Assembly: GCA_021789495.1 (NCBI GenBank)
Contig: JAJYJM010000011.1
Span: 1 to 57,361 of the forward strand
Direction: 5' to 3'
Length of the DNA: 57,361 nucleotides
Origin: Nitrospirota bacterium
GTDB taxonomy: Bacteria; Nitrospirota; JACRHJ01
Shown: positions 1 through 57,361 of the stretch, piece after piece
Position numbering within the stretch: the first letter of the stretch is position 1
Layout of the letters: each line of letters opens with the position of its first letter
The notes under the pieces: model-generated
The model's input: the letters and a program-made list of their open reading frames with translations, nothing else
What the model was told of the DNA's origin: nothing
Database searches by the model: none
Position numbers and translations under genes: made by a program

Positions 1-136
1 ATTCGCGCACCTCGGTGAACTCGATCCCCCGGCCCTTGAACGTGGAGAGGTATCCGCCGCTAAGCGCGCCCTCGACCAGCCGGGATGTTTTTATCTCCAG
101 CCGCTTTATTTTCCGGAGTATCTCGTACGGTAGCAT
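1..136 (-). CDS. DUF58 domain protein, N-terminal fragment
   Basis: The first 45 codons run off the left edge of the window. Reading from ATG at 136, the peptide begins MLPYEILRKIKRLEIKTSR and continues with LSGGYLSTFKGRGIEF and TEVRE. The conserved start of DUF58 proteins looks like this: a basic helix, then SGxYxSxFxGxGIEFxExRxY. DUF58 proteins usually sit next to MoxR-type AAA+ ATPases and von Willebrand factor A membrane proteins; those partners would lie outside the window. Only the N-terminus is visible, so nothing can be said about the rest of the protein. Confidence 0.8.
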   Translation of the reverse strand, partial: MLPYEILRKIKRLEIKTSRLVEGALSGGYLSTFKGRGIEFTEVRE

Positions 137-213
137 GAAAAGCCCTGGGAATTATTGACGAATGTAAATTATATGCCGGATATGGGGGGGAAGTCAATAA
201 GGGTAAAGAGCTT

Positions 214-240
214 GTCATTCCGAGCAACGCGAAGAATCCA
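214..240. repeat. Degenerate CATTCC dispersed repeat
   Basis: This stretch reads GTCATTCCGAGCAACGCGAAGAATCCA. It resembles the inverted-complement form at 16303-16331 (GATTCTTCGCTTCGCTCAGAATGACA). Such sequences are scattered through many bacterial genomes. It lies just beyond the stop codon of the alcohol dehydrogenase gene and before the DUF58 start. No coding role is apparent. Confidence 0.5.
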
Positions 241-261
241 CAGTTGGAAGGTCTGGCGCTT

Positions 262-1329
262 TTAAGGTATTATCGCAAACTTGATTCCTCTGCCGCCGAT
301 AAGCTCGTCGAAGGCTGTCTGGAGGTCGTCCAGGTGATAGCTGCCGGAGATAAGCTTCGAAACGTTCAGCCTGCCGGAGGCCAAGAGGTTGTAAGCCTCT
401 CTTACGTCGGACGGCGTGAAGTGGAACGCGCCGACAAGCTTTATTTCGTCGTAGTGTATCCTTCCGGCGTCGAAGCATGCGCGCGTTCCTGTCGGGCAGC
501 CGCCGAAGAGGAGCACCGTCCCGCCCCTCCTGGCAAGGGACGGCGAGCCTTCCCATATATCCTTCTGTCCGGTCGCCTCGACGACGAGGTCCGCCCCAAG
601 GCCGTCCGTCTCCTCGGTCACCTTCCACGCTATGTCCTGGAGGTCGCCTTCGAGGACGGCGTCCGCGCCGAGGTCTTTCGCCGTCTCCAGCCTGTCCGCC
701 CGTCTCGCGCCCGCCCGGCTTCCCGCCCTGATGTCGGCAACCATCACCTTCGCGCCGTTTATCTTGTACAGCATAAGATACATAAGCCCTATAGGCCCGG
801 GGCCGAGTATCAGGACGTTTTTCTGCTTCTCGGCCTCCATCGCGCCGAAGCCGGTCGACCGGATGCCGTGCACGACGCAGGAGAGCGGCTCCAGCATCGC
901 CGCCTCCGTGTATGGGAGATGCTCCGGCTTTTTGAACATGTTGACTTTTACGATGCGCTCAGGGAGTTTTATGAACTCGGCATAGGCCCCCAGAACCTTT
1001 TCCTCCATTATCGTCGAGCAGAGGTTTTCCCGCCCCATGCGGCAGAACGTGCACTCCCCGCACGGCGCGGAATGCACCGCCATCACCGCGTCGCCTTCAG
1101 CAAAGCCTTCCACCTCCGCGCCGATTCTGTAGATGTCGCCCGAGAACTCGTGCCCGAGCGGCGAAGGAAGGGGAATCTTCGGGTGTCCGCGCAGATACGC
1201 CTTTATGTCCGTCCCGCATGTGAGCGCCGCCTTGACCTGCACGACGACCTCGCCCGGCCCCGGAAACGGCACATGCGCCTTCTGGTTAATCTCCATCACC
1301 TTCGGGCTTATCAATATCGCTGATTTCAT
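262..1329 (-). CDS. Zinc-dependent alcohol/polyol dehydrogenase (MDR family)
   Basis: A 355-aa medium-chain dehydrogenase/reductase that oxidises an unidentified alcohol or polyol with NAD(P). The catalytic-zinc motifs CGTD (about residue 38) and GHEFSGD (about 59) are present. The four-cysteine structural zinc lobe CGECTFCRMGRENLCS lies near residues 90-105. The Rossmann motif LGPGPIG is near 175. Length is normal for threonine dehydrogenase or sorbitol dehydrogenase-like members. After VADIR there is an Arg/Ala-rich stretch (AGSRAGARRAD) that looks inserted compared with typical family members. A CCGGTCGACCGG palindrome lies in frame at 851-862 (residues RSTG). The gene diverges from the methyltransferase at 1453. 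The substrate cannot be told from sequence. Confidence 0.85.
   Translation of the reverse strand: MKSAILISPKVMEINQKAHVPFPGPGEVVVQVKAALTCGTDIKAYLRGHPKIPLPSPLGHEFSGDIYRIGAEVEGFAEGDAVMAVHSAPCGECTFCRMGRENLCSTIMEEKVLGAYAEFIKLPERIVKVNMFKKPEHLPYTEAAMLEPLSCVVHGIRSTGFGAMEAEKQKNVLILGPGPIGLMYLMLYKINGAKVMVADIRAGSRAGARRADRLETAKDLGADAVLEGDLQDIAWKVTEETDGLGADLVVEATGQKDIWEGSPSLARRGGTVLLFGGCPTGTRACFDAGRIHYDEIKLVGAFHFTPSDVREAYNLLASGRLNVSKLISGSYHLDDLQTAFDELIGGRGIKFAIIP
851..862. repeat. CCGGTCGACCGG palindrome within adh
   Basis: A perfect 12-bp palindrome in the context GAAGCCGGTCGACCGGATGCC. The alcohol dehydrogenase reads through it in frame as part of IRSTGF. It belongs to a small family with copies at 4389, 13756, 14149, 18921, 25940 and 25955. 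Confidence 0.6.
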
Positions 1330-1452
1330 TGTTCTCTCCCTTAGACTTTTCTACCTCATTATATCACGCATGTCCAGTAAAATTTTAATATCGGCATGTA
1401 GGTTGTCCGCAGGTTGTTGTTTTTACGGGTATAAGGTGCTATTATCCGGCCT

Positions 1453-2580
1453 ATGGAAGAGCTTCTGGAAGTAATAAAGGAAGAGATTCGTTTAAAAGGG
1501 ATGATATCCTTCGAGCGCTACGTTGAGCTTGCGCTCTATCACCCCCTTTACGGCTACTACTCCTCAGGAAAGGCGGCTATAGGCAAGGGAGGGGATTTCT
1601 ATACGTCCTCGCAGGCGACGGGCATCTACGGCAGGCTGATGGCCGAGGCGTACGTGAAGCTCTCGGAGGCTTCCGGGCCGGATTTTGTCGAGATGGGCGC
1701 GGGAGAAGGGGCCTTCGCGGGCGATTTCCTAAGCAGTCTTGCCAGGTTTTACCCGGAAGTTTACGAAAAATGCCGGTATTTTATCGTCGAGAGCGCCGGG
1801 GCCATGTCCGGAAGGCAGAAGAAGGCGCTTTCGGATTTCGGGGATAAGATCGCCTGGACGGAGAGCATCCGGGTCTTGCCTGAGATAAACGGGATATTCT
1901 TCTCGAACGAGCTTGTGGACGCATTCCCGTTTCACAGGGTGCGGCAGGAGCGGGACAGGCTCTCCGAAATATACGTGGGCCTTGAGAACGGAAGGCTGTC
2001 TGAGATTACCGGGCGTCTGTCCACCCCGGAGCTTGCGATGCACTTCAACCGGCTTATGCTCATGCTTCCGGAAGGCATGACGACGGAGGCGAACCTGCGG
2101 GTCTCCGGATGGATGAACGAAATAGCCGGAAGGCTTAAAAAGGGGTTCGTGATAACGGTGGATTACGGCTATCCCGCGTCCGAATACTACTCCGCCGCGA
2201 GGCCGCGCGGCACGGCGCTATGCCACTACAGGCACTCCGTAAACGAGGACTTCTTCGAGCGGGTGGGCGAGCAGGACATCACCTCGCACGCGGATTTTAC
2301 CACTCTCGGCCTGATGGGACAGCGCGCCGGCCTTGAGGCGGAGCTGTTCTCTGAGCAGGGGCAGTTCCTCTCGGAGACGCTCCCGTGGTTCGAGGAGTCC
2401 ACCCGGCGGGCGGGGGACGGGGACGAGCTTGTGCGGGCGGGACAGGGGCTTAAAACGCTACTGCACCCGGAATGGCTTGGAGGGGTGTTCAAGGTGCTTT
2501 TGCAGTCGAAAGGCTGCTCACCCGGCGGTCTTTTCGCGAGGGTAAGAAACCGGTTCGGGGAGCTTTTTCCGGATATTTGA
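1453..2580 (+). CDS. MidA/NDUFAF7-family SAM-dependent methyltransferase
   Basis: A 375-aa protein of the COG1565 (Methyltransf_28, formerly DUF185) family. The diagnostic N-terminus is visible: MISFERYVELALYHPLYGYY, followed by GGDFYTSSQ near residue 55. The SAM-binding loop VEMGAGEGAFAGD lies near residue 80. Eukaryotic members (NDUFAF7/MidA) dimethylate an arginine of complex I subunit NDUFS2. The bacterial target is usually unknown. Full length and apparently intact. The gene stands alone between two minus-strand genes. Confidence 0.85.
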   Translation: MEELLEVIKEEIRLKGMISFERYVELALYHPLYGYYSSGKAAIGKGGDFYTSSQATGIYGRLMAEAYVKLSEASGPDFVEMGAGEGAFAGDFLSSLARFYPEVYEKCRYFIVESAGAMSGRQKKALSDFGDKIAWTESIRVLPEINGIFFSNELVDAFPFHRVRQERDRLSEIYVGLENGRLSEITGRLSTPELAMHFNRLMLMLPEGMTTEANLRVSGWMNEIAGRLKKGFVITVDYGYPASEYYSAARPRGTALCHYRHSVNEDFFERVGEQDITSHADFTTLGLMGQRAGLEAELFSEQGQFLSETLPWFEESTRRAGDGDELVRAGQGLKTLLHPEWLGGVFKVLLQSKGCSPGGLFARVRNRFGELFPDI

Positions 2581-2610
2581 GGGGAGCGAAAGAGGTCGTT
2601 TTCGGCGTGT

Positions 2611-3393
2611 TTATGCCGCCGCCCTGTAGCCCCATCGCATGAAATGGTCTTCCGTCCCTATCTCGCCGGAGAGGTCGTCGGACTGCTCCGACGCCAGGAA
2701 TACAGCCAGTTTCGCCACCTCGGACGGCTGCTTTAACTGCCCGGATTTCTTGAGTCCCCAGAAGACGCGGTAGACCTCCGGCCCCAGGACGTTCATGTCC
2801 ATCTTCCGCATGTCGTCCTGCATCCGGGTATCCACGGTTCCGGGGTCCATCCCGTATACCCTGATATTATACTGTTCCAGTTCCCGCGCCAGTGTTTTTG
2901 TGAGCGCATTCAGCCCGGCCTTCGAGATGCTGTAGGCCCCCAGGCGCGGAATGACAAAATCCGCCAGGCCGGAGGTGACGTTTATTATCTTGCCGTAGCG
3001 CTTTTTTATCATCGCGGGGATGCAGGACTTCGATACGAGCCAGGCCCCGCAGAGGTTAATATCCATGCAGCGGCGGAAGTCCCGCTCGTCCACGTCCTTC
3101 ATGGGCGCCACGGGACCTATTATTCCCGCGTTATTGACGAGGATGTCCGGCGCTCCGAACTTCATCTCCACGGCGCGGCAGAGGTTCTTTATGTCCCCGG
3201 CGTCGGAAATATCCGCCTTGATGGCAATGGCCTGCCCGCCCCTGTCCGCTATCATCGAGACGGTTTCTTCAAGCTCTTCCCGTGTCCTGGAAACCACGGC
3301 GGTTTTCGCCCCGGCCTCCGAAAGAGCTACTGCTATAGCGCGCCCCAGGCCGCGCCCTCCCCCTGTGACGACGGCAATCCTGCCCTTTAACAC
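2611..3393 (-). CDS. SDR family oxidoreductase (FabG-like)
   Basis: A classical short-chain dehydrogenase. The cofactor motif TGGGRGLG is at the N-terminus and NNAG in the middle. The catalytic serine lies in NVTSG and the YxxxK motif in AYSISKAGLN. I place the start at GTG 3393 because a GGAGG lies exactly 7 nt upstream (3401-3405) and the protein then opens VLKGRIAVVTGG as expected. An upstream GTG at 3429 would add 12 glycine-rich residues without an evident ribosome binding site. The C-terminal EIGTEDHFMRWGY replaces the usual VDGG ending. Substrate is unknown; FabG or 3-hydroxyacyl reductase activity is possible. Confidence 0.8.
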   Translation of the reverse strand: MLKGRIAVVTGGGRGLGRAIAVALSEAGAKTAVVSRTREELEETVSMIADRGGQAIAIKADISDAGDIKNLCRAVEMKFGAPDILVNNAGIIGPVAPMKDVDERDFRRCMDINLCGAWLVSKSCIPAMIKKRYGKIINVTSGLADFVIPRLGAYSISKAGLNALTKTLARELEQYNIRVYGMDPGTVDTRMQDDMRKMDMNVLGPEVYRVFWGLKKSGQLKQPSEVAKLAVFLASEQSDDLSGEIGTEDHFMRWGYRAAA

Positions 3394-3500
3394 AAGGCCC
3401 CCTCCGCCTGCATGAAAAGATTTAAACACGGCGTCTTGTAGTCCCCCGTTTTAAATATAGTCGAGGGAGGGCGGGTTGTCAAAAAGGGGAAAAGACGGGC

Positions 3501-3534
3501 GTCATTCCCGAATGATTCTATCGGGAATCCAAGG
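3501..3534. repeat. CATTCCCG inverted repeat copy
   Basis: GTCATTCCCG and CGGGAATCC form the arms around AATGATTCTAT, giving a small hairpin. It is a member of the dispersed CATTCCCGC...GCGGGAATG family seen at 12350, 28464 and 52291. It lies between two minus-strand genes, 33 nt beyond the cytochrome stop codon and some 110 nt upstream of the SDR start. Confidence 0.55.
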
Positions 3535-3567
3535 TTTGAGTTTATGCCTTAAAATCCGCAATCCGTG

Positions 3568-4701
3568 TTAATTAATATTTATTCCCGTTTCCGTAACCTT
3601 CACGGGTTTCGCCATCCGCGCTGGTATGCCGAACTTCGCGGCGGCGGCTGGGGTGAAGAGCCGGTAATAAAGGACGGCCCTGGCGCGGGCGGCTCCCTTC
3701 GGGATGTCGTATGTCAGTGTCCGCGTCTCGCCTGTTTTTATCCTTGAATCGACGGCCTTTTCGGCCATCCAGGGGGGCACGCCTTTCTTCATGCCCGCCG
3801 TGAACACGCGCATGAACAGCTCTTTTTGGCCCGGCATGGGAGCGGGACTTGTAAAAATGACTTTCCCGTTTCTGTCGAGGACGTCCACCTTGACATACGC
3901 CGCGCGCATCGGGCTTGTGGACGGGAAATAGTGCGGGTTTTCGTTCTTTATATTTACCAGGAGCTTCCTTGCGTTAGCCGTAAGGGAAAGCGATATTCCC
4001 TTTTTCAACATCTGCCTGTCGTGTCCGCCGGGGAAGAAATGAGAGTAATGAGATTTTTCGGCGACGCCGAACGTGGAGGTCCCCGGGACTTTCTTCATAT
4101 GACAGGAGATACAGTCCGAACTCCCCTCCATGTCCATGCTGCATATGACCGTCCCCTTGCCGTTTTTCATCTTGCCGTGACAACCAAGGCACATCTCCGA
4201 GGGCGAGGCAAAAGACCACTTGCTTACGGGATGCGGCGCGGAGACCCCGGATACGGCCCCGGCGGATGTCGTGGTCGTGGAGAGCGAGTAGGTGTTGAAA
4301 AGCTTCCCGCCGGACATGCTCTCGACGCCGTGGCAGAACGCGCAGGGGATGCCGGGGACGGACGAATATGCCTCTTTCGCGCCTGAGGCCGGTCTACCGG
4401 CGGCGGCGGGGCTGTGGCAGCTGCCGCAGAAATAGGGGGCCTTTTTGCCTGCTTTCGCCATGAACTGGGAAAACGCCAGGAAGACGGCGTTATGCGCGGG
4501 GTCGGACTTCCTGTCGGACATGGAGTGCATCGACATGCTCCACTCGTTGTATATGGTTACATGGCAGGGGGCGCAGGAGGCGGAGTCCTTAAATCCCTTG
4601 AAACCCGCCGGGAGCTTGTGGGCGAGCGCGCCGGCAGGAATCATTAAAAGCAGGAAAAAAGCAAAAAATACCCTCTGCAACGCAAGCTTCGGTTTTTTCA
4701 T
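3568..4701 (-). CDS. Secreted pentaheme c-type cytochrome
   Basis: A 377-aa protein with a clear signal peptide (residues 1-27, ending PAGALA). It has five CxxCH haem-attachment motifs: CAPCH (43-47), CGSCH (92-96), CAFCH (120-124), CLGCH (about 170) and CISCH (about 200). Several additional histidines could be distal haem ligands. The C-terminal 150 residues lack cysteines and look like a beta-rich domain. The architecture resembles the cytochrome c-554/NrfB-type multihaem proteins used in periplasmic electron transfer; the redox partner is unknown. A CCGGTCTACCGG repeat lies in frame in the linker after the second haem (AAAGRPASG). The start overlaps the stop of the upstream zinc-ribbon gene (TGATG), so the two are translationally coupled. 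Confidence 0.85.
   Translation of the reverse strand: MKKPKLALQRVFFAFFLLLMIPAGALAHKLPAGFKGFKDSASCAPCHVTIYNEWSMSMHSMSDRKSDPAHNAVFLAFSQFMAKAGKKAPYFCGSCHSPAAAGRPASGAKEAYSSVPGIPCAFCHGVESMSGGKLFNTYSLSTTTTSAGAVSGVSAPHPVSKWSFASPSEMCLGCHGKMKNGKGTVICSMDMEGSSDCISCHMKKVPGTSTFGVAEKSHYSHFFPGGHDRQMLKKGISLSLTANARKLLVNIKNENPHYFPSTSPMRAAYVKVDVLDRNGKVIFTSPAPMPGQKELFMRVFTAGMKKGVPPWMAEKAVDSRIKTGETRTLTYDIPKGAARARAVLYYRLFTPAAAAKFGIPARMAKPVKVTETGININ
4389..4400. repeat. CCGGTCTACCGG repeat inside the cytochrome gene
   Basis: Context on the plus strand is GAGGCCGGTCTACCGGCGGC. The cytochrome gene is on the minus strand, so the element is read as part of AGRPASG between haem motifs two and three. Another member of the dispersed palindrome family. 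Confidence 0.6.
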
Positions 4702-4976
4702 CAGCCGTCGGTCTCCTTTTTTTCTATCAGCACCCTGTCTCCGGGGCGACTCATCTCCCTGAATTCCGGCATGATCTCGCCCGCGAGAGCATAATAGCTC
4801 CTCTGGTTCTTTATGAACTTCTCGGATGCCTCGTCGTAGAGCTTATCGTAGAGCGTGGAGCCGCACGTGGGGCAGGTGATTACGGCGTGTCCCCTTTCGT
4901 CGTAGCATAGAAAGGACATGACGTGCGCTCCGCAGAACCTGCAAGGCGTTATGATAAGTTCGGGACAATTGACCAT
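4701..4976 (-). CDS. Small two-CxxC zinc-ribbon protein
   Basis: A 91-aa protein with CRFCG near residue 12 and CPTCG near residue 37, a spacing typical of a zinc ribbon. I recognise no named family. The start is ATG 4976 (MVNCPELIITP). Longer readings upstream begin at a TTG and would run into the promoter region of the divergent antiporter gene. Its stop codon overlaps the cytochrome start by one base (TGATG). Co-translation suggests a role with the cytochrome, perhaps in assembly or sensing, but that is inference. Confidence 0.6.
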   Translation of the reverse strand: MVNCPELIITPCRFCGAHVMSFLCYDERGHAVITCPTCGSTLYDKLYDEASEKFIKNQRSYYALAGEIMPEFREMSRPGDRVLIEKKETDG

Positions 4977-5080
4977 GCCCTCAAGTCTATCACGAAAAAA
5001 ACTCCGGTTCAACGTCAAAAAATCTTTTGCATACTTTCGAAATATGGTATCTATAGGGGGATACAACGGGAGATAACTCT

Positions 5081-6295
5081 ATGGAAGCGGTCGATTTTTT
5101 CCTGAGGCTGGCCCTTATACTGGTGTCCGCGCGCATCGCCGCCGAGATCTTCGCCCGCATGGGGCTTCCCGCAGTGATAGGCGAGGTTGCGGCGGGGGTG
5201 ATAATCGGGCCTGGCGCCTTGGGGCTTATAGGTGCGGACTCGATATTCGTCCTGCTCGGCAATATCGGCGTAATACTGCTTCTGTTCCAGGTAGGCATGG
5301 AGACGGACGTCGGGAAGCTTGTCGCCGTTGGAACGCAGTCCGCCCTTGTCGCGGTGACTGGCGTCCTGCTGCCGTTTGCCGCGGCCTACCTTGCAAGCGA
5401 GCACATCTTCGGCATGACGCGGGGCGGCGCCATGTTCGTGGGCGGGACGCTTGTGGCGACCAGCATAGGGATCACGCTTCGGGTGTTGAGGGACCTGAAG
5501 GCCGACAGGGGCCATGTCGCCAGGGTGGTTCTCGGCGCGGCAATCATAGACGACGTAATAGGCGTCATTGTGCTCGCGTTTCTTATCCAGTACAGCCGGC
5601 ATAAAGGGAGCGTCGAACTTTTGCCGGCGCTGAAGCTCCTTGGTTTTATGGCCGTTTTCCTGGGCGCCGCACCGGTAATAGGCCCGGCGATCGAACGGCT
5701 CCTTTCCCGCGTTTACGGTATGAGCCGCACGCAGGGCATGGTTTCGACAATTATCGTTTCGCTCATACTTCTCCTGGCCGCCGCATCCAATGGACTGGGC
5801 GCGCCCGACATCATGGGCGGTTTCGCCGCGGGCCTGATGCTTAGCGGAAATCCCGCGTTCGGGATCAAGAAAAGCGGGGCGGAGAAGGCCGCGTTCAGCA
5901 TTGCCGCCGACGCGGAGAAGAAGATAACCCCCATTGGCGAGCTCTTCATCCCGATATTCTTCGTGATGGTCGGCGCTTCCGTCGACCTGAGGGCCATAGA
6001 TTTCCGTTCTCCCGGTTTCTGGGAGTTTGCCGTAGTCATAACCGCGATAGCCATGGCGGCAAAGCTCATGGCGGGCATCTGGGTAAAAGGGCGGATTCGT
6101 GACAAAATCGCCGCCGGGTTCGCCATGGCGCCCAGGGGAGAGGTCGGGCTTATTTTCGCCAAGACGGGCCTCGGCTTCAGAATTTTCGACCAGACCACAT
6201 ACGCCTCGGTGATTTTCGTCGTCGCCATGACAACGCTACTGGCCCCGCTTCTGCTCAGGCCGCTGATGGAGGAAAAGGGGCCAATTCCCGAATAG
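5081..6295 (+). CDS. Cation:proton antiporter (CPA2/Kef-type)
   Basis: A 404-aa inner-membrane protein with about twelve hydrophobic segments. The CPA2 family signatures are seen in the N-terminal repeat (GLPAVIGEVAAGVIIGPGAL) and in the DDVIGVIVLAFL segment, where the aspartate pair binds the ion. The protein ends after the membrane domain, so the C-terminal TrkA-N regulatory domain of KefB/KefC is missing. It exchanges Na+ or K+ for protons; the ion cannot be told from sequence. The gene diverges from the zinc-ribbon/cytochrome pair. Confidence 0.85.
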   Translation: MEAVDFFLRLALILVSARIAAEIFARMGLPAVIGEVAAGVIIGPGALGLIGADSIFVLLGNIGVILLLFQVGMETDVGKLVAVGTQSALVAVTGVLLPFAAAYLASEHIFGMTRGGAMFVGGTLVATSIGITLRVLRDLKADRGHVARVVLGAAIIDDVIGVIVLAFLIQYSRHKGSVELLPALKLLGFMAVFLGAAPVIGPAIERLLSRVYGMSRTQGMVSTIIVSLILLLAAASNGLGAPDIMGGFAAGLMLSGNPAFGIKKSGAEKAAFSIAADAEKKITPIGELFIPIFFVMVGASVDLRAIDFRSPGFWEFAVVITAIAMAAKLMAGIWVKGRIRDKIAAGFAMAPRGEVGLIFAKTGLGFRIFDQTTYASVIFVVAMTTLLAPLLLRPLMEEKGPIPE

Positions 6296-6330
6296 ACGGA
6301 TTTTTTGAGTGTCTGATTAATTTCGTCTGC

Positions 6331-6351
6331 TATAATCTATATAAAAAGGAG
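6331..6351 (+). promoter_or_regulatory. -10 box and ribosome binding site for the ferritin-like gene
   Basis: TATAAT at 6331-6336 followed by AAAAGGAG at 6344-6351, 9 nt before the ATG at 6361. No convincing -35 lies at the usual distance (the best is TTGAGT with a 20-nt spacer). The leader would be very short. Confidence 0.5.
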
Positions 6352-6360
6352 CCTTGACTT

Positions 6361-6663
6361 ATGCCATACGCATCTCATGAAAACGAGGACAAGCTGAGCG
6401 AACATACGAAGGAGCTTCACAGGGCGTTTCAGTCGATAGTAGAGGAGCTTGAGGCGGTGGACTGGTACCAGGCGAGGATAGATGCGACCGGGGACGAGGA
6501 ACTGCGGGCGATACTTGCGCATAACCGGGACGAGGAGAAGGAGCACGCCTCCATGCTCCTTGAGTGGGTGCGCAGGAATGACCCGGCCTTCGCCAAAGAG
6601 ATGGCGTCGTTTCTGTTCAAGGAGGGCGCAAGGATAACGGAGATTGAGGAAAAAAGATCCTAA
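6361..6663 (+). CDS. Encapsulated-ferritin-like protein (EncFtn family), orphan
   Basis: A 100-aa two-helix ferritin-like protein that matches the EncFtn family (iron-oxidising cargo of encapsulin compartments, as in Rhodospirillum rubrum). The hallmark segments EELEAVDWY (28-36) and AILAHNRDEEKEHA (50-63) are intact. By alignment from memory, Glu29, Glu59 and His62 correspond to the ferroxidase ligands and Tyr36 to the conserved tyrosine. EncFtn works as a decamer of dimers with the iron site at the subunit interface. Two oddities: the protein ends ITEIEEKRS with no encapsulin-targeting tail (LTVGSL-like), and no encapsulin shell gene lies next to it. Its 3' end overlaps the stop of the convergent HD-GYP gene by 4 nt. 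Confidence 0.8.
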   Translation: MPYASHENEDKLSEHTKELHRAFQSIVEELEAVDWYQARIDATGDEELRAILAHNRDEEKEHASMLLEWVRRNDPAFAKEMASFLFKEGARITEIEEKRS

Positions 6664-8678
6664 TCCGGACTGCCGAGCACGCGGAGGAATACTTCCACCA
6701 TCGCCGGGTCGAACTGCGTCCCGGAGCACCTCTTAAGCTCCGCAATTGCAAGCTCCCTGTCCCGGGCCTTTCGGTAGGGGCGGTCCGCCGTGAAGGAGTC
6801 GAAAAAGTCCGCCACGGATATTATCCTTGCCGCCGGGGGGATTTCCTCGCCTTTAAGGCCGAGCGGATAGCCTTTGCCGTCCCATCTCTCGTGGTGATGC
6901 CGGATGGCGGGTATTATGTCCCTGAACTGCTTTATCGGCGCGAGTATCTCTGCGCCGCGGTCGCAGTGGCCTTTTATTTTCTCGTATTCCTCGTCCGTAA
7001 GCGCCCCGGGCTTGTCGAGCAGGTCGTCCGAGATCCCTATCTTGCCAATATCGTGCAGAAGCCCGGTGAGGCGCAGCATCTCCAATTCATCTTCCGAGAG
7101 GCCTGTCTCTTTCCCTATCTTAAGGGCGTAGCCCGTAACGCGGGCGGAGTGTCCGCGCGTCCAGTGGCTCTTGGCGTCTATCGCCGAGGATAATGCCTGG
7201 ACGGTGCTGAGCAGCATGTCCTCCAGGTCTGATATAAGGCGCGTGTTCTCCAGCGCTATGCCTATCTGGTAGGCCAGTTTCTCGGCCATCGACGTGTCCT
7301 CGAACGTAAAACCGGCCACCCTGCGGCTCCCCAGCCTTATAAGCCCAAGGGCCGCCCCTTTGCTCATTATGGGCACGAGTATCTCCGAGCGTATTGCGGC
7401 GTCTTTGAACACGCCGTCGTGCCTGCACATCTTTTTCTCTTCCATGACGTCCGCCCTGACCATCGGTTTCCCGGAGAGGAACGTGTCGGCGCCGGGCGAG
7501 CCGTCGAGCAGGAACTGCTCGCCTTTTTCAAGCCCCGCGCCCCAACAGCAGCTCACGGAGAGCGTCTTCTCCTCGCCGTTCAGCAGCAGTACGCATCCGG
7601 CATCCGCGGGTATGAGCCTTTTTATCTGGAGCGATACCTTCGAGAGCATCTCCTCCCTGTCGAGCGTCGAGAGGATCATCCTGTCTATTTCGTGCAGGAC
7701 CCGGAGCGCCTCCATGCCCTTCGCCAGTTCAAGCCTTTTTTTCTGTGTCTCCTCGTAGAGGCTCGCGTTCTCGAAAGCGCTCCCCAACTGGGCCGAGATG
7801 CCCTTTATCAGAGCCGGGATGCGGGAATCGCCGTCCGCCTTCCGGATGTTTATTACGAGGAAACCTGCGACGCGCTCCCTGGCCGTTATCGGCGCGATTA
7901 TCAGCTCCTTGAGCCGCAGGTTGGATACGATAAAATCCGGCACCATCCCGTCAAGTTCGTCCGCGCCGAGCATCAGGAGCTTTTTTGTAAGCATAACCTG
8001 CTCGAGCGCGCGGACATCCGTGAGCCTCGTCCTCATCTCCGTCAACACCGAAACTATGCCGTCGCTGCAGGAAACCGCGGCGCCGGGCGAGAGCCTCCCG
8101 TCCGAATCCGCCAGTATTACCGTAGCGCCCTCGAAGCGGATAATGCCTTTCAGCACGCGCAGGACCTTCTCCGCCGTCTCGTTCCAGTTCACCGACGAAG
8201 AGGTTATCTCCGCCATCTTGAGCAGGGCGTTCGATACCTCAAGCTCCGCCTTAAGCGCGCCTTCCGCCTTGTCCCGCTCCATCCTCATGTCGCGGTCAAA
8301 GACGGCTCTTTCCACCGACGGCACGAGCCTTGAGAGCCTGTCCTTCATTACGTAGTCCCAGGCCCCGGCCCTTATGGCCTCGACGGCCATGTCTTCGCTC
8401 GCATCCCCGGAAACCATTATAAGGGGGATGTCGAGCCTTTTCTCCCTTATGAGCTTCAGGGCGGCCTTGCCGATTAACTGCGGCATTTCGTAGTTTGAAA
8501 GCACTACGTCCCAGTCGTCGCCGCGTCCGCCGCTCATGGCCGCGAACATCTCTTCAGGCGTCGAGACCCGCTCCGAATGGACTTCGTACCCGCCTTTCAG
8601 GAGCGTCTCGGCCATACGGGCGGCGTCGTTTTCGGAGCCTTCGACCATCAATACCTTCAGGGCGCGCTTTGGAGTCAT
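6660..8678 (-). CDS. Degenerate receiver, two GAF regions and HD-GYP phosphodiesterase
   Basis: A 672-aa cytoplasmic signalling protein. Residues 1-125 form a response-regulator receiver, followed by two GAF-like regions (about 150-300 and 320-490) and an HD-GYP domain (about 490-665). The HD-GYP part has HDIGKIG and HHERWDGKGYP, the metal-binding and GYP motifs of cyclic-di-GMP phosphodiesterases. In the receiver the phospho-acceptor position reads VVLSNYEMP, with Asn62 where aspartate is expected, and the acidic pair near residue 13 is Glu-Gly. Normal phosphorylation is therefore unlikely. The conserved Ser (IMVSGD) and Lys (VMKDR) remain. The GAF and HD-GYP parts resemble the protein at 33660-35567, so the two may be paralogues. 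Confidence 0.85.
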   Translation of the reverse strand: MTPKRALKVLMVEGSENDAARMAETLLKGGYEVHSERVSTPEEMFAAMSGGRGDDWDVVLSNYEMPQLIGKAALKLIREKRLDIPLIMVSGDASEDMAVEAIRAGAWDYVMKDRLSRLVPSVERAVFDRDMRMERDKAEGALKAELEVSNALLKMAEITSSSVNWNETAEKVLRVLKGIIRFEGATVILADSDGRLSPGAAVSCSDGIVSVLTEMRTRLTDVRALEQVMLTKKLLMLGADELDGMVPDFIVSNLRLKELIIAPITARERVAGFLVINIRKADGDSRIPALIKGISAQLGSAFENASLYEETQKKRLELAKGMEALRVLHEIDRMILSTLDREEMLSKVSLQIKRLIPADAGCVLLLNGEEKTLSVSCCWGAGLEKGEQFLLDGSPGADTFLSGKPMVRADVMEEKKMCRHDGVFKDAAIRSEILVPIMSKGAALGLIRLGSRRVAGFTFEDTSMAEKLAYQIGIALENTRLISDLEDMLLSTVQALSSAIDAKSHWTRGHSARVTGYALKIGKETGLSEDELEMLRLTGLLHDIGKIGISDDLLDKPGALTDEEYEKIKGHCDRGAEILAPIKQFRDIIPAIRHHHERWDGKGYPLGLKGEEIPPAARIISVADFFDSFTADRPYRKARDRELAIAELKRCSGTQFDPAMVEVFLRVLGSPD

Positions 8679-8775
8679 TTTTTTACTCTATTCTTTACAA
8701 TAAAGATAATTTATTTATACCAGAATTGTTCCATACGCGCAAGGCCGGGCAAATTATCAAAATTGCTCTTAAAAA

Positions 8776-8803
8776 TTGACATGCCGCGAATCTCTGGTAT
8801 ACT
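8776..8803 (+). promoter_or_regulatory. Sigma-70 promoter for superoxide dismutase
   Basis: TTGACA (8776-8781), a 16-nt spacer and TATACT (8798-8803). It is a near-consensus housekeeping promoter 51 nt before the sod start codon, which has CGGAGG upstream. It suggests strong constitutive expression. Confidence 0.75.
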
Positions 8804-8854
8804 TTTTTTAATCTTTCCCGAGTCTCACGAACCCATAAACAAACGGAGGCAATC

Positions 8855-9469
8855 ATGCACAAGGTAAAGGAATATAAACTGGAAGGAAAACTGAAAGGCA
8901 TCTCCGACAGGCAGATACAGGAGCACAGGGACGTGCTCTACAAGGGCTACGTGGACAAGCTGAACATGCTTGAGGACGAGATAAAAAACGCAAAAACGGA
9001 AGGTGCGAACCCCACATACGCCCCCATACGCGAGATGAAAAGAGAAGAAATCTACGCCGCGAACGGCGCGTTCCTGCACGAGGCCTATTTCGGGAACCTG
9101 GGAGGCGGAGGCGGCGAGCCGGGCGGGAAGCTGGTGGAATTGATAAAGCAGGAGTGGGGCTCGTTCGACAAGTGGAAGGCGGACATGAAGGCGTCAGGCA
9201 TGAGCGCGCGCGGCTGGGTGGTCATGTGCTGGAGCATGAACGACAACAAGCTCCACAACTACTCCATGGACTTCCACGACATCGGCGCAGTCTGGAACTG
9301 CGTGCCGCTCCTGGTGCTGGACGTATACGAGCACGCCTACTTCATCGACTACGGCACAAAGAGGGCGGCATATCTCGACGCATTCTTCCAGAACATAGAC
9401 TGGAGTGTCGTGGAGAAGCGTCTCCAGACGGCGCTGAAGCTCGAAGAGGCCCTCAGGAAGGCAGCTTAA
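8855..9469 (+). CDS. Superoxide dismutase, Fe/Mn family
   Basis: A 204-aa SodFM protein that converts superoxide to peroxide and oxygen. The four metal ligands align to His24 (QEHRD), His75 (AFLHEAYF), Asp156 and His160 (DVYEHAYF). The C-terminal WNCVPLLVLDVYEHAYF segment is typical. The usual HHxxHHxxYV cluster around the first ligand is reduced to EHRDVLYKGYV, so the second-sphere histidines are absent. This looks like a divergent SodFM subfamily, and metal preference cannot be predicted. No signal peptide, so it is cytoplasmic. The gene starts 5 nt before the next one begins on its far side and may be cotranscribed with leuC. Confidence 0.85.
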   Translation: MHKVKEYKLEGKLKGISDRQIQEHRDVLYKGYVDKLNMLEDEIKNAKTEGANPTYAPIREMKREEIYAANGAFLHEAYFGNLGGGGGEPGGKLVELIKQEWGSFDKWKADMKASGMSARGWVVMCWSMNDNKLHNYSMDFHDIGAVWNCVPLLVLDVYEHAYFIDYGTKRAAYLDAFFQNIDWSVVEKRLQTALKLEEALRKAA

Positions 9470-9474
9470 AGCCG

Positions 9475-10734
9475 ATGCCGCTCACGCTTGCCGAAAAATT
9501 AATCTCCATGCACGCGGGCCGTGAGGTACATGCGGGCGAGTTGACAGTCGTTAAGGTGGACTTCGCCTACGTGCAGGACTGGACAGGCCCGCTTACCGTG
9601 GACAAGATTGCCGAGCTTGGGGCGGGGCTTTCCAAAACGCCGTCCCATACCGCGGTCTTCATAGACCACGCCTCGCCGTCTTCGTTCAAGGAGGTCTCCA
9701 CCGGGCATGTGAAGCTTCGTGAGTATGCCAAAAGCTCCGGCTGCCTCCTGCACGACGTGGGCGAAGGGGTAAGCCACCTTGTCCTGGGCGAAAAGGTCAC
9801 GGCCCCCGGCATGTTGATGGTGGGCGCGGATTCCCATACATGCCAGGGCGGGGCGCTTGGCGCGTTCGCCACGGGCATGGGCTCCACGGACGTGGGAGTC
9901 GCCATCGCCACGGGCGAGACATGGATGCTCGTCCCGGAGGCGATACGGGTGGAGGTAACGGGCAGACTTAAACCGGGCGTGTATTCCAAGGACATAATCC
10001 TTTACCTGATAGGTCTTATCGGCTCGGACGGCGCGACGTATCAGTCGCTGGAATTCTTCGGCGATACAATCGAGAATCTCTCCGTTCCCGGAAGGACGAC
10101 GATTTCCTCAATGGCCGTCGAGGCGGGGGGCAAGTGCGGGCTTTTCGAGTCGGACGGGCATACGCTTGAGTGGCTGCGGGAGAACGGGCGCGAGGGCGAC
10201 TACAGGGAGATTAGGGCGGACAAGGGCGCAAAATACGCACGCGTGATAAATATAGACGCGCCGGGCCTTGAGCCTATGGTGTCCTTCCCGCACATGGTGG
10301 ACAACACAAGGCCCATATCGCACCCGGACTGCAGGGACGTCCCCGTCCACCAGGCATACTTAGGCTCCACGACCAACGGCTATTTCGAGGACTTCGAGGC
10401 GGCGGCAAAGGTGCTCAAGGGGCGGCATACCGCACCCGGCACAAGGCTCGTCATAACCCCCGGCACAAAGAGCGTATACAGGAAGATGATGTCCTCAGGG
10501 CTTATGGACGTGTTCCTCGACGCAGGCGGCGTAATCAACTCGCCTGGGTGCGGGGCGTGCCCCGGAAGCCACGAGGGAATACTGGGCGACGGCGAGAACT
10601 GCGTCGCCTCGATAAACAGGAACTTCAAGGGCAGGATGGGAAACCCGAAATCGTTCGTCTACCTTGCCTCGCCGGCGACCGTCGCGGCCTCGGCCATCGA
10701 GGGAAAGCTTGCGGATCCCAGGAGGTATTCGTGA
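9475..10734 (+). CDS. leuC: 3-isopropylmalate dehydratase/homoaconitase family, large subunit
   Basis: A 419-aa aconitase-superfamily subunit. The start is ATG 9475 (MPLTLAEKLISMHAG), 5 nt after the sod stop. The [4Fe-4S] cluster cysteines lie in SHTCQGG (about residue 123) and in SPGCGACPGSHEG (about 360). Length and sequence fit the shorter archaeal-type LeuC/HacA group rather than the 470-aa enterobacterial LeuC. It isomerises 2-isopropylmalate to 3-isopropylmalate, or acts on homocitrate or citramalate-type substrates. The coupled leuD-like gene supports a two-subunit enzyme. The substrate is unresolved, as no leuA or leuB is in view. Confidence 0.82.
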   Translation: MPLTLAEKLISMHAGREVHAGELTVVKVDFAYVQDWTGPLTVDKIAELGAGLSKTPSHTAVFIDHASPSSFKEVSTGHVKLREYAKSSGCLLHDVGEGVSHLVLGEKVTAPGMLMVGADSHTCQGGALGAFATGMGSTDVGVAIATGETWMLVPEAIRVEVTGRLKPGVYSKDIILYLIGLIGSDGATYQSLEFFGDTIENLSVPGRTTISSMAVEAGGKCGLFESDGHTLEWLRENGREGDYREIRADKGAKYARVINIDAPGLEPMVSFPHMVDNTRPISHPDCRDVPVHQAYLGSTTNGYFEDFEAAAKVLKGRHTAPGTRLVITPGTKSVYRKMMSSGLMDVFLDAGGVINSPGCGACPGSHEGILGDGENCVASINRNFKGRMGNPKSFVYLASPATVAASAIEGKLADPRRYS

Positions 10735-11225
10735 GCGGCAAAGCCTGGAAGTTCGGCGACAACATAAGCACTGACCTGATAGCCGCAGGCAGGTACGCGC
10801 ACCTGCGGACAAACCTGCCTGAGCTTGCAAAGCATGTCCTGGAGGATGCGAGAGACGAGTTCAGGACGGGTGTAAAAGAGGGCGATTTCGTCGTCGGGGG
10901 CAGGAATTTCGGCCTCGGCTCCTCGCGGGAGCACGCGCCGACGATTATAAAAATGGCCGGGACTTCGTGTGTCGCCGCGAAGTCCTTCGCGCGCATATTC
11001 TTCCGGAACTGCATAAACATAGGCCTCCCGGCGGTGCGGGTGGATACGGACAGGATAGACGACGGGGACGAGCTCGAGCTCGACCTTGCGGCGGGAGTGT
11101 TGAGGGACAAAACAAAGGGCATAGAGCTTTCCTTCCCGCCGATGCCGAAGGTAATGACGGACATATTGAATGCGGGCGGACTGGTGCCTTATCTGAAGAA
11201 GAACAAGGGATTCAAGTTGGCGTAA
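10731..11225 (+). CDS. leuD: 3-isopropylmalate dehydratase family, small subunit
   Basis: A 164-aa swivelling-domain subunit that partners the upstream large subunit. The start is GTG 10731, which overlaps the leuC stop by four bases (GTGA), so translation is coupled. Family signatures are GDNISTDLI near the start and GGRNFGLGSSREHAP near residue 60, the substrate-binding loop. The length matches archaeal-type LeuD (about 165 aa). The C-terminal NAGGLVPYLKK is conserved in the group. Confidence 0.85.
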   Translation: MSGKAWKFGDNISTDLIAAGRYAHLRTNLPELAKHVLEDARDEFRTGVKEGDFVVGGRNFGLGSSREHAPTIIKMAGTSCVAAKSFARIFFRNCINIGLPAVRVDTDRIDDGDELELDLAAGVLRDKTKGIELSFPPMPKVMTDILNAGGLVPYLKKNKGFKLA

Positions 11226-11238
11226 GAACGATGATGAC

Positions 11239-11342
11239 AACCCTCTCCCCCGACCCCTCTCCCATGAAAGGGCGAGGGGAGAAAATGAAAGAATGCAGCC
11301 TGTTCCCTCTCCCTCGATGGGAGAGGGCTGGGAGAGGGTGAT
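11239..11342. repeat. Paired CCCTCTCCC/GGGAGAGGG element
   Basis: Two inverted copies of a C/G-rich dispersed repeat, at 11239-11284 and 11304-11342, could form a long hairpin between leuD and the E1 alpha gene. The first is nearly identical to the copy at 24823-24869 inside the radical SAM gene. A third relative is at 52323-52361 after hisF. The end of the second copy (GGGAGAGGGTG) lies directly in front of the E1 alpha ATG and appears to serve as its ribosome binding site. Confidence 0.75.
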
Positions 11343-12297
11343 GGACCAGGACACAGAACTCTACTACTACCTTCGCCTTGTCCGGGAGTTCGAGGACAGG
11401 GTATCGAAGCTCCATCACCAGGGCAGGATTCCCGGCGGCGTCTACTCCGGCCTCGGCCAGGAGGCCGTAGTCGTCGGAGCGGTTTACAGGCTGAAACCCG
11501 AAGACTTCATCTTCCCCCTGCACAGAGACCTCGGCGCGTTCCTCGTAAAGGGCGTTGACCCGAACCTCCTCATGGCGCAGATAATGGGAAAGAAGACCGG
11601 CTTTTCAGGCGGCAGGGACTCCTTTCTTCACGCCGGAGTCCTGGACAAGGGCGTGATCGGCTCGACATCCATGCTCGCCTCGTCGCTCCCCGTGGCCTGC
11701 GGGGCCGCTCTGAAATTCAAGATAAAAAAAGAGCCGCGCGTCGCCGTCGCATTCTTCGGCGAGGGGGCGTCCTCCAGGGGCGATTTCCACGAGGCTGCAA
11801 ACTTCGCGGGCATCCACAAGCTCCCGGTGATATTCGTCTGCGAGAACAACTTCTACGCGTTCTCCACGCCGCAGTCCATGCAGATGGCGGTTGAGGACGT
11901 TGCGGACAGGGCTGCGGGATACGGCTTCCACGGGCACGTGTGCAGCGGCAACGACCTCTTCGCCGTCATGAGGGCGATGGAACACGCGGTAAACCAGGCA
12001 CGGCGCGGCGACGGCCCGGAGCTTATCGAGTGCAAGACCTACCGCTACTCCGGCCACAGCGAGCACGACATGGCGTCCTACCGCACGAAGGAGGAGCTTA
12101 TCGAATGGGAGAGCCGAGACCCGATTCAGCGCTATGAGTTCTTCCTCGAAAAGAAGGGATACGACGCGGCCAAGATAATCGCCGAGACGGGCGGGAAGGT
12201 AAAGGCCGTGGTGGACGAGGCGGTGAAATTCGCCGAATCCTCCCCGGAACCGGAAGGCCCGGAGGCTATGACGGAAATATATGCGACGCCGGTGTAA
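11341..12297 (+). CDS. pdhA: 2-oxoacid (pyruvate-type) dehydrogenase E1, alpha subunit
   Basis: A 318-aa thiamine-diphosphate enzyme subunit that decarboxylates a 2-oxoacid with E1 beta. The ThDP/Mg-binding motif runs from GEGASSRGDFHEA to VCENN (about 138-168). GSTSMLASSLPVACG and RYSGHSEHDMASYR are typical of pyruvate, acetoin and branched-chain E1 alpha. I start at ATG 11341 (MDQDTELYYY); a longer reading from 11293 would translate the repeat. The start of the protein is normal for the family (short, without the C-terminal SxGN variation). Pyruvate or acetoin is the likely substrate, but sequence does not decide. Confidence 0.85.
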   Translation: MDQDTELYYYLRLVREFEDRVSKLHHQGRIPGGVYSGLGQEAVVVGAVYRLKPEDFIFPLHRDLGAFLVKGVDPNLLMAQIMGKKTGFSGGRDSFLHAGVLDKGVIGSTSMLASSLPVACGAALKFKIKKEPRVAVAFFGEGASSRGDFHEAANFAGIHKLPVIFVCENNFYAFSTPQSMQMAVEDVADRAAGYGFHGHVCSGNDLFAVMRAMEHAVNQARRGDGPELIECKTYRYSGHSEHDMASYRTKEELIEWESRDPIQRYEFFLEKKGYDAAKIIAETGGKVKAVVDEAVKFAESSPEPEGPEAMTEIYATPV

Positions 12298-12301
12298 AAG
12301 A

Positions 12302-12475
12302 AAAACACGTGTTCGTGATTCGTTGTTCGTGTTCGTATAACCAGATTGTCATTCCCGCGAAAGCGGGAATCCAGCGACTTAAAGTCACTGGGCCCCTGTT
12401 TTCACAGGGGTGACAGGCTTTACTTCTTTCACGAACACGGACTTTGTCTTTTACCACGAACACGTTTCACGGCCT
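12302..12475. repeat. Repeat-filled spacer between E1 alpha and E1 beta
   Basis: The 185-nt gap is built of repeats. Copies of GTTCGTGTTCGT (12319-12336) face ACGAACACG (12432-12440 and again near 12457-12465). Between them lies CATTCCCGCGAAAGCGGGAAT (12350-12370), then AAAGTCACTGGGCCCCTG with a CCCCTGTTTTCACAGGGG hairpin (12393-12410). Part of this, AAGTCACTGG next to a TTCCCGC arm, recurs at 52281-52314. The inverted arms could fold into one long structure in the operon mRNA. Confidence 0.65.
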
Positions 12476-12482
12476 TTAAGAC

Positions 12483-13460
12483 ATGGAACTGACCTATATA
12501 AAAGCAATCAATAACGCCCTGCGGCAGGCCATGCGGCTGGACGGGGACGTTGTTCTCCTGGGCGAGGACATTGCCGCGCTCGGCGGGGCGTTCCTGGCGA
12601 CGGAGGGGCTGCTTGAGGAGTTCGGCCCGGAGCGGGTTATCGACACGCCAATCTCCGAGTCCCTCATAAACGGCGCGGCGGTCGGGCTTGCCGTTGCCGG
12701 GATGCGGCCCGTGGCGGAGATGCAGTTCGCGGATTTCATCGCCTGCGGGTTCGACGAGCTCGTGAACATGGCCTCTACGCTTCGTTACAGGCACGGCGGG
12801 GGCGCGAAATGCCCGATGGTCGTGCGCTGCCCTTCGGGTAGCGGCGTGCGCGGCGGGCTTTTCCATTCGCAGAACCCCGAGGCGTGGTTTGCGCGCGTGC
12901 CGGGCTTGAAGGTAGTCGCGCCCGCGACGGCTTTCGACGCCAAGGGGCTTCTTATCGCCGCAATCCAGGACGACGACCCGGTGATATACTTCGAGCATAA
13001 GTTCCTCTACCGGCGCATAAAGGAGGAGGTGCCGGAGGACAGCTATATCGTCCCCATCGGCAAGGCGGCGCTAAGGCGCGCGGGCGGCGACATATGCTTC
13101 ATCACATACGGCTCCGCGCTGTATCTCTGCCTTGCGGCGGCTGAAGAACTTGAGAAGGAGGGCGTATCCTCCGAGGTGCTGGACCTAAGGACTCTCCTGC
13201 CGCTCGACAGGCGTGCGATAATCGAATGTGCGAAAAAGACGGGCAAGGTGCTGATAGTCCACGAGGACAGGGTCACCGGGGGATTAGGCGGCGAGGTCTC
13301 GGCGATAATCATGGAGAACGCCTTCGAGTATCTCGACGCGCCGGTTATGCGCGTAGGGGCGAAGGACACGCCCAACGCCTTCGCTGGCCCGATGGAGGAG
13401 TACATATTGCCGAATAAGGACAAAGTCCTTGCGGCGGCAAGGAAGCTGGCGGAGTATTGA
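12483..13460 (+). CDS. pdhB: 2-oxoacid dehydrogenase E1, beta subunit
   Basis: A 325-aa transketolase-like subunit. [17 protein letters not shown] at the start, [10 protein letters not shown], and [17 protein letters not shown] are diagnostic. The C-terminal transketolase domain has [13 protein letters not shown] and [12 protein letters not shown]. Forms the alpha2beta2 E1 with the upstream subunit and passes the acyl group to E2 lipoyl. The gene ends one base before the E2 start codon, so the two are tightly coupled. Confidence 0.87.
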
Positions 13461-13461
13461 A

Positions 13462-14904
13462 ATGACCGACGTTAAGATGCCCCAGATGGGGGAGAGCATC
13501 GCCGAGGGGACGATTTCGCTGTGGCTGGTGGACGCGGGGCAGACCGTGAAGGCCGACCAGCCGCTTGTTACGGTCTCGACGGACAAGGCGGACGTGGACA
13601 TCCCCTCGCCCGTCTCCGGCGTCCTCTCCGAGATTATCGCCAAAGAGGGCGAAACCATAAAAGTGGGAGAACTGATAGCGAGAATCGATGAAAAAGCGGT
13701 GGGAGTGGGGGTAAAGGAGCCGTCGAAACCGGAGATTGCGCCTGCCATTCCTGAAGCCAGTCTACCGGCAGCCAGTCAACCGGCGCCGGAGATGGCGGTT
13801 AAAAAAGACGGCCCCACGGAGCATCCCGTGCGTCCGGAGGGCGTCCCCGCCGCCGAGGCGAAGCGGGAGACCCGGCCCGAAGAAGAGGTAACGCCCCCGG
13901 CGGAGATAGAACGCAGGGCCGAGGCCGAAGCTGCGCCAGAACCGCTCGATAAATCGGCATTTTATTCCCCGGCGGTCATGCGCCTGGCGATTGAGCACGG
14001 CATAGATTTAAAGACCGTTAAAGGCACCGGAGAGGGCGGGCGCGTTACGAAGGCGGACGTTATGCGCGCGGCCCCGGCCACGCGGGTAGTGCAGGAAGGG
14101 CTTCTGGAGAAAGAGGCACAAAGGAAACCGGAAGGATTGGCCTCCGAAGCTGGTCTACCGGCAGCCGGCGCCTACAAGCCGCCGGTTTACGAGGTCGAGG
14201 ACGGAGATACGGAGGTTTCCTTCTCCCGCTTAAGGAGAATAATCGCCGACCACATGGTTTACAGCAAAAGGACGTCCGCCCACGTTACGACCGTGACAGA
14301 GGCCGATTTCGAGAATATTGTGGGAATACGGGAGCATAATAAGGAAAAAATCAAGGCATCTATGGGAATCAGCCTTACATACATGCATTTTGTCATGGCG
14401 GCGACAATCCGGGCGCTTAAGGAGTTTCCGCTCATGAATTCCGTAGTCCAGGGAGACGCAATCCTCACGAAACACAGCATAAACCTCGGCGTGGCCGTAG
14501 ATTCCGAGCGCGGGCTGATGGTCCCGGTGATAAGGGGCGCGGAGGATATGTCACTGCCGGAGCTGGCAAAGGCGGTAAGCGAGCTTTCGATAAAGGTGCG
14601 GGAAAGGAAGGTTGCCCCCGACGAGATGACGGGCGGCACGTTTACAGTAACAAATCCTGGAAAGCACGGAAACCTTTTCGGGACGCCGATTATCAGCCAG
14701 CCGCAGGTGGGAATACTGAGGATGGGAGAGCTGACAAAACGCGCGGTTGTGGTAACCGCAGAGGACGGAGAGGACGCAATAGCCATCCGACCCATGATGT
14801 ATCTGGCGCTTTCCTACGACCACCGGGTCGTGGACGGCGTTACGGCCAACGAGTTCCTGCACCGCATAAAAGAGTACCTGGAGGCGGGGAACTTTGCGTT
14901 GTAA
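13462..14904 (+). CDS. pdhC: Dihydrolipoamide acyltransferase (E2)
   Basis: A 480-aa E2 core. One lipoyl domain (1-80) has the lipoylated lysine in TDKADV (Lys42). An Ala/Pro/Glu-rich linker follows, then a peripheral subunit-binding domain (about 170-210, [16 protein letters not shown]...[11 protein letters not shown]), a second linker and the acyltransferase domain with catalytic SYDHRVVDG. The start is ATG 13462; an upstream reading would overlap E1 beta. Both linkers carry in-frame copies of the palindromic repeat ([11 protein letters not shown] and EAGLPAAG). No lipoamide dehydrogenase (E3) gene is nearby, so E3 must come from elsewhere in the genome. Confidence 0.88.
13756..13785. repeat. 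Tandem 15-nt palindromic repeat in E2 linker 1
   Basis: Two tandem 15-nt units, GCCAGTCTACCGGCA and GCCAGTCAACCGGCG, preceded by GAA. They are read in frame as ASLPA and ASQPA. Fifteen nucleotides is five codons, so adding or losing a unit keeps the frame. Confidence 0.65.
14149..14163. repeat. 15-nt repeat unit in E2 linker 2
   Basis: GCTGGTCTACCGGCA, preceded by GAA and followed by GCCGGC, in the same frame and order as the copies at 13756-13785. It lies in the linker before the catalytic domain (EAGLPAAG). Confidence 0.6.
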
Positions 14905-14962
14905 TGGACAGGCAACTGCTGATTTTTAAAGGGGAAACGCGCGCTTAACGGAGGGTTTCGGT

Positions 14963-15937
14963 TTGAGGCTCCTATCCGGGATGCGGCCTACCGGCAGGCT
15001 CCATATAGGGCATATTGTCGGCGCATTGAACACCTGGCTTTCCCTGCAGGACAAGTACGAATGCCTCTTCATGATTGCGGACTGGCACGCCCTCACCACC
15101 TCTTCCGATACCTCGAAACTCCCTGAAAATATTATAGAAATGGCCCAGGACTGGCGGGCTTTGGGGATAGATTTCGCCCGCTCGACGGTTTTTGTCCAGT
15201 CCGATGTCAAGGAGCACGCGGAGCTGTATCTACTCTTCGGGATGCTTACCCCGATGCCCTGGCTTGAGCGGGACCCGACGCTGAAAAACATGATGGAAGA
15301 CATGCACTTACGCGGAGCCTGCTACGGACTGACCGGCTATCCGGTGCTCCAGGCGGCGGACATTGCGCTCTACAAGGCGGAGGTCGTGCCCGTCGGCTCC
15401 GACCAAGCGCCGCACATCGAGCTTGCAAGGGAGATTGTCCGGGCGTTTAACCATCGGTTTTCCTTGGTGTTTCCGGAGCCGCAGGCCATCCTTTCGCACA
15501 CCCCCAGGCTGCCCGGCACGGACGGCAGGAAGATGTCGAAAAGCCTTGATAACGCTATATTTTTGGACGAGGCGCCGGAAAATATCAGGCGGAAGGTGAT
15601 GCAACTCGTTACGGATCCAAGGAAAATCCACGCTACCGACCCCGGAAACCCCGCGATCTGTTCGGTTCAGGACTACCACAAGGTCTTCCGGGCCTCTGAC
15701 GCGCCTTCAGCCGATTCGGACTGCCGGGCGGGCCGCCTCGGATGCGTCCGGCACAAGCAATATTTGTCCGAAATATTAAGCAGTTACCTTGCGCCGTTCC
15801 GCGAGGGCAGGGCCGCGCTGACAGGCAGGGAAGCCCAGACGCGAGAGTTGCTTCTGGCCGGCGGGGAGCGCGCAAGGAGTGTGGCGGCCCGGACGATGGA
15901 GGAGGCGCGAAAGGCCGCGAATCTGCAATTTCCCTGA
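14963..15937 (+). CDS. trpS: Tryptophanyl-tRNA synthetase
   Basis: A 324-aa class I aminoacyl-tRNA synthetase that charges tRNA-Trp. The HIGH motif appears as GRLHIGHIVGAL near residue 11 and KMSKS as RKMSKSLDNAI near 190. The length is that of the short bacterial TrpS. The start is TTG 14963, with GGAGGG 8 nt upstream; the next methionine would cut into the HIGH region. It closes the dehydrogenase gene run and may be cotranscribed. Confidence 0.9.
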   Translation: MRLLSGMRPTGRLHIGHIVGALNTWLSLQDKYECLFMIADWHALTTSSDTSKLPENIIEMAQDWRALGIDFARSTVFVQSDVKEHAELYLLFGMLTPMPWLERDPTLKNMMEDMHLRGACYGLTGYPVLQAADIALYKAEVVPVGSDQAPHIELAREIVRAFNHRFSLVFPEPQAILSHTPRLPGTDGRKMSKSLDNAIFLDEAPENIRRKVMQLVTDPRKIHATDPGNPAICSVQDYHKVFRASDAPSADSDCRAGRLGCVRHKQYLSEILSSYLAPFREGRAALTGREAQTRELLLAGGERARSVAARTMEEARKAANLQFP

Positions 15938-16428
15938 AAAATTTCCCCTTGATTTTCAATGGGTTATAAAACCGCTGCCGCCAAATAAGCGGTCGTTTAT
16001 ATACTATGCAACCCCATGCTAAATAAGAGAAATCTCTCTTATTCCGCATAAAAATCACACCTTCCCCGCGCCCGTTTTTTGCCCCGAAACCCGCCCGCAG
16101 AGGCCAAATTTTACCCCGTTTCCGATGCCGGGGGGAAATTGGTATTTTTACACCTTTTTACTTGAACAATCGGCAGGTTTCAAAAGCAATCCGGAATTGC
16201 TATTGACAATGAACTTCCCCGACCAATGAGGTTTGCTATTGCGCTTTTCTCCGCATTATTAGTAAATAGTATCACGATTTCCCGAAACCTTAAAAATCAC
16301 CTTTAGATTCTTCGCTTCGCTCAGAATGACAGAACAGCCGGGCGCAACAAGTTGCGCCCCTACAATGCTACAACCGGGGCGGGAATGGCGGCATGAGATT
16401 ACTTCCGTCTTTCTGTTAAACTTTATGT
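15938..16428. other. Intergenic region of about 490 nt with hairpins and repeats
   Basis: No gene is convincing here. A 9-bp stem AATAAGAGA/TCTCTTATT with an AATC loop lies at 16022-16043, but it lacks a following T-run. A degenerate repeat TAGATTCTTCGCTTCGCTCAGAATGACA is at 16303-16331. GGGCGCAAC/GTTGCGCCC (16340-16359) is a second hairpin of a type often dispersed in bacterial genomes. No tRNA cloverleaf was found by eye. Confidence 0.55.
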
Positions 16429-17046
16429 ATGGACGAAACCCGACCCGAAGAGTTCTCCCGCCTTCTCTCCCTTATCCGCCCGTGCGTGATGTGCAGGATA
16501 CCAAAGCCCGCGTATCCCATCGTGTCCGGGAGGCTCGGCGCGCGGGTGATGAGCGTCGGGCAGTCGCCGGGGGCTATCGAGTGCCGGGAAGGAAAACCCT
16601 TTGCCGGGACGGCTGGGAAGACGTTATTTACCTGGTTGGCTAAGGCAGGTATTTCCGAGTCCTCCTTCCGCGCGAATGCCTGGATGACCTCCGTGACAAA
16701 GTGCTATCCCGGCCCGGACAGGCATGGCCGACGCGAGACGCCAAGGGACATCGAGCTGCACAACTGCGCGCGCTACCTGGTAAGCGAGCTTCGGATAATC
16801 GAACCCGCCGTAATCCTTGCAATCGGGAAGCTCGCCACCCTGCGGCTGCTCGGCCCCGTGAAGTTAGAGAGCGTCGTCGGGCGTGCAGTCGTGCGGCGGT
16901 ATCACAGCTTCGATGCGCTGGTCATCCCGCTCCCGCACCCCTCCGGCAGAAGCACATGGGTCTACATGGGAGAGAATAAGAAGCTGCTTAAAGGGGCGAT
17001 AGGACTTATTGCCCGGCATGTGAGGCCGCTTATCCAAATCCCTTGA
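16429..17046 (+). CDS. Fe-S type uracil-DNA glycosylase family protein
   Basis: A 205-aa UDG-superfamily base-excision enzyme. Motif I reads GQSPGAIE followed by GKPFAGTAGK (about 45-65), and the C-terminal motif reads PLPHPSGRSTW (about 165). Cysteines in CVMC (19-22), KCYPG (about 88) and HNCARY (about 104) have the spacing of the [4Fe-4S] ligands of family 4/5 UDGs. The exact UDG family and base specificity cannot be fixed by eye. The next gene, yraN, follows 34 nt later. Confidence 0.75.
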   Translation: MDETRPEEFSRLLSLIRPCVMCRIPKPAYPIVSGRLGARVMSVGQSPGAIECREGKPFAGTAGKTLFTWLAKAGISESSFRANAWMTSVTKCYPGPDRHGRRETPRDIELHNCARYLVSELRIIEPAVILAIGKLATLRLLGPVKLESVVGRAVVRRYHSFDALVIPLPHPSGRSTWVYMGENKKLLKGAIGLIARHVRPLIQIP

Positions 17047-17080
17047 CAACTCCCCGCGACATCTACGATAATAGACATTC

Positions 17081-17449
17081 ATGGACGCGAAGGAGTTCGG
17101 GGCGAGCGGCGAGGATTTGGCGGAGAGGCACTTAAAGGCCCTGGGATACAAAATCCTCGAACGCAACTACCGCACCTCCGCGGGCGAGCTCGACATCATC
17201 GCAAAGGACGGGGACGTGATTGTCTTCGTCGAGGTGAAGTCCCGCCGGGGCGTAAGTTTCGGGGAGCCGGAACTGGCCGTGAACTTCCACAAGCAGCGCC
17301 GGCTTACCCGCGCCGCCTGGATGTACCTGACCCGTGCGCGGAGTTATAACGCCCCGTGCCGGTTCGACGTGGTCGGAATATACAAAGACGGCGGCGGGAC
17401 GAAGATAAAGGTATTGAAGGACGCGTTCGAGCTGTCGGAAGCATACTAA
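17081..17449 (+). CDS. yraN: YraN family (UPF0102) nuclease-fold protein
   Basis: A 122-aa protein with the family hallmarks GASGEDLAERHLKALGYKIL at residues 7-26, AGELDIIAKDG and VFVEVKSR. These correspond to the D...ExK active-site core of the restriction-endonuclease/Holliday-junction-resolvase fold. Members are conserved in most bacteria, but the physiological role is not settled. It probably forms a short operon with the uracil-DNA glycosylase. Confidence 0.9.
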   Translation: MDAKEFGASGEDLAERHLKALGYKILERNYRTSAGELDIIAKDGDVIVFVEVKSRRGVSFGEPELAVNFHKQRRLTRAAWMYLTRARSYNAPCRFDVVGIYKDGGGTKIKVLKDAFELSEAY

Positions 17450-17511
17450 GGCGGCGTGGGGCGGTATGATGCGTATAAAGTTGTTTTCGTATATCTAAGG
17501 CAGGAGGAGAG

Positions 17512-17694
17512 ATGAACAATCCCTGGGCGGTGGTGGTGGTATTCGGTTTCCTGGGCTGGATAGGCTGCGCGATAGGTTTCATCTTCGGCGCGTTCCAGAA
17601 GCAGGGGCGCTTCGACAACAGAAAGGCCCTCGTCTGGGGCCTGGCCGTGGTGGCCTGCTATGCCCTGTGGGTCGTGGGGATGATGAAGGCGTAA
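17512..17694 (+). CDS. Small inner-membrane protein
   Basis: Sixty residues with two hydrophobic helices (about 5-28 and 40-58) separated by a charged loop (KQGRFDNRK). A strong GCAGGAGGAG ribosome binding site precedes the ATG. I do not recognise a family. Glycine-rich helix 1 (FGFLGWIGCAIGFIFG) suggests tight helix packing. Confidence 0.65.
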   Translation: MNNPWAVVVVFGFLGWIGCAIGFIFGAFQKQGRFDNRKALVWGLAVVACYALWVVGMMKA

Positions 17695-17737
17695 GGGCGT
17701 AATTAACTTATTCAGGAAAAATCTTTGGAGAGCTTTA

Positions 17738-17905
17738 ATGGCAACAAAAAAAACGCCGCACGATATAGTGCAGGTTAAAAATCCAAGAACCGACAGATAC
17801 GTCAAAATCGATCGAACCGCAGGTAAAATTTTATCTCAAAAGGGAAGTTCCGGGCCATACAAGGGAGTGCCTGTTGCTAGGGCTGCGAGCAAACGAGGTA
17901 AATGA
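17738..17905 (+). CDS. 55-aa basic protein, first gene of a two-gene cassette
   Basis: ATG 17738 to TGA 17903-17905 gives a 55-aa, lysine/arginine-rich protein beginning MATKKTPHDIVQVKNPRTDR and containing YVKIDRTAGKIL and SGPYKGVPVA. TGGAGAG lies 7 nt upstream. Its stop overlaps the next start (ATGA), so the pair is translationally coupled. No family is recognised with confidence. Candidate roles are a nucleic-acid-binding partner or small inhibitor of the downstream protein, but this is inference. Local base composition is more AT-rich than the genes before it. Confidence 0.6.
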   Translation: MATKKTPHDIVQVKNPRTDRYVKIDRTAGKILSQKGSSGPYKGVPVARAASKRGK

Positions 17906-18543
17906 TTATCTACAGCCCGTTGGACGGAAACGCGTTAACGAGCTCGATACCAAGCAATCCGCGCCATTGTTTCTTGATGACTCGCCTGGGGAGGCCTGTC
18001 CCCGACGAAGTTAAAACAATACGTAACTCCATTGAAGATTCATGCAAAAAAGCCGGATACACGGTAATCGATGCGGGCGCACAAGTTACAGGCCGCGATT
18101 TCCTGTTAAAGATATGGAAGCTTATTGCTTCCGTGCCGCTTTCAATAGGCATATGTCATCATGAAATACCCGTGAAATCGCAACTGAATATTTTCTACGA
18201 ATTGGGAATAGCCCAGGCGCTTGGAAAAGAGACAATTATTGTTAAATCAGAAAAGGCGGAAATTCCCAGCGATTTCATCAGAACCGAATACATTGAGTAT
18301 AACGATGCCTTTGCAGACGGCCTCTCCAAATACCTCGATTCCCTGGACGAGCAAGCCAATTATTATGAAGTTGTCGCCGACCAGTTAGACAGAGATCCCA
18401 TTTTATCCATCGACTATCTTAAACGTGCGTTTTTAATTACAGGCGATGAGCGCCTGCGCAAAAAAGCTCGACTGCTTTTAAACGAGGCCGGGGTAGATGC
18501 GCGAGCCAAAAACAGTGTCGAATATCTTGCGGCAAGTTTTTGA
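17902..18543 (+). CDS. TIR/nucleoside deoxyribosyltransferase-like protein
   Basis: A 213-aa protein. Residues 20-135 look like the TIR/nucleoside 2-deoxyribosyltransferase-like fold: CFLMTRLG strand, a helix with EVKTIRNSIEDSCKKAGY, a VIDAG strand, then FYELGIAQALGKETIIVK, where the glutamate of ELGIA sits at the usual catalytic position. The segment IPSDFIRTEYIEY follows. The C-terminal 70 residues are helical (SIDYLKRAFLITGDERLRKKA). Proteins of this fold often cleave nucleotides or NAD+, or act as effectors in phage defence. That role is inferred from fold and the coupled small gene. The 3' end overlaps the next gene by 47 nt. Confidence 0.55.
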   Translation: MIIYSPLDGNALTSSIPSNPRHCFLMTRLGRPVPDEVKTIRNSIEDSCKKAGYTVIDAGAQVTGRDFLLKIWKLIASVPLSIGICHHEIPVKSQLNIFYELGIAQALGKETIIVKSEKAEIPSDFIRTEYIEYNDAFADGLSKYLDSLDEQANYYEVVADQLDRDPILSIDYLKRAFLITGDERLRKKARLLLNEAGVDARAKNSVEYLAASF

Positions 18544-20296
18544 CAAGATTTTCCCGGCCCGCATCATGTGGGCATTTGTTTTTTTCGGCTCCTTCATCGT
18601 TTACCTTATTACCCTTGCGCCGACGGTAACGTTCTGGGACAGCGGAGACCTCGTCTCGGCGTCGTGGTGTCTTGGAATATCGCATCAGCCGGGCTATCCC
18701 GTCCTCGACATGATCGGACGGCTCTTCTCCTTCCTGCCGCTTGGGAACATCGCTTACCGGGCAAATCTGCAGAGCGCGTTTTTCTCTTCGCTGGCGCTGC
18801 TTGTCCTTTATTTCATCCTGCTGGAAATTTCGGAAACCGGCGCGATAAATCGCGCCCCTGCATTCTCAAAAAACGGGAATATCGCTGCGGCTATCCGGCC
18901 CGATGCGGCTCGGCCTGATGCCGGTCGACCGGTCGCCGCTCTGGCCGCGCTTCTGCCCGCGTTCGTAAAGCCCATGTGGTCTCAGGCGGTCGTGACCAAG
19001 CCGCTTGCGCTGAACAGCTTCTTCATATCCATGCTTGTTTATGCGTGGGTGCTTGCCGTTCGCGGGAAACTCTCGCCGGAGAGGTATTTCGCGCTGTCCG
19101 GGTTCCTCTTCGGACTGGGGCTTGTCAACCACCAGTCCCTGATTCTGTATGCCCCGGCGCTGTTGTTCTCGTGGTTTATCGTCCCTCTCCCCGGCGTGGG
19201 AGAGGACGGCGCGGTGCGCCGGGAGAGGGAGGCATATCTCCCTCGTATAAAGCTTGCGCTTCTCTCCCTGTTCTTCACGCTTCTCGGTCTGTCCGTTTAT
19301 CTCTACCTGCCGATTCGGGCGGCGGCGATGCCCGTGATGAACCTTGGCCATCCGGACACCTGGCGCCGCTTCGCCTGGACGGTAAAGTGGGGCGAATATT
19401 TACGCGCCGGGATACCTTACGAAAACCTGCCCCTGATATTCAAAGGCATAAACCTGAAAGACCCGCGCCTCCTGCTCGGAGTGGCCGCCGCGCTCTTCCT
19501 GGCGTGGCGCGCGCTGAGGCGGGACCTGAAATTGTTCCTGCCGATTGTCGTATTTATGCTTGTTTATATATCCGGAATCGCCATGCAGACGACGGGCGGC
19601 GCGGGCAGCCGCTTCGGGCTTGCGGCGAAGTTCTATATCCCGGCGTTTATAATGGCCGTCCCGTTCATATACGCGGAGGGGCCCTGGAGGGCCGGCAGAG
19701 CATGGAAAACAGCGACCACTGCCGTTTTCGCCGCCGTCGTCGTCATACTTCTCCTGAGTGACTTCCATCAGGAGGACGCCTCGCATCGCTTCTTCGCGTT
19801 CGACTACGCCCAGAACAGCCTCAAGAGCATTGATATTAACGGCGTGCTTTTCACCTGGGGGGACAACGGCGCGTTCCCGCTTTGGTATCTGCACGACGTG
19901 GAAAAATACAGGGACGACGCGGTCGTAATCCACACGCCGCTTATGACTTACGGCTGGTACTTAAGCGATGTGCAGAGGTGGCTTGGGAGGGACATCAAAT
20001 TTGCGGAACCGTATTACCTGGGCGAGAACGTCTACCGGATATTGAAGACCGTGGAGCCGTCGAGCGGCGGCAGGACGGTCGCATACGACTACTCTACCGT
20101 GAAATTTCTGAACCTGAACACGAATACGCTTCATGCGCGGGGCCTGGTATATTTCGAGGGCCGCATCCCGCCGGGGAACCCGTGGAAGTTTTATGTATTT
20201 CGCGGCGTGAAAGACAAAAAAATCTACAAAGACCCTATGGCGAAGAATATAATACAGATTTACAATTACCAAAAAAAATTTTCAAATATTTTTTAA
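18497..20296 (+). CDS. DUF2723 polytopic membrane glycosyltransferase-like protein
   Basis: A 599-aa multi-span membrane protein of the DUF2723 family (GT-C fold, related to protein O-mannosyltransferases). The signature TLAPTVTFWDSGDLVSASW follows the first membrane helix; the aspartate pair region is typical of lipid-linked sugar transferases. About ten hydrophobic segments are followed by a soluble C-terminal domain (DNGAFPLWYLHDVEKYRDD). The reading from ATG 18497 overlaps the TIR-like gene; Met24 (18566) is an alternative start just before the first helix, with no good ribosome binding site at either. A linker (AIRPDAARPDAGRPVA) carries a CCGGTCGACCGG repeat. VPLPGVGEDG at about 230 matches a CCCTCTCCC-type repeat. 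Confidence 0.8.
   Translation: MREPKTVSNILRQVFDKIFPARIMWAFVFFGSFIVYLITLAPTVTFWDSGDLVSASWCLGISHQPGYPVLDMIGRLFSFLPLGNIAYRANLQSAFFSSLALLVLYFILLEISETGAINRAPAFSKNGNIAAAIRPDAARPDAGRPVAALAALLPAFVKPMWSQAVVTKPLALNSFFISMLVYAWVLAVRGKLSPERYFALSGFLFGLGLVNHQSLILYAPALLFSWFIVPLPGVGEDGAVRREREAYLPRIKLALLSLFFTLLGLSVYLYLPIRAAAMPVMNLGHPDTWRRFAWTVKWGEYLRAGIPYENLPLIFKGINLKDPRLLLGVAAALFLAWRALRRDLKLFLPIVVFMLVYISGIAMQTTGGAGSRFGLAAKFYIPAFIMAVPFIYAEGPWRAGRAWKTATTAVFAAVVVILLLSDFHQEDASHRFFAFDYAQNSLKSIDINGVLFTWGDNGAFPLWYLHDVEKYRDDAVVIHTPLMTYGWYLSDVQRWLGRDIKFAEPYYLGENVYRILKTVEPSSGGRTVAYDYSTVKFLNLNTNTLHARGLVYFEGRIPPGNPWKFYVFRGVKDKKIYKDPMAKNIIQIYNYQKKFSNIF
18921..18932. repeat. CCGGTCGACCGG palindrome inside the DUF2723 gene
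   Basis: A perfect 12-bp palindrome in GATGCCGGTCGACCGGTCGCC, preceded by a related 15-nt unit GATGCGGCTCGGCCT. It is read as DAARPDAGRPVA in a loop between membrane segments. Confidence 0.6.
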
Positions 20297-20303
20297 AAAT
20301 CTA

Positions 20304-20341
20304 TTGTAAAAATTATACAACGTTGTATAATAAATACAACG
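20304..20341 (+). promoter_or_regulatory. Promoter with palindromic operator for the XRE/ImmA pair
   Basis: TTGTAA (-35, 20304-20309), a 16-nt spacer and TATAAT (-10, 20326-20331). A perfect 18-bp palindrome TTATACAACGTTGTATAA covers 20313-20330, filling the spacer and overlapping the -10. A further half-site ATACAACG follows at 20334-20341. This is the arrangement of a repressor operator, and the XRE protein encoded 50 nt downstream is the natural candidate to bind it. Confidence 0.75.
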
Positions 20342-20391
20342 AGGATTGAATTGCTTACCTAAAAACGTCGTGGTGGGCGTGGGGGGAGATT

Positions 20392-20751
20392 ATGAAATTT
20401 GGTGAATTTTTTAAAGAAAAAAGGATTGCCCTAAGAAAAACTTTGCGGCAATTCTGCCAAGAGAATAACCTTGATCCTGGTAATATTAGCAAACTGGAGA
20501 GGGGATTATATCCACCTCCGAATCGGGCTAAGCTTGAAGAATATGCTAAATGTCTTCGTCTGAAAGAAGGAAGTGACGACTGGTATAACTTTTTTGATTT
20601 TGCGGCAGCAGAATCCGGTCGAATACCGGAAGAGCTTCTTTCAGATGAAGATGTGATGGAGAGACTTCCCGTTTTATTTAGGACGCTGAGAGGACAAAGG
20701 GTGCCGGATAAAAAATTAAACGAATTAATTAAGAAAATAAAGGGAGGTTGA
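20392..20751 (+). CDS. XRE-family helix-turn-helix regulator
   Basis: A 119-aa protein. The N-terminal 65 residues form a lambda-repressor-type HTH (LRQFCQENNLDPGNISKLER). The C-terminal half is short and charged. GGGGGGAG lies just before the ATG. The gene is markedly AT-rich compared with the neighbouring genes. It is followed by an ImmA/IrrE peptidase gene at a 3-nt gap. In such pairs the HTH protein represses its own promoter and the peptidase can cleave it. The palindrome upstream fits autoregulation. Confidence 0.8.
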   Translation: MKFGEFFKEKRIALRKTLRQFCQENNLDPGNISKLERGLYPPPNRAKLEEYAKCLRLKEGSDDWYNFFDFAAAESGRIPEELLSDEDVMERLPVLFRTLRGQRVPDKKLNELIKKIKGG

Positions 20752-20754
20752 TGA

Positions 20755-21363
20755 TTGGCAGAAGAAATTAAGGTGCCTTTTAACTCTTATGATTCTATAA
20801 AGAAAAAGGCTGAACTTTTTCTGGAGAAATATCATCCATCGGGAACTATCCCTGTTCCAATCGAGGAAATAGTTGAATTTGATTTGAAAATAAACATAGT
20901 CCCACTGCCTGGTTTACATAAGGACATGGAATTAGATGGCTTTGTCGCAAGCAATTTAAAAGAGGTTTATGTCGATGAAACAGCTTGTGATGCTTATCCG
21001 TCACGCTATAGGTTTACTTTGGCTCATGAAGTAGGACATATAGTTCTTCACAAAAAAATTTTCCAGCAAGCAAACTTTTCCACTTTCTCCGAATGGATAG
21101 AATTTGGAAACTCTATTCCTGAAAAAGATTATGGCTGGCTGGAATGGCAAGCTTATTGTTTCGCAGGGCTTGTTTTAGTGCCGCAAGAGCATTTGGAGAG
21201 ATTGACTTCAAAATATGTAAAACATGCCGGTGCTCTATTAAAACCCAACTGGGATTACGTTTGGGAAATAATAGCGGCAAAATTGGCAAAGGAATTTGAT
21301 GTATCTAAAGAAGTTATTGAAAAACGATTCTATTATGGAAAAATTTACGAGAAATATAAATAA
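20755..21363 (+). CDS. ImmA/IrrE-family zinc metallopeptidase
   Basis: A 202-aa protein of the COG2856 family. The zinc-binding HExxH motif appears as TLAHEVGHIVLH near residue 90. The downstream segment ending EWQAYCFAGLVLVP has the expected third-ligand helix (ExxA). The start is TTG 20755, with GGGAGG 7 nt upstream; ATG 20751 is in another frame and stops at once. Relatives cleave partner XRE repressors in ICE and prophage induction or stress response. The pair may be a regulatory or toxin-antitoxin-like module. It is AT-rich, suggesting lateral transfer. Confidence 0.82.
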   Translation: MAEEIKVPFNSYDSIKKKAELFLEKYHPSGTIPVPIEEIVEFDLKINIVPLPGLHKDMELDGFVASNLKEVYVDETACDAYPSRYRFTLAHEVGHIVLHKKIFQQANFSTFSEWIEFGNSIPEKDYGWLEWQAYCFAGLVLVPQEHLERLTSKYVKHAGALLKPNWDYVWEIIAAKLAKEFDVSKEVIEKRFYYGKIYEKYK

Positions 21364-21365
21364 AC

Positions 21366-22412
21366 TTATATCGTCTTCAGCACGGGCGCGAAGACGGGGT
21401 CAACCTTGCTGAGCGCGGAGAGGACGAACTTCTCGATCCCTTTGTTGTCCGTGAGGAGAAGTCCGTTCGGGAGGCTCTTCTGCGGGATGTTCGCGCGGCC
21501 CATGGACTTATGTCCTCCTGCGCTGCCGAGTTTCCCGAAGGCTGTCCTTGCCAGATAACCCGCGTCTTTTTTCACGCCGTCGTTTCTGAATACCACCACC
21601 AGATCCGTCGCCACCACGCCCGTGACAAGCGCCCACTCCACGTGCTCCACGCGGATCAGAAAGTCGGCCACCTGCACGCATACGTCGTACGTCGGAACCG
21701 GGCCTAAGTGGCTGAACATCACGCCCTGGACGAACCGCCGCCGCACAAGCGCGATGGAAAAGTAGTCGAGCGACTCGCGCGAGAACTGGGAGAACTCTAT
21801 GCGCTTTACGATGTCTCTGTCGGACTTTGTCCGAAGCCACCGGAGCGCTTCGACGTCTCCTTGCGACAGCTCGGACATGAAGTTCCTGGAGTCCGTCTTT
21901 ATGCCGTATAGGAGCGCGCTCGCCATGCCGCGCGTGAGACGCACACCCGCCGCCCGCATATATTCCGTCATTATCGCGGCCGTGGAGAGGTAGTCGGGTC
22001 TTATATCCGCAAAAGGGACGGGGCGGTCGATAAGCGCCGGATGGTGATCGACGACGATGTCGCAGCGCGGGAGGGCGAAGTCCGTGAAGAACTGCGGCTG
22101 TGAGTCCACGAGTGCTATCCTGTCCGCGTCCTTTGTCTCAGCCTCGGAAATCGGCGATACAGGAATTTTAAGCTGCCGTATCATAGACGCGTTCTCCGGC
22201 CTGCCGACGGCGCCGGTATAGTTCATCTCCACCCTGAGCCCGCCCTTCGTCTTCTCTTCCAGTACCTGCTTCAGGGCCATGGCCGAGGCAAGGGCGTCCG
22301 GGTCTGGGTTGCCGTATATCAGCACGCGAAGGAGCCTTGCCCCGTCAACCGAGCCTAGCATCCCGCTAAGAAGCGCGGCGGGGGATTTCGCCTGTATGGG
22401 CCGGTTTGCCAT
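21366..22412 (-). CDS. DHH-family phosphoesterase (NrnA-like)
   Basis: A 348-aa protein with the DHH signatures DPDALASAMALK near residue 37, VDHHPA near 120 and a DHHA1-type C-terminal domain ending with GxGGH-like SAGGHKSMGRA. Manganese-dependent enzymes of this type degrade short oligoribonucleotides, pAp or linear dinucleotides (pGpG, pApA). With two HD-GYP proteins in the window, pGpG turnover is a reasonable but unproven role. The gene converges on the ImmA/IrrE gene with 2 nt between stops. Confidence 0.8.
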   Translation of the reverse strand: MANRPIQAKSPAALLSGMLGSVDGARLLRVLIYGNPDPDALASAMALKQVLEEKTKGGLRVEMNYTGAVGRPENASMIRQLKIPVSPISEAETKDADRIALVDSQPQFFTDFALPRCDIVVDHHPALIDRPVPFADIRPDYLSTAAIMTEYMRAAGVRLTRGMASALLYGIKTDSRNFMSELSQGDVEALRWLRTKSDRDIVKRIEFSQFSRESLDYFSIALVRRRFVQGVMFSHLGPVPTYDVCVQVADFLIRVEHVEWALVTGVVATDLVVVFRNDGVKKDAGYLARTAFGKLGSAGGHKSMGRANIPQKSLPNGLLLTDNKGIEKFVLSALSKVDPVFAPVLKTI

Positions 22413-22512
22413 AGGGATTATTATAGCAAAACGAAAATGTAAAGGGGAAAAATCGTCCGATTTTATGTAACTTCAGCGCCGCAGAAGCTGTCTTTCATAA
22501 TCAGGTGCCGAT

Positions 22513-22686
22513 ATGCAAAACACACGGTGTCCATACCTGCTCGAAAGGGTCGCCTACCACTGCTGTACGGCGAATAAACTGTATTGTCCAAGCAACCTTT
22601 ACCTTAAAAAATACTGCATTACCGATCTGTGCAAGACATGCCCGTTCTATCACTTAAAACAAGCCGGGAGAGAAGGCACGGCGTGA
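22513..22686 (+). CDS. 57-aa cysteine-rich protein
   Basis: ATG 22513 to TGA 22684-22686 encodes 57 residues beginning MQNTRCPYLLERVAYHC. Seven cysteines lie at positions 6, 17, 18, 25, 35, 40 and 43, with a final CKTCPFYH. Such density suggests a zinc or iron-sulphur site. No named family is recognised. It is followed after 6 nt by a membrane-protein gene, so the two may be cotranscribed. Confidence 0.55.
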   Translation: MQNTRCPYLLERVAYHCCTANKLYCPSNLYLKKYCITDLCKTCPFYHLKQAGREGTA

Positions 22687-22692
22687 AAACCC

Positions 22693-23022
22693 ATGACCAA
22701 GACAGGCGTTAACCGAAGAAAGCCGGCTTATCTTGCCTCCGCGATAATCCTTGCGGCGGGGCTGGCCGTTTCCGTGATTATATATCTTACAGCCGGCGCG
22801 GCCCCGGAGACCGTGCTTGGGCCGGGATTTTATTCCAAGGAATATCTGCGCGAACTGGAAACCTATGGCGGGACGCTCAACGTGCTTGCGGCGGAATTTA
22901 TGCAGTGGTTCGACGGCCTGTGGCGCGGCAGGCAACTTGCGTTCACGGCAGCCTTCATCTCCGTGATTATCTCGTTTTTCGTTTTCCTCGCAGGCCGCCC
23001 CTTCCATTCCGGTTCAAAATAA
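22693..23022 (+). CDS. Small two-helix membrane protein
   Basis: A 109-aa protein with hydrophobic segments at about 12-35 and 83-103 and a soluble loop between them (GFYSKEYLRELETYGGTLNV...). No family is recognised. It converges on rng with a 3-nt gap. The close spacing to the Cys-rich gene suggests joint expression. Confidence 0.6.
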   Translation: MTKTGVNRRKPAYLASAIILAAGLAVSVIIYLTAGAAPETVLGPGFYSKEYLRELETYGGTLNVLAAEFMQWFDGLWRGRQLAFTAAFISVIISFFVFLAGRPFHSGSK

Positions 23023-23025
23023 CGT

Positions 23026-24552
23026 TTACACCATCACAATATCGTACTGCTCCTGGTGGAGCGTGGCGTCGGCCTTGATGATAAGCTTCTTCTTAAGCTC
23101 CATCTCCAGGTCTTCCACCCCCTGGCGCTCCTCGTCATAGAGGAGGTCGGCCACTTCCGGGTTCACGGAGACCATTATCTTCTTCTCCTTCGACGATTGG
23201 GAAATCCTGCGTATCTCGCGGAATATCTCGTAGCAGACCGTTACGCTGCTCTTGATGAACCCGCGGCCCTCGCAGTACGGGCAGGGTTCGCACAGGCTCC
23301 GCCCAAGGCTCTCCCGCGTGCGCTTCCTGGTCATCTCAATCAGGCCAAGGTCGGAGAGGTGATAGATGTTCGTCTTGGCCTTGTCGTGCGAGAGGTATTC
23401 CTGGAGCGAGGTGTATACCTTGCGGCGGTTCTCCTCCTTCTCCATGTCGATTAAGTCGAGGATGATTATGCCGCCGATATTGCGGAGCTTGAGCTGGTAG
23501 GCGATTTCCCTTACGGCCTCAAGATTGGTTTTGAGTATCGTGTCCTCGAGGTTCCTCTTGCCCACGTATCGCCCGGTATTCACGTCTATGGCCGTGAGGG
23601 CCTCGGACTGGTCTATGACGATATATCCGCCGGACTTCAGCCACACCTTCCGCCCCAGGGCGCGGGAGATCTCTATCTCGACGTCGTAGGCGTCGAATAT
23701 CGGTTCTTCCTTGTCGTAGAGCTCCATCTTGTCGTTTAACTGCGGAAGGTACGAATCCGCGAACTCCTTCACGCGCTGGTATTCGGAGGCGCTGTCTATC
23801 ACGAGCCTTTCCACGTCCGGCGTGAAGAGGTCGCGTATGGTGCGAAAGACCAGGTCGAGGTCGTAATGGAGCACGGACGGCGCGGAGAGTTTTTCGTTCT
23901 TTTTTAAAATCCTCTGCCAGAGAAGCTCAAGGAAGTCCATGTCCCGCTTGAGCTCGGATTCGTCCTGCCCTTCGGAGACCGTGCGGACGATATACCCGGC
24001 GCCGTTTTTTTTGAACGACGTGACTATGTCCTTCAGGCGCTTCCTCTCCGCCTCGCTCTCTATCCTCCGCGAGATTCCGATGTGGTCTACGGTCGGCATG
24101 TATACGACGTATCTGCCGGGCAGCGTGACATAGCTCGTTACGCGGGCGCCTTTCGTGCCGATAGGCTCCTTGGCAACCTGGACTATTATCTCCTGGCCCT
24201 CCTGGAGGAGGTCTTCTATCGTCATGGAGGAGGGGCGTCTGCGCCTGGGCCTTGTCTCGTCCTCCAACTCAAGCTCGTCTTCCTCCGTCATGTCTTCCGC
24301 CATCATCCGGGCATATTCTTCCATCGAGTTGTATACATCGGCTACGTAGAGGAAAGCCGATTTTTCAAGACCGATGTCCACGAATGCGGCCTGCATCCCC
24401 GGAAGGACCTTCATCACACGGCCCTTGTAGACGTTGCCTGTATTGCCGCGGTCCTTTGCGCGCTCGATGAAAATCTCGGTAACGAGCTTGTTCTCAAGCA
24501 GTGCGACGCGGGTCTCCTGGTTTGTGGCGTTTACTATTATCTCGGTTGACAT
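23026..24552 (-). CDS. rng: Ribonuclease G (Rne/Rng family)
   Basis: A 508-aa endoribonuclease. The N-terminal S1 domain (NTGNVYKGRVMKVLPGMQAAF), the DNase I-like catalytic part (GGYIVIDQSEALTAIDVNTG) and the zinc-link CEPCPYCEGRG near residue 425 are all visible. An insertion of acidic residues (EDMTEEDELELEDETRPRR) lies within the S1 domain, as in many deltaproteobacterial members. It processes rRNA and mRNA 5' ends. The gene lies downstream of the radical SAM gene in the same direction, the usual arrangement beside the rod cluster. Confidence 0.9.
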   Translation of the reverse strand: MSTEIIVNATNQETRVALLENKLVTEIFIERAKDRGNTGNVYKGRVMKVLPGMQAAFVDIGLEKSAFLYVADVYNSMEEYARMMAEDMTEEDELELEDETRPRRRRPSSMTIEDLLQEGQEIIVQVAKEPIGTKGARVTSYVTLPGRYVVYMPTVDHIGISRRIESEAERKRLKDIVTSFKKNGAGYIVRTVSEGQDESELKRDMDFLELLWQRILKKNEKLSAPSVLHYDLDLVFRTIRDLFTPDVERLVIDSASEYQRVKEFADSYLPQLNDKMELYDKEEPIFDAYDVEIEISRALGRKVWLKSGGYIVIDQSEALTAIDVNTGRYVGKRNLEDTILKTNLEAVREIAYQLKLRNIGGIIILDLIDMEKEENRRKVYTSLQEYLSHDKAKTNIYHLSDLGLIEMTRKRTRESLGRSLCEPCPYCEGRGFIKSSVTVCYEIFREIRRISQSSKEKKIMVSVNPEVADLLYDEERQGVEDLEMELKKKLIIKADATLHQEQYDIVMV

Positions 24553-24693
24553 TGAACCCCGTTATCCGTTTTCTTCGGGGAGAGCATTCTCTCCGAAAAA
24601 TTATTATTCACAATTATGCCCTGGCGGCAGTAGTTTTATCTTACGTTCAAGATAATTTTTCTCGGGAATACTCTCCCCTCGTTCCAGAGTCTT

Positions 24694-27291
24694 CTAATAC
24701 ATCCCCAGCCTTTTTATCTGCGTCGCTTTCGATTCCTGCGGCGAAAGTCCGAATATCGCCTGCACGGCCTCGAAGGGCTTTGCGCTCCTGCCGCCGGACT
24801 CGGACAGGGTAAAAATAATGGACTCACCCTCTCCCCCGGCCCCTCTCCCATCTGAGGGCGAGGGGAGAAGAACCGGCACCACCCGGAGTTCCCGCACCAT
24901 CGGGCGAATGTCTATTTCTTTTGTCCCTTTATCCGAGACGCGCGTAATGACTGCGCTCTCCTTCGCAAGGAAAGCCTCTACCGCGGCTTCGGCGTCCAAT
25001 CCCGCCGGGACTTCCGCTTCATATTCAAAGGAGGTGACAGAAGCACCCCCGGGGGCCTCCCTGGACGACAGGTAACGCGCCTCGAAAACCCTGACGCCCG
25101 GCGGCAGGGCCAGGTTCAGCGCCTTAGCAGCCGTTTTCAAGTCTATAGCATAAGTTAGCTCCATGTCAAGGATTTCCGCCTCCGACTCTATCCCCGTGGC
25201 GAGCGCCGGGCCAAACGAGAGCTTCGGGTGCGGGTTGAATCCTTCCGAGAAGGCGACGGGCAGACCCGCGCGGGAGATAGCCCGGAAAAAGAGCGTCATC
25301 ACCTCCGTATGCGAGAGCATCGCAAGCGGCATGAGCTTCGAGTATTTGACACGCATCCTGGCCGGCCTGTTGACCGGCTTCGGATTTTCCGAAGAGGATA
25401 TGGCCTTGGTTGTCGGCGGCGGTATTACTTGAGATAGCGGCATCTCCTCGCTATCGCTTCCGCATTTTAATCCGCAGGCAAGGCATTTATCCAGGCAGCC
25501 GGGGCTGGTCTCGCCCCTGAGCGCATGGTCGAGCTCACGTCTGAAAAATTTCTCCGACACGCCGCAGTCGATGTGGCTCCAGGGCAGTATCTCGTCCGGT
25601 GCAAACCCTTTCTCCGCCTCGGCCTCGACGTCCAGACCGGCTTCCGCGAACGCCCCCTGCCAGGTCTGCCATCTGAACTCTTCAGTCCAGCCGTCGAAGC
25701 GCGCGCCCTTCTTCCATGCGTTATAGAGCGCGGCCCCAAGCTCCCTGCCGCCCCTTGCGAACGCGGACTCAAGCGCGCTCATCTCGGCAAGCCCTGTCTT
25801 CATGGCAAACGGCCTCCTGCCCAGCGCGCCGCCGAGCATCTCCTTTCTCCTCCGCATCTCGGCAACGGGTATCTGCCCCATACGCTGAAACGGCGTGTGC
25901 GCCTTCGGCACGAACACCGATACGCCGACGTTCACGCCGCCGGTAGACCGGCTTCCGGCAGACCGGCTGTCTGCATTTCTACTCGCTTTCAACACCTTGC
26001 GCGAGAGGTCTATTATCCCGCGCAGGTCTTCATCGGTCTCGGTGGGCAGGCCCACCATGAAGTAGAGCTTTATCAGGTTCCAGCCGGAGGAGAACACGGC
26101 GGACGCGGTTGCGATTAATGCGTCCTCCGAAATATTCTTGTTGATTACGTCCCGCAGGCGCTGGCTTCCCGCCTCCGGCGCGATTGTGAAGCCCGTCTTC
26201 CTGACGCGGCCTATCTCCCGGCATATCTCAGGCGTGAGCGTCCCGACCCGAAGCGACGGAAGCGATACGGAGACCTTCCGGGGCTCGTACGCGTCCATCA
26301 GACCCTTCACCAGCGAAGGCAGGCATGAGTAATCCCCCGCCGAGAGAGAAGAGAGCGAGACTTCGTCGAAACCGGTAGACGAAATTGCGACGTCCGCAAG
26401 CGCCATTACGCGCTCACGGCTTCTCTCCCGCGCCGGGCGGTAGATATACCCGGCCTGGCAGAACCGGCACCCGCGCGGGCATCCGCGTGATATTTCCATC
26501 TGGACGCGGTTATGTACGGCGGCCATGTACGGAACCGGCGGGCGCACTGGAAATGGAGCGGAGTCAATATCCTTTACGATGCGCCTCTTTATTTTATCCG
26601 GGCCGCCGTTTATGTTTTTTATCGCCTTTATCCGCCCGTCAGGGTATTTTGACACCTCGAAATGCGCCGGGACATAAACGCCCTCGATTTTCGAAAGCGC
26701 GTCGAGCAGAGATTTCTTATCGCTAATCCCGCGCCTCTTGAAATCAAGGACGACATCCGAAATCTCCAGCACGGATTCCTCGGAGTCGCCTATGTCGAAG
26801 GCGTCGATGAAATCGGCCAGAGGTTCCGGCGAGAGAGCGCACGGCCCGCCCGCGATGACAAGCGGATGGGATGAATCACGGTCCTTTGCGTATACGGGAA
26901 TTCCCGCAAGATACAGCATGTTCAGGACGTTCGTGTAGGACAGCTCGTACTGGAGCGTGAAGGCTATTATGTCCATTTCGGCAAGGGGAGTAAAACCCTC
27001 CAGGGCGTAGAGAGGCAGGTTGTGCGCTCTTAGTTTTTCCTCCATGTCCGGCCACGGCGCGAATACCCTCTGCGCCCATATCTCCGGGCGGGAGTTGAGT
27101 ATCTCGTAGAGGATTTTGATCCCTATGTGGGACATGCCGACTTCGTATGCGTCGGGGAAACAGAGTGCCCAGTTAAGCCTTACGGACGAAGAGTCCTTAA
27201 CGACGGCGTTTATCTCGGAGCCGATGTAGCGCGAGGGCTTACTAACGAGGGGAAGGATTTTAAAAATTTGGTCTTTTATATCAGCGGCCAT
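24694..27291 (-). CDS. TIGR03960-type B12-binding/radical SAM protein fused to a TIGR03936-type domain
   Basis: An 865-aa protein in which two domains are fused. The N-terminal part has a B12-binding-like segment and a radical SAM core with CPRGCRFCQAGY (CxxxCxxC, roughly residues 275-285). The C-terminal part (from KYSKLMPLAMLSHTEV, about residue 640) is the DUF2344/TIGR03936 domain. Such genes often lie next to rng or ribosomal proteins L21/L27; the function is not established. Three repeat-derived inserts are readable: SRSAGSRSTGG near residue 445 (palindromic repeats), KPVNRPA near 640, and [15 protein letters not shown] near 825 (C/G-rich repeat). All lie in loops or linkers and keep the frame. 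Confidence 0.85.
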   Translation of the reverse strand: MAADIKDQIFKILPLVSKPSRYIGSEINAVVKDSSSVRLNWALCFPDAYEVGMSHIGIKILYEILNSRPEIWAQRVFAPWPDMEEKLRAHNLPLYALEGFTPLAEMDIIAFTLQYELSYTNVLNMLYLAGIPVYAKDRDSSHPLVIAGGPCALSPEPLADFIDAFDIGDSEESVLEISDVVLDFKRRGISDKKSLLDALSKIEGVYVPAHFEVSKYPDGRIKAIKNINGGPDKIKRRIVKDIDSAPFPVRPPVPYMAAVHNRVQMEISRGCPRGCRFCQAGYIYRPARERSRERVMALADVAISSTGFDEVSLSSLSAGDYSCLPSLVKGLMDAYEPRKVSVSLPSLRVGTLTPEICREIGRVRKTGFTIAPEAGSQRLRDVINKNISEDALIATASAVFSSGWNLIKLYFMVGLPTETDEDLRGIIDLSRKVLKASRNADSRSAGSRSTGGVNVGVSVFVPKAHTPFQRMGQIPVAEMRRRKEMLGGALGRRPFAMKTGLAEMSALESAFARGGRELGAALYNAWKKGARFDGWTEEFRWQTWQGAFAEAGLDVEAEAEKGFAPDEILPWSHIDCGVSEKFFRRELDHALRGETSPGCLDKCLACGLKCGSDSEEMPLSQVIPPPTTKAISSSENPKPVNRPARMRVKYSKLMPLAMLSHTEVMTLFFRAISRAGLPVAFSEGFNPHPKLSFGPALATGIESEAEILDMELTYAIDLKTAAKALNLALPPGVRVFEARYLSSREAPGGASVTSFEYEAEVPAGLDAEAAVEAFLAKESAVITRVSDKGTKEIDIRPMVRELRVVPVLLPSPSDGRGAGGEGESIIFTLSESGGRSAKPFEAVQAIFGLSPQESKATQIKRLGMY
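24823..24869. repeat. CCCTCTCCC repeat read in frame within the radical SAM gene
   Basis: The plus-strand sequence is nearly identical over about 44 nt to 11239-11284. On the coding strand it encodes [15 protein letters not shown], a stretch foreign to the surrounding domain. It contains no stop in this frame, so the gene stays open. Confidence 0.75.
25940..25966. repeat. Tandem palindromic repeat in the radical SAM gene
   Basis: CCGGTAGACCGG (25940-25951) and CCGGCAGACCGG (25955-25966), with a 15-nt period. On the coding strand this gives SRSAGSRSTGG. Further partial copies in the same gene lie at 25361-25383 (KPVNRPA) and 26371-26380. Confidence 0.65.
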
Positions 27292-27330
27292 TTGGTTCCC
27301 ATTTGTAGCTGCCCGATTTATCGGGCGAAT

Positions 27331-28452
27331 TTAATAAAATAATTTAAACCTTCTTAAGTTCACGCTCGTCAGAAGTCCCAGTGCAATCAGCGTCGTGAGG
27401 GCCGATGTGCCGCCGTAGCTGACGAGCGGGAGCGGAACTCCGACGACGGGCATAATCCCCACGGTCATGCCGATGTTTATGACTATGTGGAAGAATATCA
27501 TCGCCACGGCCCCGACGGCGAGGAGCGCGCCGAAGCGGTCCTTCGCCTTGTGCGCCGTTTCTATGCCCCAGAGAACGATGAACAGATACACCGCGAGTAC
27601 TGTAATCGAGCCTATGAAACCCCACTCCTCCGAGATGACGGAGAATATGAAGTCGGTATGCCGCTCCGGCAGGAAGTTTAACTGGCTCTGGGTGCCGTGC
27701 AGGAAGCCTTTTCCGAATATCGAGCCGGAGCCTATGGCAATCTTCGACTGTATGATGTGATAGCCCGCGCCGGACGGGTCCCGCTCCGGCGAAAGGAACA
27801 TGGTAAGGCGCTTTCTCTGGTAGTCCTTCAGATGCTTCCAGAGGATGCCCCAGACCGCGGGCGCCGAGATTGCGGAAGCGGTGAACAGCAGCAAAAACGA
27901 CTTTATCCTTATCCCGGCGACAATCACGACCGCGCAGAATATGAAAAGGAACATAAGCCCCGTGCCGAGGTCCGGCTGTTTTACGACAAGCCCCACCGGG
28001 AGCATCACGAGCAGGAGGGGCTTCACAAGCTGGCGGAGCGTATGGCCCCTCGTTATCCCGTCCTCGGCGAAATACTTTGCGAGCGCGACGATTATGAAAA
28101 GCTTCGCGACCTCCGACGGCTGGAATGTGAAAGGCCCCAGGTGCAGCCATCTCTGCGCGCCCATGCCGGAATGTCCCACGGCAAGCGTCGCAAGCAGGAG
28201 CAATATCGCCATGACATACAGGACGTATCCCCAGCGCTCCAGGCGCCGGTAATCGAAGAACGCGAGGGCGGCCATTGTCGCCAGTCCGAAGATTATCCAG
28301 AGGAGCTGTTTTTTGAACAGCGTGTGCGTACCGCCGCTCATGCTGTAGGTGGCGGAATATACCGCGGTCAGGCCGATGGCGATAAGCAGGCCGACCGAGA
28401 CGAGGAAGCTCACGTCGAAATTGGAGATTATTCTTTTGTGTCTGTCAACCAT
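27331..28452 (-). CDS. rodA: Rod-shape peptidoglycan glycosyltransferase RodA
   Basis: A 373-aa SEDS-family membrane protein with ten hydrophobic segments. KQPDLGTGLMF carries the catalytic aspartate region; the C-terminal GIMPVVGVPLPLVSYGGTS is the SEDS signature. With PBP2 it polymerises lateral-wall peptidoglycan. The start lies one base beyond the mrdA stop region, which contains a CATTCCCG repeat. Order mreB-mreC-mreD-mrdA-rodA is the canonical elongasome operon. Confidence 0.93.
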   Translation of the reverse strand: MVDRHKRIISNFDVSFLVSVGLLIAIGLTAVYSATYSMSGGTHTLFKKQLLWIIFGLATMAALAFFDYRRLERWGYVLYVMAILLLLATLAVGHSGMGAQRWLHLGPFTFQPSEVAKLFIIVALAKYFAEDGITRGHTLRQLVKPLLLVMLPVGLVVKQPDLGTGLMFLFIFCAVVIVAGIRIKSFLLLFTASAISAPAVWGILWKHLKDYQRKRLTMFLSPERDPSGAGYHIIQSKIAIGSGSIFGKGFLHGTQSQLNFLPERHTDFIFSVISEEWGFIGSITVLAVYLFIVLWGIETAHKAKDRFGALLAVGAVAMIFFHIVINIGMTVGIMPVVGVPLPLVSYGGTSALTTLIALGLLTSVNLRRFKLFY

Positions 28453-28453
28453 A

Positions 28454-30481
28454 TTAAAGTCCCCGGATTCCCGCTTTCACGGGAATGACGCGTTTTTTAT
28501 TTACAGGGCGTTTATTATGCCGGTCGAGGAGCATTCCCGCCTTTGCCGCGCCCGTCATGGACCGAAACGCCCTCATCCGGCTCCCGGTGAAATTGTCGAA
28601 CTTCATCACCGCCCTGTGAAGAATCGTGCCGGTAAGGTTCCCGAAGCCGTTCCTTTCGGCTATGGACTTGTCGTCTATCCTCAGGTACGCCTCTATGACC
28701 TGCTTCGCCAGGGGGCCGCAGGCGGAGCCGCCGTGTCCGGCGTGCTCCATCAGTATGGCGACGGCAATCTTCGGGTTGTAAAGCGGGGCCGCCGCCACGA
28801 GCCATGCGTTGTCCTTGAACTTCAGCCCGTGCCCTCTCCCAAGGCCTATAACCTGCGCCGTCCCCGTCTTGCCGCCGACAACCACTCTTTTCGATGCCGC
28901 CAGGCGCGCGGTGCCGCCAGGTTCGTTGACGACGCCGTACATCCCGTCCCTTATTATGTCCAGGTTCGCCTGCTTCACCGGGAGTTTCCAGAGCGCGTCG
29001 GGCGGGAACTGCTTGACGCTCCCGGCCCCATATCTTATCTCGCTCACGACCTGCGGCCTGTAGAGCACGCCGCCGTTCGTTATCGTCGCCGCCATGCGGG
29101 CGAGCTGTATCGGCGTAACGCTGACATAGCCCTGGCCGATGGCGCAGGATATGGTCTCGCCCGGATACCACTTGCAGTGGCGGTATTTAAGCTTCCAGGC
29201 GGTGGAGGGAATAAGCCCGCTGTCCTCGCGGAGGCCGATGCCAGTCTTCATTCCAAGGCCCAGGTAGTTCGCGTATTTTGCGATATTGTCTATGCCCAGG
29301 ATATTGCCGAGGTTGTAGAAATACGTGTCGCAGGACTGGACGATGGCCTTATGCAGCGTGGTGCGGCCATGCCCGTGCTTGTCCCAGCAGTGGAATACCC
29401 TGCCGCCGAAGGGCCAGACTCCCGTGCAGAATATCACGGGGGAGTCAAGGGTCGCTTTTCCCGTCTCAAGCCCCGCCAGGGCCACGGCCAGCTTGAACGT
29501 GGAGCCGGGCGGGAACTGTCCCTGGAGCGCCCTGTTGTCGAGCGGCTTGCCGGGGTCTGTAGTTAGATACTGCCAGTCCTTGCTCGTAAGGCCCACGGTG
29601 AATATGTTCGGGTCGAAGGAGGGCTTGGACACCATCGCCAGGATGTCGCCGTTTCTGGGGTCTATGGCTACGAGCGCCCCGGTCTTGCCCTTCATTCCTT
29701 CCTCCGCAGCCTGCTGCGTCTTGAAGTCGAGCGTCGTGACAAGGTCGTTTCCTGCTATGGGTTTTACCGTATACAGTATCTTTTTCTGATGTCCCATTGC
29801 GTCCACCTCCACGGCTCTCTTGCCGGGGACGCCGCGTATGTATTTGTCGAAGGCCTGTTCCAGGCCGTATTGGCCTATGAGAAAATCCGGCGGGAGGTCT
29901 GCGTACTTTGCCAGGTTGTGTTGCGCGGGCGTTATTTTCCCGATGTAGCCGATCAAATGCGAAGCGAAATCCCCATACGGATAATAACGCCTCAGTTCCA
30001 CCTCTACCGAGACCCCCGGCAGGCTGTCTTTCGCCGCCTCAACCTCGGATATTTCGGCAAACGAGGCGTTCTCCCGCACGCGGATGGGCTGGTAGGGATT
30101 GCGGAATTTCTCCGACTTTATATAATCCACCAGGTCCTCAGGCGTAACTCCAAGCAGGCTCGCCAGTTTCCGGATTACCTCCGGCCTGCCCTTCGCGTCT
30201 TCGGGGGTGAAGGTTATGGTGTAACTGGGCGTGTTGTCGGCCAGGGGTATGCCGTTTCTGTCGTAGATTATCCCCCTGGGCGGGCGGATGCTTATGATGC
30301 GGATGCGGTTGTCCTCGGAGAGCTTCCGGTAATACGCGCCCTTTATCACCTGGAGATACCAGAGCCTAAGGACAATCACGGCGAAAAAGACCACAACGCA
30401 TACGGAGAGCAGCCACAGCCGCTTTTTTATGTCGCCCGCTCCCTCCACCTCGCCGTAGAACCCGCTTCTGTCAGACTTCAT
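28454..30481 (-). CDS. mrdA: Penicillin-binding protein 2 (transpeptidase)
   Basis: A 675-aa class B PBP: one N-terminal membrane helix (about 22-42), a dimerisation (pedestal) domain and a transpeptidase domain with the SxxK serine in PPGSTFKLAVA (about 325), SxN as SCDTYFYN and KTG as VGGKTGTAQ (about 545). It crosslinks lateral-wall peptidoglycan in partnership with RodA. The last 11 residues (VIPVKAGIRGL) are encoded by a CATTCCCG repeat, so the original C-terminus has been replaced or extended. About 35 residues after the usual end of the domain look poorly constrained. Confidence 0.92.
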   Translation of the reverse strand: MKSDRSGFYGEVEGAGDIKKRLWLLSVCVVVFFAVIVLRLWYLQVIKGAYYRKLSEDNRIRIISIRPPRGIIYDRNGIPLADNTPSYTITFTPEDAKGRPEVIRKLASLLGVTPEDLVDYIKSEKFRNPYQPIRVRENASFAEISEVEAAKDSLPGVSVEVELRRYYPYGDFASHLIGYIGKITPAQHNLAKYADLPPDFLIGQYGLEQAFDKYIRGVPGKRAVEVDAMGHQKKILYTVKPIAGNDLVTTLDFKTQQAAEEGMKGKTGALVAIDPRNGDILAMVSKPSFDPNIFTVGLTSKDWQYLTTDPGKPLDNRALQGQFPPGSTFKLAVALAGLETGKATLDSPVIFCTGVWPFGGRVFHCWDKHGHGRTTLHKAIVQSCDTYFYNLGNILGIDNIAKYANYLGLGMKTGIGLREDSGLIPSTAWKLKYRHCKWYPGETISCAIGQGYVSVTPIQLARMAATITNGGVLYRPQVVSEIRYGAGSVKQFPPDALWKLPVKQANLDIIRDGMYGVVNEPGGTARLAASKRVVVGGKTGTAQVIGLGRGHGLKFKDNAWLVAAAPLYNPKIAVAILMEHAGHGGSACGPLAKQVIEAYLRIDDKSIAERNGFGNLTGTILHRAVMKFDNFTGSRMRAFRSMTGAAKAGMLLDRHNKRPVNKKRVIPVKAGIRGL
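28464..28490. repeat. CATTCCCG repeat forming the mrdA 3' end
   Basis: GGATTCCCGCTTTCACGGGAATGACG, an inverted repeat that encodes VIPVKAGIRG on the minus strand. It is a copy of the family at 12350-12373 and 52291-52312. Confidence 0.7.
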
Positions 30482-30487
30482 TTAAAC

Positions 30488-31012
30488 CTATATCCTAACC
30501 TGTATCTGCCTTATGCTCTTAAGCCAGGGCACTCTCTTCGACAGGCGGGATCTGAAAAGCCATAAAAGGAACGCCCCCGCGAGCGCGTTGTACAGCGCCT
30601 GCGGAAGTCCGAACCGCAGTATCCTGAACAATATCCCGCCGTCGCCCCGAACGGTCTCCACGACCACGGCGGTGTAAACGCCGTTTACCAGCGAGAGCGC
30701 GAAAAGCCCGGCGAAGTTCGCGGACTCGCCGATGTTGAACCACTTCCTGCCCGCCCGGCCCGCGAGATACCCCACGAGCGCGTAGCCGGAGATAAAAAGC
30801 CCGATATAGCCGCCGGAGAGGCAGTCGTCGAGGAAACCGGCGAACGCGCCGTATATTATGCCGGAGGAGCCGCTCTCCGTGATGGAGAAGGCATATACCG
30901 CGATGAGCATCAGGCTGGGCTTTATTCCCCATATGGAAAAAAAATCGCCGATAACGGCCTGGAGGCACGCGATTATTATAAACGTGACGTATACGGAGAC
31001 GTTCAGTTTCAT
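30488..31012 (-). CDS. mreD: Rod shape-determining protein MreD
   Basis: A 174-aa membrane protein with five hydrophobic segments. GIKPSLMLIAVYAF and GAFAGFLDDCLSGGYIGLF are typical of MreD. The start ATG 31012 overlaps the mreC stop (TAATG), so they are coupled. It connects the MreB cytoskeleton to the RodA/PBP2 pair. A longer reading upstream would overlap mreC. Confidence 0.85.
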   Translation of the reverse strand: MKLNVSVYVTFIIIACLQAVIGDFFSIWGIKPSLMLIAVYAFSITESGSSGIIYGAFAGFLDDCLSGGYIGLFISGYALVGYLAGRAGRKWFNIGESANFAGLFALSLVNGVYTAVVVETVRGDGGILFRILRFGLPQALYNALAGAFLLWLFRSRLSKRVPWLKSIRQIQVRI

Positions 31013-31875
31013 TACTTCACGCCCTTCTCGCCCGGCGCAGGCTCCGGCGGAATCGGACTTGGCTTGTAGAGCAGTATCGCCACCGCCTCGAACCGCTTTA
31101 TATCCGCCGCCGGACGCACTTCTATATCCTGAAAATATCCCTGGCCGGCCTTCGATACCGAGACAATCCACCCGACCGGCATACCCTCCGGAAACACCCT
31201 GTCCAGCCCGGAGGTAATCAAAAGGTCGCCCGCCTTCACGTCCGCGCTCTTGCCGACATACTGGAACCGGCAAAGCCCGCCGCCTTCCCCGACGAGTATC
31301 CCCGGCTCCCGCGTGCGCCGGGTTATACAGGACACAGCGCTTGATGGATCCGTTATGAGCGTGATGCGGGACGTCCAGCCGCTTACCTTTGTTACGCGGC
31401 CAACGACCCCGGCCTTCGTCGCGGCGGGCATGTCGCGGGCTATCCCGCTTGGCGAACCCTTGTCTATCCAGGCGGTCTTGAACCACGACGAGGCGTCCCG
31501 TCCTATGACGCGCGCGGTTACGTGCGGGCAGCCGAACCCGCCAAGGAGCGGCCCGAGCGCCGCCGTCTCCCCGTCTTTTAAAAGCGCTTCCCTAAGCCTC
31601 AGGTTCTCAAGGTAGAGATCCCTGTTCTCTTTTCTCAGCTTTGCGTTTTCGTCCCGCGCGCCTGCCAGTCCGGCGTAATTTCCCCAGGCGCGCCCAAGGG
31701 CGTTTTTTACCGCTGCCGTCCCTTCGGCAAACGGATAAAGAATTGTAGATACGACCCGCTCCGGGAGCGAGGCGTTCCTGGGCCTTCTCACCTGTGAAGT
31801 AATTATAAGGAAGCTCATAAGGATTACGAGAACAAGGAGCAGGATGCTCCTGTTCCTGGCAAGGTAGCGAAACAT
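31012..31875 (-). CDS. mreC: Rod shape-determining protein MreC
   Basis: A 287-aa periplasmic protein with one membrane anchor (about 8-28), a coiled coil (about 60-100, REENRDLYLENLRLREAL-like) and two beta-barrel domains. VTARVIGRDASSWFKTAWIDKGS and GDLLITSGLDRVFPEGMPVGWI are diagnostic. It activates PBP2/RodA. The C-terminal tail (PSPIPPEPAPGEKG) is proline-rich. Confidence 0.92.
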   Translation of the reverse strand: MFRYLARNRSILLLVLVILMSFLIITSQVRRPRNASLPERVVSTILYPFAEGTAAVKNALGRAWGNYAGLAGARDENAKLRKENRDLYLENLRLREALLKDGETAALGPLLGGFGCPHVTARVIGRDASSWFKTAWIDKGSPSGIARDMPAATKAGVVGRVTKVSGWTSRITLITDPSSAVSCITRRTREPGILVGEGGGLCRFQYVGKSADVKAGDLLITSGLDRVFPEGMPVGWIVSVSKAGQGYFQDIEVRPAADIKRFEAVAILLYKPSPIPPEPAPGEKGVK

Positions 31876-31935
31876 CTTATACCTTAATTGGGGAAAACCC
31901 GGCCATCAGCCCTGAAGGCCGCTCAAGAAGGAACG

Positions 31936-32970
<1,035 letters not shown>

Positions 32971-33042
32971 CTACTCCTGAAAGACGTTTTTCGTGTTCGT
33001 GAAAATCTAATTCTTTAATTCCATTACGAACGCGGGGTTTTT

Positions 33043-33534
33043 TTATTCTTCGTCCCTTACGACCGTGAGCGCAATCTCGTCCCCAAGCCTCATCCCCTCA
33101 GGGCTGCCGATGATGAGCAGAAGCTCAAAGCCTAAGCCCAAAAGCCCGGCTGCCCAGCCGACAAACGGGATAAGGGAAAGACAGTAGAATATCCCTATGG
33201 TCGAGTTCCTGAGTATGGAGAGGCGGAAGTCCGCCCAGTTCCCGGTCTTTTTGGAATATACCCTTAAGCCTGCTATCCTCTTCCCGACGCTCCTGCCTTT
33301 CATTACTCCGTCGGCTATGCCGATATACAAAAGGCCGGAAAAAAACCCGATATAACCCGGAAGTCTTGCCAGAAATAGTGCGATGAGGATGTCGATAAAC
33401 CTTGCGATGCACCGGTTCAGGGTATTAGCCTTGGTCGCCCCCTCAATGCCGCCCTGGGTAGCCGGACCTCCCTCGTCTTCTTCCTCGTCGAGCTCAGAGG
33501 GAAGGTCCAATCCTTCCGGATCATGTCTGACCAT
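33043..33534 (-). CDS. RDD-family membrane protein
   Basis: A 163-aa protein. An acidic N-terminus (ELDEEEDEGG) is followed by the RDD domain beginning RCIARFIDILIALFLARL, where Arg, Asp and Asp give the family its name. GRSVGKRIAGLRVYSKKTG is the conserved central loop. Two or three membrane helices. Transport or ion-related functions are proposed for some members; nothing specific can be said here. Confidence 0.8.
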   Translation of the reverse strand: MVRHDPEGLDLPSELDEEEDEGGPATQGGIEGATKANTLNRCIARFIDILIALFLARLPGYIGFFSGLLYIGIADGVMKGRSVGKRIAGLRVYSKKTGNWADFRLSILRNSTIGIFYCLSLIPFVGWAAGLLGLGFELLLIIGSPEGMRLGDEIALTVVRDEE

Positions 33535-33659
33535 GCCTTAAGCGAGGCCTCCGGATAGCAAAAACGCGCGTTTTCCCGTTTACAAAAGTTCGTTTATTAT
33601 ATCAGAGGCGGGGGGATAGTTCAATAATAAAAAGGGATTTCAGGGCGCTTGGCCTTTGT

Positions 33660-35567
33660 TTACGACGTGCCGAAAACCGCCGGAATGGATAACCTGTGGG
33701 GCGCGCTCTGCCGGAGTCGCGACAAGTCCGGCCCGTTTTCCATCACCAGCCTGAGGAAGATGTCCGAGACGTCCGGCGCGAACTGCGTCCCGGTGCAGTA
33801 GCGTATCTCCTGGAGAGCGTTTGTAACGCCTATCGCGGGACGGTATGGCCTGTCCGCGGTCATGGTGTCGAACGAATCCGCGATAGTGAGAATCCGTGCC
33901 ATAAGCGGTATATTCTCGCCGCGAAGTCCCAAGGGGTAGCCGGATCCGTCCCAGCGCTCGTGGTGGTGCCGGACTGCCGGGAGTATGTCCCGGAACTCCG
34001 TAATCGGCCCAAGTATCTCGCAGCCCCTGTCCGGATGAAGCTTGATAAGCTCCCATTCCTCCTGTGTAAGCTGGCCTGTCTTGTCCAGCAGGACGTCGTA
34101 GGTGCCTATTTTGCCTATGTCGTGCAGAAGCCCGGCCAGCCGCAGGCGCTCTATGTCGCGCTTCGGCATCCCCATGCGCTCGGCGATAGCCATGGAGTAA
34201 TCCGACACGCGCTCGGAATGGCCCTTCGTCCAGGAGCTTTTGGCGTCGATTGCGGACGCGAGGGCGTGGATGATATTTACCGACATCTCGTCAAGGTCGT
34301 ATATCAGGCGGACGTGCTCAAGCGCGAGGCCCATCCTCGACGAGAATATCACGGCGGTGTCCACGTCCTCCTGGTTGAACGCGCCCTCCCTGAAGCATCC
34401 GAGGAAGAATATGCCCACCGTCTTGCCCCTGCGCATTATGGGCGCGTAGAGGTCCGACTTCACGCCCATTTCGTGGAGGAGCTTGTCGAAAGGCGAAAGT
34501 ATGACCTCTTCCTCTATGTTCTTCCTAATCATTGGCTTTCCACGGTTCAGCACGGGGCTTCCAAGCCAGTCTGCGGTCTGGAGAATCTCCCGATTTCTTA
34601 TCTCCATCCCCCAGCCGCCGATGTAGCGATAGTCCCCGGTTTCGGGGTCGCAAAGCGCGACGCCGCCCAGGTCAGACGGCACGAGGCTCCGTATCTGGAC
34701 GCTGACCTTGTGCAGCATCTCGTCCCTGTCCAGCGTGGAAAGAATAATCCTGTCGACCTCTACGAGCGAATTAAGCTGGGCCACCTTTCTGGCGAGGGTC
34801 TGGCCGCTTCTGGCCATGTCTTCCGACGCTACCTGGGCCTGGCCGGAGAGTATGAGGTTTTCGGCGGCGGAACATATCCTGGACGCGGCGGCGGAAAGGA
34901 TCCGCGCGTCCTCGTACGCGGGCGCGGCGCCCTGCGGCAGGTAATAAACCATCACGCCGAGAATGTTATAAGAATCTTTCAGCGGGACGACGACATATCC
35001 CCTCGGCTCGGAGGAATGACACCTCTCGTCCATGGAGCCGTCCGGGCAGATAATCATCTCTCCGGTCTCGGCGGCAATCCCGCAGAGGCATTTCCCGGCC
35101 TCTATCTCTTTTTCAAAACCGCCGGGCCGGGCCTCCCTGTCTATCTTCGCGGCGAGCCTCAGTCGCCCGGTCTGGGCGTCCTTCACGAAGGCGGCGCATT
35201 TCGAAAGCCCGGCAAGGAACGGGAACTCGACGGTCTCCCGGAGAGCGACGTACAAGAGCGAGTCCAGGTCTTTTGTGCTCGACATCGCGTCCGAGAGGGA
35301 ATCCAGAACCGTGACTTCCTTGGCCCTGAGCTCCATCTTGCGGCGGAACTGGAGGTCCCTGTCCCTGAGGCGTCCGAAGAGAAAGCCGCCCAGGCCGAGC
35401 GCCCCGGAAGAGCAGGTTGTGAACCCTGCCGTAAAGAGCGCGCCTTGGCTTTGAACGGAAGAATGGAGAAGGATAAAGAAAATGGGAACTGCGGCGCCGG
35501 AGAGCGCGCCTACCAGCCCCCATTTGAATTTTTCGCTTCCAAGGAAGCCCAAGAACATCAGTAACAC
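33660..35567 (-). CDS. Membrane-anchored GAF/HD-GYP phosphodiesterase
   Basis: A 635-aa protein. Two N-terminal membrane helices (about 12-35 and 42-62) are followed by a GAF region (about 85-240), a second GAF (about 270-430) and an HD-GYP domain (about 435-620) with HDIGKIGTYD and HHERWDGSGYP. The GAF2/HD-GYP part resembles the cytosolic protein at 6660-8678. Presumably degrades cyclic di-GMP in response to a ligand. It has a good promoter 50 nt upstream. Confidence 0.85.
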   Translation of the reverse strand: MLLMFLGFLGSEKFKWGLVGALSGAAVPIFFILLHSSVQSQGALFTAGFTTCSSGALGLGGFLFGRLRDRDLQFRRKMELRAKEVTVLDSLSDAMSSTKDLDSLLYVALRETVEFPFLAGLSKCAAFVKDAQTGRLRLAAKIDREARPGGFEKEIEAGKCLCGIAAETGEMIICPDGSMDERCHSSEPRGYVVVPLKDSYNILGVMVYYLPQGAAPAYEDARILSAAASRICSAAENLILSGQAQVASEDMARSGQTLARKVAQLNSLVEVDRIILSTLDRDEMLHKVSVQIRSLVPSDLGGVALCDPETGDYRYIGGWGMEIRNREILQTADWLGSPVLNRGKPMIRKNIEEEVILSPFDKLLHEMGVKSDLYAPIMRRGKTVGIFFLGCFREGAFNQEDVDTAVIFSSRMGLALEHVRLIYDLDEMSVNIIHALASAIDAKSSWTKGHSERVSDYSMAIAERMGMPKRDIERLRLAGLLHDIGKIGTYDVLLDKTGQLTQEEWELIKLHPDRGCEILGPITEFRDILPAVRHHHERWDGSGYPLGLRGENIPLMARILTIADSFDTMTADRPYRPAIGVTNALQEIRYCTGTQFAPDVSDIFLRLVMENGPDLSRLRQSAPHRLSIPAVFGTS

Positions 35568-35614
35568 CTTTAGATCTATTACTCGACTGACTCTCCCCCC
35601 GGACTTGAGTGTTG

Positions 35615-35643
35615 ATAATACCGCACTGTTCTTCCCCTGTCAA
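35615..35643 (-). promoter_or_regulatory. Sigma-70 promoter for the HD-GYP gene
   Basis: On the minus strand: TTGACA (35638-35643), a 17-nt spacer and TATTAT (35615-35620). Optimal spacing, 48 nt before the start codon at 35567. It points away from the plus-strand gene at 35726, whose own -10 candidate (TATAAT, 35674-35679) lies close by. Confidence 0.75.
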
Positions 35644-35725
35644 GATTTTAAGTCTGCCTTTGCGTCATTTTGATATAATTATTATGTGGCGTCCTTACGG
35701 TTTTTCGGGCACGGGAGGTATGGAA

Positions 35726-36016
35726 ATGAAAACCGGCGTCTTGAAATCCAGAGAAGATTACATACGACATGCCGCATCGCAGGTCCGCATAATCGACGAA
35801 GCGATAGACAAGCTCCGGGAAAGCTCCGAAAAAAAAGGCGCGACAGGCAGACTGCGCGAAAGACAGAGAATAAACGAGCTTAAGGAGCGCCGCGACCAGG
35901 CCATAATCATGCTCGGCAGACTGCATGAATCGTGCGACGAGTGCTGGGAAGAGGTAAAAAGGAGCGCCGACCGGCTTTTCAAGACTCGCCGAAAGACCCT
36001 CGGCAAGGCCGCATAG
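35726..36016 (+). CDS. Small charged coiled-coil protein
   Basis: A 96-aa, highly charged, probably all-helical protein (SQVRIIDEAIDKLRESSEKK, ERQRINELKERRDQAIIML). GGGAGG lies 7 nt before ATG 35726 and TATAAT at 35674-35679, so expression as a single gene is likely. Two cysteines in HESCDECWEEV. No family recognised. Confidence 0.6.
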   Translation: MKTGVLKSREDYIRHAASQVRIIDEAIDKLRESSEKKGATGRLRERQRINELKERRDQAIIMLGRLHESCDECWEEVKRSADRLFKTRRKTLGKAA

Positions 36017-36053
36017 CATCTGTCCGGCGGAACCGGCATAGTTTTAAAAATGT

Positions 36054-36080
36054 CAGGAGGCGGGTGATTCCCGCCTCCTG
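36054..36080 (-). terminator. Rho-independent terminator hairpin after pal
   Basis: An 11-bp GC-rich stem CAGGAGGCGGG/CCCGCCTCCTG with a 5-nt loop. Read on the minus strand it is followed by ACATTTTTAAAAC, a short T-run, so it can end pal transcription. On the plus strand it may also end the coiled-coil gene, but the T-run is weaker. Confidence 0.7.
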
Positions 36081-36122
36081 ATTGTCTGTTGAAACAACCG
36101 GAGCCTGTCCGGCTCTCTTTTG

Positions 36123-36153
36123 GTTACTTTTCTTTCTCCCGAAAGAAAGTAAC
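36123..36153. repeat. GTTACTTTTCTTTC/GAAAGAAAGTAAC inverted repeat at the pal stop
   Basis: A near-perfect inverted repeat with a 4-nt loop that ends one base into the pal stop codon. A similar sequence (GTTACTTTCTTTTCACGTGAAGAGAAAGT) lies between hisF and hisA at 53254-53282. It could form a second hairpin before the terminator. Confidence 0.55.
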
Positions 36154-36713
36154 TACTGCACAACGAAATCGTCTCTTCTGTTCTTCGCCCAAGCTGCCTC
36201 GTTATGCGCGGGATCAACGGGCTTGCTCTTGCCGTAGCTGATGGTCTTCAGTTCCGATTTCTTGATGCCGAGCGACATGAGGTATTTCTCCGCGGCTACG
36301 GCCCTTCTCTCGCCAAGGGCCAGGTTATACTCCACCGTCCCGCGCTCGTCGCAGTTGCCTTCGATAAGAACTACGCCGGGCTTGTTTGCCTTTATCCACT
36401 TGGCATTAGACTGGAGTATGGTGCCGTCCTCAGGCCTGATGTTGTACTTGTTGAAATCGAAGTGTATTGTCTGGAGCTTCTTCTCGGCCAATCCCGCCTC
36501 TTTGGGCTGGGCCTGCTCATTCTGGGCCGGGGGAGCTTCCGTCACTTTTTTCTCCGGCGCGGTCGGGGCCGTGGTGGCCTTTTGCGTGGACGGCTGCTGG
36601 GACTTTATCTCCCCTCCGCTTGTCTTGGCCTGTTTGCCGGCGCAACCGTAAAACCCGGCGCTGACAAGAAACGCCGCCGTCAGAACAATTAAGCCTTTTT
36701 TAAACACCTTCAT
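36153..36713 (-). CDS. pal: Peptidoglycan-associated lipoprotein Pal
   Basis: A 186-aa outer-membrane lipoprotein. The lipobox is GFYGC (Cys about residue 24). A Thr/Pro/Ala linker follows, then the OmpA-like domain (from about 80): IHFDFNKYNIRPEDG, VLIEGNCDERGTVEYNLALGERRA and SYGKSKPVDP. It links the outer membrane to peptidoglycan in the Tol-Pal system. No tol genes are in view, so it may be a stand-alone paralogue. Confidence 0.92.
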   Translation of the reverse strand: MKVFKKGLIVLTAAFLVSAGFYGCAGKQAKTSGGEIKSQQPSTQKATTAPTAPEKKVTEAPPAQNEQAQPKEAGLAEKKLQTIHFDFNKYNIRPEDGTILQSNAKWIKANKPGVVLIEGNCDERGTVEYNLALGERRAVAAEKYLMSLGIKKSELKTISYGKSKPVDPAHNEAAWAKNRRDDFVVQ

Positions 36714-36775
36714 GGATCAAACCTCCTTGTTTGTTGTTAACTTCTCCGTTGTTATTTTAATCCCCGGTGGTCGGC

Positions 36776-37078
36776 TCAGGAGATATAAGGCGGGGGCCGC
36801 TCTACGATATGGACTTCTATTCCCTGCGGATTATATCTCGGCGCCTCCGGTTCAAAAGAGGGGTATTCCTCCTCCGGGATATAATCGAGGCAGTTCTTTC
36901 GGAAACCGATGTCTACCAGGACGCCTTTGGAATGGTTCCGGGAAGACTCCACGAGGCTTTTGAATATCGGCTCCGGCCTTGGGCGAAGGCTGACCGTCCT
37001 GATTTGCGGGATGTTCGCTCCCAGAAATACGGTAAAAAAACAGATAGGGAAAATTATAAAGGCCAGCCTCTTAGTCAT
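36776..37078 (-). CDS. Small protein with signal peptide/membrane anchor
   Basis: A putative 100-aa protein beginning MTKRLAFIIFPICFFTVFLG, a convincing signal peptide or anchor. The rest (SLRPRPEPIFKSLVESSRNH and EEEYPSFEPEAP) is proline-rich with no recognised domain. It lies 62 nt before pal in the same direction and might be cotranscribed. Overlapping plus-strand readings look non-coding. The call rests on the hydrophobic N-terminus only. Confidence 0.4.
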   Translation of the reverse strand: MTKRLAFIIFPICFFTVFLGANIPQIRTVSLRPRPEPIFKSLVESSRNHSKGVLVDIGFRKNCLDYIPEEEYPSFEPEAPRYNPQGIEVHIVERPPPYIS

Positions 37079-37321
37079 ATCCGGATTGTTTACCATAATT
37101 TATCTATTTTCACAAGAGATTTGTATAAAAATAAAAAAGCGGTTGATTTCCGGAAATATTCCTTGTTTTAATCACTTAAGGCACATTCGCCGGTTTGACA
37201 GCCCGCAGGATGGATATTCCGGAGGCCTCTCAGGTGGCAGCGCATCAAATTTTTACTCTGCCGACCTCTTTTTCTGCTATATTATAATTAAAATAAGAAT
37301 TATTATAAAAGGAGGCCTTTT

Positions 37322-37729
37322 ATGAAGCGTATCCTTCCGGTGTCCTATGTTATACCGTTTCTATTTTTATTTTTTGCGATTCCGGCGGCGGGCGGGTCCG
37401 CGCCTCCTGCGGTAAAAGGGCTGAAGGTGGAACCGCACGGCGGAGGCTTGCGGCTGACATGGTGCAAGCCTGTCAAGGATAAAAATCTCAATCTCTATTA
37501 TGAGATATACAGAAAAGCGAAAAATACGCCCGTTACGGAAACCGAAATCGTTCCCAGGAACAGGATCGCCGTCTTCGGCACGGAAGGGGCATGCCTCTCC
37601 TACGATGACTTCACCGTCAGGAAAGGTCATACATACAGCTATGCCGTAATCGTAGTAAGCAAGAAAGGGGCGCGCTCCGGTATAAGCAAATCGAGGAACG
37701 CGGAAAAAGCAATCGCCTCCGTCCCGTAG
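37322..37729 (+). CDS. Secreted single fibronectin type III-like domain protein
   Basis: A 135-aa protein with a signal peptide (1-25, ending AAGGSA). The rest resembles one Fn3 domain: AVKGLKVEPHGGGLRLTW, YYEIYRKAKN, SYDDFTVRKGHTYSYAVIVVS. AAAAGGAGG precedes the ATG, and TATAAT lies at 37283-37288. Probably a periplasmic or surface protein, function unknown. It converges on the polysaccharide cluster. Confidence 0.7.
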   Translation: MKRILPVSYVIPFLFLFFAIPAAGGSAPPAVKGLKVEPHGGGLRLTWCKPVKDKNLNLYYEIYRKAKNTPVTETEIVPRNRIAVFGTEGACLSYDDFTVRKGHTYSYAVIVVSKKGARSGISKSRNAEKAIASVP

Positions 37730-37737
37730 AGCGCGGG

Positions 37738-40299
37738 CTAAGCCGCCTTTCTTATCTCTTCCGCATTTGCCTGACCGTTATACGTGTAAGTGGTTACCAG
37801 CCGGCAGAGGTGCCTCAGCATGGTGTCGGTGTCTTTCCTTATCATGCACTGTTCAAGCATGTTCCCGAACTTCATTATGGCGGCCCTGTCCGGCAGGTCT
37901 TTCGATACAGCCATGAATACCTTGCTTGCCGGAGTAAGGGACACGTCCTCGCTCTTGTCGAAGAGCTCTTCGTAGAGCTTCTCTCCCGGCCTGAGGCCGA
38001 TATACTCCACTTTGATGTCTTTATCCGGTTCGTAACCTGAGAGGACAATCAGATTCCGGGCGAGGTCCGCTATCTTCATGGGTTCGCCCATGTCGAGGAC
38101 GAATATCTCGCCTCCCATGCCTATGCTCGCCGCCTGGAGCACAAGCTGGACGGCCTCCGGTATCAGCATTAGGAAGCGCACAATGTCGGGGTGTGTTACG
38201 GTAACCGGGCCGCCACGTTTTATCTGCTCCCGGAAGAGCGGCACGACGCTGCCCGATGAGCCCAGGACGTTCCCGAAGCGGACGGTGATGTATTTTGTGG
38301 ACGAATTCTCGTTAAGCGCGTGTACAAAAAGCTCGCAGGCGCGTTTTGAAGCGCCCATTACGGAGCTGGGGTTCACGGCCTTGTCCGTGGAGATGAGGAC
38401 GAAACGCTCCACGCCGTACTCGCCGGCCAGGATTGCGCACTTGCGGGTTCCGAGGATGTTGTTGCATATCGCCTCGCGCGGGTTCGCCTCCATCATCGGG
38501 ACGTGCTTGTGGGCTGCGGCATGGAAGACTGTGTCGGGCGCATGAATGGAAAATATCTCCTCCAGTCTGTGCATGTCGTTTACGTCGCCTATAACGGGAT
38601 AAAAAAGCGCTGCACAGTTCTTACGCCGGATTTCCATTTCAAGGTTGTAGAGGCTGTTTTCGTGCCGCTCGTACGCCACTACCGCCTTCGCGCCAAGACA
38701 AAGGGCCTGGCGGCATATCTCGGAGCCTATGGAGCCTCCGGCGCCCGTAACCATTATCGTCCTGCCCTTTATGAAAGAGGCGAGCGTGTCCCTGTCCGCC
38801 TTGACTGGGGGGCGGGAAAGGAGGTCTTCCAGCTCAAGAGGCTTAATCTGGCTTACGCCCACGTGTCCGTTTATGATGTCGCTTATGGAAGGAAGCGTCT
38901 TTATGGGAAGCCTGTACTCCCGGAGCCTCTTCATAAGCGAAATCATGGTTTCCGGTTTCGCGGAGGGTATTGCGATAAGAAATTCCTCAGGCTTAAACTC
39001 GCTTATGACCGCCCTTATGTCTTCCATGGCGCCGACTATCGGCACGCCGTGTATGGAAAGGCCCTTTTTTTGCCGGTCGTCGTCTATGAAGCAGACGGGG
39101 TCGAGCAGGCGCTGGTTCTTGCGCATGTCCCGCACAATCATCTCGCCTGCGTTGCCGGCGCCGATTATGAGCACCTTCTTTCCGTTCGCGCTGACGACGG
39201 CGTATTCCTTGTAGACCCTGAGCAGGAGCCTTATGCTGCTTACGAACGCCACTGTCAGCAGCCAGTCCAGGGCTATGACCGAAAGCGGGACGGACGGATT
39301 TTTAAACAGCCACAGCCCCGCGAGCGCGGCGTAGGCCGTCGTCCCGGCAGTGACGGAAAGCACAATCCTGACGACATCGCTCACGCTCGTATACCTCCAT
39401 AGCCCCCTGTACAGGCCGAAGGCATTGAATAGCGGCAGGCGGACCGCCAGCGCGAGCAATATGGAATACGGCACCATCAGGGCGTATCTTTCCGGCGCCG
39501 CTCCCTCGAACCGGAGCGAAAATGCGAGATACTGGGCGAGGGCCGCGGCGGACGCATGATATATAAAAATGAATAGGCCCCTGTATGCGGCTACAAATTC
39601 CTTTACCCCGTGAAAACGCCTGCCGGTATTTACGCAGACGCAACATGCCCTGTCGCGAAACAGCCCGCAGCACCGCGAGAGCCTGGACGAGAAAAGCGCC
39701 TGAAACGTCCTGAAAATTATTTCGATGTCCCTGGGAAGGCTCATCTCGCGCACGTACTGCTTGTTTAACTCTATCTTCGCGGGGAGCACGGTGTCCAGAT
39801 AATATTTCTCCGGCTCGTCCGATTTCTTAAGCACTTCCTCCTCGCTGTGATAGACAATGGAGGCGTAATCGGTAATCCCCGGGCGAACCTTCAATATCTC
39901 CCGGAAATCGCCCGCGAAACGATTCACATATTTCCATACCTCCGGGCGCGGGCCGACAATGCTCATGTCGCCTTTCAGGACGTTTACAAGCTGGGGCAGT
40001 TCGTCCAGCTTGAGCTTCCTAAAAACCCTGCCGAGTCTTGTCACCCGCGCGTCTCCTTCCGCCGTGATGAGCGGGCCTGTCGCGGAGGCGTCCTTTGTCA
40101 TTGAGCGGAACTTGTATATCCTGAAAGGTTTAAGACCTCTCCCGACCCTTTCCTGCACGAAAAACACGTCTCCGCCGTCCCCGAGTCTTATTGCAACCGC
40201 TATAAGGAGCATCAGTGGAGAAAGAAAAACGAGCCCCAGCGCCGAGAATACAATGTCGAAGAGTCTTTTTGCGATTCCCATCAGGTATTGCTCCCTCAT
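37738..40299 (-). CDS. Phosphoglycosyl transferase fused to a UDP-sugar 4,6-dehydratase
   Basis: An 853-aa fusion. Residues 1-210 are a monotopic bacterial sugar transferase (PglC/WcaJ type) with KFRSM near 70 and the Asp-Glu dyad in KLDELPQLVN near 100, which transfers a sugar phosphate to undecaprenyl phosphate. After a Cys-rich junction (RCCGLFRDRACCVCVN) residues about 240-853 are a PglF/WbpM-like dehydratase: four membrane helices, a first Rossmann motif (VLIIGAGNAGEM), then the catalytic domain with VTGAGGSIGSE and the SxMxxxK variant in GASKRACE. It would make a UDP-4-keto-6-deoxy-HexNAc and pass a sugar to the lipid carrier. Coding overlaps the upstream aminotransferase by 4 nt. Confidence 0.85.
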   Translation of the reverse strand: MREQYLMGIAKRLFDIVFSALGLVFLSPLMLLIAVAIRLGDGGDVFFVQERVGRGLKPFRIYKFRSMTKDASATGPLITAEGDARVTRLGRVFRKLKLDELPQLVNVLKGDMSIVGPRPEVWKYVNRFAGDFREILKVRPGITDYASIVYHSEEEVLKKSDEPEKYYLDTVLPAKIELNKQYVREMSLPRDIEIIFRTFQALFSSRLSRCCGLFRDRACCVCVNTGRRFHGVKEFVAAYRGLFIFIYHASAAALAQYLAFSLRFEGAAPERYALMVPYSILLALAVRLPLFNAFGLYRGLWRYTSVSDVVRIVLSVTAGTTAYAALAGLWLFKNPSVPLSVIALDWLLTVAFVSSIRLLLRVYKEYAVVSANGKKVLIIGAGNAGEMIVRDMRKNQRLLDPVCFIDDDRQKKGLSIHGVPIVGAMEDIRAVISEFKPEEFLIAIPSAKPETMISLMKRLREYRLPIKTLPSISDIINGHVGVSQIKPLELEDLLSRPPVKADRDTLASFIKGRTIMVTGAGGSIGSEICRQALCLGAKAVVAYERHENSLYNLEMEIRRKNCAALFYPVIGDVNDMHRLEEIFSIHAPDTVFHAAAHKHVPMMEANPREAICNNILGTRKCAILAGEYGVERFVLISTDKAVNPSSVMGASKRACELFVHALNENSSTKYITVRFGNVLGSSGSVVPLFREQIKRGGPVTVTHPDIVRFLMLIPEAVQLVLQAASIGMGGEIFVLDMGEPMKIADLARNLIVLSGYEPDKDIKVEYIGLRPGEKLYEELFDKSEDVSLTPASKVFMAVSKDLPDRAAIMKFGNMLEQCMIRKDTDTMLRHLCRLVTTYTYNGQANAEEIRKAA

Positions 40300-41531
40300 G
40301 CGGCGAGCTTGCAGCCGGCTGCCCGGACACCGCCGTCTGACGTCGTCTGTTTCACATAGTTTCTATCCAATACCTCCCTGACGGTTTCTATTACATAATC
40401 GAGCTCCTCGTCGGTCATTTTCGGATAAAACGGCAATGAGAGCATTCTTTTGTACTGGCTTTCGGCCCTTGGAAAATCCGACGGTGTATAGCCGTATTTC
40501 CCCCGGTAGTAAGGGTGCAGGTGAAGCGGGATGAAGTGCACGGAGGCGAATACGCCGCGCGAGCGGAGCTCTTCTATGAACCTGTCCCTGTCGATGGAGA
40601 GCATCTCAAGGTTCAGCTTTATGATGTAGAGGTGCCATGAGTGCTCCACGTCGGATGAGACCTCCGGCAGCTCTATTCCCGGCATATCCCTGAACGCATG
40701 GCTGTAGACCTCGGCGTGTCTCATCCTGATCTCCAGGAGACTCTCGGAACGCTTAAGCTGGCTGATTCCTATGGCGGAGAGCACGTCCGGGAGGTTATAC
40801 TTGAACCCCGGCTGAAGCACCTCGTAATACCACGAGCCCTCCTTTGAATAGCGGTTCCAGGCGCCTTTGCTGATTCCGTGCAGGCTCATGATGCGAATCC
40901 GCTCCGCGTATCCGTCGTCGTCCGTGGTCAGCATCCCGCCTTCAGCCGACGTGATGCATTTTGTCGGATAAAAGGAGAAGCAGGTAATCGGGCTTATAGA
41001 GCCTATCATACGCCCCTTATACCTCGCCGGCATGGTGTGCGCCGCGTCCTCCACGACCTTCAGCCCGTAATTTGCGGCAATCCCCGTTATGGCGTCCATA
41101 TCGCAGGGCTGTCCGGCCATGTGCACGGGTATAACCGCCTTGACTTTTTCTGTCTCCTCCGTGGTCATTTTCTTCAGCGTATCTTCCAGACGCTCCGGAG
41201 ACATGTTCAGTGTCCCCGGGTCAATGTCCACGAACCTCGGCGTTGCCCCCATGTATTCTATAACTTCCGCCGTCGCGGCGAAGGTCATGGGAGTAGTGAG
41301 GACTATATCGCCCCTGCCGACACCCACCGCGTCCATCGCCAGATGCAGGGCCGCCGTACAGGAGCTCACGGCGATGGCGTGCCGGCATCCTATGTAAGAG
41401 GCGAAATCCGCCTCAAACTGCTTCGTTTTCGGCCCCGTCGTGAGCCAGCCGGACTTCAGCGTTTCGACAACGGAATCTATCTCTTCCCTGCCGATGTAGG
41501 GTACGGAAAAAGGTATGAACATTTTTTTCAT
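40296..41531 (-). CDS. DegT/DnrJ/EryC1 sugar aminotransferase (PglE-like)
   Basis: A 411-aa PLP-dependent sugar aminotransferase. The start is ATG 41531 (MKKMFIPFSVPYIG), with GGGAG 5 nt upstream; a longer reading would run into the upstream gene. PLP lysine lies in FSFYPTKCITSAEGG, and HAIAVSSCTAALHLA binds the phosphate. Paired with the PglF-like dehydratase it would convert the 4-keto sugar to a 4-amino-4,6-dideoxy sugar. No dedicated N-acetyltransferase (PglD type) is adjacent. Its stop overlaps the next gene start. Confidence 0.85.
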   Translation of the reverse strand: MKKMFIPFSVPYIGREEIDSVVETLKSGWLTTGPKTKQFEADFASYIGCRHAIAVSSCTAALHLAMDAVGVGRGDIVLTTPMTFAATAEVIEYMGATPRFVDIDPGTLNMSPERLEDTLKKMTTEETEKVKAVIPVHMAGQPCDMDAITGIAANYGLKVVEDAAHTMPARYKGRMIGSISPITCFSFYPTKCITSAEGGMLTTDDDGYAERIRIMSLHGISKGAWNRYSKEGSWYYEVLQPGFKYNLPDVLSAIGISQLKRSESLLEIRMRHAEVYSHAFRDMPGIELPEVSSDVEHSWHLYIIKLNLEMLSIDRDRFIEELRSRGVFASVHFIPLHLHPYYRGKYGYTPSDFPRAESQYKRMLSLPFYPKMTDEELDYVIETVREVLDRNYVKQTTSDGGVRAAGCKLAA

Positions 41532-41548
41532 GGCAACTCCCTGCGGCG

Positions 41549-42673
41549 CTATGCGGCGTAAAATTCCTTGATTCGCTCCGCGACATAACCTATTGCTTCG
41601 GAGCTGAGTTCCGGATAAACAGGGAGCGCAAGCGTCTCTTTCGCGGCACCTTCGCTCTCCGGGAAATCGCCCTGCCCGTGGCCCAGGTATCCGAAGCACT
41701 CCTGGAGGTGCATCGGGAGCGGATAATAAACCTCCGTGTCCACACCTTTCTCCTTCAGAAAAACCATCAGTCTGTCCCTGTCCTTAGCCCTTACGACATA
41801 CTGGTTGAATATATGTCTGCACCCTTTTTCGATATACGGGGTCTTTACCGGGACGTCCGTATCGGCTATGAGCATGTTATAAAGGTTCGCGTTCTCCCGC
41901 CTCTTCTCGCTCCAGAGGTCCAGGTGTTTCAGCTTTACCGACAGCGCCGCCGCCTGGATGGCGTCAAGGCGGAAATTTCCGCCGATTACCTTGTGAAAAT
42001 ATTTCGGGCTGCTTCCGTGCGCCCGCAGGATGGTCAATTTTTCCTTCATGTAGTCGCTGCTCGTTACGACCATTCCGCCGTCGCCCAGGGCGCCAAGGTT
42101 CTTGCTTGGGAAGAACGAAAAGCACCCTGCGTCCCCGACGCTTCCGGCAGGCCGGCCCTTGCCGTCCCTCGCGCCTATGGCTTGGGCGGCGTCCTCGACT
42201 ACCGCTGCGCCGTGCTCGCGGGCAATATCCATAACCGCATCCGTGTCGCAGCACTGACCGTAGAGATGCACCGGTATAATCGCCTTGAGCCTGCCCTTTG
42301 GTATTTTTTTCGCCGCGTCGGCTATTTTATCCGGGTCTATGTTATACGTCCGGGGGTCTATATCCGCGAACGCCGGGGTTGCGCCGAGCCTTGCGACCGC
42401 GCCCGCCGTGGCAAAAAAGGTATAGGGTGTCGTGATGACATAATCCCCCTTCCCGACGTTAAGCGCCATAAGCGATACGAGAAGCGCGTCCGAGCCGGAG
42501 GACACCCCGATTCCCCATTTCGCCTCCGAATAGCGGGCCACCTGCTCCTCAAGCCCAGTTACCTTCGGCCCGAGGATAAAGTGCTGGGCCTCCAGCACCT
42601 CCATGACAGCCCCTATAATTTCCTCTCTTATTGAGCCGTACTGCGCCCTGAGGTCAAGCAACGGTACTTTCAA
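41549..42673 (-). CDS. DegT-family UDP-sugar 3-aminotransferase (WbpE-like)
   Basis: A 374-aa PLP enzyme. The start is TTG 42673 with GGAGG 7 nt upstream; a longer reading to 42712 overlaps the previous gene more heavily. The N-terminus [19 protein letters not shown] and VPLL context match WbpE/WlbC-type aminotransferases acting at C3 of UDP-2-acetamido-2-deoxy-3-keto-glucuronate. The PLP lysine lies in [16 protein letters not shown]. It fits the adjacent WbpB/WbpD fusion and WbpA-type dehydrogenase. Confidence 0.85.
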
Positions 42674-44252
42674 TGTCCTGCCTCCTCTCGATTTTGCCGC
42701 CTCTCTTTTCATACGGCTTCCCGCATGACGGGCATGTCGCTTCGTCTCCGTTGATTTCGAGCCGCACGCCGCATTCGCACATGTATCCGGCCATCCGCGC
42801 AGGGTTTCCCACCACCAATGCGTAATCCGGCACGTCCTTTGTCACCACCGCGCCTGCGCCTACAAACGCAAAACGGCCTATCGTATGGCCGCAGACCACG
42901 GTGCAGTTGGCGCCAAGCGTCGATCCCTCCCTGACAATCGTCGGCCTGTACTCGTGGCGCCGGGATATGCGGCTCCGCGGGTTCATCACGTTTGTAAACA
43001 CCATCGACGGCCCGCAGAATACGCCGTCCTCCAGCGTTACGCCGGTGTATACCGAGACATTGTTCTGTATCTTCACGTTGTCGCCTATCTTCACCCCTGA
43101 GGAGATTACGACGTTCTGGCCTATGTTGCAGCCGCGGCCTATTTCCGAGTCCTTCATCACGTGCGAAAAGTGCCAGATGGACGTGCCTTCGCCTATGTGC
43201 GCGGGCTGGTCGATGACGGCGCTCGGATGGGCGAAGAATTTCCTTTTTTCGTCAGACAGGGATATTTTCTCTCCCCTTTCAAGAGATTTCTGGCAGGCCT
43301 GGAGCACACGGAGCACCCTGAGGCCCTCCGCGCCGTCCGTCACGGGGGATTTCCTCTCCCTTACGCATTGCAGGAAGTGAGACATCTCGTTTAAAAGAGG
43401 CTCCGTTCCCGGAAGCTCGACGACCTCCGCGTCCTTTTTCTCAGGCGCCGGTATTTTCCCTCTCCAGATTATCCCGTGCGGATAGACAAGGAGCTTTCTG
43501 TCTTTCTGCGTGTCGTCGAAAACCGCCATCTTCCGGCTCCCGACCACCACCAGCTTCTGCTCCTTGCATGGATTCAGCCAGCTTACGAAGATGTGCGCCT
43601 TTATGCCGGAAGGAAAGCTCAAAAGCGCGCATGCGCTGTCGTGGACGCCGTTTTGCAAAAAGGCCCCGCCTCCGCAGAATACATCCGACGGCATCTCCCC
43701 GGCCAGACCGAGCGCCACCGAGACGTCGTGCGGCGCAAAGCTCCATAGCGCGTTCTCCTCGCTCCGGAACTTTCCTATGTTCAGGCGGTTCGAGTATATG
43801 TAATATATCTTCCCAAGCTCACCCCGGTTAATCATCTCTTTGAGTTTTACCACCGCATCGTGGTAATGCAGGAGGTGCCCGACCATCAGCACCCGGCCAA
43901 GCTTTGCCGCCATAGAGACCAGAGTCTCGCCTTCCGGTACCGAAAGACATAGCGGCTTCTCCACGAAGACGTCCTTCCCGGCCTCAAACGCCTGCCGTAT
44001 CATATTCGCGTGGGCTGCCGCAGGAGATGCTATGGCGACGGCGACAATTCCTTTGTCGCCCAGCACGGCCCTGTAGTCCGTCTCCGTGCGCACTCCCACG
44101 TAGGTTTCCCTCTGCGCTTCCAGCGCTTTCTCGTCCGTGTCGCAGACGCACGAGAGCGCGCAGAGCCTGTGCAGCGTCCTGATAATGTTTTTGCCCCAGT
44201 ATCCCGCGCCTATGGCCGCCACCGCCGCGGGTCTTTCCGCCGGATTTCTCAT
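42654..44252 (-). CDS. Gfo/Idh/MocA dehydrogenase fused to a hexapeptide N-acetyltransferase (WbpB-WbpD type)
   Basis: A 532-aa fusion. Residues 1-330 are an NAD-dependent Gfo/Idh/MocA dehydrogenase ([24 protein letters not shown] carries the catalytic lysine motif). Residues about 345-500 are a left-handed beta-helix acyltransferase ([38 protein letters not shown]). A C-terminal zinc ribbon (CECG...CPSCG) follows. In Pseudomonas and Bordetella the two activities are separate proteins, WbpB/WlbA (oxidises C3 of UDP-GlcNAcA) and WbpD/WlbB (acetylates the C3 amine). Fusing them could channel intermediates across the aminotransferase step. Confidence 0.85.
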
Positions 44253-44266
44253 GTTTTTTGCCTCCC

Positions 44267-45634
44267 TTACGCCTTGAATATCTTCTTTTTGGTGTCCTTG
44301 ACCGCCGCCATGGCGTTCCTGGTGTCGATTATCAGGCTTGCGTTCTCGTATATGAACCCGTAGTCGAAGTCGCTGTGGTCGGTGAGTATTATCACTGCGT
44401 CGTAGCCGGCGAGGTTCTTTTCGTTCAAGGCCACGGAAGTCATGTCGAGCCTGTATTTCCGAAGCTTCGGTATCTTCGGGACGTACGGGTCTGAGTAATC
44501 CACCTTCGCTTCCCTGGCCATCAAAAGCTCAATGACCTTAAGCGAGGGGGACTCGCGCATGTCGTCCACGTTCTTCTTGTACGCCACGCCGAGCACAAGG
44601 AGCTTCGCGTCCTTAAGCGCCTTGCCATGGCGGTTAAGCGCCTGCGCGGTCTTCTCTATGACGTAATAGGGCATATACGTTATTATCTCGCCCGCAAGCT
44701 CGATGAAGCGGGTATGGAAGTCGTACTTCCGGGCCTTCCATGTGAGGTAGAACGGGTCTATGGGGATGCAGTGCCCGCCCAGGCCCGGCCCAGGATAAAA
44801 AGGCATGTAGCCGAAGGGTTTTGTCGAGGCGGCGGATATTACCTCCCAGACGTCTATGTCCATGCGGTCGAAGAGCACCTTCAGTTCGTTTACCAGCGCG
44901 ATGTTCACGCTCCGGAATATGTTCTCAAGCAGTTTCGTCGCCTCGGCCACGCGGGTCGAGGACACGGGGACGGTCCTCTTGATTATGCTTCCGTACAGGG
45001 CATTCGCGGCCTTCAGACACCTGCCGGTGTATCCGCCGACGACCTTGGGTATTGTGGAGGTATTGAAGCTCCCGTTATTGGGGTCCTCGCGCTCCGGGGA
45101 AAACGCCAGGAAGAAGTCCCTGCCCGCATAAAGTCCCGTTTTCTCAAGGACGACGCGCATCTCCTCGTCCGTCGTGCCGGGATACGTGGTGGATTCGAGT
45201 ATCACGAGCTGGCCCGGCTTAAGCGCCCTTGCCGCCGCCTCGGTGGAGTTCAGGACGTATGAGAGGTCCGGCTCCCTGTATTCGTTTAACGGCGTGGGGA
45301 CGCAGATAATAACGCAGTCCGCCTCGCCAAGCTTCTCGAAATCGGCGGTTGCGGAAAACCTGCCGGAGGCGGCAAGCCCGGCTACGGAGGCGTCGGAGAT
45401 ATGCTTTATATAGCTTTTCCCAGCCGCGAGGCGGTCTATTTTCTCCATGTCGTTATCAAAACCCATTACCGGGAACCCGGCCCCGGCGAAGGCCTGGACA
45501 AGCGGCAGGCCGACGTATCCCAGGCCGATTACACCCACCTTCGCCTTCCGCGTCTCGATTTTCTCAAGCAGAGTCTCGAAGATGTCCGTTGTTTTAAGCT
45601 TCCCGCTTTCGTTTCTTTCCGTAAGAGTTTCCAT
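44267..45634 (-). CDS. wbpA: UDP-N-acetylglucosamine 6-dehydrogenase-type nucleotide sugar dehydrogenase (WbpA-like)
   Basis: A 455-aa UDP-sugar dehydrogenase. The start is ATG 45634 ([11 protein letters not shown]), with GGGGG 5 nt upstream. The NAD-binding [13 protein letters not shown] is near residue 34; the catalytic cysteine lies in [14 protein letters not shown]. The C-terminal [21 protein letters not shown] is typical of the group that oxidises UDP-GlcNAc to UDP-GlcNAcA in the WbpA-type pathway. It heads the UDP-GlcNAc3NAcA-like gene set. WbpI-type epimerase is not seen, so the product may stay in gluco form. Confidence 0.85.
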
Positions 45635-45651
45635 TTTGACCCCCAAGGTAA

Positions 45652-45900
45652 TTAAGTCGTCATTCCCATGCCGGCCACATCGTTTCTCCTGAGAAGCGCA
45701 ACCCGGCAGGCAAGGAGCTGGAGGGGCAAGACCACGAGCATAGGCGTCAGACATGGGACGGTGTCGGGCGCCCGGTACAAATAATCTGCCTTCCCCTCCA
45801 GCTTCCCGTCTCCGTCCGTGGTAAAGGCTATGACCTGCCCGTCCCGCGAACGGACCTTCTCAATGTTGGAAACGACCTTTTCGATCAGGATTCCGCACAT
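45652..45900 (-). pseudogene. glmS remnant (SIS-domain C-terminus)
   Basis: About 80 residues matching the last part of glucosamine-6-phosphate synthase: EKVVSNIEKVRSRDGQVIAF and LTPMLVVLPLQLLACRVALL. The usual ending after DVDxPRNLAKSVTVE is lost; the reading instead ends DVAGMGMTT, encoded at a CATTCCC repeat remnant. Curiously it begins MCGI, the residues at the start of intact GlmS, directly joined to this C-terminal part. GlmS makes glucosamine-6-phosphate, so a functional copy must exist elsewhere. Most probably not functional. Confidence 0.7.
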
Positions 45901-45929
45901 GTTTTTGAACACCTCCCTATGCTGCCGCG

Positions 45930-46889
45930 TCATGTTCGCAAGGCCAGGCGCGCCGCATTCTCCCCGGATATGCTCCGAATGACGTCCGCCGGGAGCCTGA
46001 GCCTCTCAAGAAGCCTCCTTAGTCCAAGAAAGAAGTTGTCCGTACCGTAAAGTATCTTTTCGGAATGCCTCGTAATGAATCTCCGCGCGAAGGCCGGGTC
46101 TCGCGTTATGGCGCGAAAACCCGATACGCCGGACAGATCGGCATGAAGGTTTTTATATTCTTCCATCAGCCGGACGGTTATTCCCCCTGCGATAACCCTG
46201 CCGCGCGGCAGAAGGCCGTCCACGCCGCCTTCAAGGGAAATGCCTTCCCAGAAAAGCGGCCCATGCCCTATGAACTTTATATTCGGGAACTGCCGAAGAC
46301 GGCTCTCAAGGGCCGCGAAATCCGTCATGTATCCCGGGAACGGGCGGCGCATTTCTTCTTTTTTCTCCCTCAAGGGGGCGTAGATTTTCCCCAGGAACGA
46401 GATTACCTTCCTGGGATAGCCAAGGTATCGGGGGGTGTTCAGCATCTTCGCCATAAGCTTCTCGAAATTGTCCGTGCCTGTCGCGGCATAACGCTCACCC
46501 GCGCTTTCCATGTGAAACACAAGCGGCATACCCAGGGCGTTTACCTTCTCAAGCAGCCGGTCGAGTTTCGGCGAATCCCACGGAAGTTTTGTTTTAAGCT
46601 CTCCACAGCCGCATATTCCCTTGTCCACCCATGCCATGAACCTCTCCGCCGCATCGTCCGCCTCCGGGTCCGGGGCATACATAGGACAAATCCGGTCCGG
46701 ATATTTCCGGTACGCCTCGAATACATCCTCCACCGGCAGGTTAAGATATACAGGGTTTGCCGGGTTTGACTCTTCCCAGGTCAGAATCCAGCATTTGCCG
46801 AGCCGCTCCCTCTCGAGGTAGGAAATTATCCCGTCGGCGTCCAGGCCCCTGAAATTCACGTGCATATGCGAATCGACGTTCAGGCGCAA
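45930..46889 (-). CDS. Metal-dependent amidohydrolase (TIM barrel)
   Basis: A 319-aa amidohydrolase_2-type protein. The HxH motif is SHMHV near residue 7, followed by KTKLPW (about 98), MPLVFHMES (about 120), FIGHGPLFW (about 205) and the metal aspartate in ILYGTDN (about 285). The substrate is unknown. In the middle of the exopolysaccharide cluster it could deacylate or hydrolyse a sugar-linked intermediate, but there is no direct evidence for that. Confidence 0.75.
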   Translation of the reverse strand: MRLNVDSHMHVNFRGLDADGIISYLERERLGKCWILTWEESNPANPVYLNLPVEDVFEAYRKYPDRICPMYAPDPEADDAAERFMAWVDKGICGCGELKTKLPWDSPKLDRLLEKVNALGMPLVFHMESAGERYAATGTDNFEKLMAKMLNTPRYLGYPRKVISFLGKIYAPLREKKEEMRRPFPGYMTDFAALESRLRQFPNIKFIGHGPLFWEGISLEGGVDGLLPRGRVIAGGITVRLMEEYKNLHADLSGVSGFRAITRDPAFARRFITRHSEKILYGTDNFFLGLRRLLERLRLPADVIRSISGENAARLALRT

Positions 46890-46983
46890 ACCTATCTCCT
46901 TTGCGGGAAACGCATCTCCCGCCTACATCGCCAATATAAGTTTAAAAAACCAAGGACTCTTGGCCCGGAGCGGGCCGGAACGG

Positions 46984-49098
46984 CTAAGCGCTGGTCTTTG
47001 CCCTCTTTGTGCTGATGTAATCGGAATAGTTGTAGTGATAGTAGTAATCCACGGAGCGGATAGTCATGTCGTTTAAGACCACGCCCAGTATCTCCGCCTT
47101 TATGGTATCCATATTCTTTTTTATTTTATGCACAGCATCCTTTATCGTCTTGCCGCTCCGGACAACAAGCACGACTCCGTCCGAAAGCGGCGTGAGGAGC
47201 GAGGCGTCTGCAATGCCGAGATATGGCGGGCAGTCGATAAGCACCCTGTCGAATTGCTCCCTTAAGCCAGCCGTCAGGTTGAACATGGTTGTTGAACCCA
47301 GCATCTCTCCGGGGTTGGAGTAAAGCGGCCCGGAAGGGATGAAGCTCAGGTTTGGTATCTTCGTCTTCCTCAGGACGTCCGCCAGCTCCGTTTTTTTTGT
47401 AATGAGGCTTGAGAGGCCTCTTGTGTTCGGCACTTCAAAGACCTTGTGCAGCCTGGGCCTGCGCATGTCACCGTCTATGAGAAGTATCCTTTCTCCGGCG
47501 GCAGCCATTATCGAGGCGAGGTTCACGGAGACCGTGGATTTACCCTCGCCGTGCATTGCGCTGCATACCTGGATGACGCGCGGGCTGTGGTTCTGTCTTG
47601 AGAGCAGGATGTTGCTTCTTATCGTCCTGAAGGATTCTGCAATTGGAGATATAGGGTCGGTCACTGCGGCTATATTCTCAGGCTTCCTGTCGTCCTGCCG
47701 GGACGACTTAGGGACAACTCCAAGCATCGGCACGCCAAGGTTTTCTTCAAGCTCCTCAGGCGACGTATAGGTATTGTCCATGTGTTCGCTTACAAGGGCA
47801 AAACCGACTCCGGTAAACAGCCCCAGGACTATTCCCAGCAGCATGTTAAGGACTTTTTTCGGCCTTGCCGGGATCTTGGGAGGCGTGGCGTTGTCTATCA
47901 GTTGCACGCTGCTAACGTTGATGGTGCCCATGATGTTCGTTTCCTGGGCCCTCTTGAGCACCTGCTCGTATATTTCTTTTGCGCCTTCGACATCCTGTTT
48001 TCTGAGTTCGTATTCCGCCGAGCTTCTGTCGTAGTTCATCGCCTCGGCTTTCTGGCGGTTGAAAGCGCTCCTGAGAGTCTGCTCTTCGCGGCGGGCCTCG
48101 TCGTAGTCGTTTTTTATCCCGCCGGCCACCAGCTTCACCTCGCCGTTTATCTGCTTCTTTATCTGTTTCATCTCGTTTGCAAGACGTATCATTACCGGAT
48201 GTTTATCGCCGTATTTTCTCGATTTCTCCGCCATGTCCTTGGAGATCATGGTCTCCTGGGACTGGAGGTCCTGTATAACCTTGTTGTTTAATACGTCCGG
48301 AAGGCTCATCAATCCGTCGGGCACGGACGAAAGTTTTATTACCTGCTGATATTTTATTTCCGCCTGGTATCGTCTCGCCTCTGCGGACAAGACTTTTGCG
48401 TTGAGGTCGTTCAAGGCGGCGAGGGTTACATTTGAACTGCGGTCTCCGCCGATAATCCTCTCCGAGCGCTTGAAATTCTCCAGTGAATCCGCGCTTTCGT
48501 CCATCCGTTCCTTTATTTTATCCAGTTCGTCGTCCAGCCAGGCCATATAGCTCCTGGCGGGAGCTGTCCTCATGTCTATGTTCTGGTCGATGAAGGCCTG
48601 TACGGTCTCGTTGGCGACCTGGGCGGCAAGTTCAGGGTTCTTCGCCTCGTAACTGACATTGACCAGGTCGCTGTCTTTTACCGTCTCCACGGTAAGGCGC
48701 TTTTCGAATGCTTTTATTGCGCTTTCCATCGACGGAACTCTGCCGGAATTTCCTTTCCTCAGCAGTCCCAGGAGAAAAAATGGGGTTTTCTTTTGCCTAG
48801 GCCTGTCCAGGCGGAGTTTTTCAATAACCTTCCTGGCTATAACCTCGCTTTTTATTATGTTCACCTGCGTCTGGAGGTAGGCCGCCATGTCCATCTGGTT
48901 TCCTGTCTGCTGATTCTGGATATTGAACTGCAAGTTTGGCGGTTCTATATAGACCTGCGCGGTCGCCTTGTATACCGGTGTCATTGTGAAAGTTACCACC
49001 GCCACGGCAAGGACGAAAAACACGAAGATGGCCGCAACGGAAATCCTCCGCTTGCTCAGTATCATCAGGTAATCTCTTAAGCCCAAGTCTTCCTTCAT
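46984..49098 (-). CDS. Polysaccharide copolymerase and tyrosine autokinase (Wzc-like)
   Basis: A 704-aa BY-kinase. An N-terminal Wzz domain with two membrane helices (about 20-40 and 420-440) and a long coiled coil in between is followed by a P-loop kinase domain: Walker A GEGKSTVSVNLA (about 510), A' LLIDGDMRRP and Walker B VLIDCPPYLG. The C-terminal tyrosine cluster YYYHYNYSDY is the usual autophosphorylation tail. Such proteins control polymer length and export together with Wza. It lies 23 nt from the wza-like gene. Confidence 0.9.
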   Translation of the reverse strand: MKEDLGLRDYLMILSKRRISVAAIFVFFVLAVAVVTFTMTPVYKATAQVYIEPPNLQFNIQNQQTGNQMDMAAYLQTQVNIIKSEVIARKVIEKLRLDRPRQKKTPFFLLGLLRKGNSGRVPSMESAIKAFEKRLTVETVKDSDLVNVSYEAKNPELAAQVANETVQAFIDQNIDMRTAPARSYMAWLDDELDKIKERMDESADSLENFKRSERIIGGDRSSNVTLAALNDLNAKVLSAEARRYQAEIKYQQVIKLSSVPDGLMSLPDVLNNKVIQDLQSQETMISKDMAEKSRKYGDKHPVMIRLANEMKQIKKQINGEVKLVAGGIKNDYDEARREEQTLRSAFNRQKAEAMNYDRSSAEYELRKQDVEGAKEIYEQVLKRAQETNIMGTINVSSVQLIDNATPPKIPARPKKVLNMLLGIVLGLFTGVGFALVSEHMDNTYTSPEELEENLGVPMLGVVPKSSRQDDRKPENIAAVTDPISPIAESFRTIRSNILLSRQNHSPRVIQVCSAMHGEGKSTVSVNLASIMAAAGERILLIDGDMRRPRLHKVFEVPNTRGLSSLITKKTELADVLRKTKIPNLSFIPSGPLYSNPGEMLGSTTMFNLTAGLREQFDRVLIDCPPYLGIADASLLTPLSDGVVLVVRSGKTIKDAVHKIKKNMDTIKAEILGVVLNDMTIRSVDYYYHYNYSDYISTKRAKTSA

Positions 49099-49121
49099 AG
49101 CGTGTCCCCTTCCGGTTTGAT

Positions 49122-50030
49122 TTAGAAGAAGCTCTCAGGCACCGATATCACGTCGTCCGGCTGCAACTGGAACTCCATGCCGACGCGCATTTTTTTATCC
49201 TTGCCGTCTACCTTCCTGATCAACGTCGTCCGGCCGGGGGCGGCCTTGTCGGTAAGCCCCTGCGCCATGGCTATCGCCTGAATCACGGTGGCTCCTTCTT
49301 CAAATTTATATGCGCCGGGCATCTTGACCTCTCCGGTTACATAAATGAAGCCGCTCTTTGTAACGAATATGTTATCGCCGTCCCGAACATAGAGATTTTC
49401 GGCCATGTTCCCTTTTTCCATCAGGTCTTTCAGATTCAGCGTAATATATGTGCTGCCGGGATCATGCCCTGATGTCTTTGCTCTATTCGCAGTTTCCGGT
49501 TCCGGCATGGCTGTGGCTCCGCCTGCTTGGTTCGCGGCAGGGAGCGTATCCGGAACATCGGCGCCCGGGGCGTTATTCCTTGTTTTCCTTTTTATGACTA
49601 TGCGGTTTCCGGCCTTGTCCGTAAGCCCTCCCGCCTTCGAGATTATATCGAGAATCGTCGCCTTCGCGGTTAGTGTATATACCCCCGGTTTTGCAACCTC
49701 GCCAAGGATGGTAACCTGCTTGCTTTTATATTCCTTGACAAAAACGGTGACGTGCGGGTCGATAATATAGCCCTGGGCAAGCTTTTGGTCTATTCTCTGT
49801 TCCGCGTCCCCCGGCGTCATTCCCGCCACTTTTATCTTGCCTATCAACGGCACGCTTATCATGCCGTTACCGCTTACCCTGGCCGTCGTCGTAAGGTCGT
49901 CGTTTTCGTATACAGTAATTTTAAGCAAATCTCCCGGGCCTAAAATGTAATCCTGGGCTATAACAGGTTTCCCGACCATAAGTATTCCGGCCAGGGCAAT
50001 AAAAACGACTAAAACGCGTGTTCCCCTCAT
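49122..50030 (-). CDS. Polysaccharide export protein (Wza-like)
   Basis: A 302-aa periplasmic/outer-membrane protein. The start is ATG 50030 (MRGTRVLVVFIALAG), GAGGGG 7 nt upstream. A signal peptide ends near PVIAQ, without an obvious lipobox. The polysaccharide export domain begins YILGPGDLLKITVYENDDL, and two SLBB segments follow (KQVTILGEVAKPGVYTL, FIYVTGEVKMPGAYKFEEG). A Thr/Pro/Ala linker separates them. It starts the exopolysaccharide operon, which a strong promoter far upstream probably reads. Confidence 0.88.
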   Translation of the reverse strand: MRGTRVLVVFIALAGILMVGKPVIAQDYILGPGDLLKITVYENDDLTTTARVSGNGMISVPLIGKIKVAGMTPGDAEQRIDQKLAQGYIIDPHVTVFVKEYKSKQVTILGEVAKPGVYTLTAKATILDIISKAGGLTDKAGNRIVIKRKTRNNAPGADVPDTLPAANQAGGATAMPEPETANRAKTSGHDPGSTYITLNLKDLMEKGNMAENLYVRDGDNIFVTKSGFIYVTGEVKMPGAYKFEEGATVIQAIAMAQGLTDKAAPGRTTLIRKVDGKDKKMRVGMEFQLQPDDVISVPESFF

Positions 50031-50420
50031 AATGTCGCCCCTCTTTGCGATAGAAAACCGCCGTGTTTTTTGGCGCGCATTTTGCCGCGCAACCCGGCAT
50101 TGTCGCAACAGTTATTGGGAAATCCGGCCCGGAGACAGCTTCGGCTTAGACGTCCGATGGGAGTGTTTTGCGGTGAATGGTTTTGGCGGCACAGGCCAAA
50201 ATCCATCCTTTTTCTCTTCAACTCCGCTGCGCCCCCGCCGTCCCGCAGGGCCATGGCACACCTCGAGTGTTCGGATAAACTGCTCTTCCGCCAATAAAAA
50301 ATAATCGTGTTTTTTGATGGAGAATTCCTCGGAGAAAACGCGTGCTCTTGAAATGAATTTCTATCCTGGAGAGACGTCTTGCTTCATTCCGGATTGTAAT
50401 CAACCATATTTTAATTACTT
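50031..50420 (-). other. Long leader before the exopolysaccharide operon
   Basis: About 390 nt between the -10 box at 50421 and the wza start. It contains no convincing gene. Short open readings exist on both strands but lack ribosome binding sites and have skewed composition. I could not match it to a riboswitch I know, including GEMM-I (cyclic di-GMP). Possible pairing around 50210-50260 (GC-rich) is unresolved by eye. Confidence 0.5.
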
Positions 50421-50448
50421 AATATAACACTTAACCGGGAGTTGTCAA
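50421..50448 (-). promoter_or_regulatory. Sigma-70 promoter for the wza operon
   Basis: On the minus strand: TTGACA (50443-50448), a 16-nt spacer and TATATT (50421-50426). No other promoter of this quality lies closer to wza, so the transcript would carry a 5' leader of some 390 nt. Confidence 0.7.
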
Positions 50449-50490
50449 ACTGTGTGGGGCTTTGGGTTTTCGGGCAGGACAAAGATGTAT

Positions 50491-51150
50491 TTATTTCCTT
50501 CTCCGCTTTAGTTCCTCATAAACTTCCGAAGGAACGACGCCGGCTTCGGCAAGGGCAATGAGCGAATGAAACCACAGGTCGGCGGTCTCGTATACAAGCT
50601 CTTCCCTCGATTGGTTCTTGGACGCTATCACCACCTCCGCCGCCTCCTCGCCCACCTTCTTTAAGATAACATCCTTTCCTTTGGCAAAAAGGCCGCTTAC
50701 GTAAGAACCCTCTGCGGGGTTGGATTTTCTGTCCTTGATTACGCCGTAGAGCTTGTCGAGAATATCGCTTCCGGAGTATACGTCGGAAGCGTTGAATTTT
50801 TTTTCGCCGACGTCTTTTGTGCCATCCGCCTCTATCTTCGTATAAAAACAGCTTCTATTCCCCGTATGGCAGGCCGCGGTATTCTGCTCGACCTTGAAGA
50901 GCAGGCAGTCCGCGTCGCAGTCGTAATAGGCCTCTTTCACTTTCTGCGTATGTCCGGAGGTCTCGCCTTTCAGCCAGAGTTTCTGCCTGGAGCGGCTCCA
51001 GTAATGGCAAAGCCCCGTCTGAAGCGTCTTCTCTACGGAAAGCCTGTTCATAAAAGCCATCATCAGGACGGCGCCGTCCTCATAGTCCTGCACTATCGCA
51101 GGGATTAGGCCGTCCTTGTCGAATTTTAATTGCGATGCGTCGAACATCAT
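50491..51150 (-). CDS. hisIE: Phosphoribosyl-AMP cyclohydrolase/phosphoribosyl-ATP diphosphatase
   Basis: A 219-aa bifunctional enzyme of histidine synthesis (steps 2 and 3). The HisI part is residues 1-115, with [20 protein letters not shown] and the zinc residues in [10 protein letters not shown] and [12 protein letters not shown]. The HisE part is about 125-215, with [19 protein letters not shown] and [11 protein letters not shown]. It closes the his operon. Its start overlaps the preceding stop by four bases (ATGA). Confidence 0.92.
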
Positions 51151-51629
51151 AATTTATACCCGATCATACGGAGAAAATCCTTCCGTTTTGCAACGTCATC
51201 CGGCCCTTCCACGCCCTTCGGCGGGAAACCGTCGATAACGCCCATTATCCCGCGGCCCATCTCCGTCTGCGCGATTATCACCTCAACCGGGTTCGCCGTC
51301 GCGCAGAAGATATTCACGACCTCGCGGCAGTTCTTTATGGCGTTTAAAACGTTCACCGGGAAGCAGTCCTTCAGCATGATGCAGAATGAATGCCCGCAGG
51401 CAATGTTTTTCATGTTTTCCACAGCCGCGGCCTTCATGTCTTCGTCTGTGCCCTCCACCCTTATCAGACACGGCCCGGAGGCCTCCGCGAATGCCACGCC
51501 GAACTTAGGCCCCGGCATCGCATTCACCATCACTTCGTATAGGTCTTCGGCTGTCTTGATGAAATGGCTCTGACCGATGATTACGTTGCAGTTCTCAGGG
51601 ATATTGATTTTAACGGAATGAAATTCCAT
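51147..51629 (-). CDS. Adenosine-specific kinase family protein (COG1839)
   Basis: A 160-aa protein matching the COG1839/PF04008 (adenosine-specific kinase) family: [52 protein letters not shown] and [20 protein letters not shown]. The family is best known from archaea and thermophiles; a structure with bound adenosine/AMP has been reported. The stop overlaps the hisIE start (ATGA), so it is translated with histidine genes. HisG consumes ATP and the pathway releases an adenylate-related by-product, so a role in adenosine salvage is possible. Confidence 0.8.
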
Positions 51630-51640
51630 AGAGCCTCCCG

Positions 51641-52258
51641 TTATTTTGAAATTCGTTTAAACGGTTCTGATATACCCGCAATACTAACGGTTAATATATC
51701 ATCTTGCCCCAATTTTGCTTCTGCAACAGCATCTGGTTGATAGCTCCTCCGTACAGTGAACGCAAGAGTATTATCGTTTATCCAATTGGTGTTAGCTAGT
51801 CTATTAACTGGATGCGCATCCCAAGCTAATTGATCGGGGCCCCAGTATATGTATTGATCGCCTTCTTTAGAAATTTCTATGGTAGGTGTGTTGAGTTCAC
51901 CTAACTTGACCCATTGAGAATCTACATCATCGGCCCATTTTCCTATAAACCTATCGCCATTTACCTCTTTCGCGCCATGTTCTTTTAAAAGAGAAATCAT
52001 TTTTTCGTTCTTTTGCGTTTCCGCATAGAACATTGCGGAACATCCTTCTTCGTTTTTAATATCCGGGTTCATTCCGGCATCCAAAAAATTCTTAACGGCG
52101 ACAATATCGCTGTTTTTTGCACTTTGAACAAAAGAGTCTGCGGTAAATTTTATATTAAGCTTCTTCAGCTCATTCCTGGCTCTTTCTTGTCTACTTTCAC
52201 AGCCAACAATAACAACAAGAAATAAAATCAACAGAATAACAAGAGCTTTTCTATGCAT
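51641..52258 (-). CDS. Ankyrin-repeat lipoprotein
   Basis: A 205-aa protein starting at ATG 52258 with AAGGAG 5 nt upstream. The signal peptide ends in a lipobox IVGCES (Cys near 20). Residues about 40-100 carry two ankyrin-like repeats (AVKNFLDAGMNPDIKNEEG, KMISLLKEHGAKEV). The C-terminal part is beta-rich (GDRFIGKWADDVDSQW...). The start region upstream (MSFPRKREPSDFL) is CATTCCCG-repeat sequence. It is more AT-rich than the his genes around it. The insertion splits hisF from the adenosine-kinase gene. Confidence 0.75.
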   Translation of the reverse strand: MHRKALVILLILFLVVIVGCESRQERARNELKKLNIKFTADSFVQSAKNSDIVAVKNFLDAGMNPDIKNEEGCSAMFYAETQKNEKMISLLKEHGAKEVNGDRFIGKWADDVDSQWVKLGELNTPTIEISKEGDQYIYWGPDQLAWDAHPVNRLANTNWINDNTLAFTVRRSYQPDAVAEAKLGQDDILTVSIAGISEPFKRISK

Positions 52259-52280
52259 AAGGGCTCCTTTATTCAACAAA

Positions 52281-52361
52281 AAGTCACTGGGTTCCCGCTT
52301 TCGCGGGAATGACATCTTACTTAACCCCTCGCCCTCGGGGAGAGGGGCAGGGGGTGAGGGC
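52281..52361. repeat. Repeat cluster between hisF and the ankyrin lipoprotein gene
   Basis: AAGTCACTGGGTTCCCGCTTTCGCGGGAATGACA (52281-52314) is the CATTCCCG element with the same AAGTCACTGG flank as at 12350-12392. CCCCTCGCCCTCGGGGAGAGGGG and following bases (52323-52361) is a copy of the CCCTCTCCC element. It starts right at the hisF stop codon. Confidence 0.7.
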
Positions 52362-53230
52362 TACAGCCTTACCGGCACGCCGCGTTCGCGTAGATATTCC
52401 TTCGCCTCTTTTATAGTATATTCCTTGTAGTGGAATATCGAGGCCGCAAGCGCCGCGTCCGCGCGTCCGGCAGTCAGGCCCTCATAAATATGTTCAAGGT
52501 TGCCCACGCCGCCGGATGCGATTACGGGTATGCTCACCGCGTCCGATACCGCGCGTGTAAGCTCGATGTCGTAGCCCGTCTTCTGTCCGTCCTGGTCCAT
52601 CGACGTGAGCAGTATCTCGCCCGCACCGAGCTCTTCCATCTTCGCCGCCCACGCAACGGCGTCGATATACTGCGGCGTCCTCCCGCCGTGCGTGAAGACC
52701 TCCCAGTGCAGGCCGTTTTTATCAACACCCTGGAAAAAAAGAGGGCGGAACTCGTCATCCTTTGCCCAGGAGAGCTTCCGGCTACCTTCCTCTATCTGCT
52801 TTGCGCGCTCGGCGTCCGGCACGGGGACTGTCCTCTTCGCGTCTATGGCGACGACTATGCACTGGCTCCCGAACCGCTCCGCCGCGGCCTTTATGAAGCG
52901 CGGATCGTAAACCGCAGAGGTATTTATCGATACCTTATCGCACCCGGCCTTCAAAAGCGCCCTTATGTCGTCGATGCTTTTTATCCCGCCGCCGACGGTA
53001 AGCGGCATGAAGACCTGCTCGGACGTCCTTCTCACGACATCGAGGATTATCCCGCGCTTCTCGTGCGATGCGGTTATGTCGAGAAATGTGAGTTCGTCCG
53101 CGCCCTGATGGTCGTAAGCTTTGGCAATCTCAACGGGGTCGCCCGCGTCCCGCAGGTTCACGAAGCTCACGCCCTTCACAACGCGCCCGTCTTTAACGTC
53201 CAGGCATGGAATTATTCTTCTTGCAAGCAT
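52361..53230 (-). CDS. hisF: Imidazole glycerol phosphate synthase, cyclase subunit
   Basis: A 289-aa TIM-barrel subunit, longer than the usual 250-258 residues. [43 protein letters not shown] and [18 protein letters not shown] are diagnostic. Between the DAKR strand (about 135) and the THGGR loop (about 176) there is an extra stretch of about 30 residues ([18 protein letters not shown]...), where ordinary HisF has only a few. It closes the imidazole ring using ammonia from HisH. Confidence 0.92.
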
Positions 53231-53288
53231 AAAACTGTCCCGCTTTTCTTTGCGTTACTTTCTTTTCACGTGAAGAGAAAGTGTCGGT

Positions 53289-54014
53289 TTAGCTTTTTGT
53301 TATCGCTATCGCCTCTTTCAAGTCCAGCGCGCCGGAGTATACCGCCTTACCGGTGATTACGCCTTCCACTCCGAGTTTTTCTATCTCCATCAGGGCCTTT
53401 ATATCGCTTAAGTCCTTGACGCCGCCGGAGGCGATTACAGGCGTAGAGACCAGTTCGGCCAGGCGTTTCGTCGCGGCGACGTTATGGCCCGTCATCATCC
53501 CGTCGCGGCTTATGTCCGTGTAGATAATCGCCCGTACGCCCGCGTCCTCCATGCGTCTTGCCAGCTCGTCCGCCGTAACGTCGGATACCTCTCCCCAGCC
53601 GCGCACGGCAACCTTGCCGTCTTTTGCATCTAGGCCGGCAATTATCCTGCCCGGATATTTCTTGCAGGCCAGCATGAGAAGGCCCGGCACCTCCAGCGCG
53701 GCAGTGCCCAATACCACGCGGCTCACGCCAAGCCCCAGGAGCAAGTCGATGGTGTCCATGTTTCGGATTCCGCCGCCGACTTCTATAGGAATCTTTACGG
53801 CGGATAAAATGTCCTTTATGGATGAGAGATTCTTCTGCCTGCCCGCGAACGCGCCTTCGAGGTCAACAACGTGTATAAGTTCCGCCCCCAGGGATTCGAA
53901 ATGTTTCGCAGTCCCCGCAGGGTCTTCGGAATATACTGTCGCGTCCTCCATCCTTCCCTGGAGGAGCCTGACGCATCTGCCTTCCTTCAAGTCTATCGCG
54001 GGTATTACTATCAT
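53289..54014 (-). CDS. hisA: ProFAR isomerase
   Basis: A 241-aa TIM-barrel enzyme. [19 protein letters not shown] at the start carries the catalytic aspartate. [28 protein letters not shown] (second catalytic aspartate) and [14 protein letters not shown] are typical. It converts ProFAR to PRFAR. Its start overlaps the hisH stop by 4 nt. A GTTACTTTC-type repeat lies between it and hisF. Confidence 0.93.
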
Positions 54015-54637
54015 CTCAATTCTCCGAATGCCTTCAGTATCTTAAGCCCCTGCTCCTGGCTTTTCTCAGGGTGGAACTGCGCTGCGAAGATATTGTCCTT
54101 CCAGACGCTGGAGACGAATTCCAGGCCGTAAGCCGTCGTCGTGGCCGCAATCGAGCCGTCCTGCGGGACGACATAATACGAGTGGATGAAGTAGACGAAC
54201 GCGCCGTCTTCCACATCCCTCAGGTGCGGCGGACGGTTTTTGATTTTTATCCTGTTCCAGCCCATGTGCGGTATTTTATATATCTGTTCGCTGTTGCCGG
54301 GAATCTCCGCCGGGAAACGCACCACCCGGCCCTTGAGTATTCCCAGGCCCTTGTGTACGCCGAATTCCTCGCTCTCCTCGAAAAGAAGCTGAAGCCCCAG
54401 GCAAATACCCATGAACGGCCTGCCGGAGGTTATTACCTTCCGAACCGTATCGGCGAGACCGAGCCTGTCCAGGTTTCTCATGCAGTCCGCGAATGCGCCG
54501 ACGCCGGGCAGGACTACCCTGTCCGCGTCCAGAATTTTCTGTCTGTCGGATGTTACCGCCGCCTCGTGCCCGACTTTCTCGAAACCTTTCTGCACGCTGC
54601 GGAGGTTGCCCATTCCGTAATCTATTATGGCAATCAT
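54011..54637 (-). CDS. hisH: Imidazole glycerol phosphate synthase, glutaminase subunit
   Basis: A 208-aa class I glutamine amidotransferase. [15 protein letters not shown] is the start motif; the nucleophile cysteine is in [13 protein letters not shown], and the His-Glu pair in [11 protein letters not shown]. Supplies ammonia to HisF. Overlaps hisA by 4 nt and is 8 nt from hisB. Confidence 0.93.
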
Positions 54638-54645
54638 TGACCCAC

Positions 54646-55233
54646 CTACAGCTTCCCCTTCGTGGATGGTACGCCCTTGGTCCTTGCGTCGAAGGCCGTG
54701 GCGCTATCCATCGCCCTGCCGAAGGATTTAAATACCGCTTCTATGATATGGTGCAGATTGATACCATAAGGGACGTTTATGTGAACGGTTGTCCCGGCAT
54801 GGTCGGAGAGCGCCTTGAAGAAATCGTACACAAGCTCCACGTCGAAATCTCCCACCTTGCCCTTCGGGAGCTTGACATTATACACAAGCCCCGGCCTGCC
54901 GGAAATGTCCACCACGGTTTCCGCGAGCGCCTCATCCATCGGCACCTTTGCAACGCCATACCGCGCGATGCCTTTCATATCCCCAAGCGCCTGTTTGAAC
55001 GCCGCTCCCAGGACAATCCCCACGTCCTCGACCGTGTGGTGATAGTCCACATGCGTGTCGCCCCTGGCCTGCAATGTAAGGTCGAAATGCCCGTGCCGCG
55101 CCATGAGCGAGAGCATGTGGTCGAGGAATGGGACGGAGGAGTCGATTTTATATTTCCCCGCGCCATCAATGTTCAGCGAGAGCTTTATATCCGTCTCGGT
55201 CGTCTTTCTCTCAACTCTTGCCCTGCGGGCCAT
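54646..55233 (-). CDS. hisB: Imidazoleglycerol-phosphate dehydratase
   Basis: A 195-aa monofunctional dehydratase. Characteristic manganese-binding motifs are [31 protein letters not shown] and [23 protein letters not shown]. The length matches the standalone HisB without a phosphatase domain. Preceded by hisC and followed by hisH. Confidence 0.94.
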
Positions 55234-55247
55234 AGAGCCTCCAACCT

Positions 55248-56318
55248 CTATTGTTTTTCAGATAAAATTCCCTTTATGCTTCCCAAAAACTCCCTATTTT
55301 CTTCCGGCGTGCCAATCGTTACGCGCAGGCAGTCCTTCAGCGGCCCCGGCGAGTCCATATTTCGCACCAGTATCCCGCGCGCCTTCAGTTCTTTATGAAT
55401 CTTGCCCGCGCCTCTCGCGCGGAAGAGGATAAAGTTTGTCTTCGACGGCCATGCCGTAACACCGGCAATCTCGCTCAGCGCCGTGTATAGCTTCTCCCGC
55501 TCATCAATTATCTTTGATACCTGCCCGTCTATCGCCGCGCGGTTTTTCAGCAGATACTCCGCCGCCGCCTGGGATAGCGAGTTTATGTTATACGGCAGGC
55601 GGACCTTGTTCACCTCGCGGACGATGTCCCTGCCCGCCGCCATGACGCCGAGCCGAAGGCCCGCCATGCCTACCTTCGAGAGCGTCCTCAATACCGCGAG
55701 GTTCGGAAGCTCGTTTATTTTATCTATAAAACTCTCGCCTGAGAAGCTGAAATAAGCCTCGTCAACCACGACGATTGAAAAGCAGCCTTCGATAAGGCGC
55801 CGTATCCTGTCGGGGTCGAAGAGATTCCCCGTCGGGTTGTTAGGGTAACTGATGAATATGACCTTCGGGCGGCGCACGGAAAAGAGCCTGAGCCAGCCGT
55901 CGAAATTAATCTGGAAATCAGCTGTAAGGGGAAGCTCCATCACTTCCTGCCCCATCGAGCGTGCGACTATGCCGTACATCGAGAAGGTCGGAGTCGGGTA
56001 TGAAATGATTCCCGGCGAGCCTCCGAACGCCTGGATTATCATCCCGATAAGCTCGTCGGAACCGTTACCCAGGACGAGGTTCTCCGCGCCGACGCCAAGA
56101 TATTCGGAGAGCGCGCCTTTCAGCCGCGCCGCGTCCGGGTCGGGATAGCGGTTCAGGGAGACTTCCGCCAGGGTGCTTGCGAGCCCGCTCTGAAGCCCTT
56201 CGGGGAGCGGATACGGGCTCTCCATCGCATCGAGCTTTATGCGTACGCCCGCATAGTCCTCCGGCTCATACGCCGAAAGCGACGCGACTTCTTTTCTGAC
56301 TAAAGACTTGATGTCCAA
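55248..56318 (-). CDS. hisC: Histidinol-phosphate aminotransferase
   Basis: A 356-aa PLP-dependent fold-type I aminotransferase. [37 protein letters not shown] and the PLP lysine in [15 protein letters not shown] are visible. It converts imidazole acetol phosphate to histidinol phosphate. Its start is 3 nt from the hisG stop, suggesting coupling. Confidence 0.92.
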
Positions 56319-56321
56319 GTT

Positions 56322-57194
56322 TTACGGTATCACCTTGTTCAGCGGATACTCCACAATCCCCGACGCGCCGGCGCGCTTTAACTCCGGGATTAGGTCGCGC
56401 ACCTTCTTCTCGTCGATTATCACCTCGAGGCTTACCCAGTCGGGGTCGGCGTGGTGGGAGATTGTGGGCGAGTGCATCGCGGGCAGGACGGACGTTACCT
56501 TATCCAGCTTCGCGTGCGGCGCGTTCATCTTGAGGCCCACTTTCTCTTCCGCCGCGATAGCCCCCTGAAGGAGGATGTTTAAGTTCTCAAGCTTTTTCTT
56601 TTTTCCCGTATCCTTCCACGCCTCTTTGTTCGCAATCAGGCGCGTGGTGGAAGTCAGCATCACCTCGATTATGCGGAGCTTGTTTGCCCGAAGAGAGTTT
56701 CCGGTCTCGGTCAGGTCCACTATCGCGTCGGCAAGTCCCGCGCCGGGCTTTACCTCCGTCGCGCCCCAGGAGAACTCCACCTCGGCGTTCACGCCGTGGT
56801 GTTTCAGGAATTTTTTTGTATATCCCAGAAGCTCCGTCGCAATGCGTTTTCCTTCGAGGTCTTTTATCGTTTTTATCTTCGAGTCTTCCGGCACGGCGAT
56901 CACCCAGCGAACGGGCCGTAGGCCCTCTTTCGCGTAATTAAGCTCGGCCACCTCCACAACCTTCGCGCCCTGCTCCATTATCCAGTCGTACCCGGTAAGG
57001 CCCGCGTCGAGCACGCCGGCCTCGACGTAGCGAGGCACTTCCTGCGCACGCATCATCATGCACTCTATCTCCGGGTCGTCTATTGAGGGGTAATACGAGC
57101 GGCTCCCGACGGTGATGTTGTATCCGGCCTTCCGGAAGATTTTAAGGGTTGAGTCCTGCAAGCTGCCTTTGGGGATTCCGAGACGCAAAACCAT
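56322..57194 (-). CDS. hisG: ATP phosphoribosyltransferase, long form
   Basis: A 290-aa enzyme, first and committed step of histidine synthesis. [18 protein letters not shown] is the N-terminal motif, and the PRPP loop is in the [15 protein letters not shown] region. The length and C-terminal part ([21 protein letters not shown]) match the long, allosteric form that does not need HisZ. The C-terminal domain normally binds histidine for feedback inhibition. Confidence 0.92.
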
Positions 57195-57224
57195 TAGCGT
57201 AAAACTCCTTTCGTACCCTGCTTT

Positions 57225-57361
57225 TTATTTCAGTCGTTTTTCCACCATCCGCGCGTGGGCGTCAAGACCCTCCATTTTGGCTATCCGGAGAATCGCGGGG
57301 GCAAGTTCTTCAAGCGCTCCTCTTGTATACATCAGGACGCTCGACTTCTTCATGAAGTCGT
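57225..57361 (-). CDS. hisD: Histidinol dehydrogenase, C-terminal fragment
   Basis: The last 44 or so codons, stop TAA at 57225-57227, running off the right edge. The readable peptide starts DFMKKSSVLMYTRGALEELA and ends AHARMVEKRLK; DF(M/L)KxSSV...Y and EGLDAHARMVxxRL are the closing motifs of HisD. It lies upstream of hisG in the same operon, the usual order. Confidence 0.85.
   Translation of the reverse strand, partial: DFMKKSSVLMYTRGALEELAPAILRIAKMEGLDAHARMVEKRLK

What the first reader, a model, noticed from the sequence alone, without database searches (positions are those of the whole stretch)
6361..6663. Orphan EncFtn with intact ferroxidase ligands, no targeting tail and no encapsulin nearby
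EncFtn proteins are cargo of encapsulin nanocompartments, normally encoded directly upstream of the shell. Here Glu29, Glu59, His62 and Tyr36 are kept, but the C-terminus stops at EKRS and no shell gene is adjacent. It may work free in the cytosol, or its shell may be encoded elsewhere. It is close to a superoxide dismutase gene, which suggests iron/oxidative stress handling.
Basis: partly seen in the sequence, partly recalled or inferred. Interest (0 to 1): 0.58.

Follow-up and report, generated by a model that had tools for sequence, protein, structure and literature searches.

The report
Shell-free encapsulin-type ferritin
This gene encodes a small iron-oxidising protein of a type famous for working inside a protein shell, but here, as in most of its closest relatives, neither the docking tail nor any shell gene exists, so it most likely works free in the cell; the type was already known, and the genome comparisons here bear on a question about it that was left open.

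Summary
Window 6361-6663 (+) encodes a 100-aa EncFtn (PF22277, E 8.9e-38) with all ferroxidase ligands and no targeting tail. Its own genome (97% complete) and all congeners searched lack an encapsulin. The stop codon is real: the C-terminus is the same in congeners, and the convergent HD-GYP gene ends there.

It belongs to a class already in print, 'Non-EncFtn' (2016) or 's-FLP' (PDB 3k6c). A 2024 review left open whether s-FLPs are encapsulated and listed a putative targeting peptide. I tested this on whole genomes. Among genomes of the 80 closest relatives (79 searchable), 74 of 75 with a tail-less gene have no encapsulin; the exception has a separate tail-bearing EncFtn beside its shell. 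In 274 Gammaproteobacteria, long EncFtn and shell almost coincide (14 shell genomes, all with a long gene; one long gene without a shell), while tail-less genes occur in 65 genomes, 61 of them shell-free. In 395 genomes of the window's phylum all 14 strong EncFtn genes are tail-less.

Best explanation: a free cytosolic ferroxidase ring that limits Fe(II)/peroxide chemistry. Gene order next to SOD is kept in three congeners; some relatives sit in a rubrerythrin/RFO/DUF3501 cluster. A new member of a known kind.

The parts
6361..6663 (+). Tail-less EncFtn (s-FLP / 'Non-EncFtn'), 100 aa; ferroxidase ligands E29, Y36, E59, H62; entry site E28/E31; exit site H54/E58/E61
6328..6351 (+). Extended -10-like TGCTATAAT (6328-6336) and AAGGAG ribosome-binding-site-like stretch (6346-6351) in front of the gene; by eye only
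   Evidence: the -10-like stretch is also present in congener L005; the promoter scan, which asks for a -35 box, found none
6660..8678 (-). Convergent response regulator - GAF - HD-GYP gene whose 3' end overlaps the EncFtn stop by 4 bp; conserved in congeners
8855..9469 (+). Fe/Mn superoxide dismutase; the order EncFtn - HD-GYP - SOD is kept in G002, G003 and G004
5081..6295 (+). Na+/H+ exchanger-family gene 65 bp upstream; no match in the congener stretches examined, so not a stable partner
4701..5066 (-). Short conserved ORF with no Pfam match (CXXC-type, by eye), divergent from EncFtn and kept in congeners

Best explanation
The gene encodes a shell-free EncFtn. Shown here: the predicted fold, all catalytic, entry and exit residues, the absence of a targeting tail, the absence of an encapsulin in its genome and congeners, purifying selection, and membership of a large class of tail-less EncFtn genes whose distribution does not follow encapsulin. 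Inferred from R. rubrum EncFtn biochemistry: two subunits build a symmetric di-iron centre, Fe(II) drives assembly of an annular decamer, and the ring oxidises Fe(II) with O2 or H2O2 and releases Fe(III) at its outer rim. Inferred further: because no shell mineralises the product, it is not a bulk iron store. It is a cytosolic ferroxidase/peroxide sink that keeps Fe(II) from Fenton chemistry, holding few ions or passing Fe(III) on, for instance to the cage-type ferritin encoded elsewhere in the same genome.
For: EncFtn identity and sites. The AF2 model has mean pLDDT 92.5 and matches 5da5 at TM 0.83/0.90 and 3k6c at 0.81/0.89. No shell in its own genome, in 61 genomes, own and relatives, or, over the cut-off, in 392 of 395 phylum genomes. 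Nine of the ten metal-site positions counted are invariant in 160 of 160 sequences, tail-less and long alike (the tenth, a Trp, in 158), so the ferroxidase path is under full constraint without a shell. dN/dS in the genus is 0.05-0.25. Tail-less genes versus shell: 74 of 75 genomes have no shell and 61 of 65 in an independent class sample; the five exceptions in these two tests each have another EncFtn beside the shell. In 274 genomes the association of short EncFtn with shell is nil (Fisher p 0.75) and that of long EncFtn with shell nearly perfect (p 1e-22). Stress link: gene order to SOD kept in the genus; 8 of 60 relatives with enough flank lie in one-strand order rubrerythrin - Fe-S oxidoreductase - EncFtn - DUF3501, a cluster described as peroxide defence (passages of PMC5114695). 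A cage ferritin is present on another contig (PF00210, 111 bits). Free R. rubrum EncFtn is a ferroxidase that does not mineralise iron (abstract and passages of PMC5012862).
Against: No function was measured. Isolated EncFtn makes insoluble Fe(III) precipitates and aggregates in vitro, so a free ferroxidase ring would need a sink that is not identified. G669 in the same phylum carries a tail-less EncFtn and, far away, a divergent encapsulin-like gene without another EncFtn beside it. No neighbour is conserved beyond the genus; in the clade mates L027-L029 neither SOD nor rubrerythrin was seen nearby. Decamer formation was not tested.
Confidence: 0.68

Rival explanations
1. It is mainly a peroxide-reducing di-iron enzyme (rubrerythrin-like use) rather than an iron-handling ferroxidase: the ring keeps its irons and turns over H2O2 with electrons from cellular reductants.
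For: Cluster with rubrerythrin and its presumed Fe-S reductase in 8 of 60 relatives; SOD gene order kept in the genus.
Against: Entry and exit iron sites are invariant, which a fixed-cofactor peroxidase would not need. No such cluster in the window; 52 of 60 relatives lack the full cluster.
Confidence: 0.18
2. It is loaded into a shell by an unrecognised signal (the 2024 review's putative peptide LFTD(E/N)KPIAHE, or the window's own C-terminal helix), the shell being unrecognised or encoded elsewhere.
For: Proposed as possible in PMC11202242 (section read; Table 2 passage). The AF2 model gives a short C-terminal helix at 92-99.
Against: 74 of 75 genomes with tail-less genes have no PF04454 shell; 61 of 65 likewise. 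No family 1 or family 2 shell in the window's genome. The window's C-terminus does not match the putative peptide. The clear shells that do exist sit beside a long EncFtn or a probable DyP peroxidase.
Confidence: 0.06
3. The encapsulin gene was missed because the assembly is incomplete.
For: The window's genome is 97.3% complete in 53 contigs.
Against: Four congeners (75-96% complete) also lack it, and shell-linked EncFtn genes have the shell directly next to them, whereas here conserved unrelated genes flank the gene.
Confidence: 0.02
4. It is a decaying leftover of a lost encapsulin system.
For: The clade keeps the start of the linker (GxITEIEE) seen in tail-bearing EncFtn, as if a tail had been lost.
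Against: dN/dS 0.05-0.25; invariant metal sites; tail-less relatives in a well-supported clade with names from several phyla.
Confidence: 0.03

Closest known systems
s-FLP / 'Non-EncFtn' (PDB 3k6c, NE0167 of Nitrosomonas europaea; He et al. 2016, PMC5012862; review PMC11202242)
   Same: Same fold and ferroxidase residues, same length class (91-103 aa), no targeting peptide, usually no shell in the genome.
   Different: Different C-terminus (EGARITEIEEKRS instead of TDKPIAHK-like). The window, its congeners, an Abyssobacteria, an Aminicenantes and a 'Clostridiales' sequence form a supported group of their own (95/91). NE0167 is known as a structure that the review calls unpublished.
Encapsulated ferritin EncFtn / FLP-TP (R. 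rubrum Rru_A0973, H. ochraceum)
   Same: Core 59% (R. rubrum) and 50% (H. ochraceum) identical in the structure match, same metal sites.
   Different: Those carry a long linker and a GSL-type targeting peptide and go with an encapsulin gene; this one has neither.
Rubrerythrin (aerobic type with RFO and DUF3501; PMC5114695)
   Same: Di-iron helical-bundle chemistry and, in some relatives of the window protein, the same gene cluster.
   Different: Rubrerythrin is a four-helix single chain of another family (PF02915); the window gene is a two-helix half-ferritin and has no such cluster around it.

Membership tests
EncFtn-like (PF22277) | Profile match over the gathering score | tested here: met
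   128.4 bits against a cut-off of 27
EncFtn-like (PF22277) | Ferroxidase ligands E32, Y39, E62, H65 (R. rubrum numbering), entry E31/E34, exit H57/E61/E64 | tested here: met
   E29, Y36, E59, H62; E28/E31; H54/E58/E61
EncFtn-like (PF22277) | Annular decamer | not testable with these tools
   Only the monomer was modelled; the related s-FLP 3k6c is described as a decamer in PMC11202242
TIGR04535 encapsulin-associated ferritin-like protein | Score over NCBI's curated cut-off | tested here: not met
   121.1 bits against 125, just below
Encapsulated ferritin (encapsulin cargo) | C-terminal targeting peptide | tested here: not met
   Ends ...GARITEIEEKRS; the same kind of end in congeners
Encapsulated ferritin (encapsulin cargo) | Encapsulin gene adjacent or elsewhere in the genome | tested here: not met
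   PF04454 and PF19307 absent from the own genome at E<=10; controls ring, though for PF19307 only one and below its cut-off
s-FLP / Non-EncFtn | Short EncFtn without long linker or targeting peptide | tested here: met
   100 aa, no tail
s-FLP / Non-EncFtn | Putative C-terminal peptide LFTD(E/N)KPIAHE (review, Table 2) | tested here: not met
   Window has LFKEGARITEIEEKRS; the review marks the peptide as putative, so it is not a settled defining feature
s-FLP / Non-EncFtn | Common branch with the NE0167 group | tested here: inconclusive
   88 columns only; the window's clade is supported, but its place among short and long forms is open
s-FLP / Non-EncFtn | Ferroxidase activity free of a shell | not testable with these tools
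   Needs an assay

The most novel reading that the evidence does not exclude
Shell-free EncFtn is not a degenerate cargo but a separate cytosolic iron-oxidising system, commoner in the samples examined than the encapsulated one. It forms two or more lineages (NE0167-type, and the window's Nitrospirota/Aminicenantes/Abyssobacteria type) and is wired to superoxide and peroxide defence. The encapsulated iron store would then be the specialised offshoot, made by adding a tail and a shell to a working free ferroxidase, or the window's clade a reversal by losing the tail.
Probability: 0.4. Interest if true: 0.6.

Novelty: new member of a known kind. Interest (0 to 1): 0.42.

Why it matters
In the papers seen here EncFtn is treated mainly as encapsulin cargo, and a 2024 review left open whether the short tail-less forms are encapsulated. 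The whole-genome counts here say that they rarely share a genome with a shell and, when they do, nearly always a different EncFtn sits beside it. How a cell handles the Fe(III) made by a ferroxidase ring with no cage becomes a sharp, testable question, and the genomes that hold both forms (Reyranella G069; G153, G334, G373, G384) are natural comparisons.

Tried and rejected
Hidden tail by sequencing error: rejected. Encapsulin elsewhere: rejected. Operon with the upstream Na+/H+ exchanger: rejected, since no match was found in the congener stretches examined; in one congener another transporter-like ORF lies there (named by eye as ArsB/NhaD-like). Operon with SOD: rejected, since a convergent HD-GYP gene lies between. 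Sigma-70 promoter scan: nothing found. A neighbourhood search over the 80 named relatives gave mostly unshared genes; its two largest clusters (47 and 26 loci) look like antisense ORFs of EncFtn itself. My first regular expression for targeting peptides was too strict and flagged 8 of 16 long genes. By eye, 14 of 16 end in a GSL-, GDL-, GPL-, GNL- or GKP-type tail, one (L179) is fused to part of a shell, and one (L201) has a Lys/Ala-rich tail. L081 lies beside a shell but shows no clear tail in its frame. The distant PF22277 matches in the phylum (weaker than E 1e-9) were left out of the counts as another group. In the class sample the weaker rows (E > 1e-11) were left out.

Full report
OBSERVATION. 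The ORF at 6361-6663 (+) is 100 aa. It matches PF22277 EncFtn-like at E 8.9e-38 and falls just under NCBI's encapsulin-associated model TIGR04535 (121.1 bits against 125). PDB relatives are R. rubrum EncFtn (5da5, E 9.5e-30) and N. europaea NE0167 (3k6c, E 3.3e-29). In R. rubrum numbering (+3), E32, Y39, E62 and H65 are kept, as are the entry pair E31/E34 and the exit triple H57/E61/E64. The AF2 model (mean pLDDT 92.5; helices 14-42, 46-73, 75-84, 92-99) matches 5da5 at TM 0.83/0.90 and 3k6c at 0.81/0.89.

NO TAIL, NO SHELL. The own genome (2.08 Mb, 97.3% complete) has no PF04454 and no PF19307 match at E<=10. Of 61 genomes (own and 60 relatives), 0 have PF04454. Four of five genomes of the genus have the gene, one with two copies; the fifth is 75% complete. 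The congener proteins are 82-95% identical, and the three full-length congener reads end K[RS]S; the second G004 copy is cut by its contig end. dN/dS is 0.05-0.25. The HD-GYP gene converges on the stop with a 4-bp overlap and is conserved. The order EncFtn - HD-GYP - SOD - LeuC - LeuD is kept in G002, G003 and one G004 contig.

WHAT CLASS IT IS. He et al. 2016 (PMC5012862; [quoted passage not shown] A 2024 review (PMC11202242; section 3 read whole and other passages) calls them s-FLP. [quoted passage not shown] A library search for 'Non-EncFtn' returned only the 2016 paper and one for 'NE0167' only the review; three further searches were seen as listings only apart from the papers named here. 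Other wordings were not exhausted, and most subscription papers and all bioRxiv preprints are not held.

TEST 1, CLOSEST NAMED RELATIVES. A scan of genome contigs kept the best 80 of 521 confirmed loci. I read all 80 ORFs. Four lie beside an encapsulin (L035, L077, L081, L085; 116-129 aa); the other 76 are 91-101 aa without a clear targeting peptide and without a shell in the locus (L089 lacks its first residue at the contig end). Whole-genome PF04454 searches covered 79 of the 80 genomes (L101 not held): 4 of 4 with the long form have a shell, and 1 of 75 with the short form (L033, Reyranella, G069) has one. In that genome a separate 128-aa EncFtn ending ...GSLGIGSLRRATGPVAK precedes the shell. 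Many of these genomes are MAGs of unstated completeness. Two of the 75 (L025, L026) are the window's own genus.

TEST 2, INDEPENDENT SAMPLE. In 274 genomes drawn from one class (that of Marichromatium, G087), 81 strong EncFtn genes (E < 1e-30) lie in 76 genomes and all were read. PF04454 occurs in 14 of 274. Long genes (113 aa or more): 16, of which 15 are in the 14 shell genomes and 1 (L201, Lys/Ala-rich tail) in a shell-less genome. Short genes (91-103 aa): 65 in 65 genomes, 61 shell-less; the 4 others (G153, G334, G373, G384) each also have a long EncFtn gene, in G334 a fusion to part of a shell. Fisher: long gene against shell p 1e-22; short gene against shell p 0.75. Three genomes (G087, G072, G080) are in both tests.

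TEST 3, OWN PHYLUM. Of 395 genomes, 13 have a strong EncFtn (14 genes), all tail-less (95-100 aa where complete). PF04454 occurs in 3 of 395. Two (G518, G553) have no PF22277 match, and their shells lie next to an ORF ending in a GSLGIGSLK tail, which I take for a DyP peroxidase by eye. The third (G669) has a divergent 313-aa Linocin-like protein (76.8 bits) about 1.6 Mb from its short EncFtn. I count G669 as a result against a clean rule.

SITES AND PHYLOGENY. In 160 EncFtn sequences (140 short, 20 long) nine of ten metal-site positions are invariant; the tenth (Trp) holds in 158. A 68-row tree, built on 88 columns from a selection of these rows, puts the window, three congener rows, Abyssobacteria L027, Aminicenantes L028 and 'Clostridiales' L029 in one supported clade (95/91), all tail-less. 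Short and long labels need 6 changes on the tree (bootstrap range 5-7), and starred branches force at least 2. The window's clade keeps the G-I-T-E-I-E linker start typical of long forms (positions 89-96), so tail loss is possible; the root is unknown.

HOW IT LIKELY WORKS. Free R. rubrum EncFtn oxidises iron but cannot mineralise it, forms decamers on iron binding and precipitates Fe(III). By inference the window protein does the oxidation step free in the cytosol. The own genome also has a PF00210 cage-type ferritin (111 bits; C46) and three rubrerythrin-type proteins that could take iron or peroxide. In 8 of 60 relatives with enough flank the EncFtn gene lies between the Fe-S oxidoreductase (RFO) and DUF3501 of a rubrerythrin cluster on one strand. 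The paper that described that cluster (PMC5114695, passages seen) has no occurrence of 'encapsul'. This supports a role beside peroxide defence. It is seen in relatives, not in the window.

VERDICT. Observation confirmed; interpretation supported. It is a new member of the s-FLP / Non-EncFtn kind, in a clade outside the NE0167 group. The added value is the genome-wide evidence that this kind is shell-independent.

Noticed in passing
L030, L044, L046, L053, L054, L061, L069, L088 (around the EncFtn gene): Tail-less EncFtn sits inside a rubrerythrin - Fe-S oxidoreductase (RFO) - EncFtn - DUF3501 cluster, all on one strand.
   Followed up: partly
L107:269-655 and L105 (G069, Reyranella): One genome with both a tail-less EncFtn and a separate tail-bearing EncFtn beside its encapsulin: a natural comparison of the two forms.
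   Followed up: partly
L179 (G334:C227:5300-6400): EncFtn fused in frame to the C-terminal half of an encapsulin shell (248 aa); could be a deletion or an assembly error.
   Followed up: no
L201 (G213:C20): 122-aa EncFtn with a Lys/Ala/Pro-rich tail that is not a targeting peptide, in a genome without a shell.
   Followed up: no
L237:946-1887 (G669): Divergent 313-aa Linocin_M18-like (encapsulin-like) protein in the window's phylum, beside unrelated genes.
   Followed up: no
L006-L012, L221-L234: A second, distant group of EncFtn-like proteins (about 97-117 aa, acidic ends in some) is widespread in the window's phylum, where shells are nearly absent.
   Followed up: no
L016 and L017 (G004): Two EncFtn copies in one MAG on short contigs, with and without a transporter-like gene upstream; duplication or strain mixture.
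   Followed up: no
L028 and L029, around 9989: L029 is titled Clostridiales but shares the FBPase-like - NUDIX-like - EncFtn - MraZ-like order (names by eye) with Aminicenantes L028, so its label may be wrong.
   Followed up: no
L085:10354-13037: A tail-bearing EncFtn and its encapsulin also have an Fe/Mn SOD-like ORF about 1 kb beyond the shell gene, an echo of the EncFtn/SOD proximity in the window.
   Followed up: no
window 3568-4701 (-): Multihaem cytochrome c (Cytochrome_C554) gene near EncFtn, kept in congeners G002, G003 and G004.
   Followed up: no
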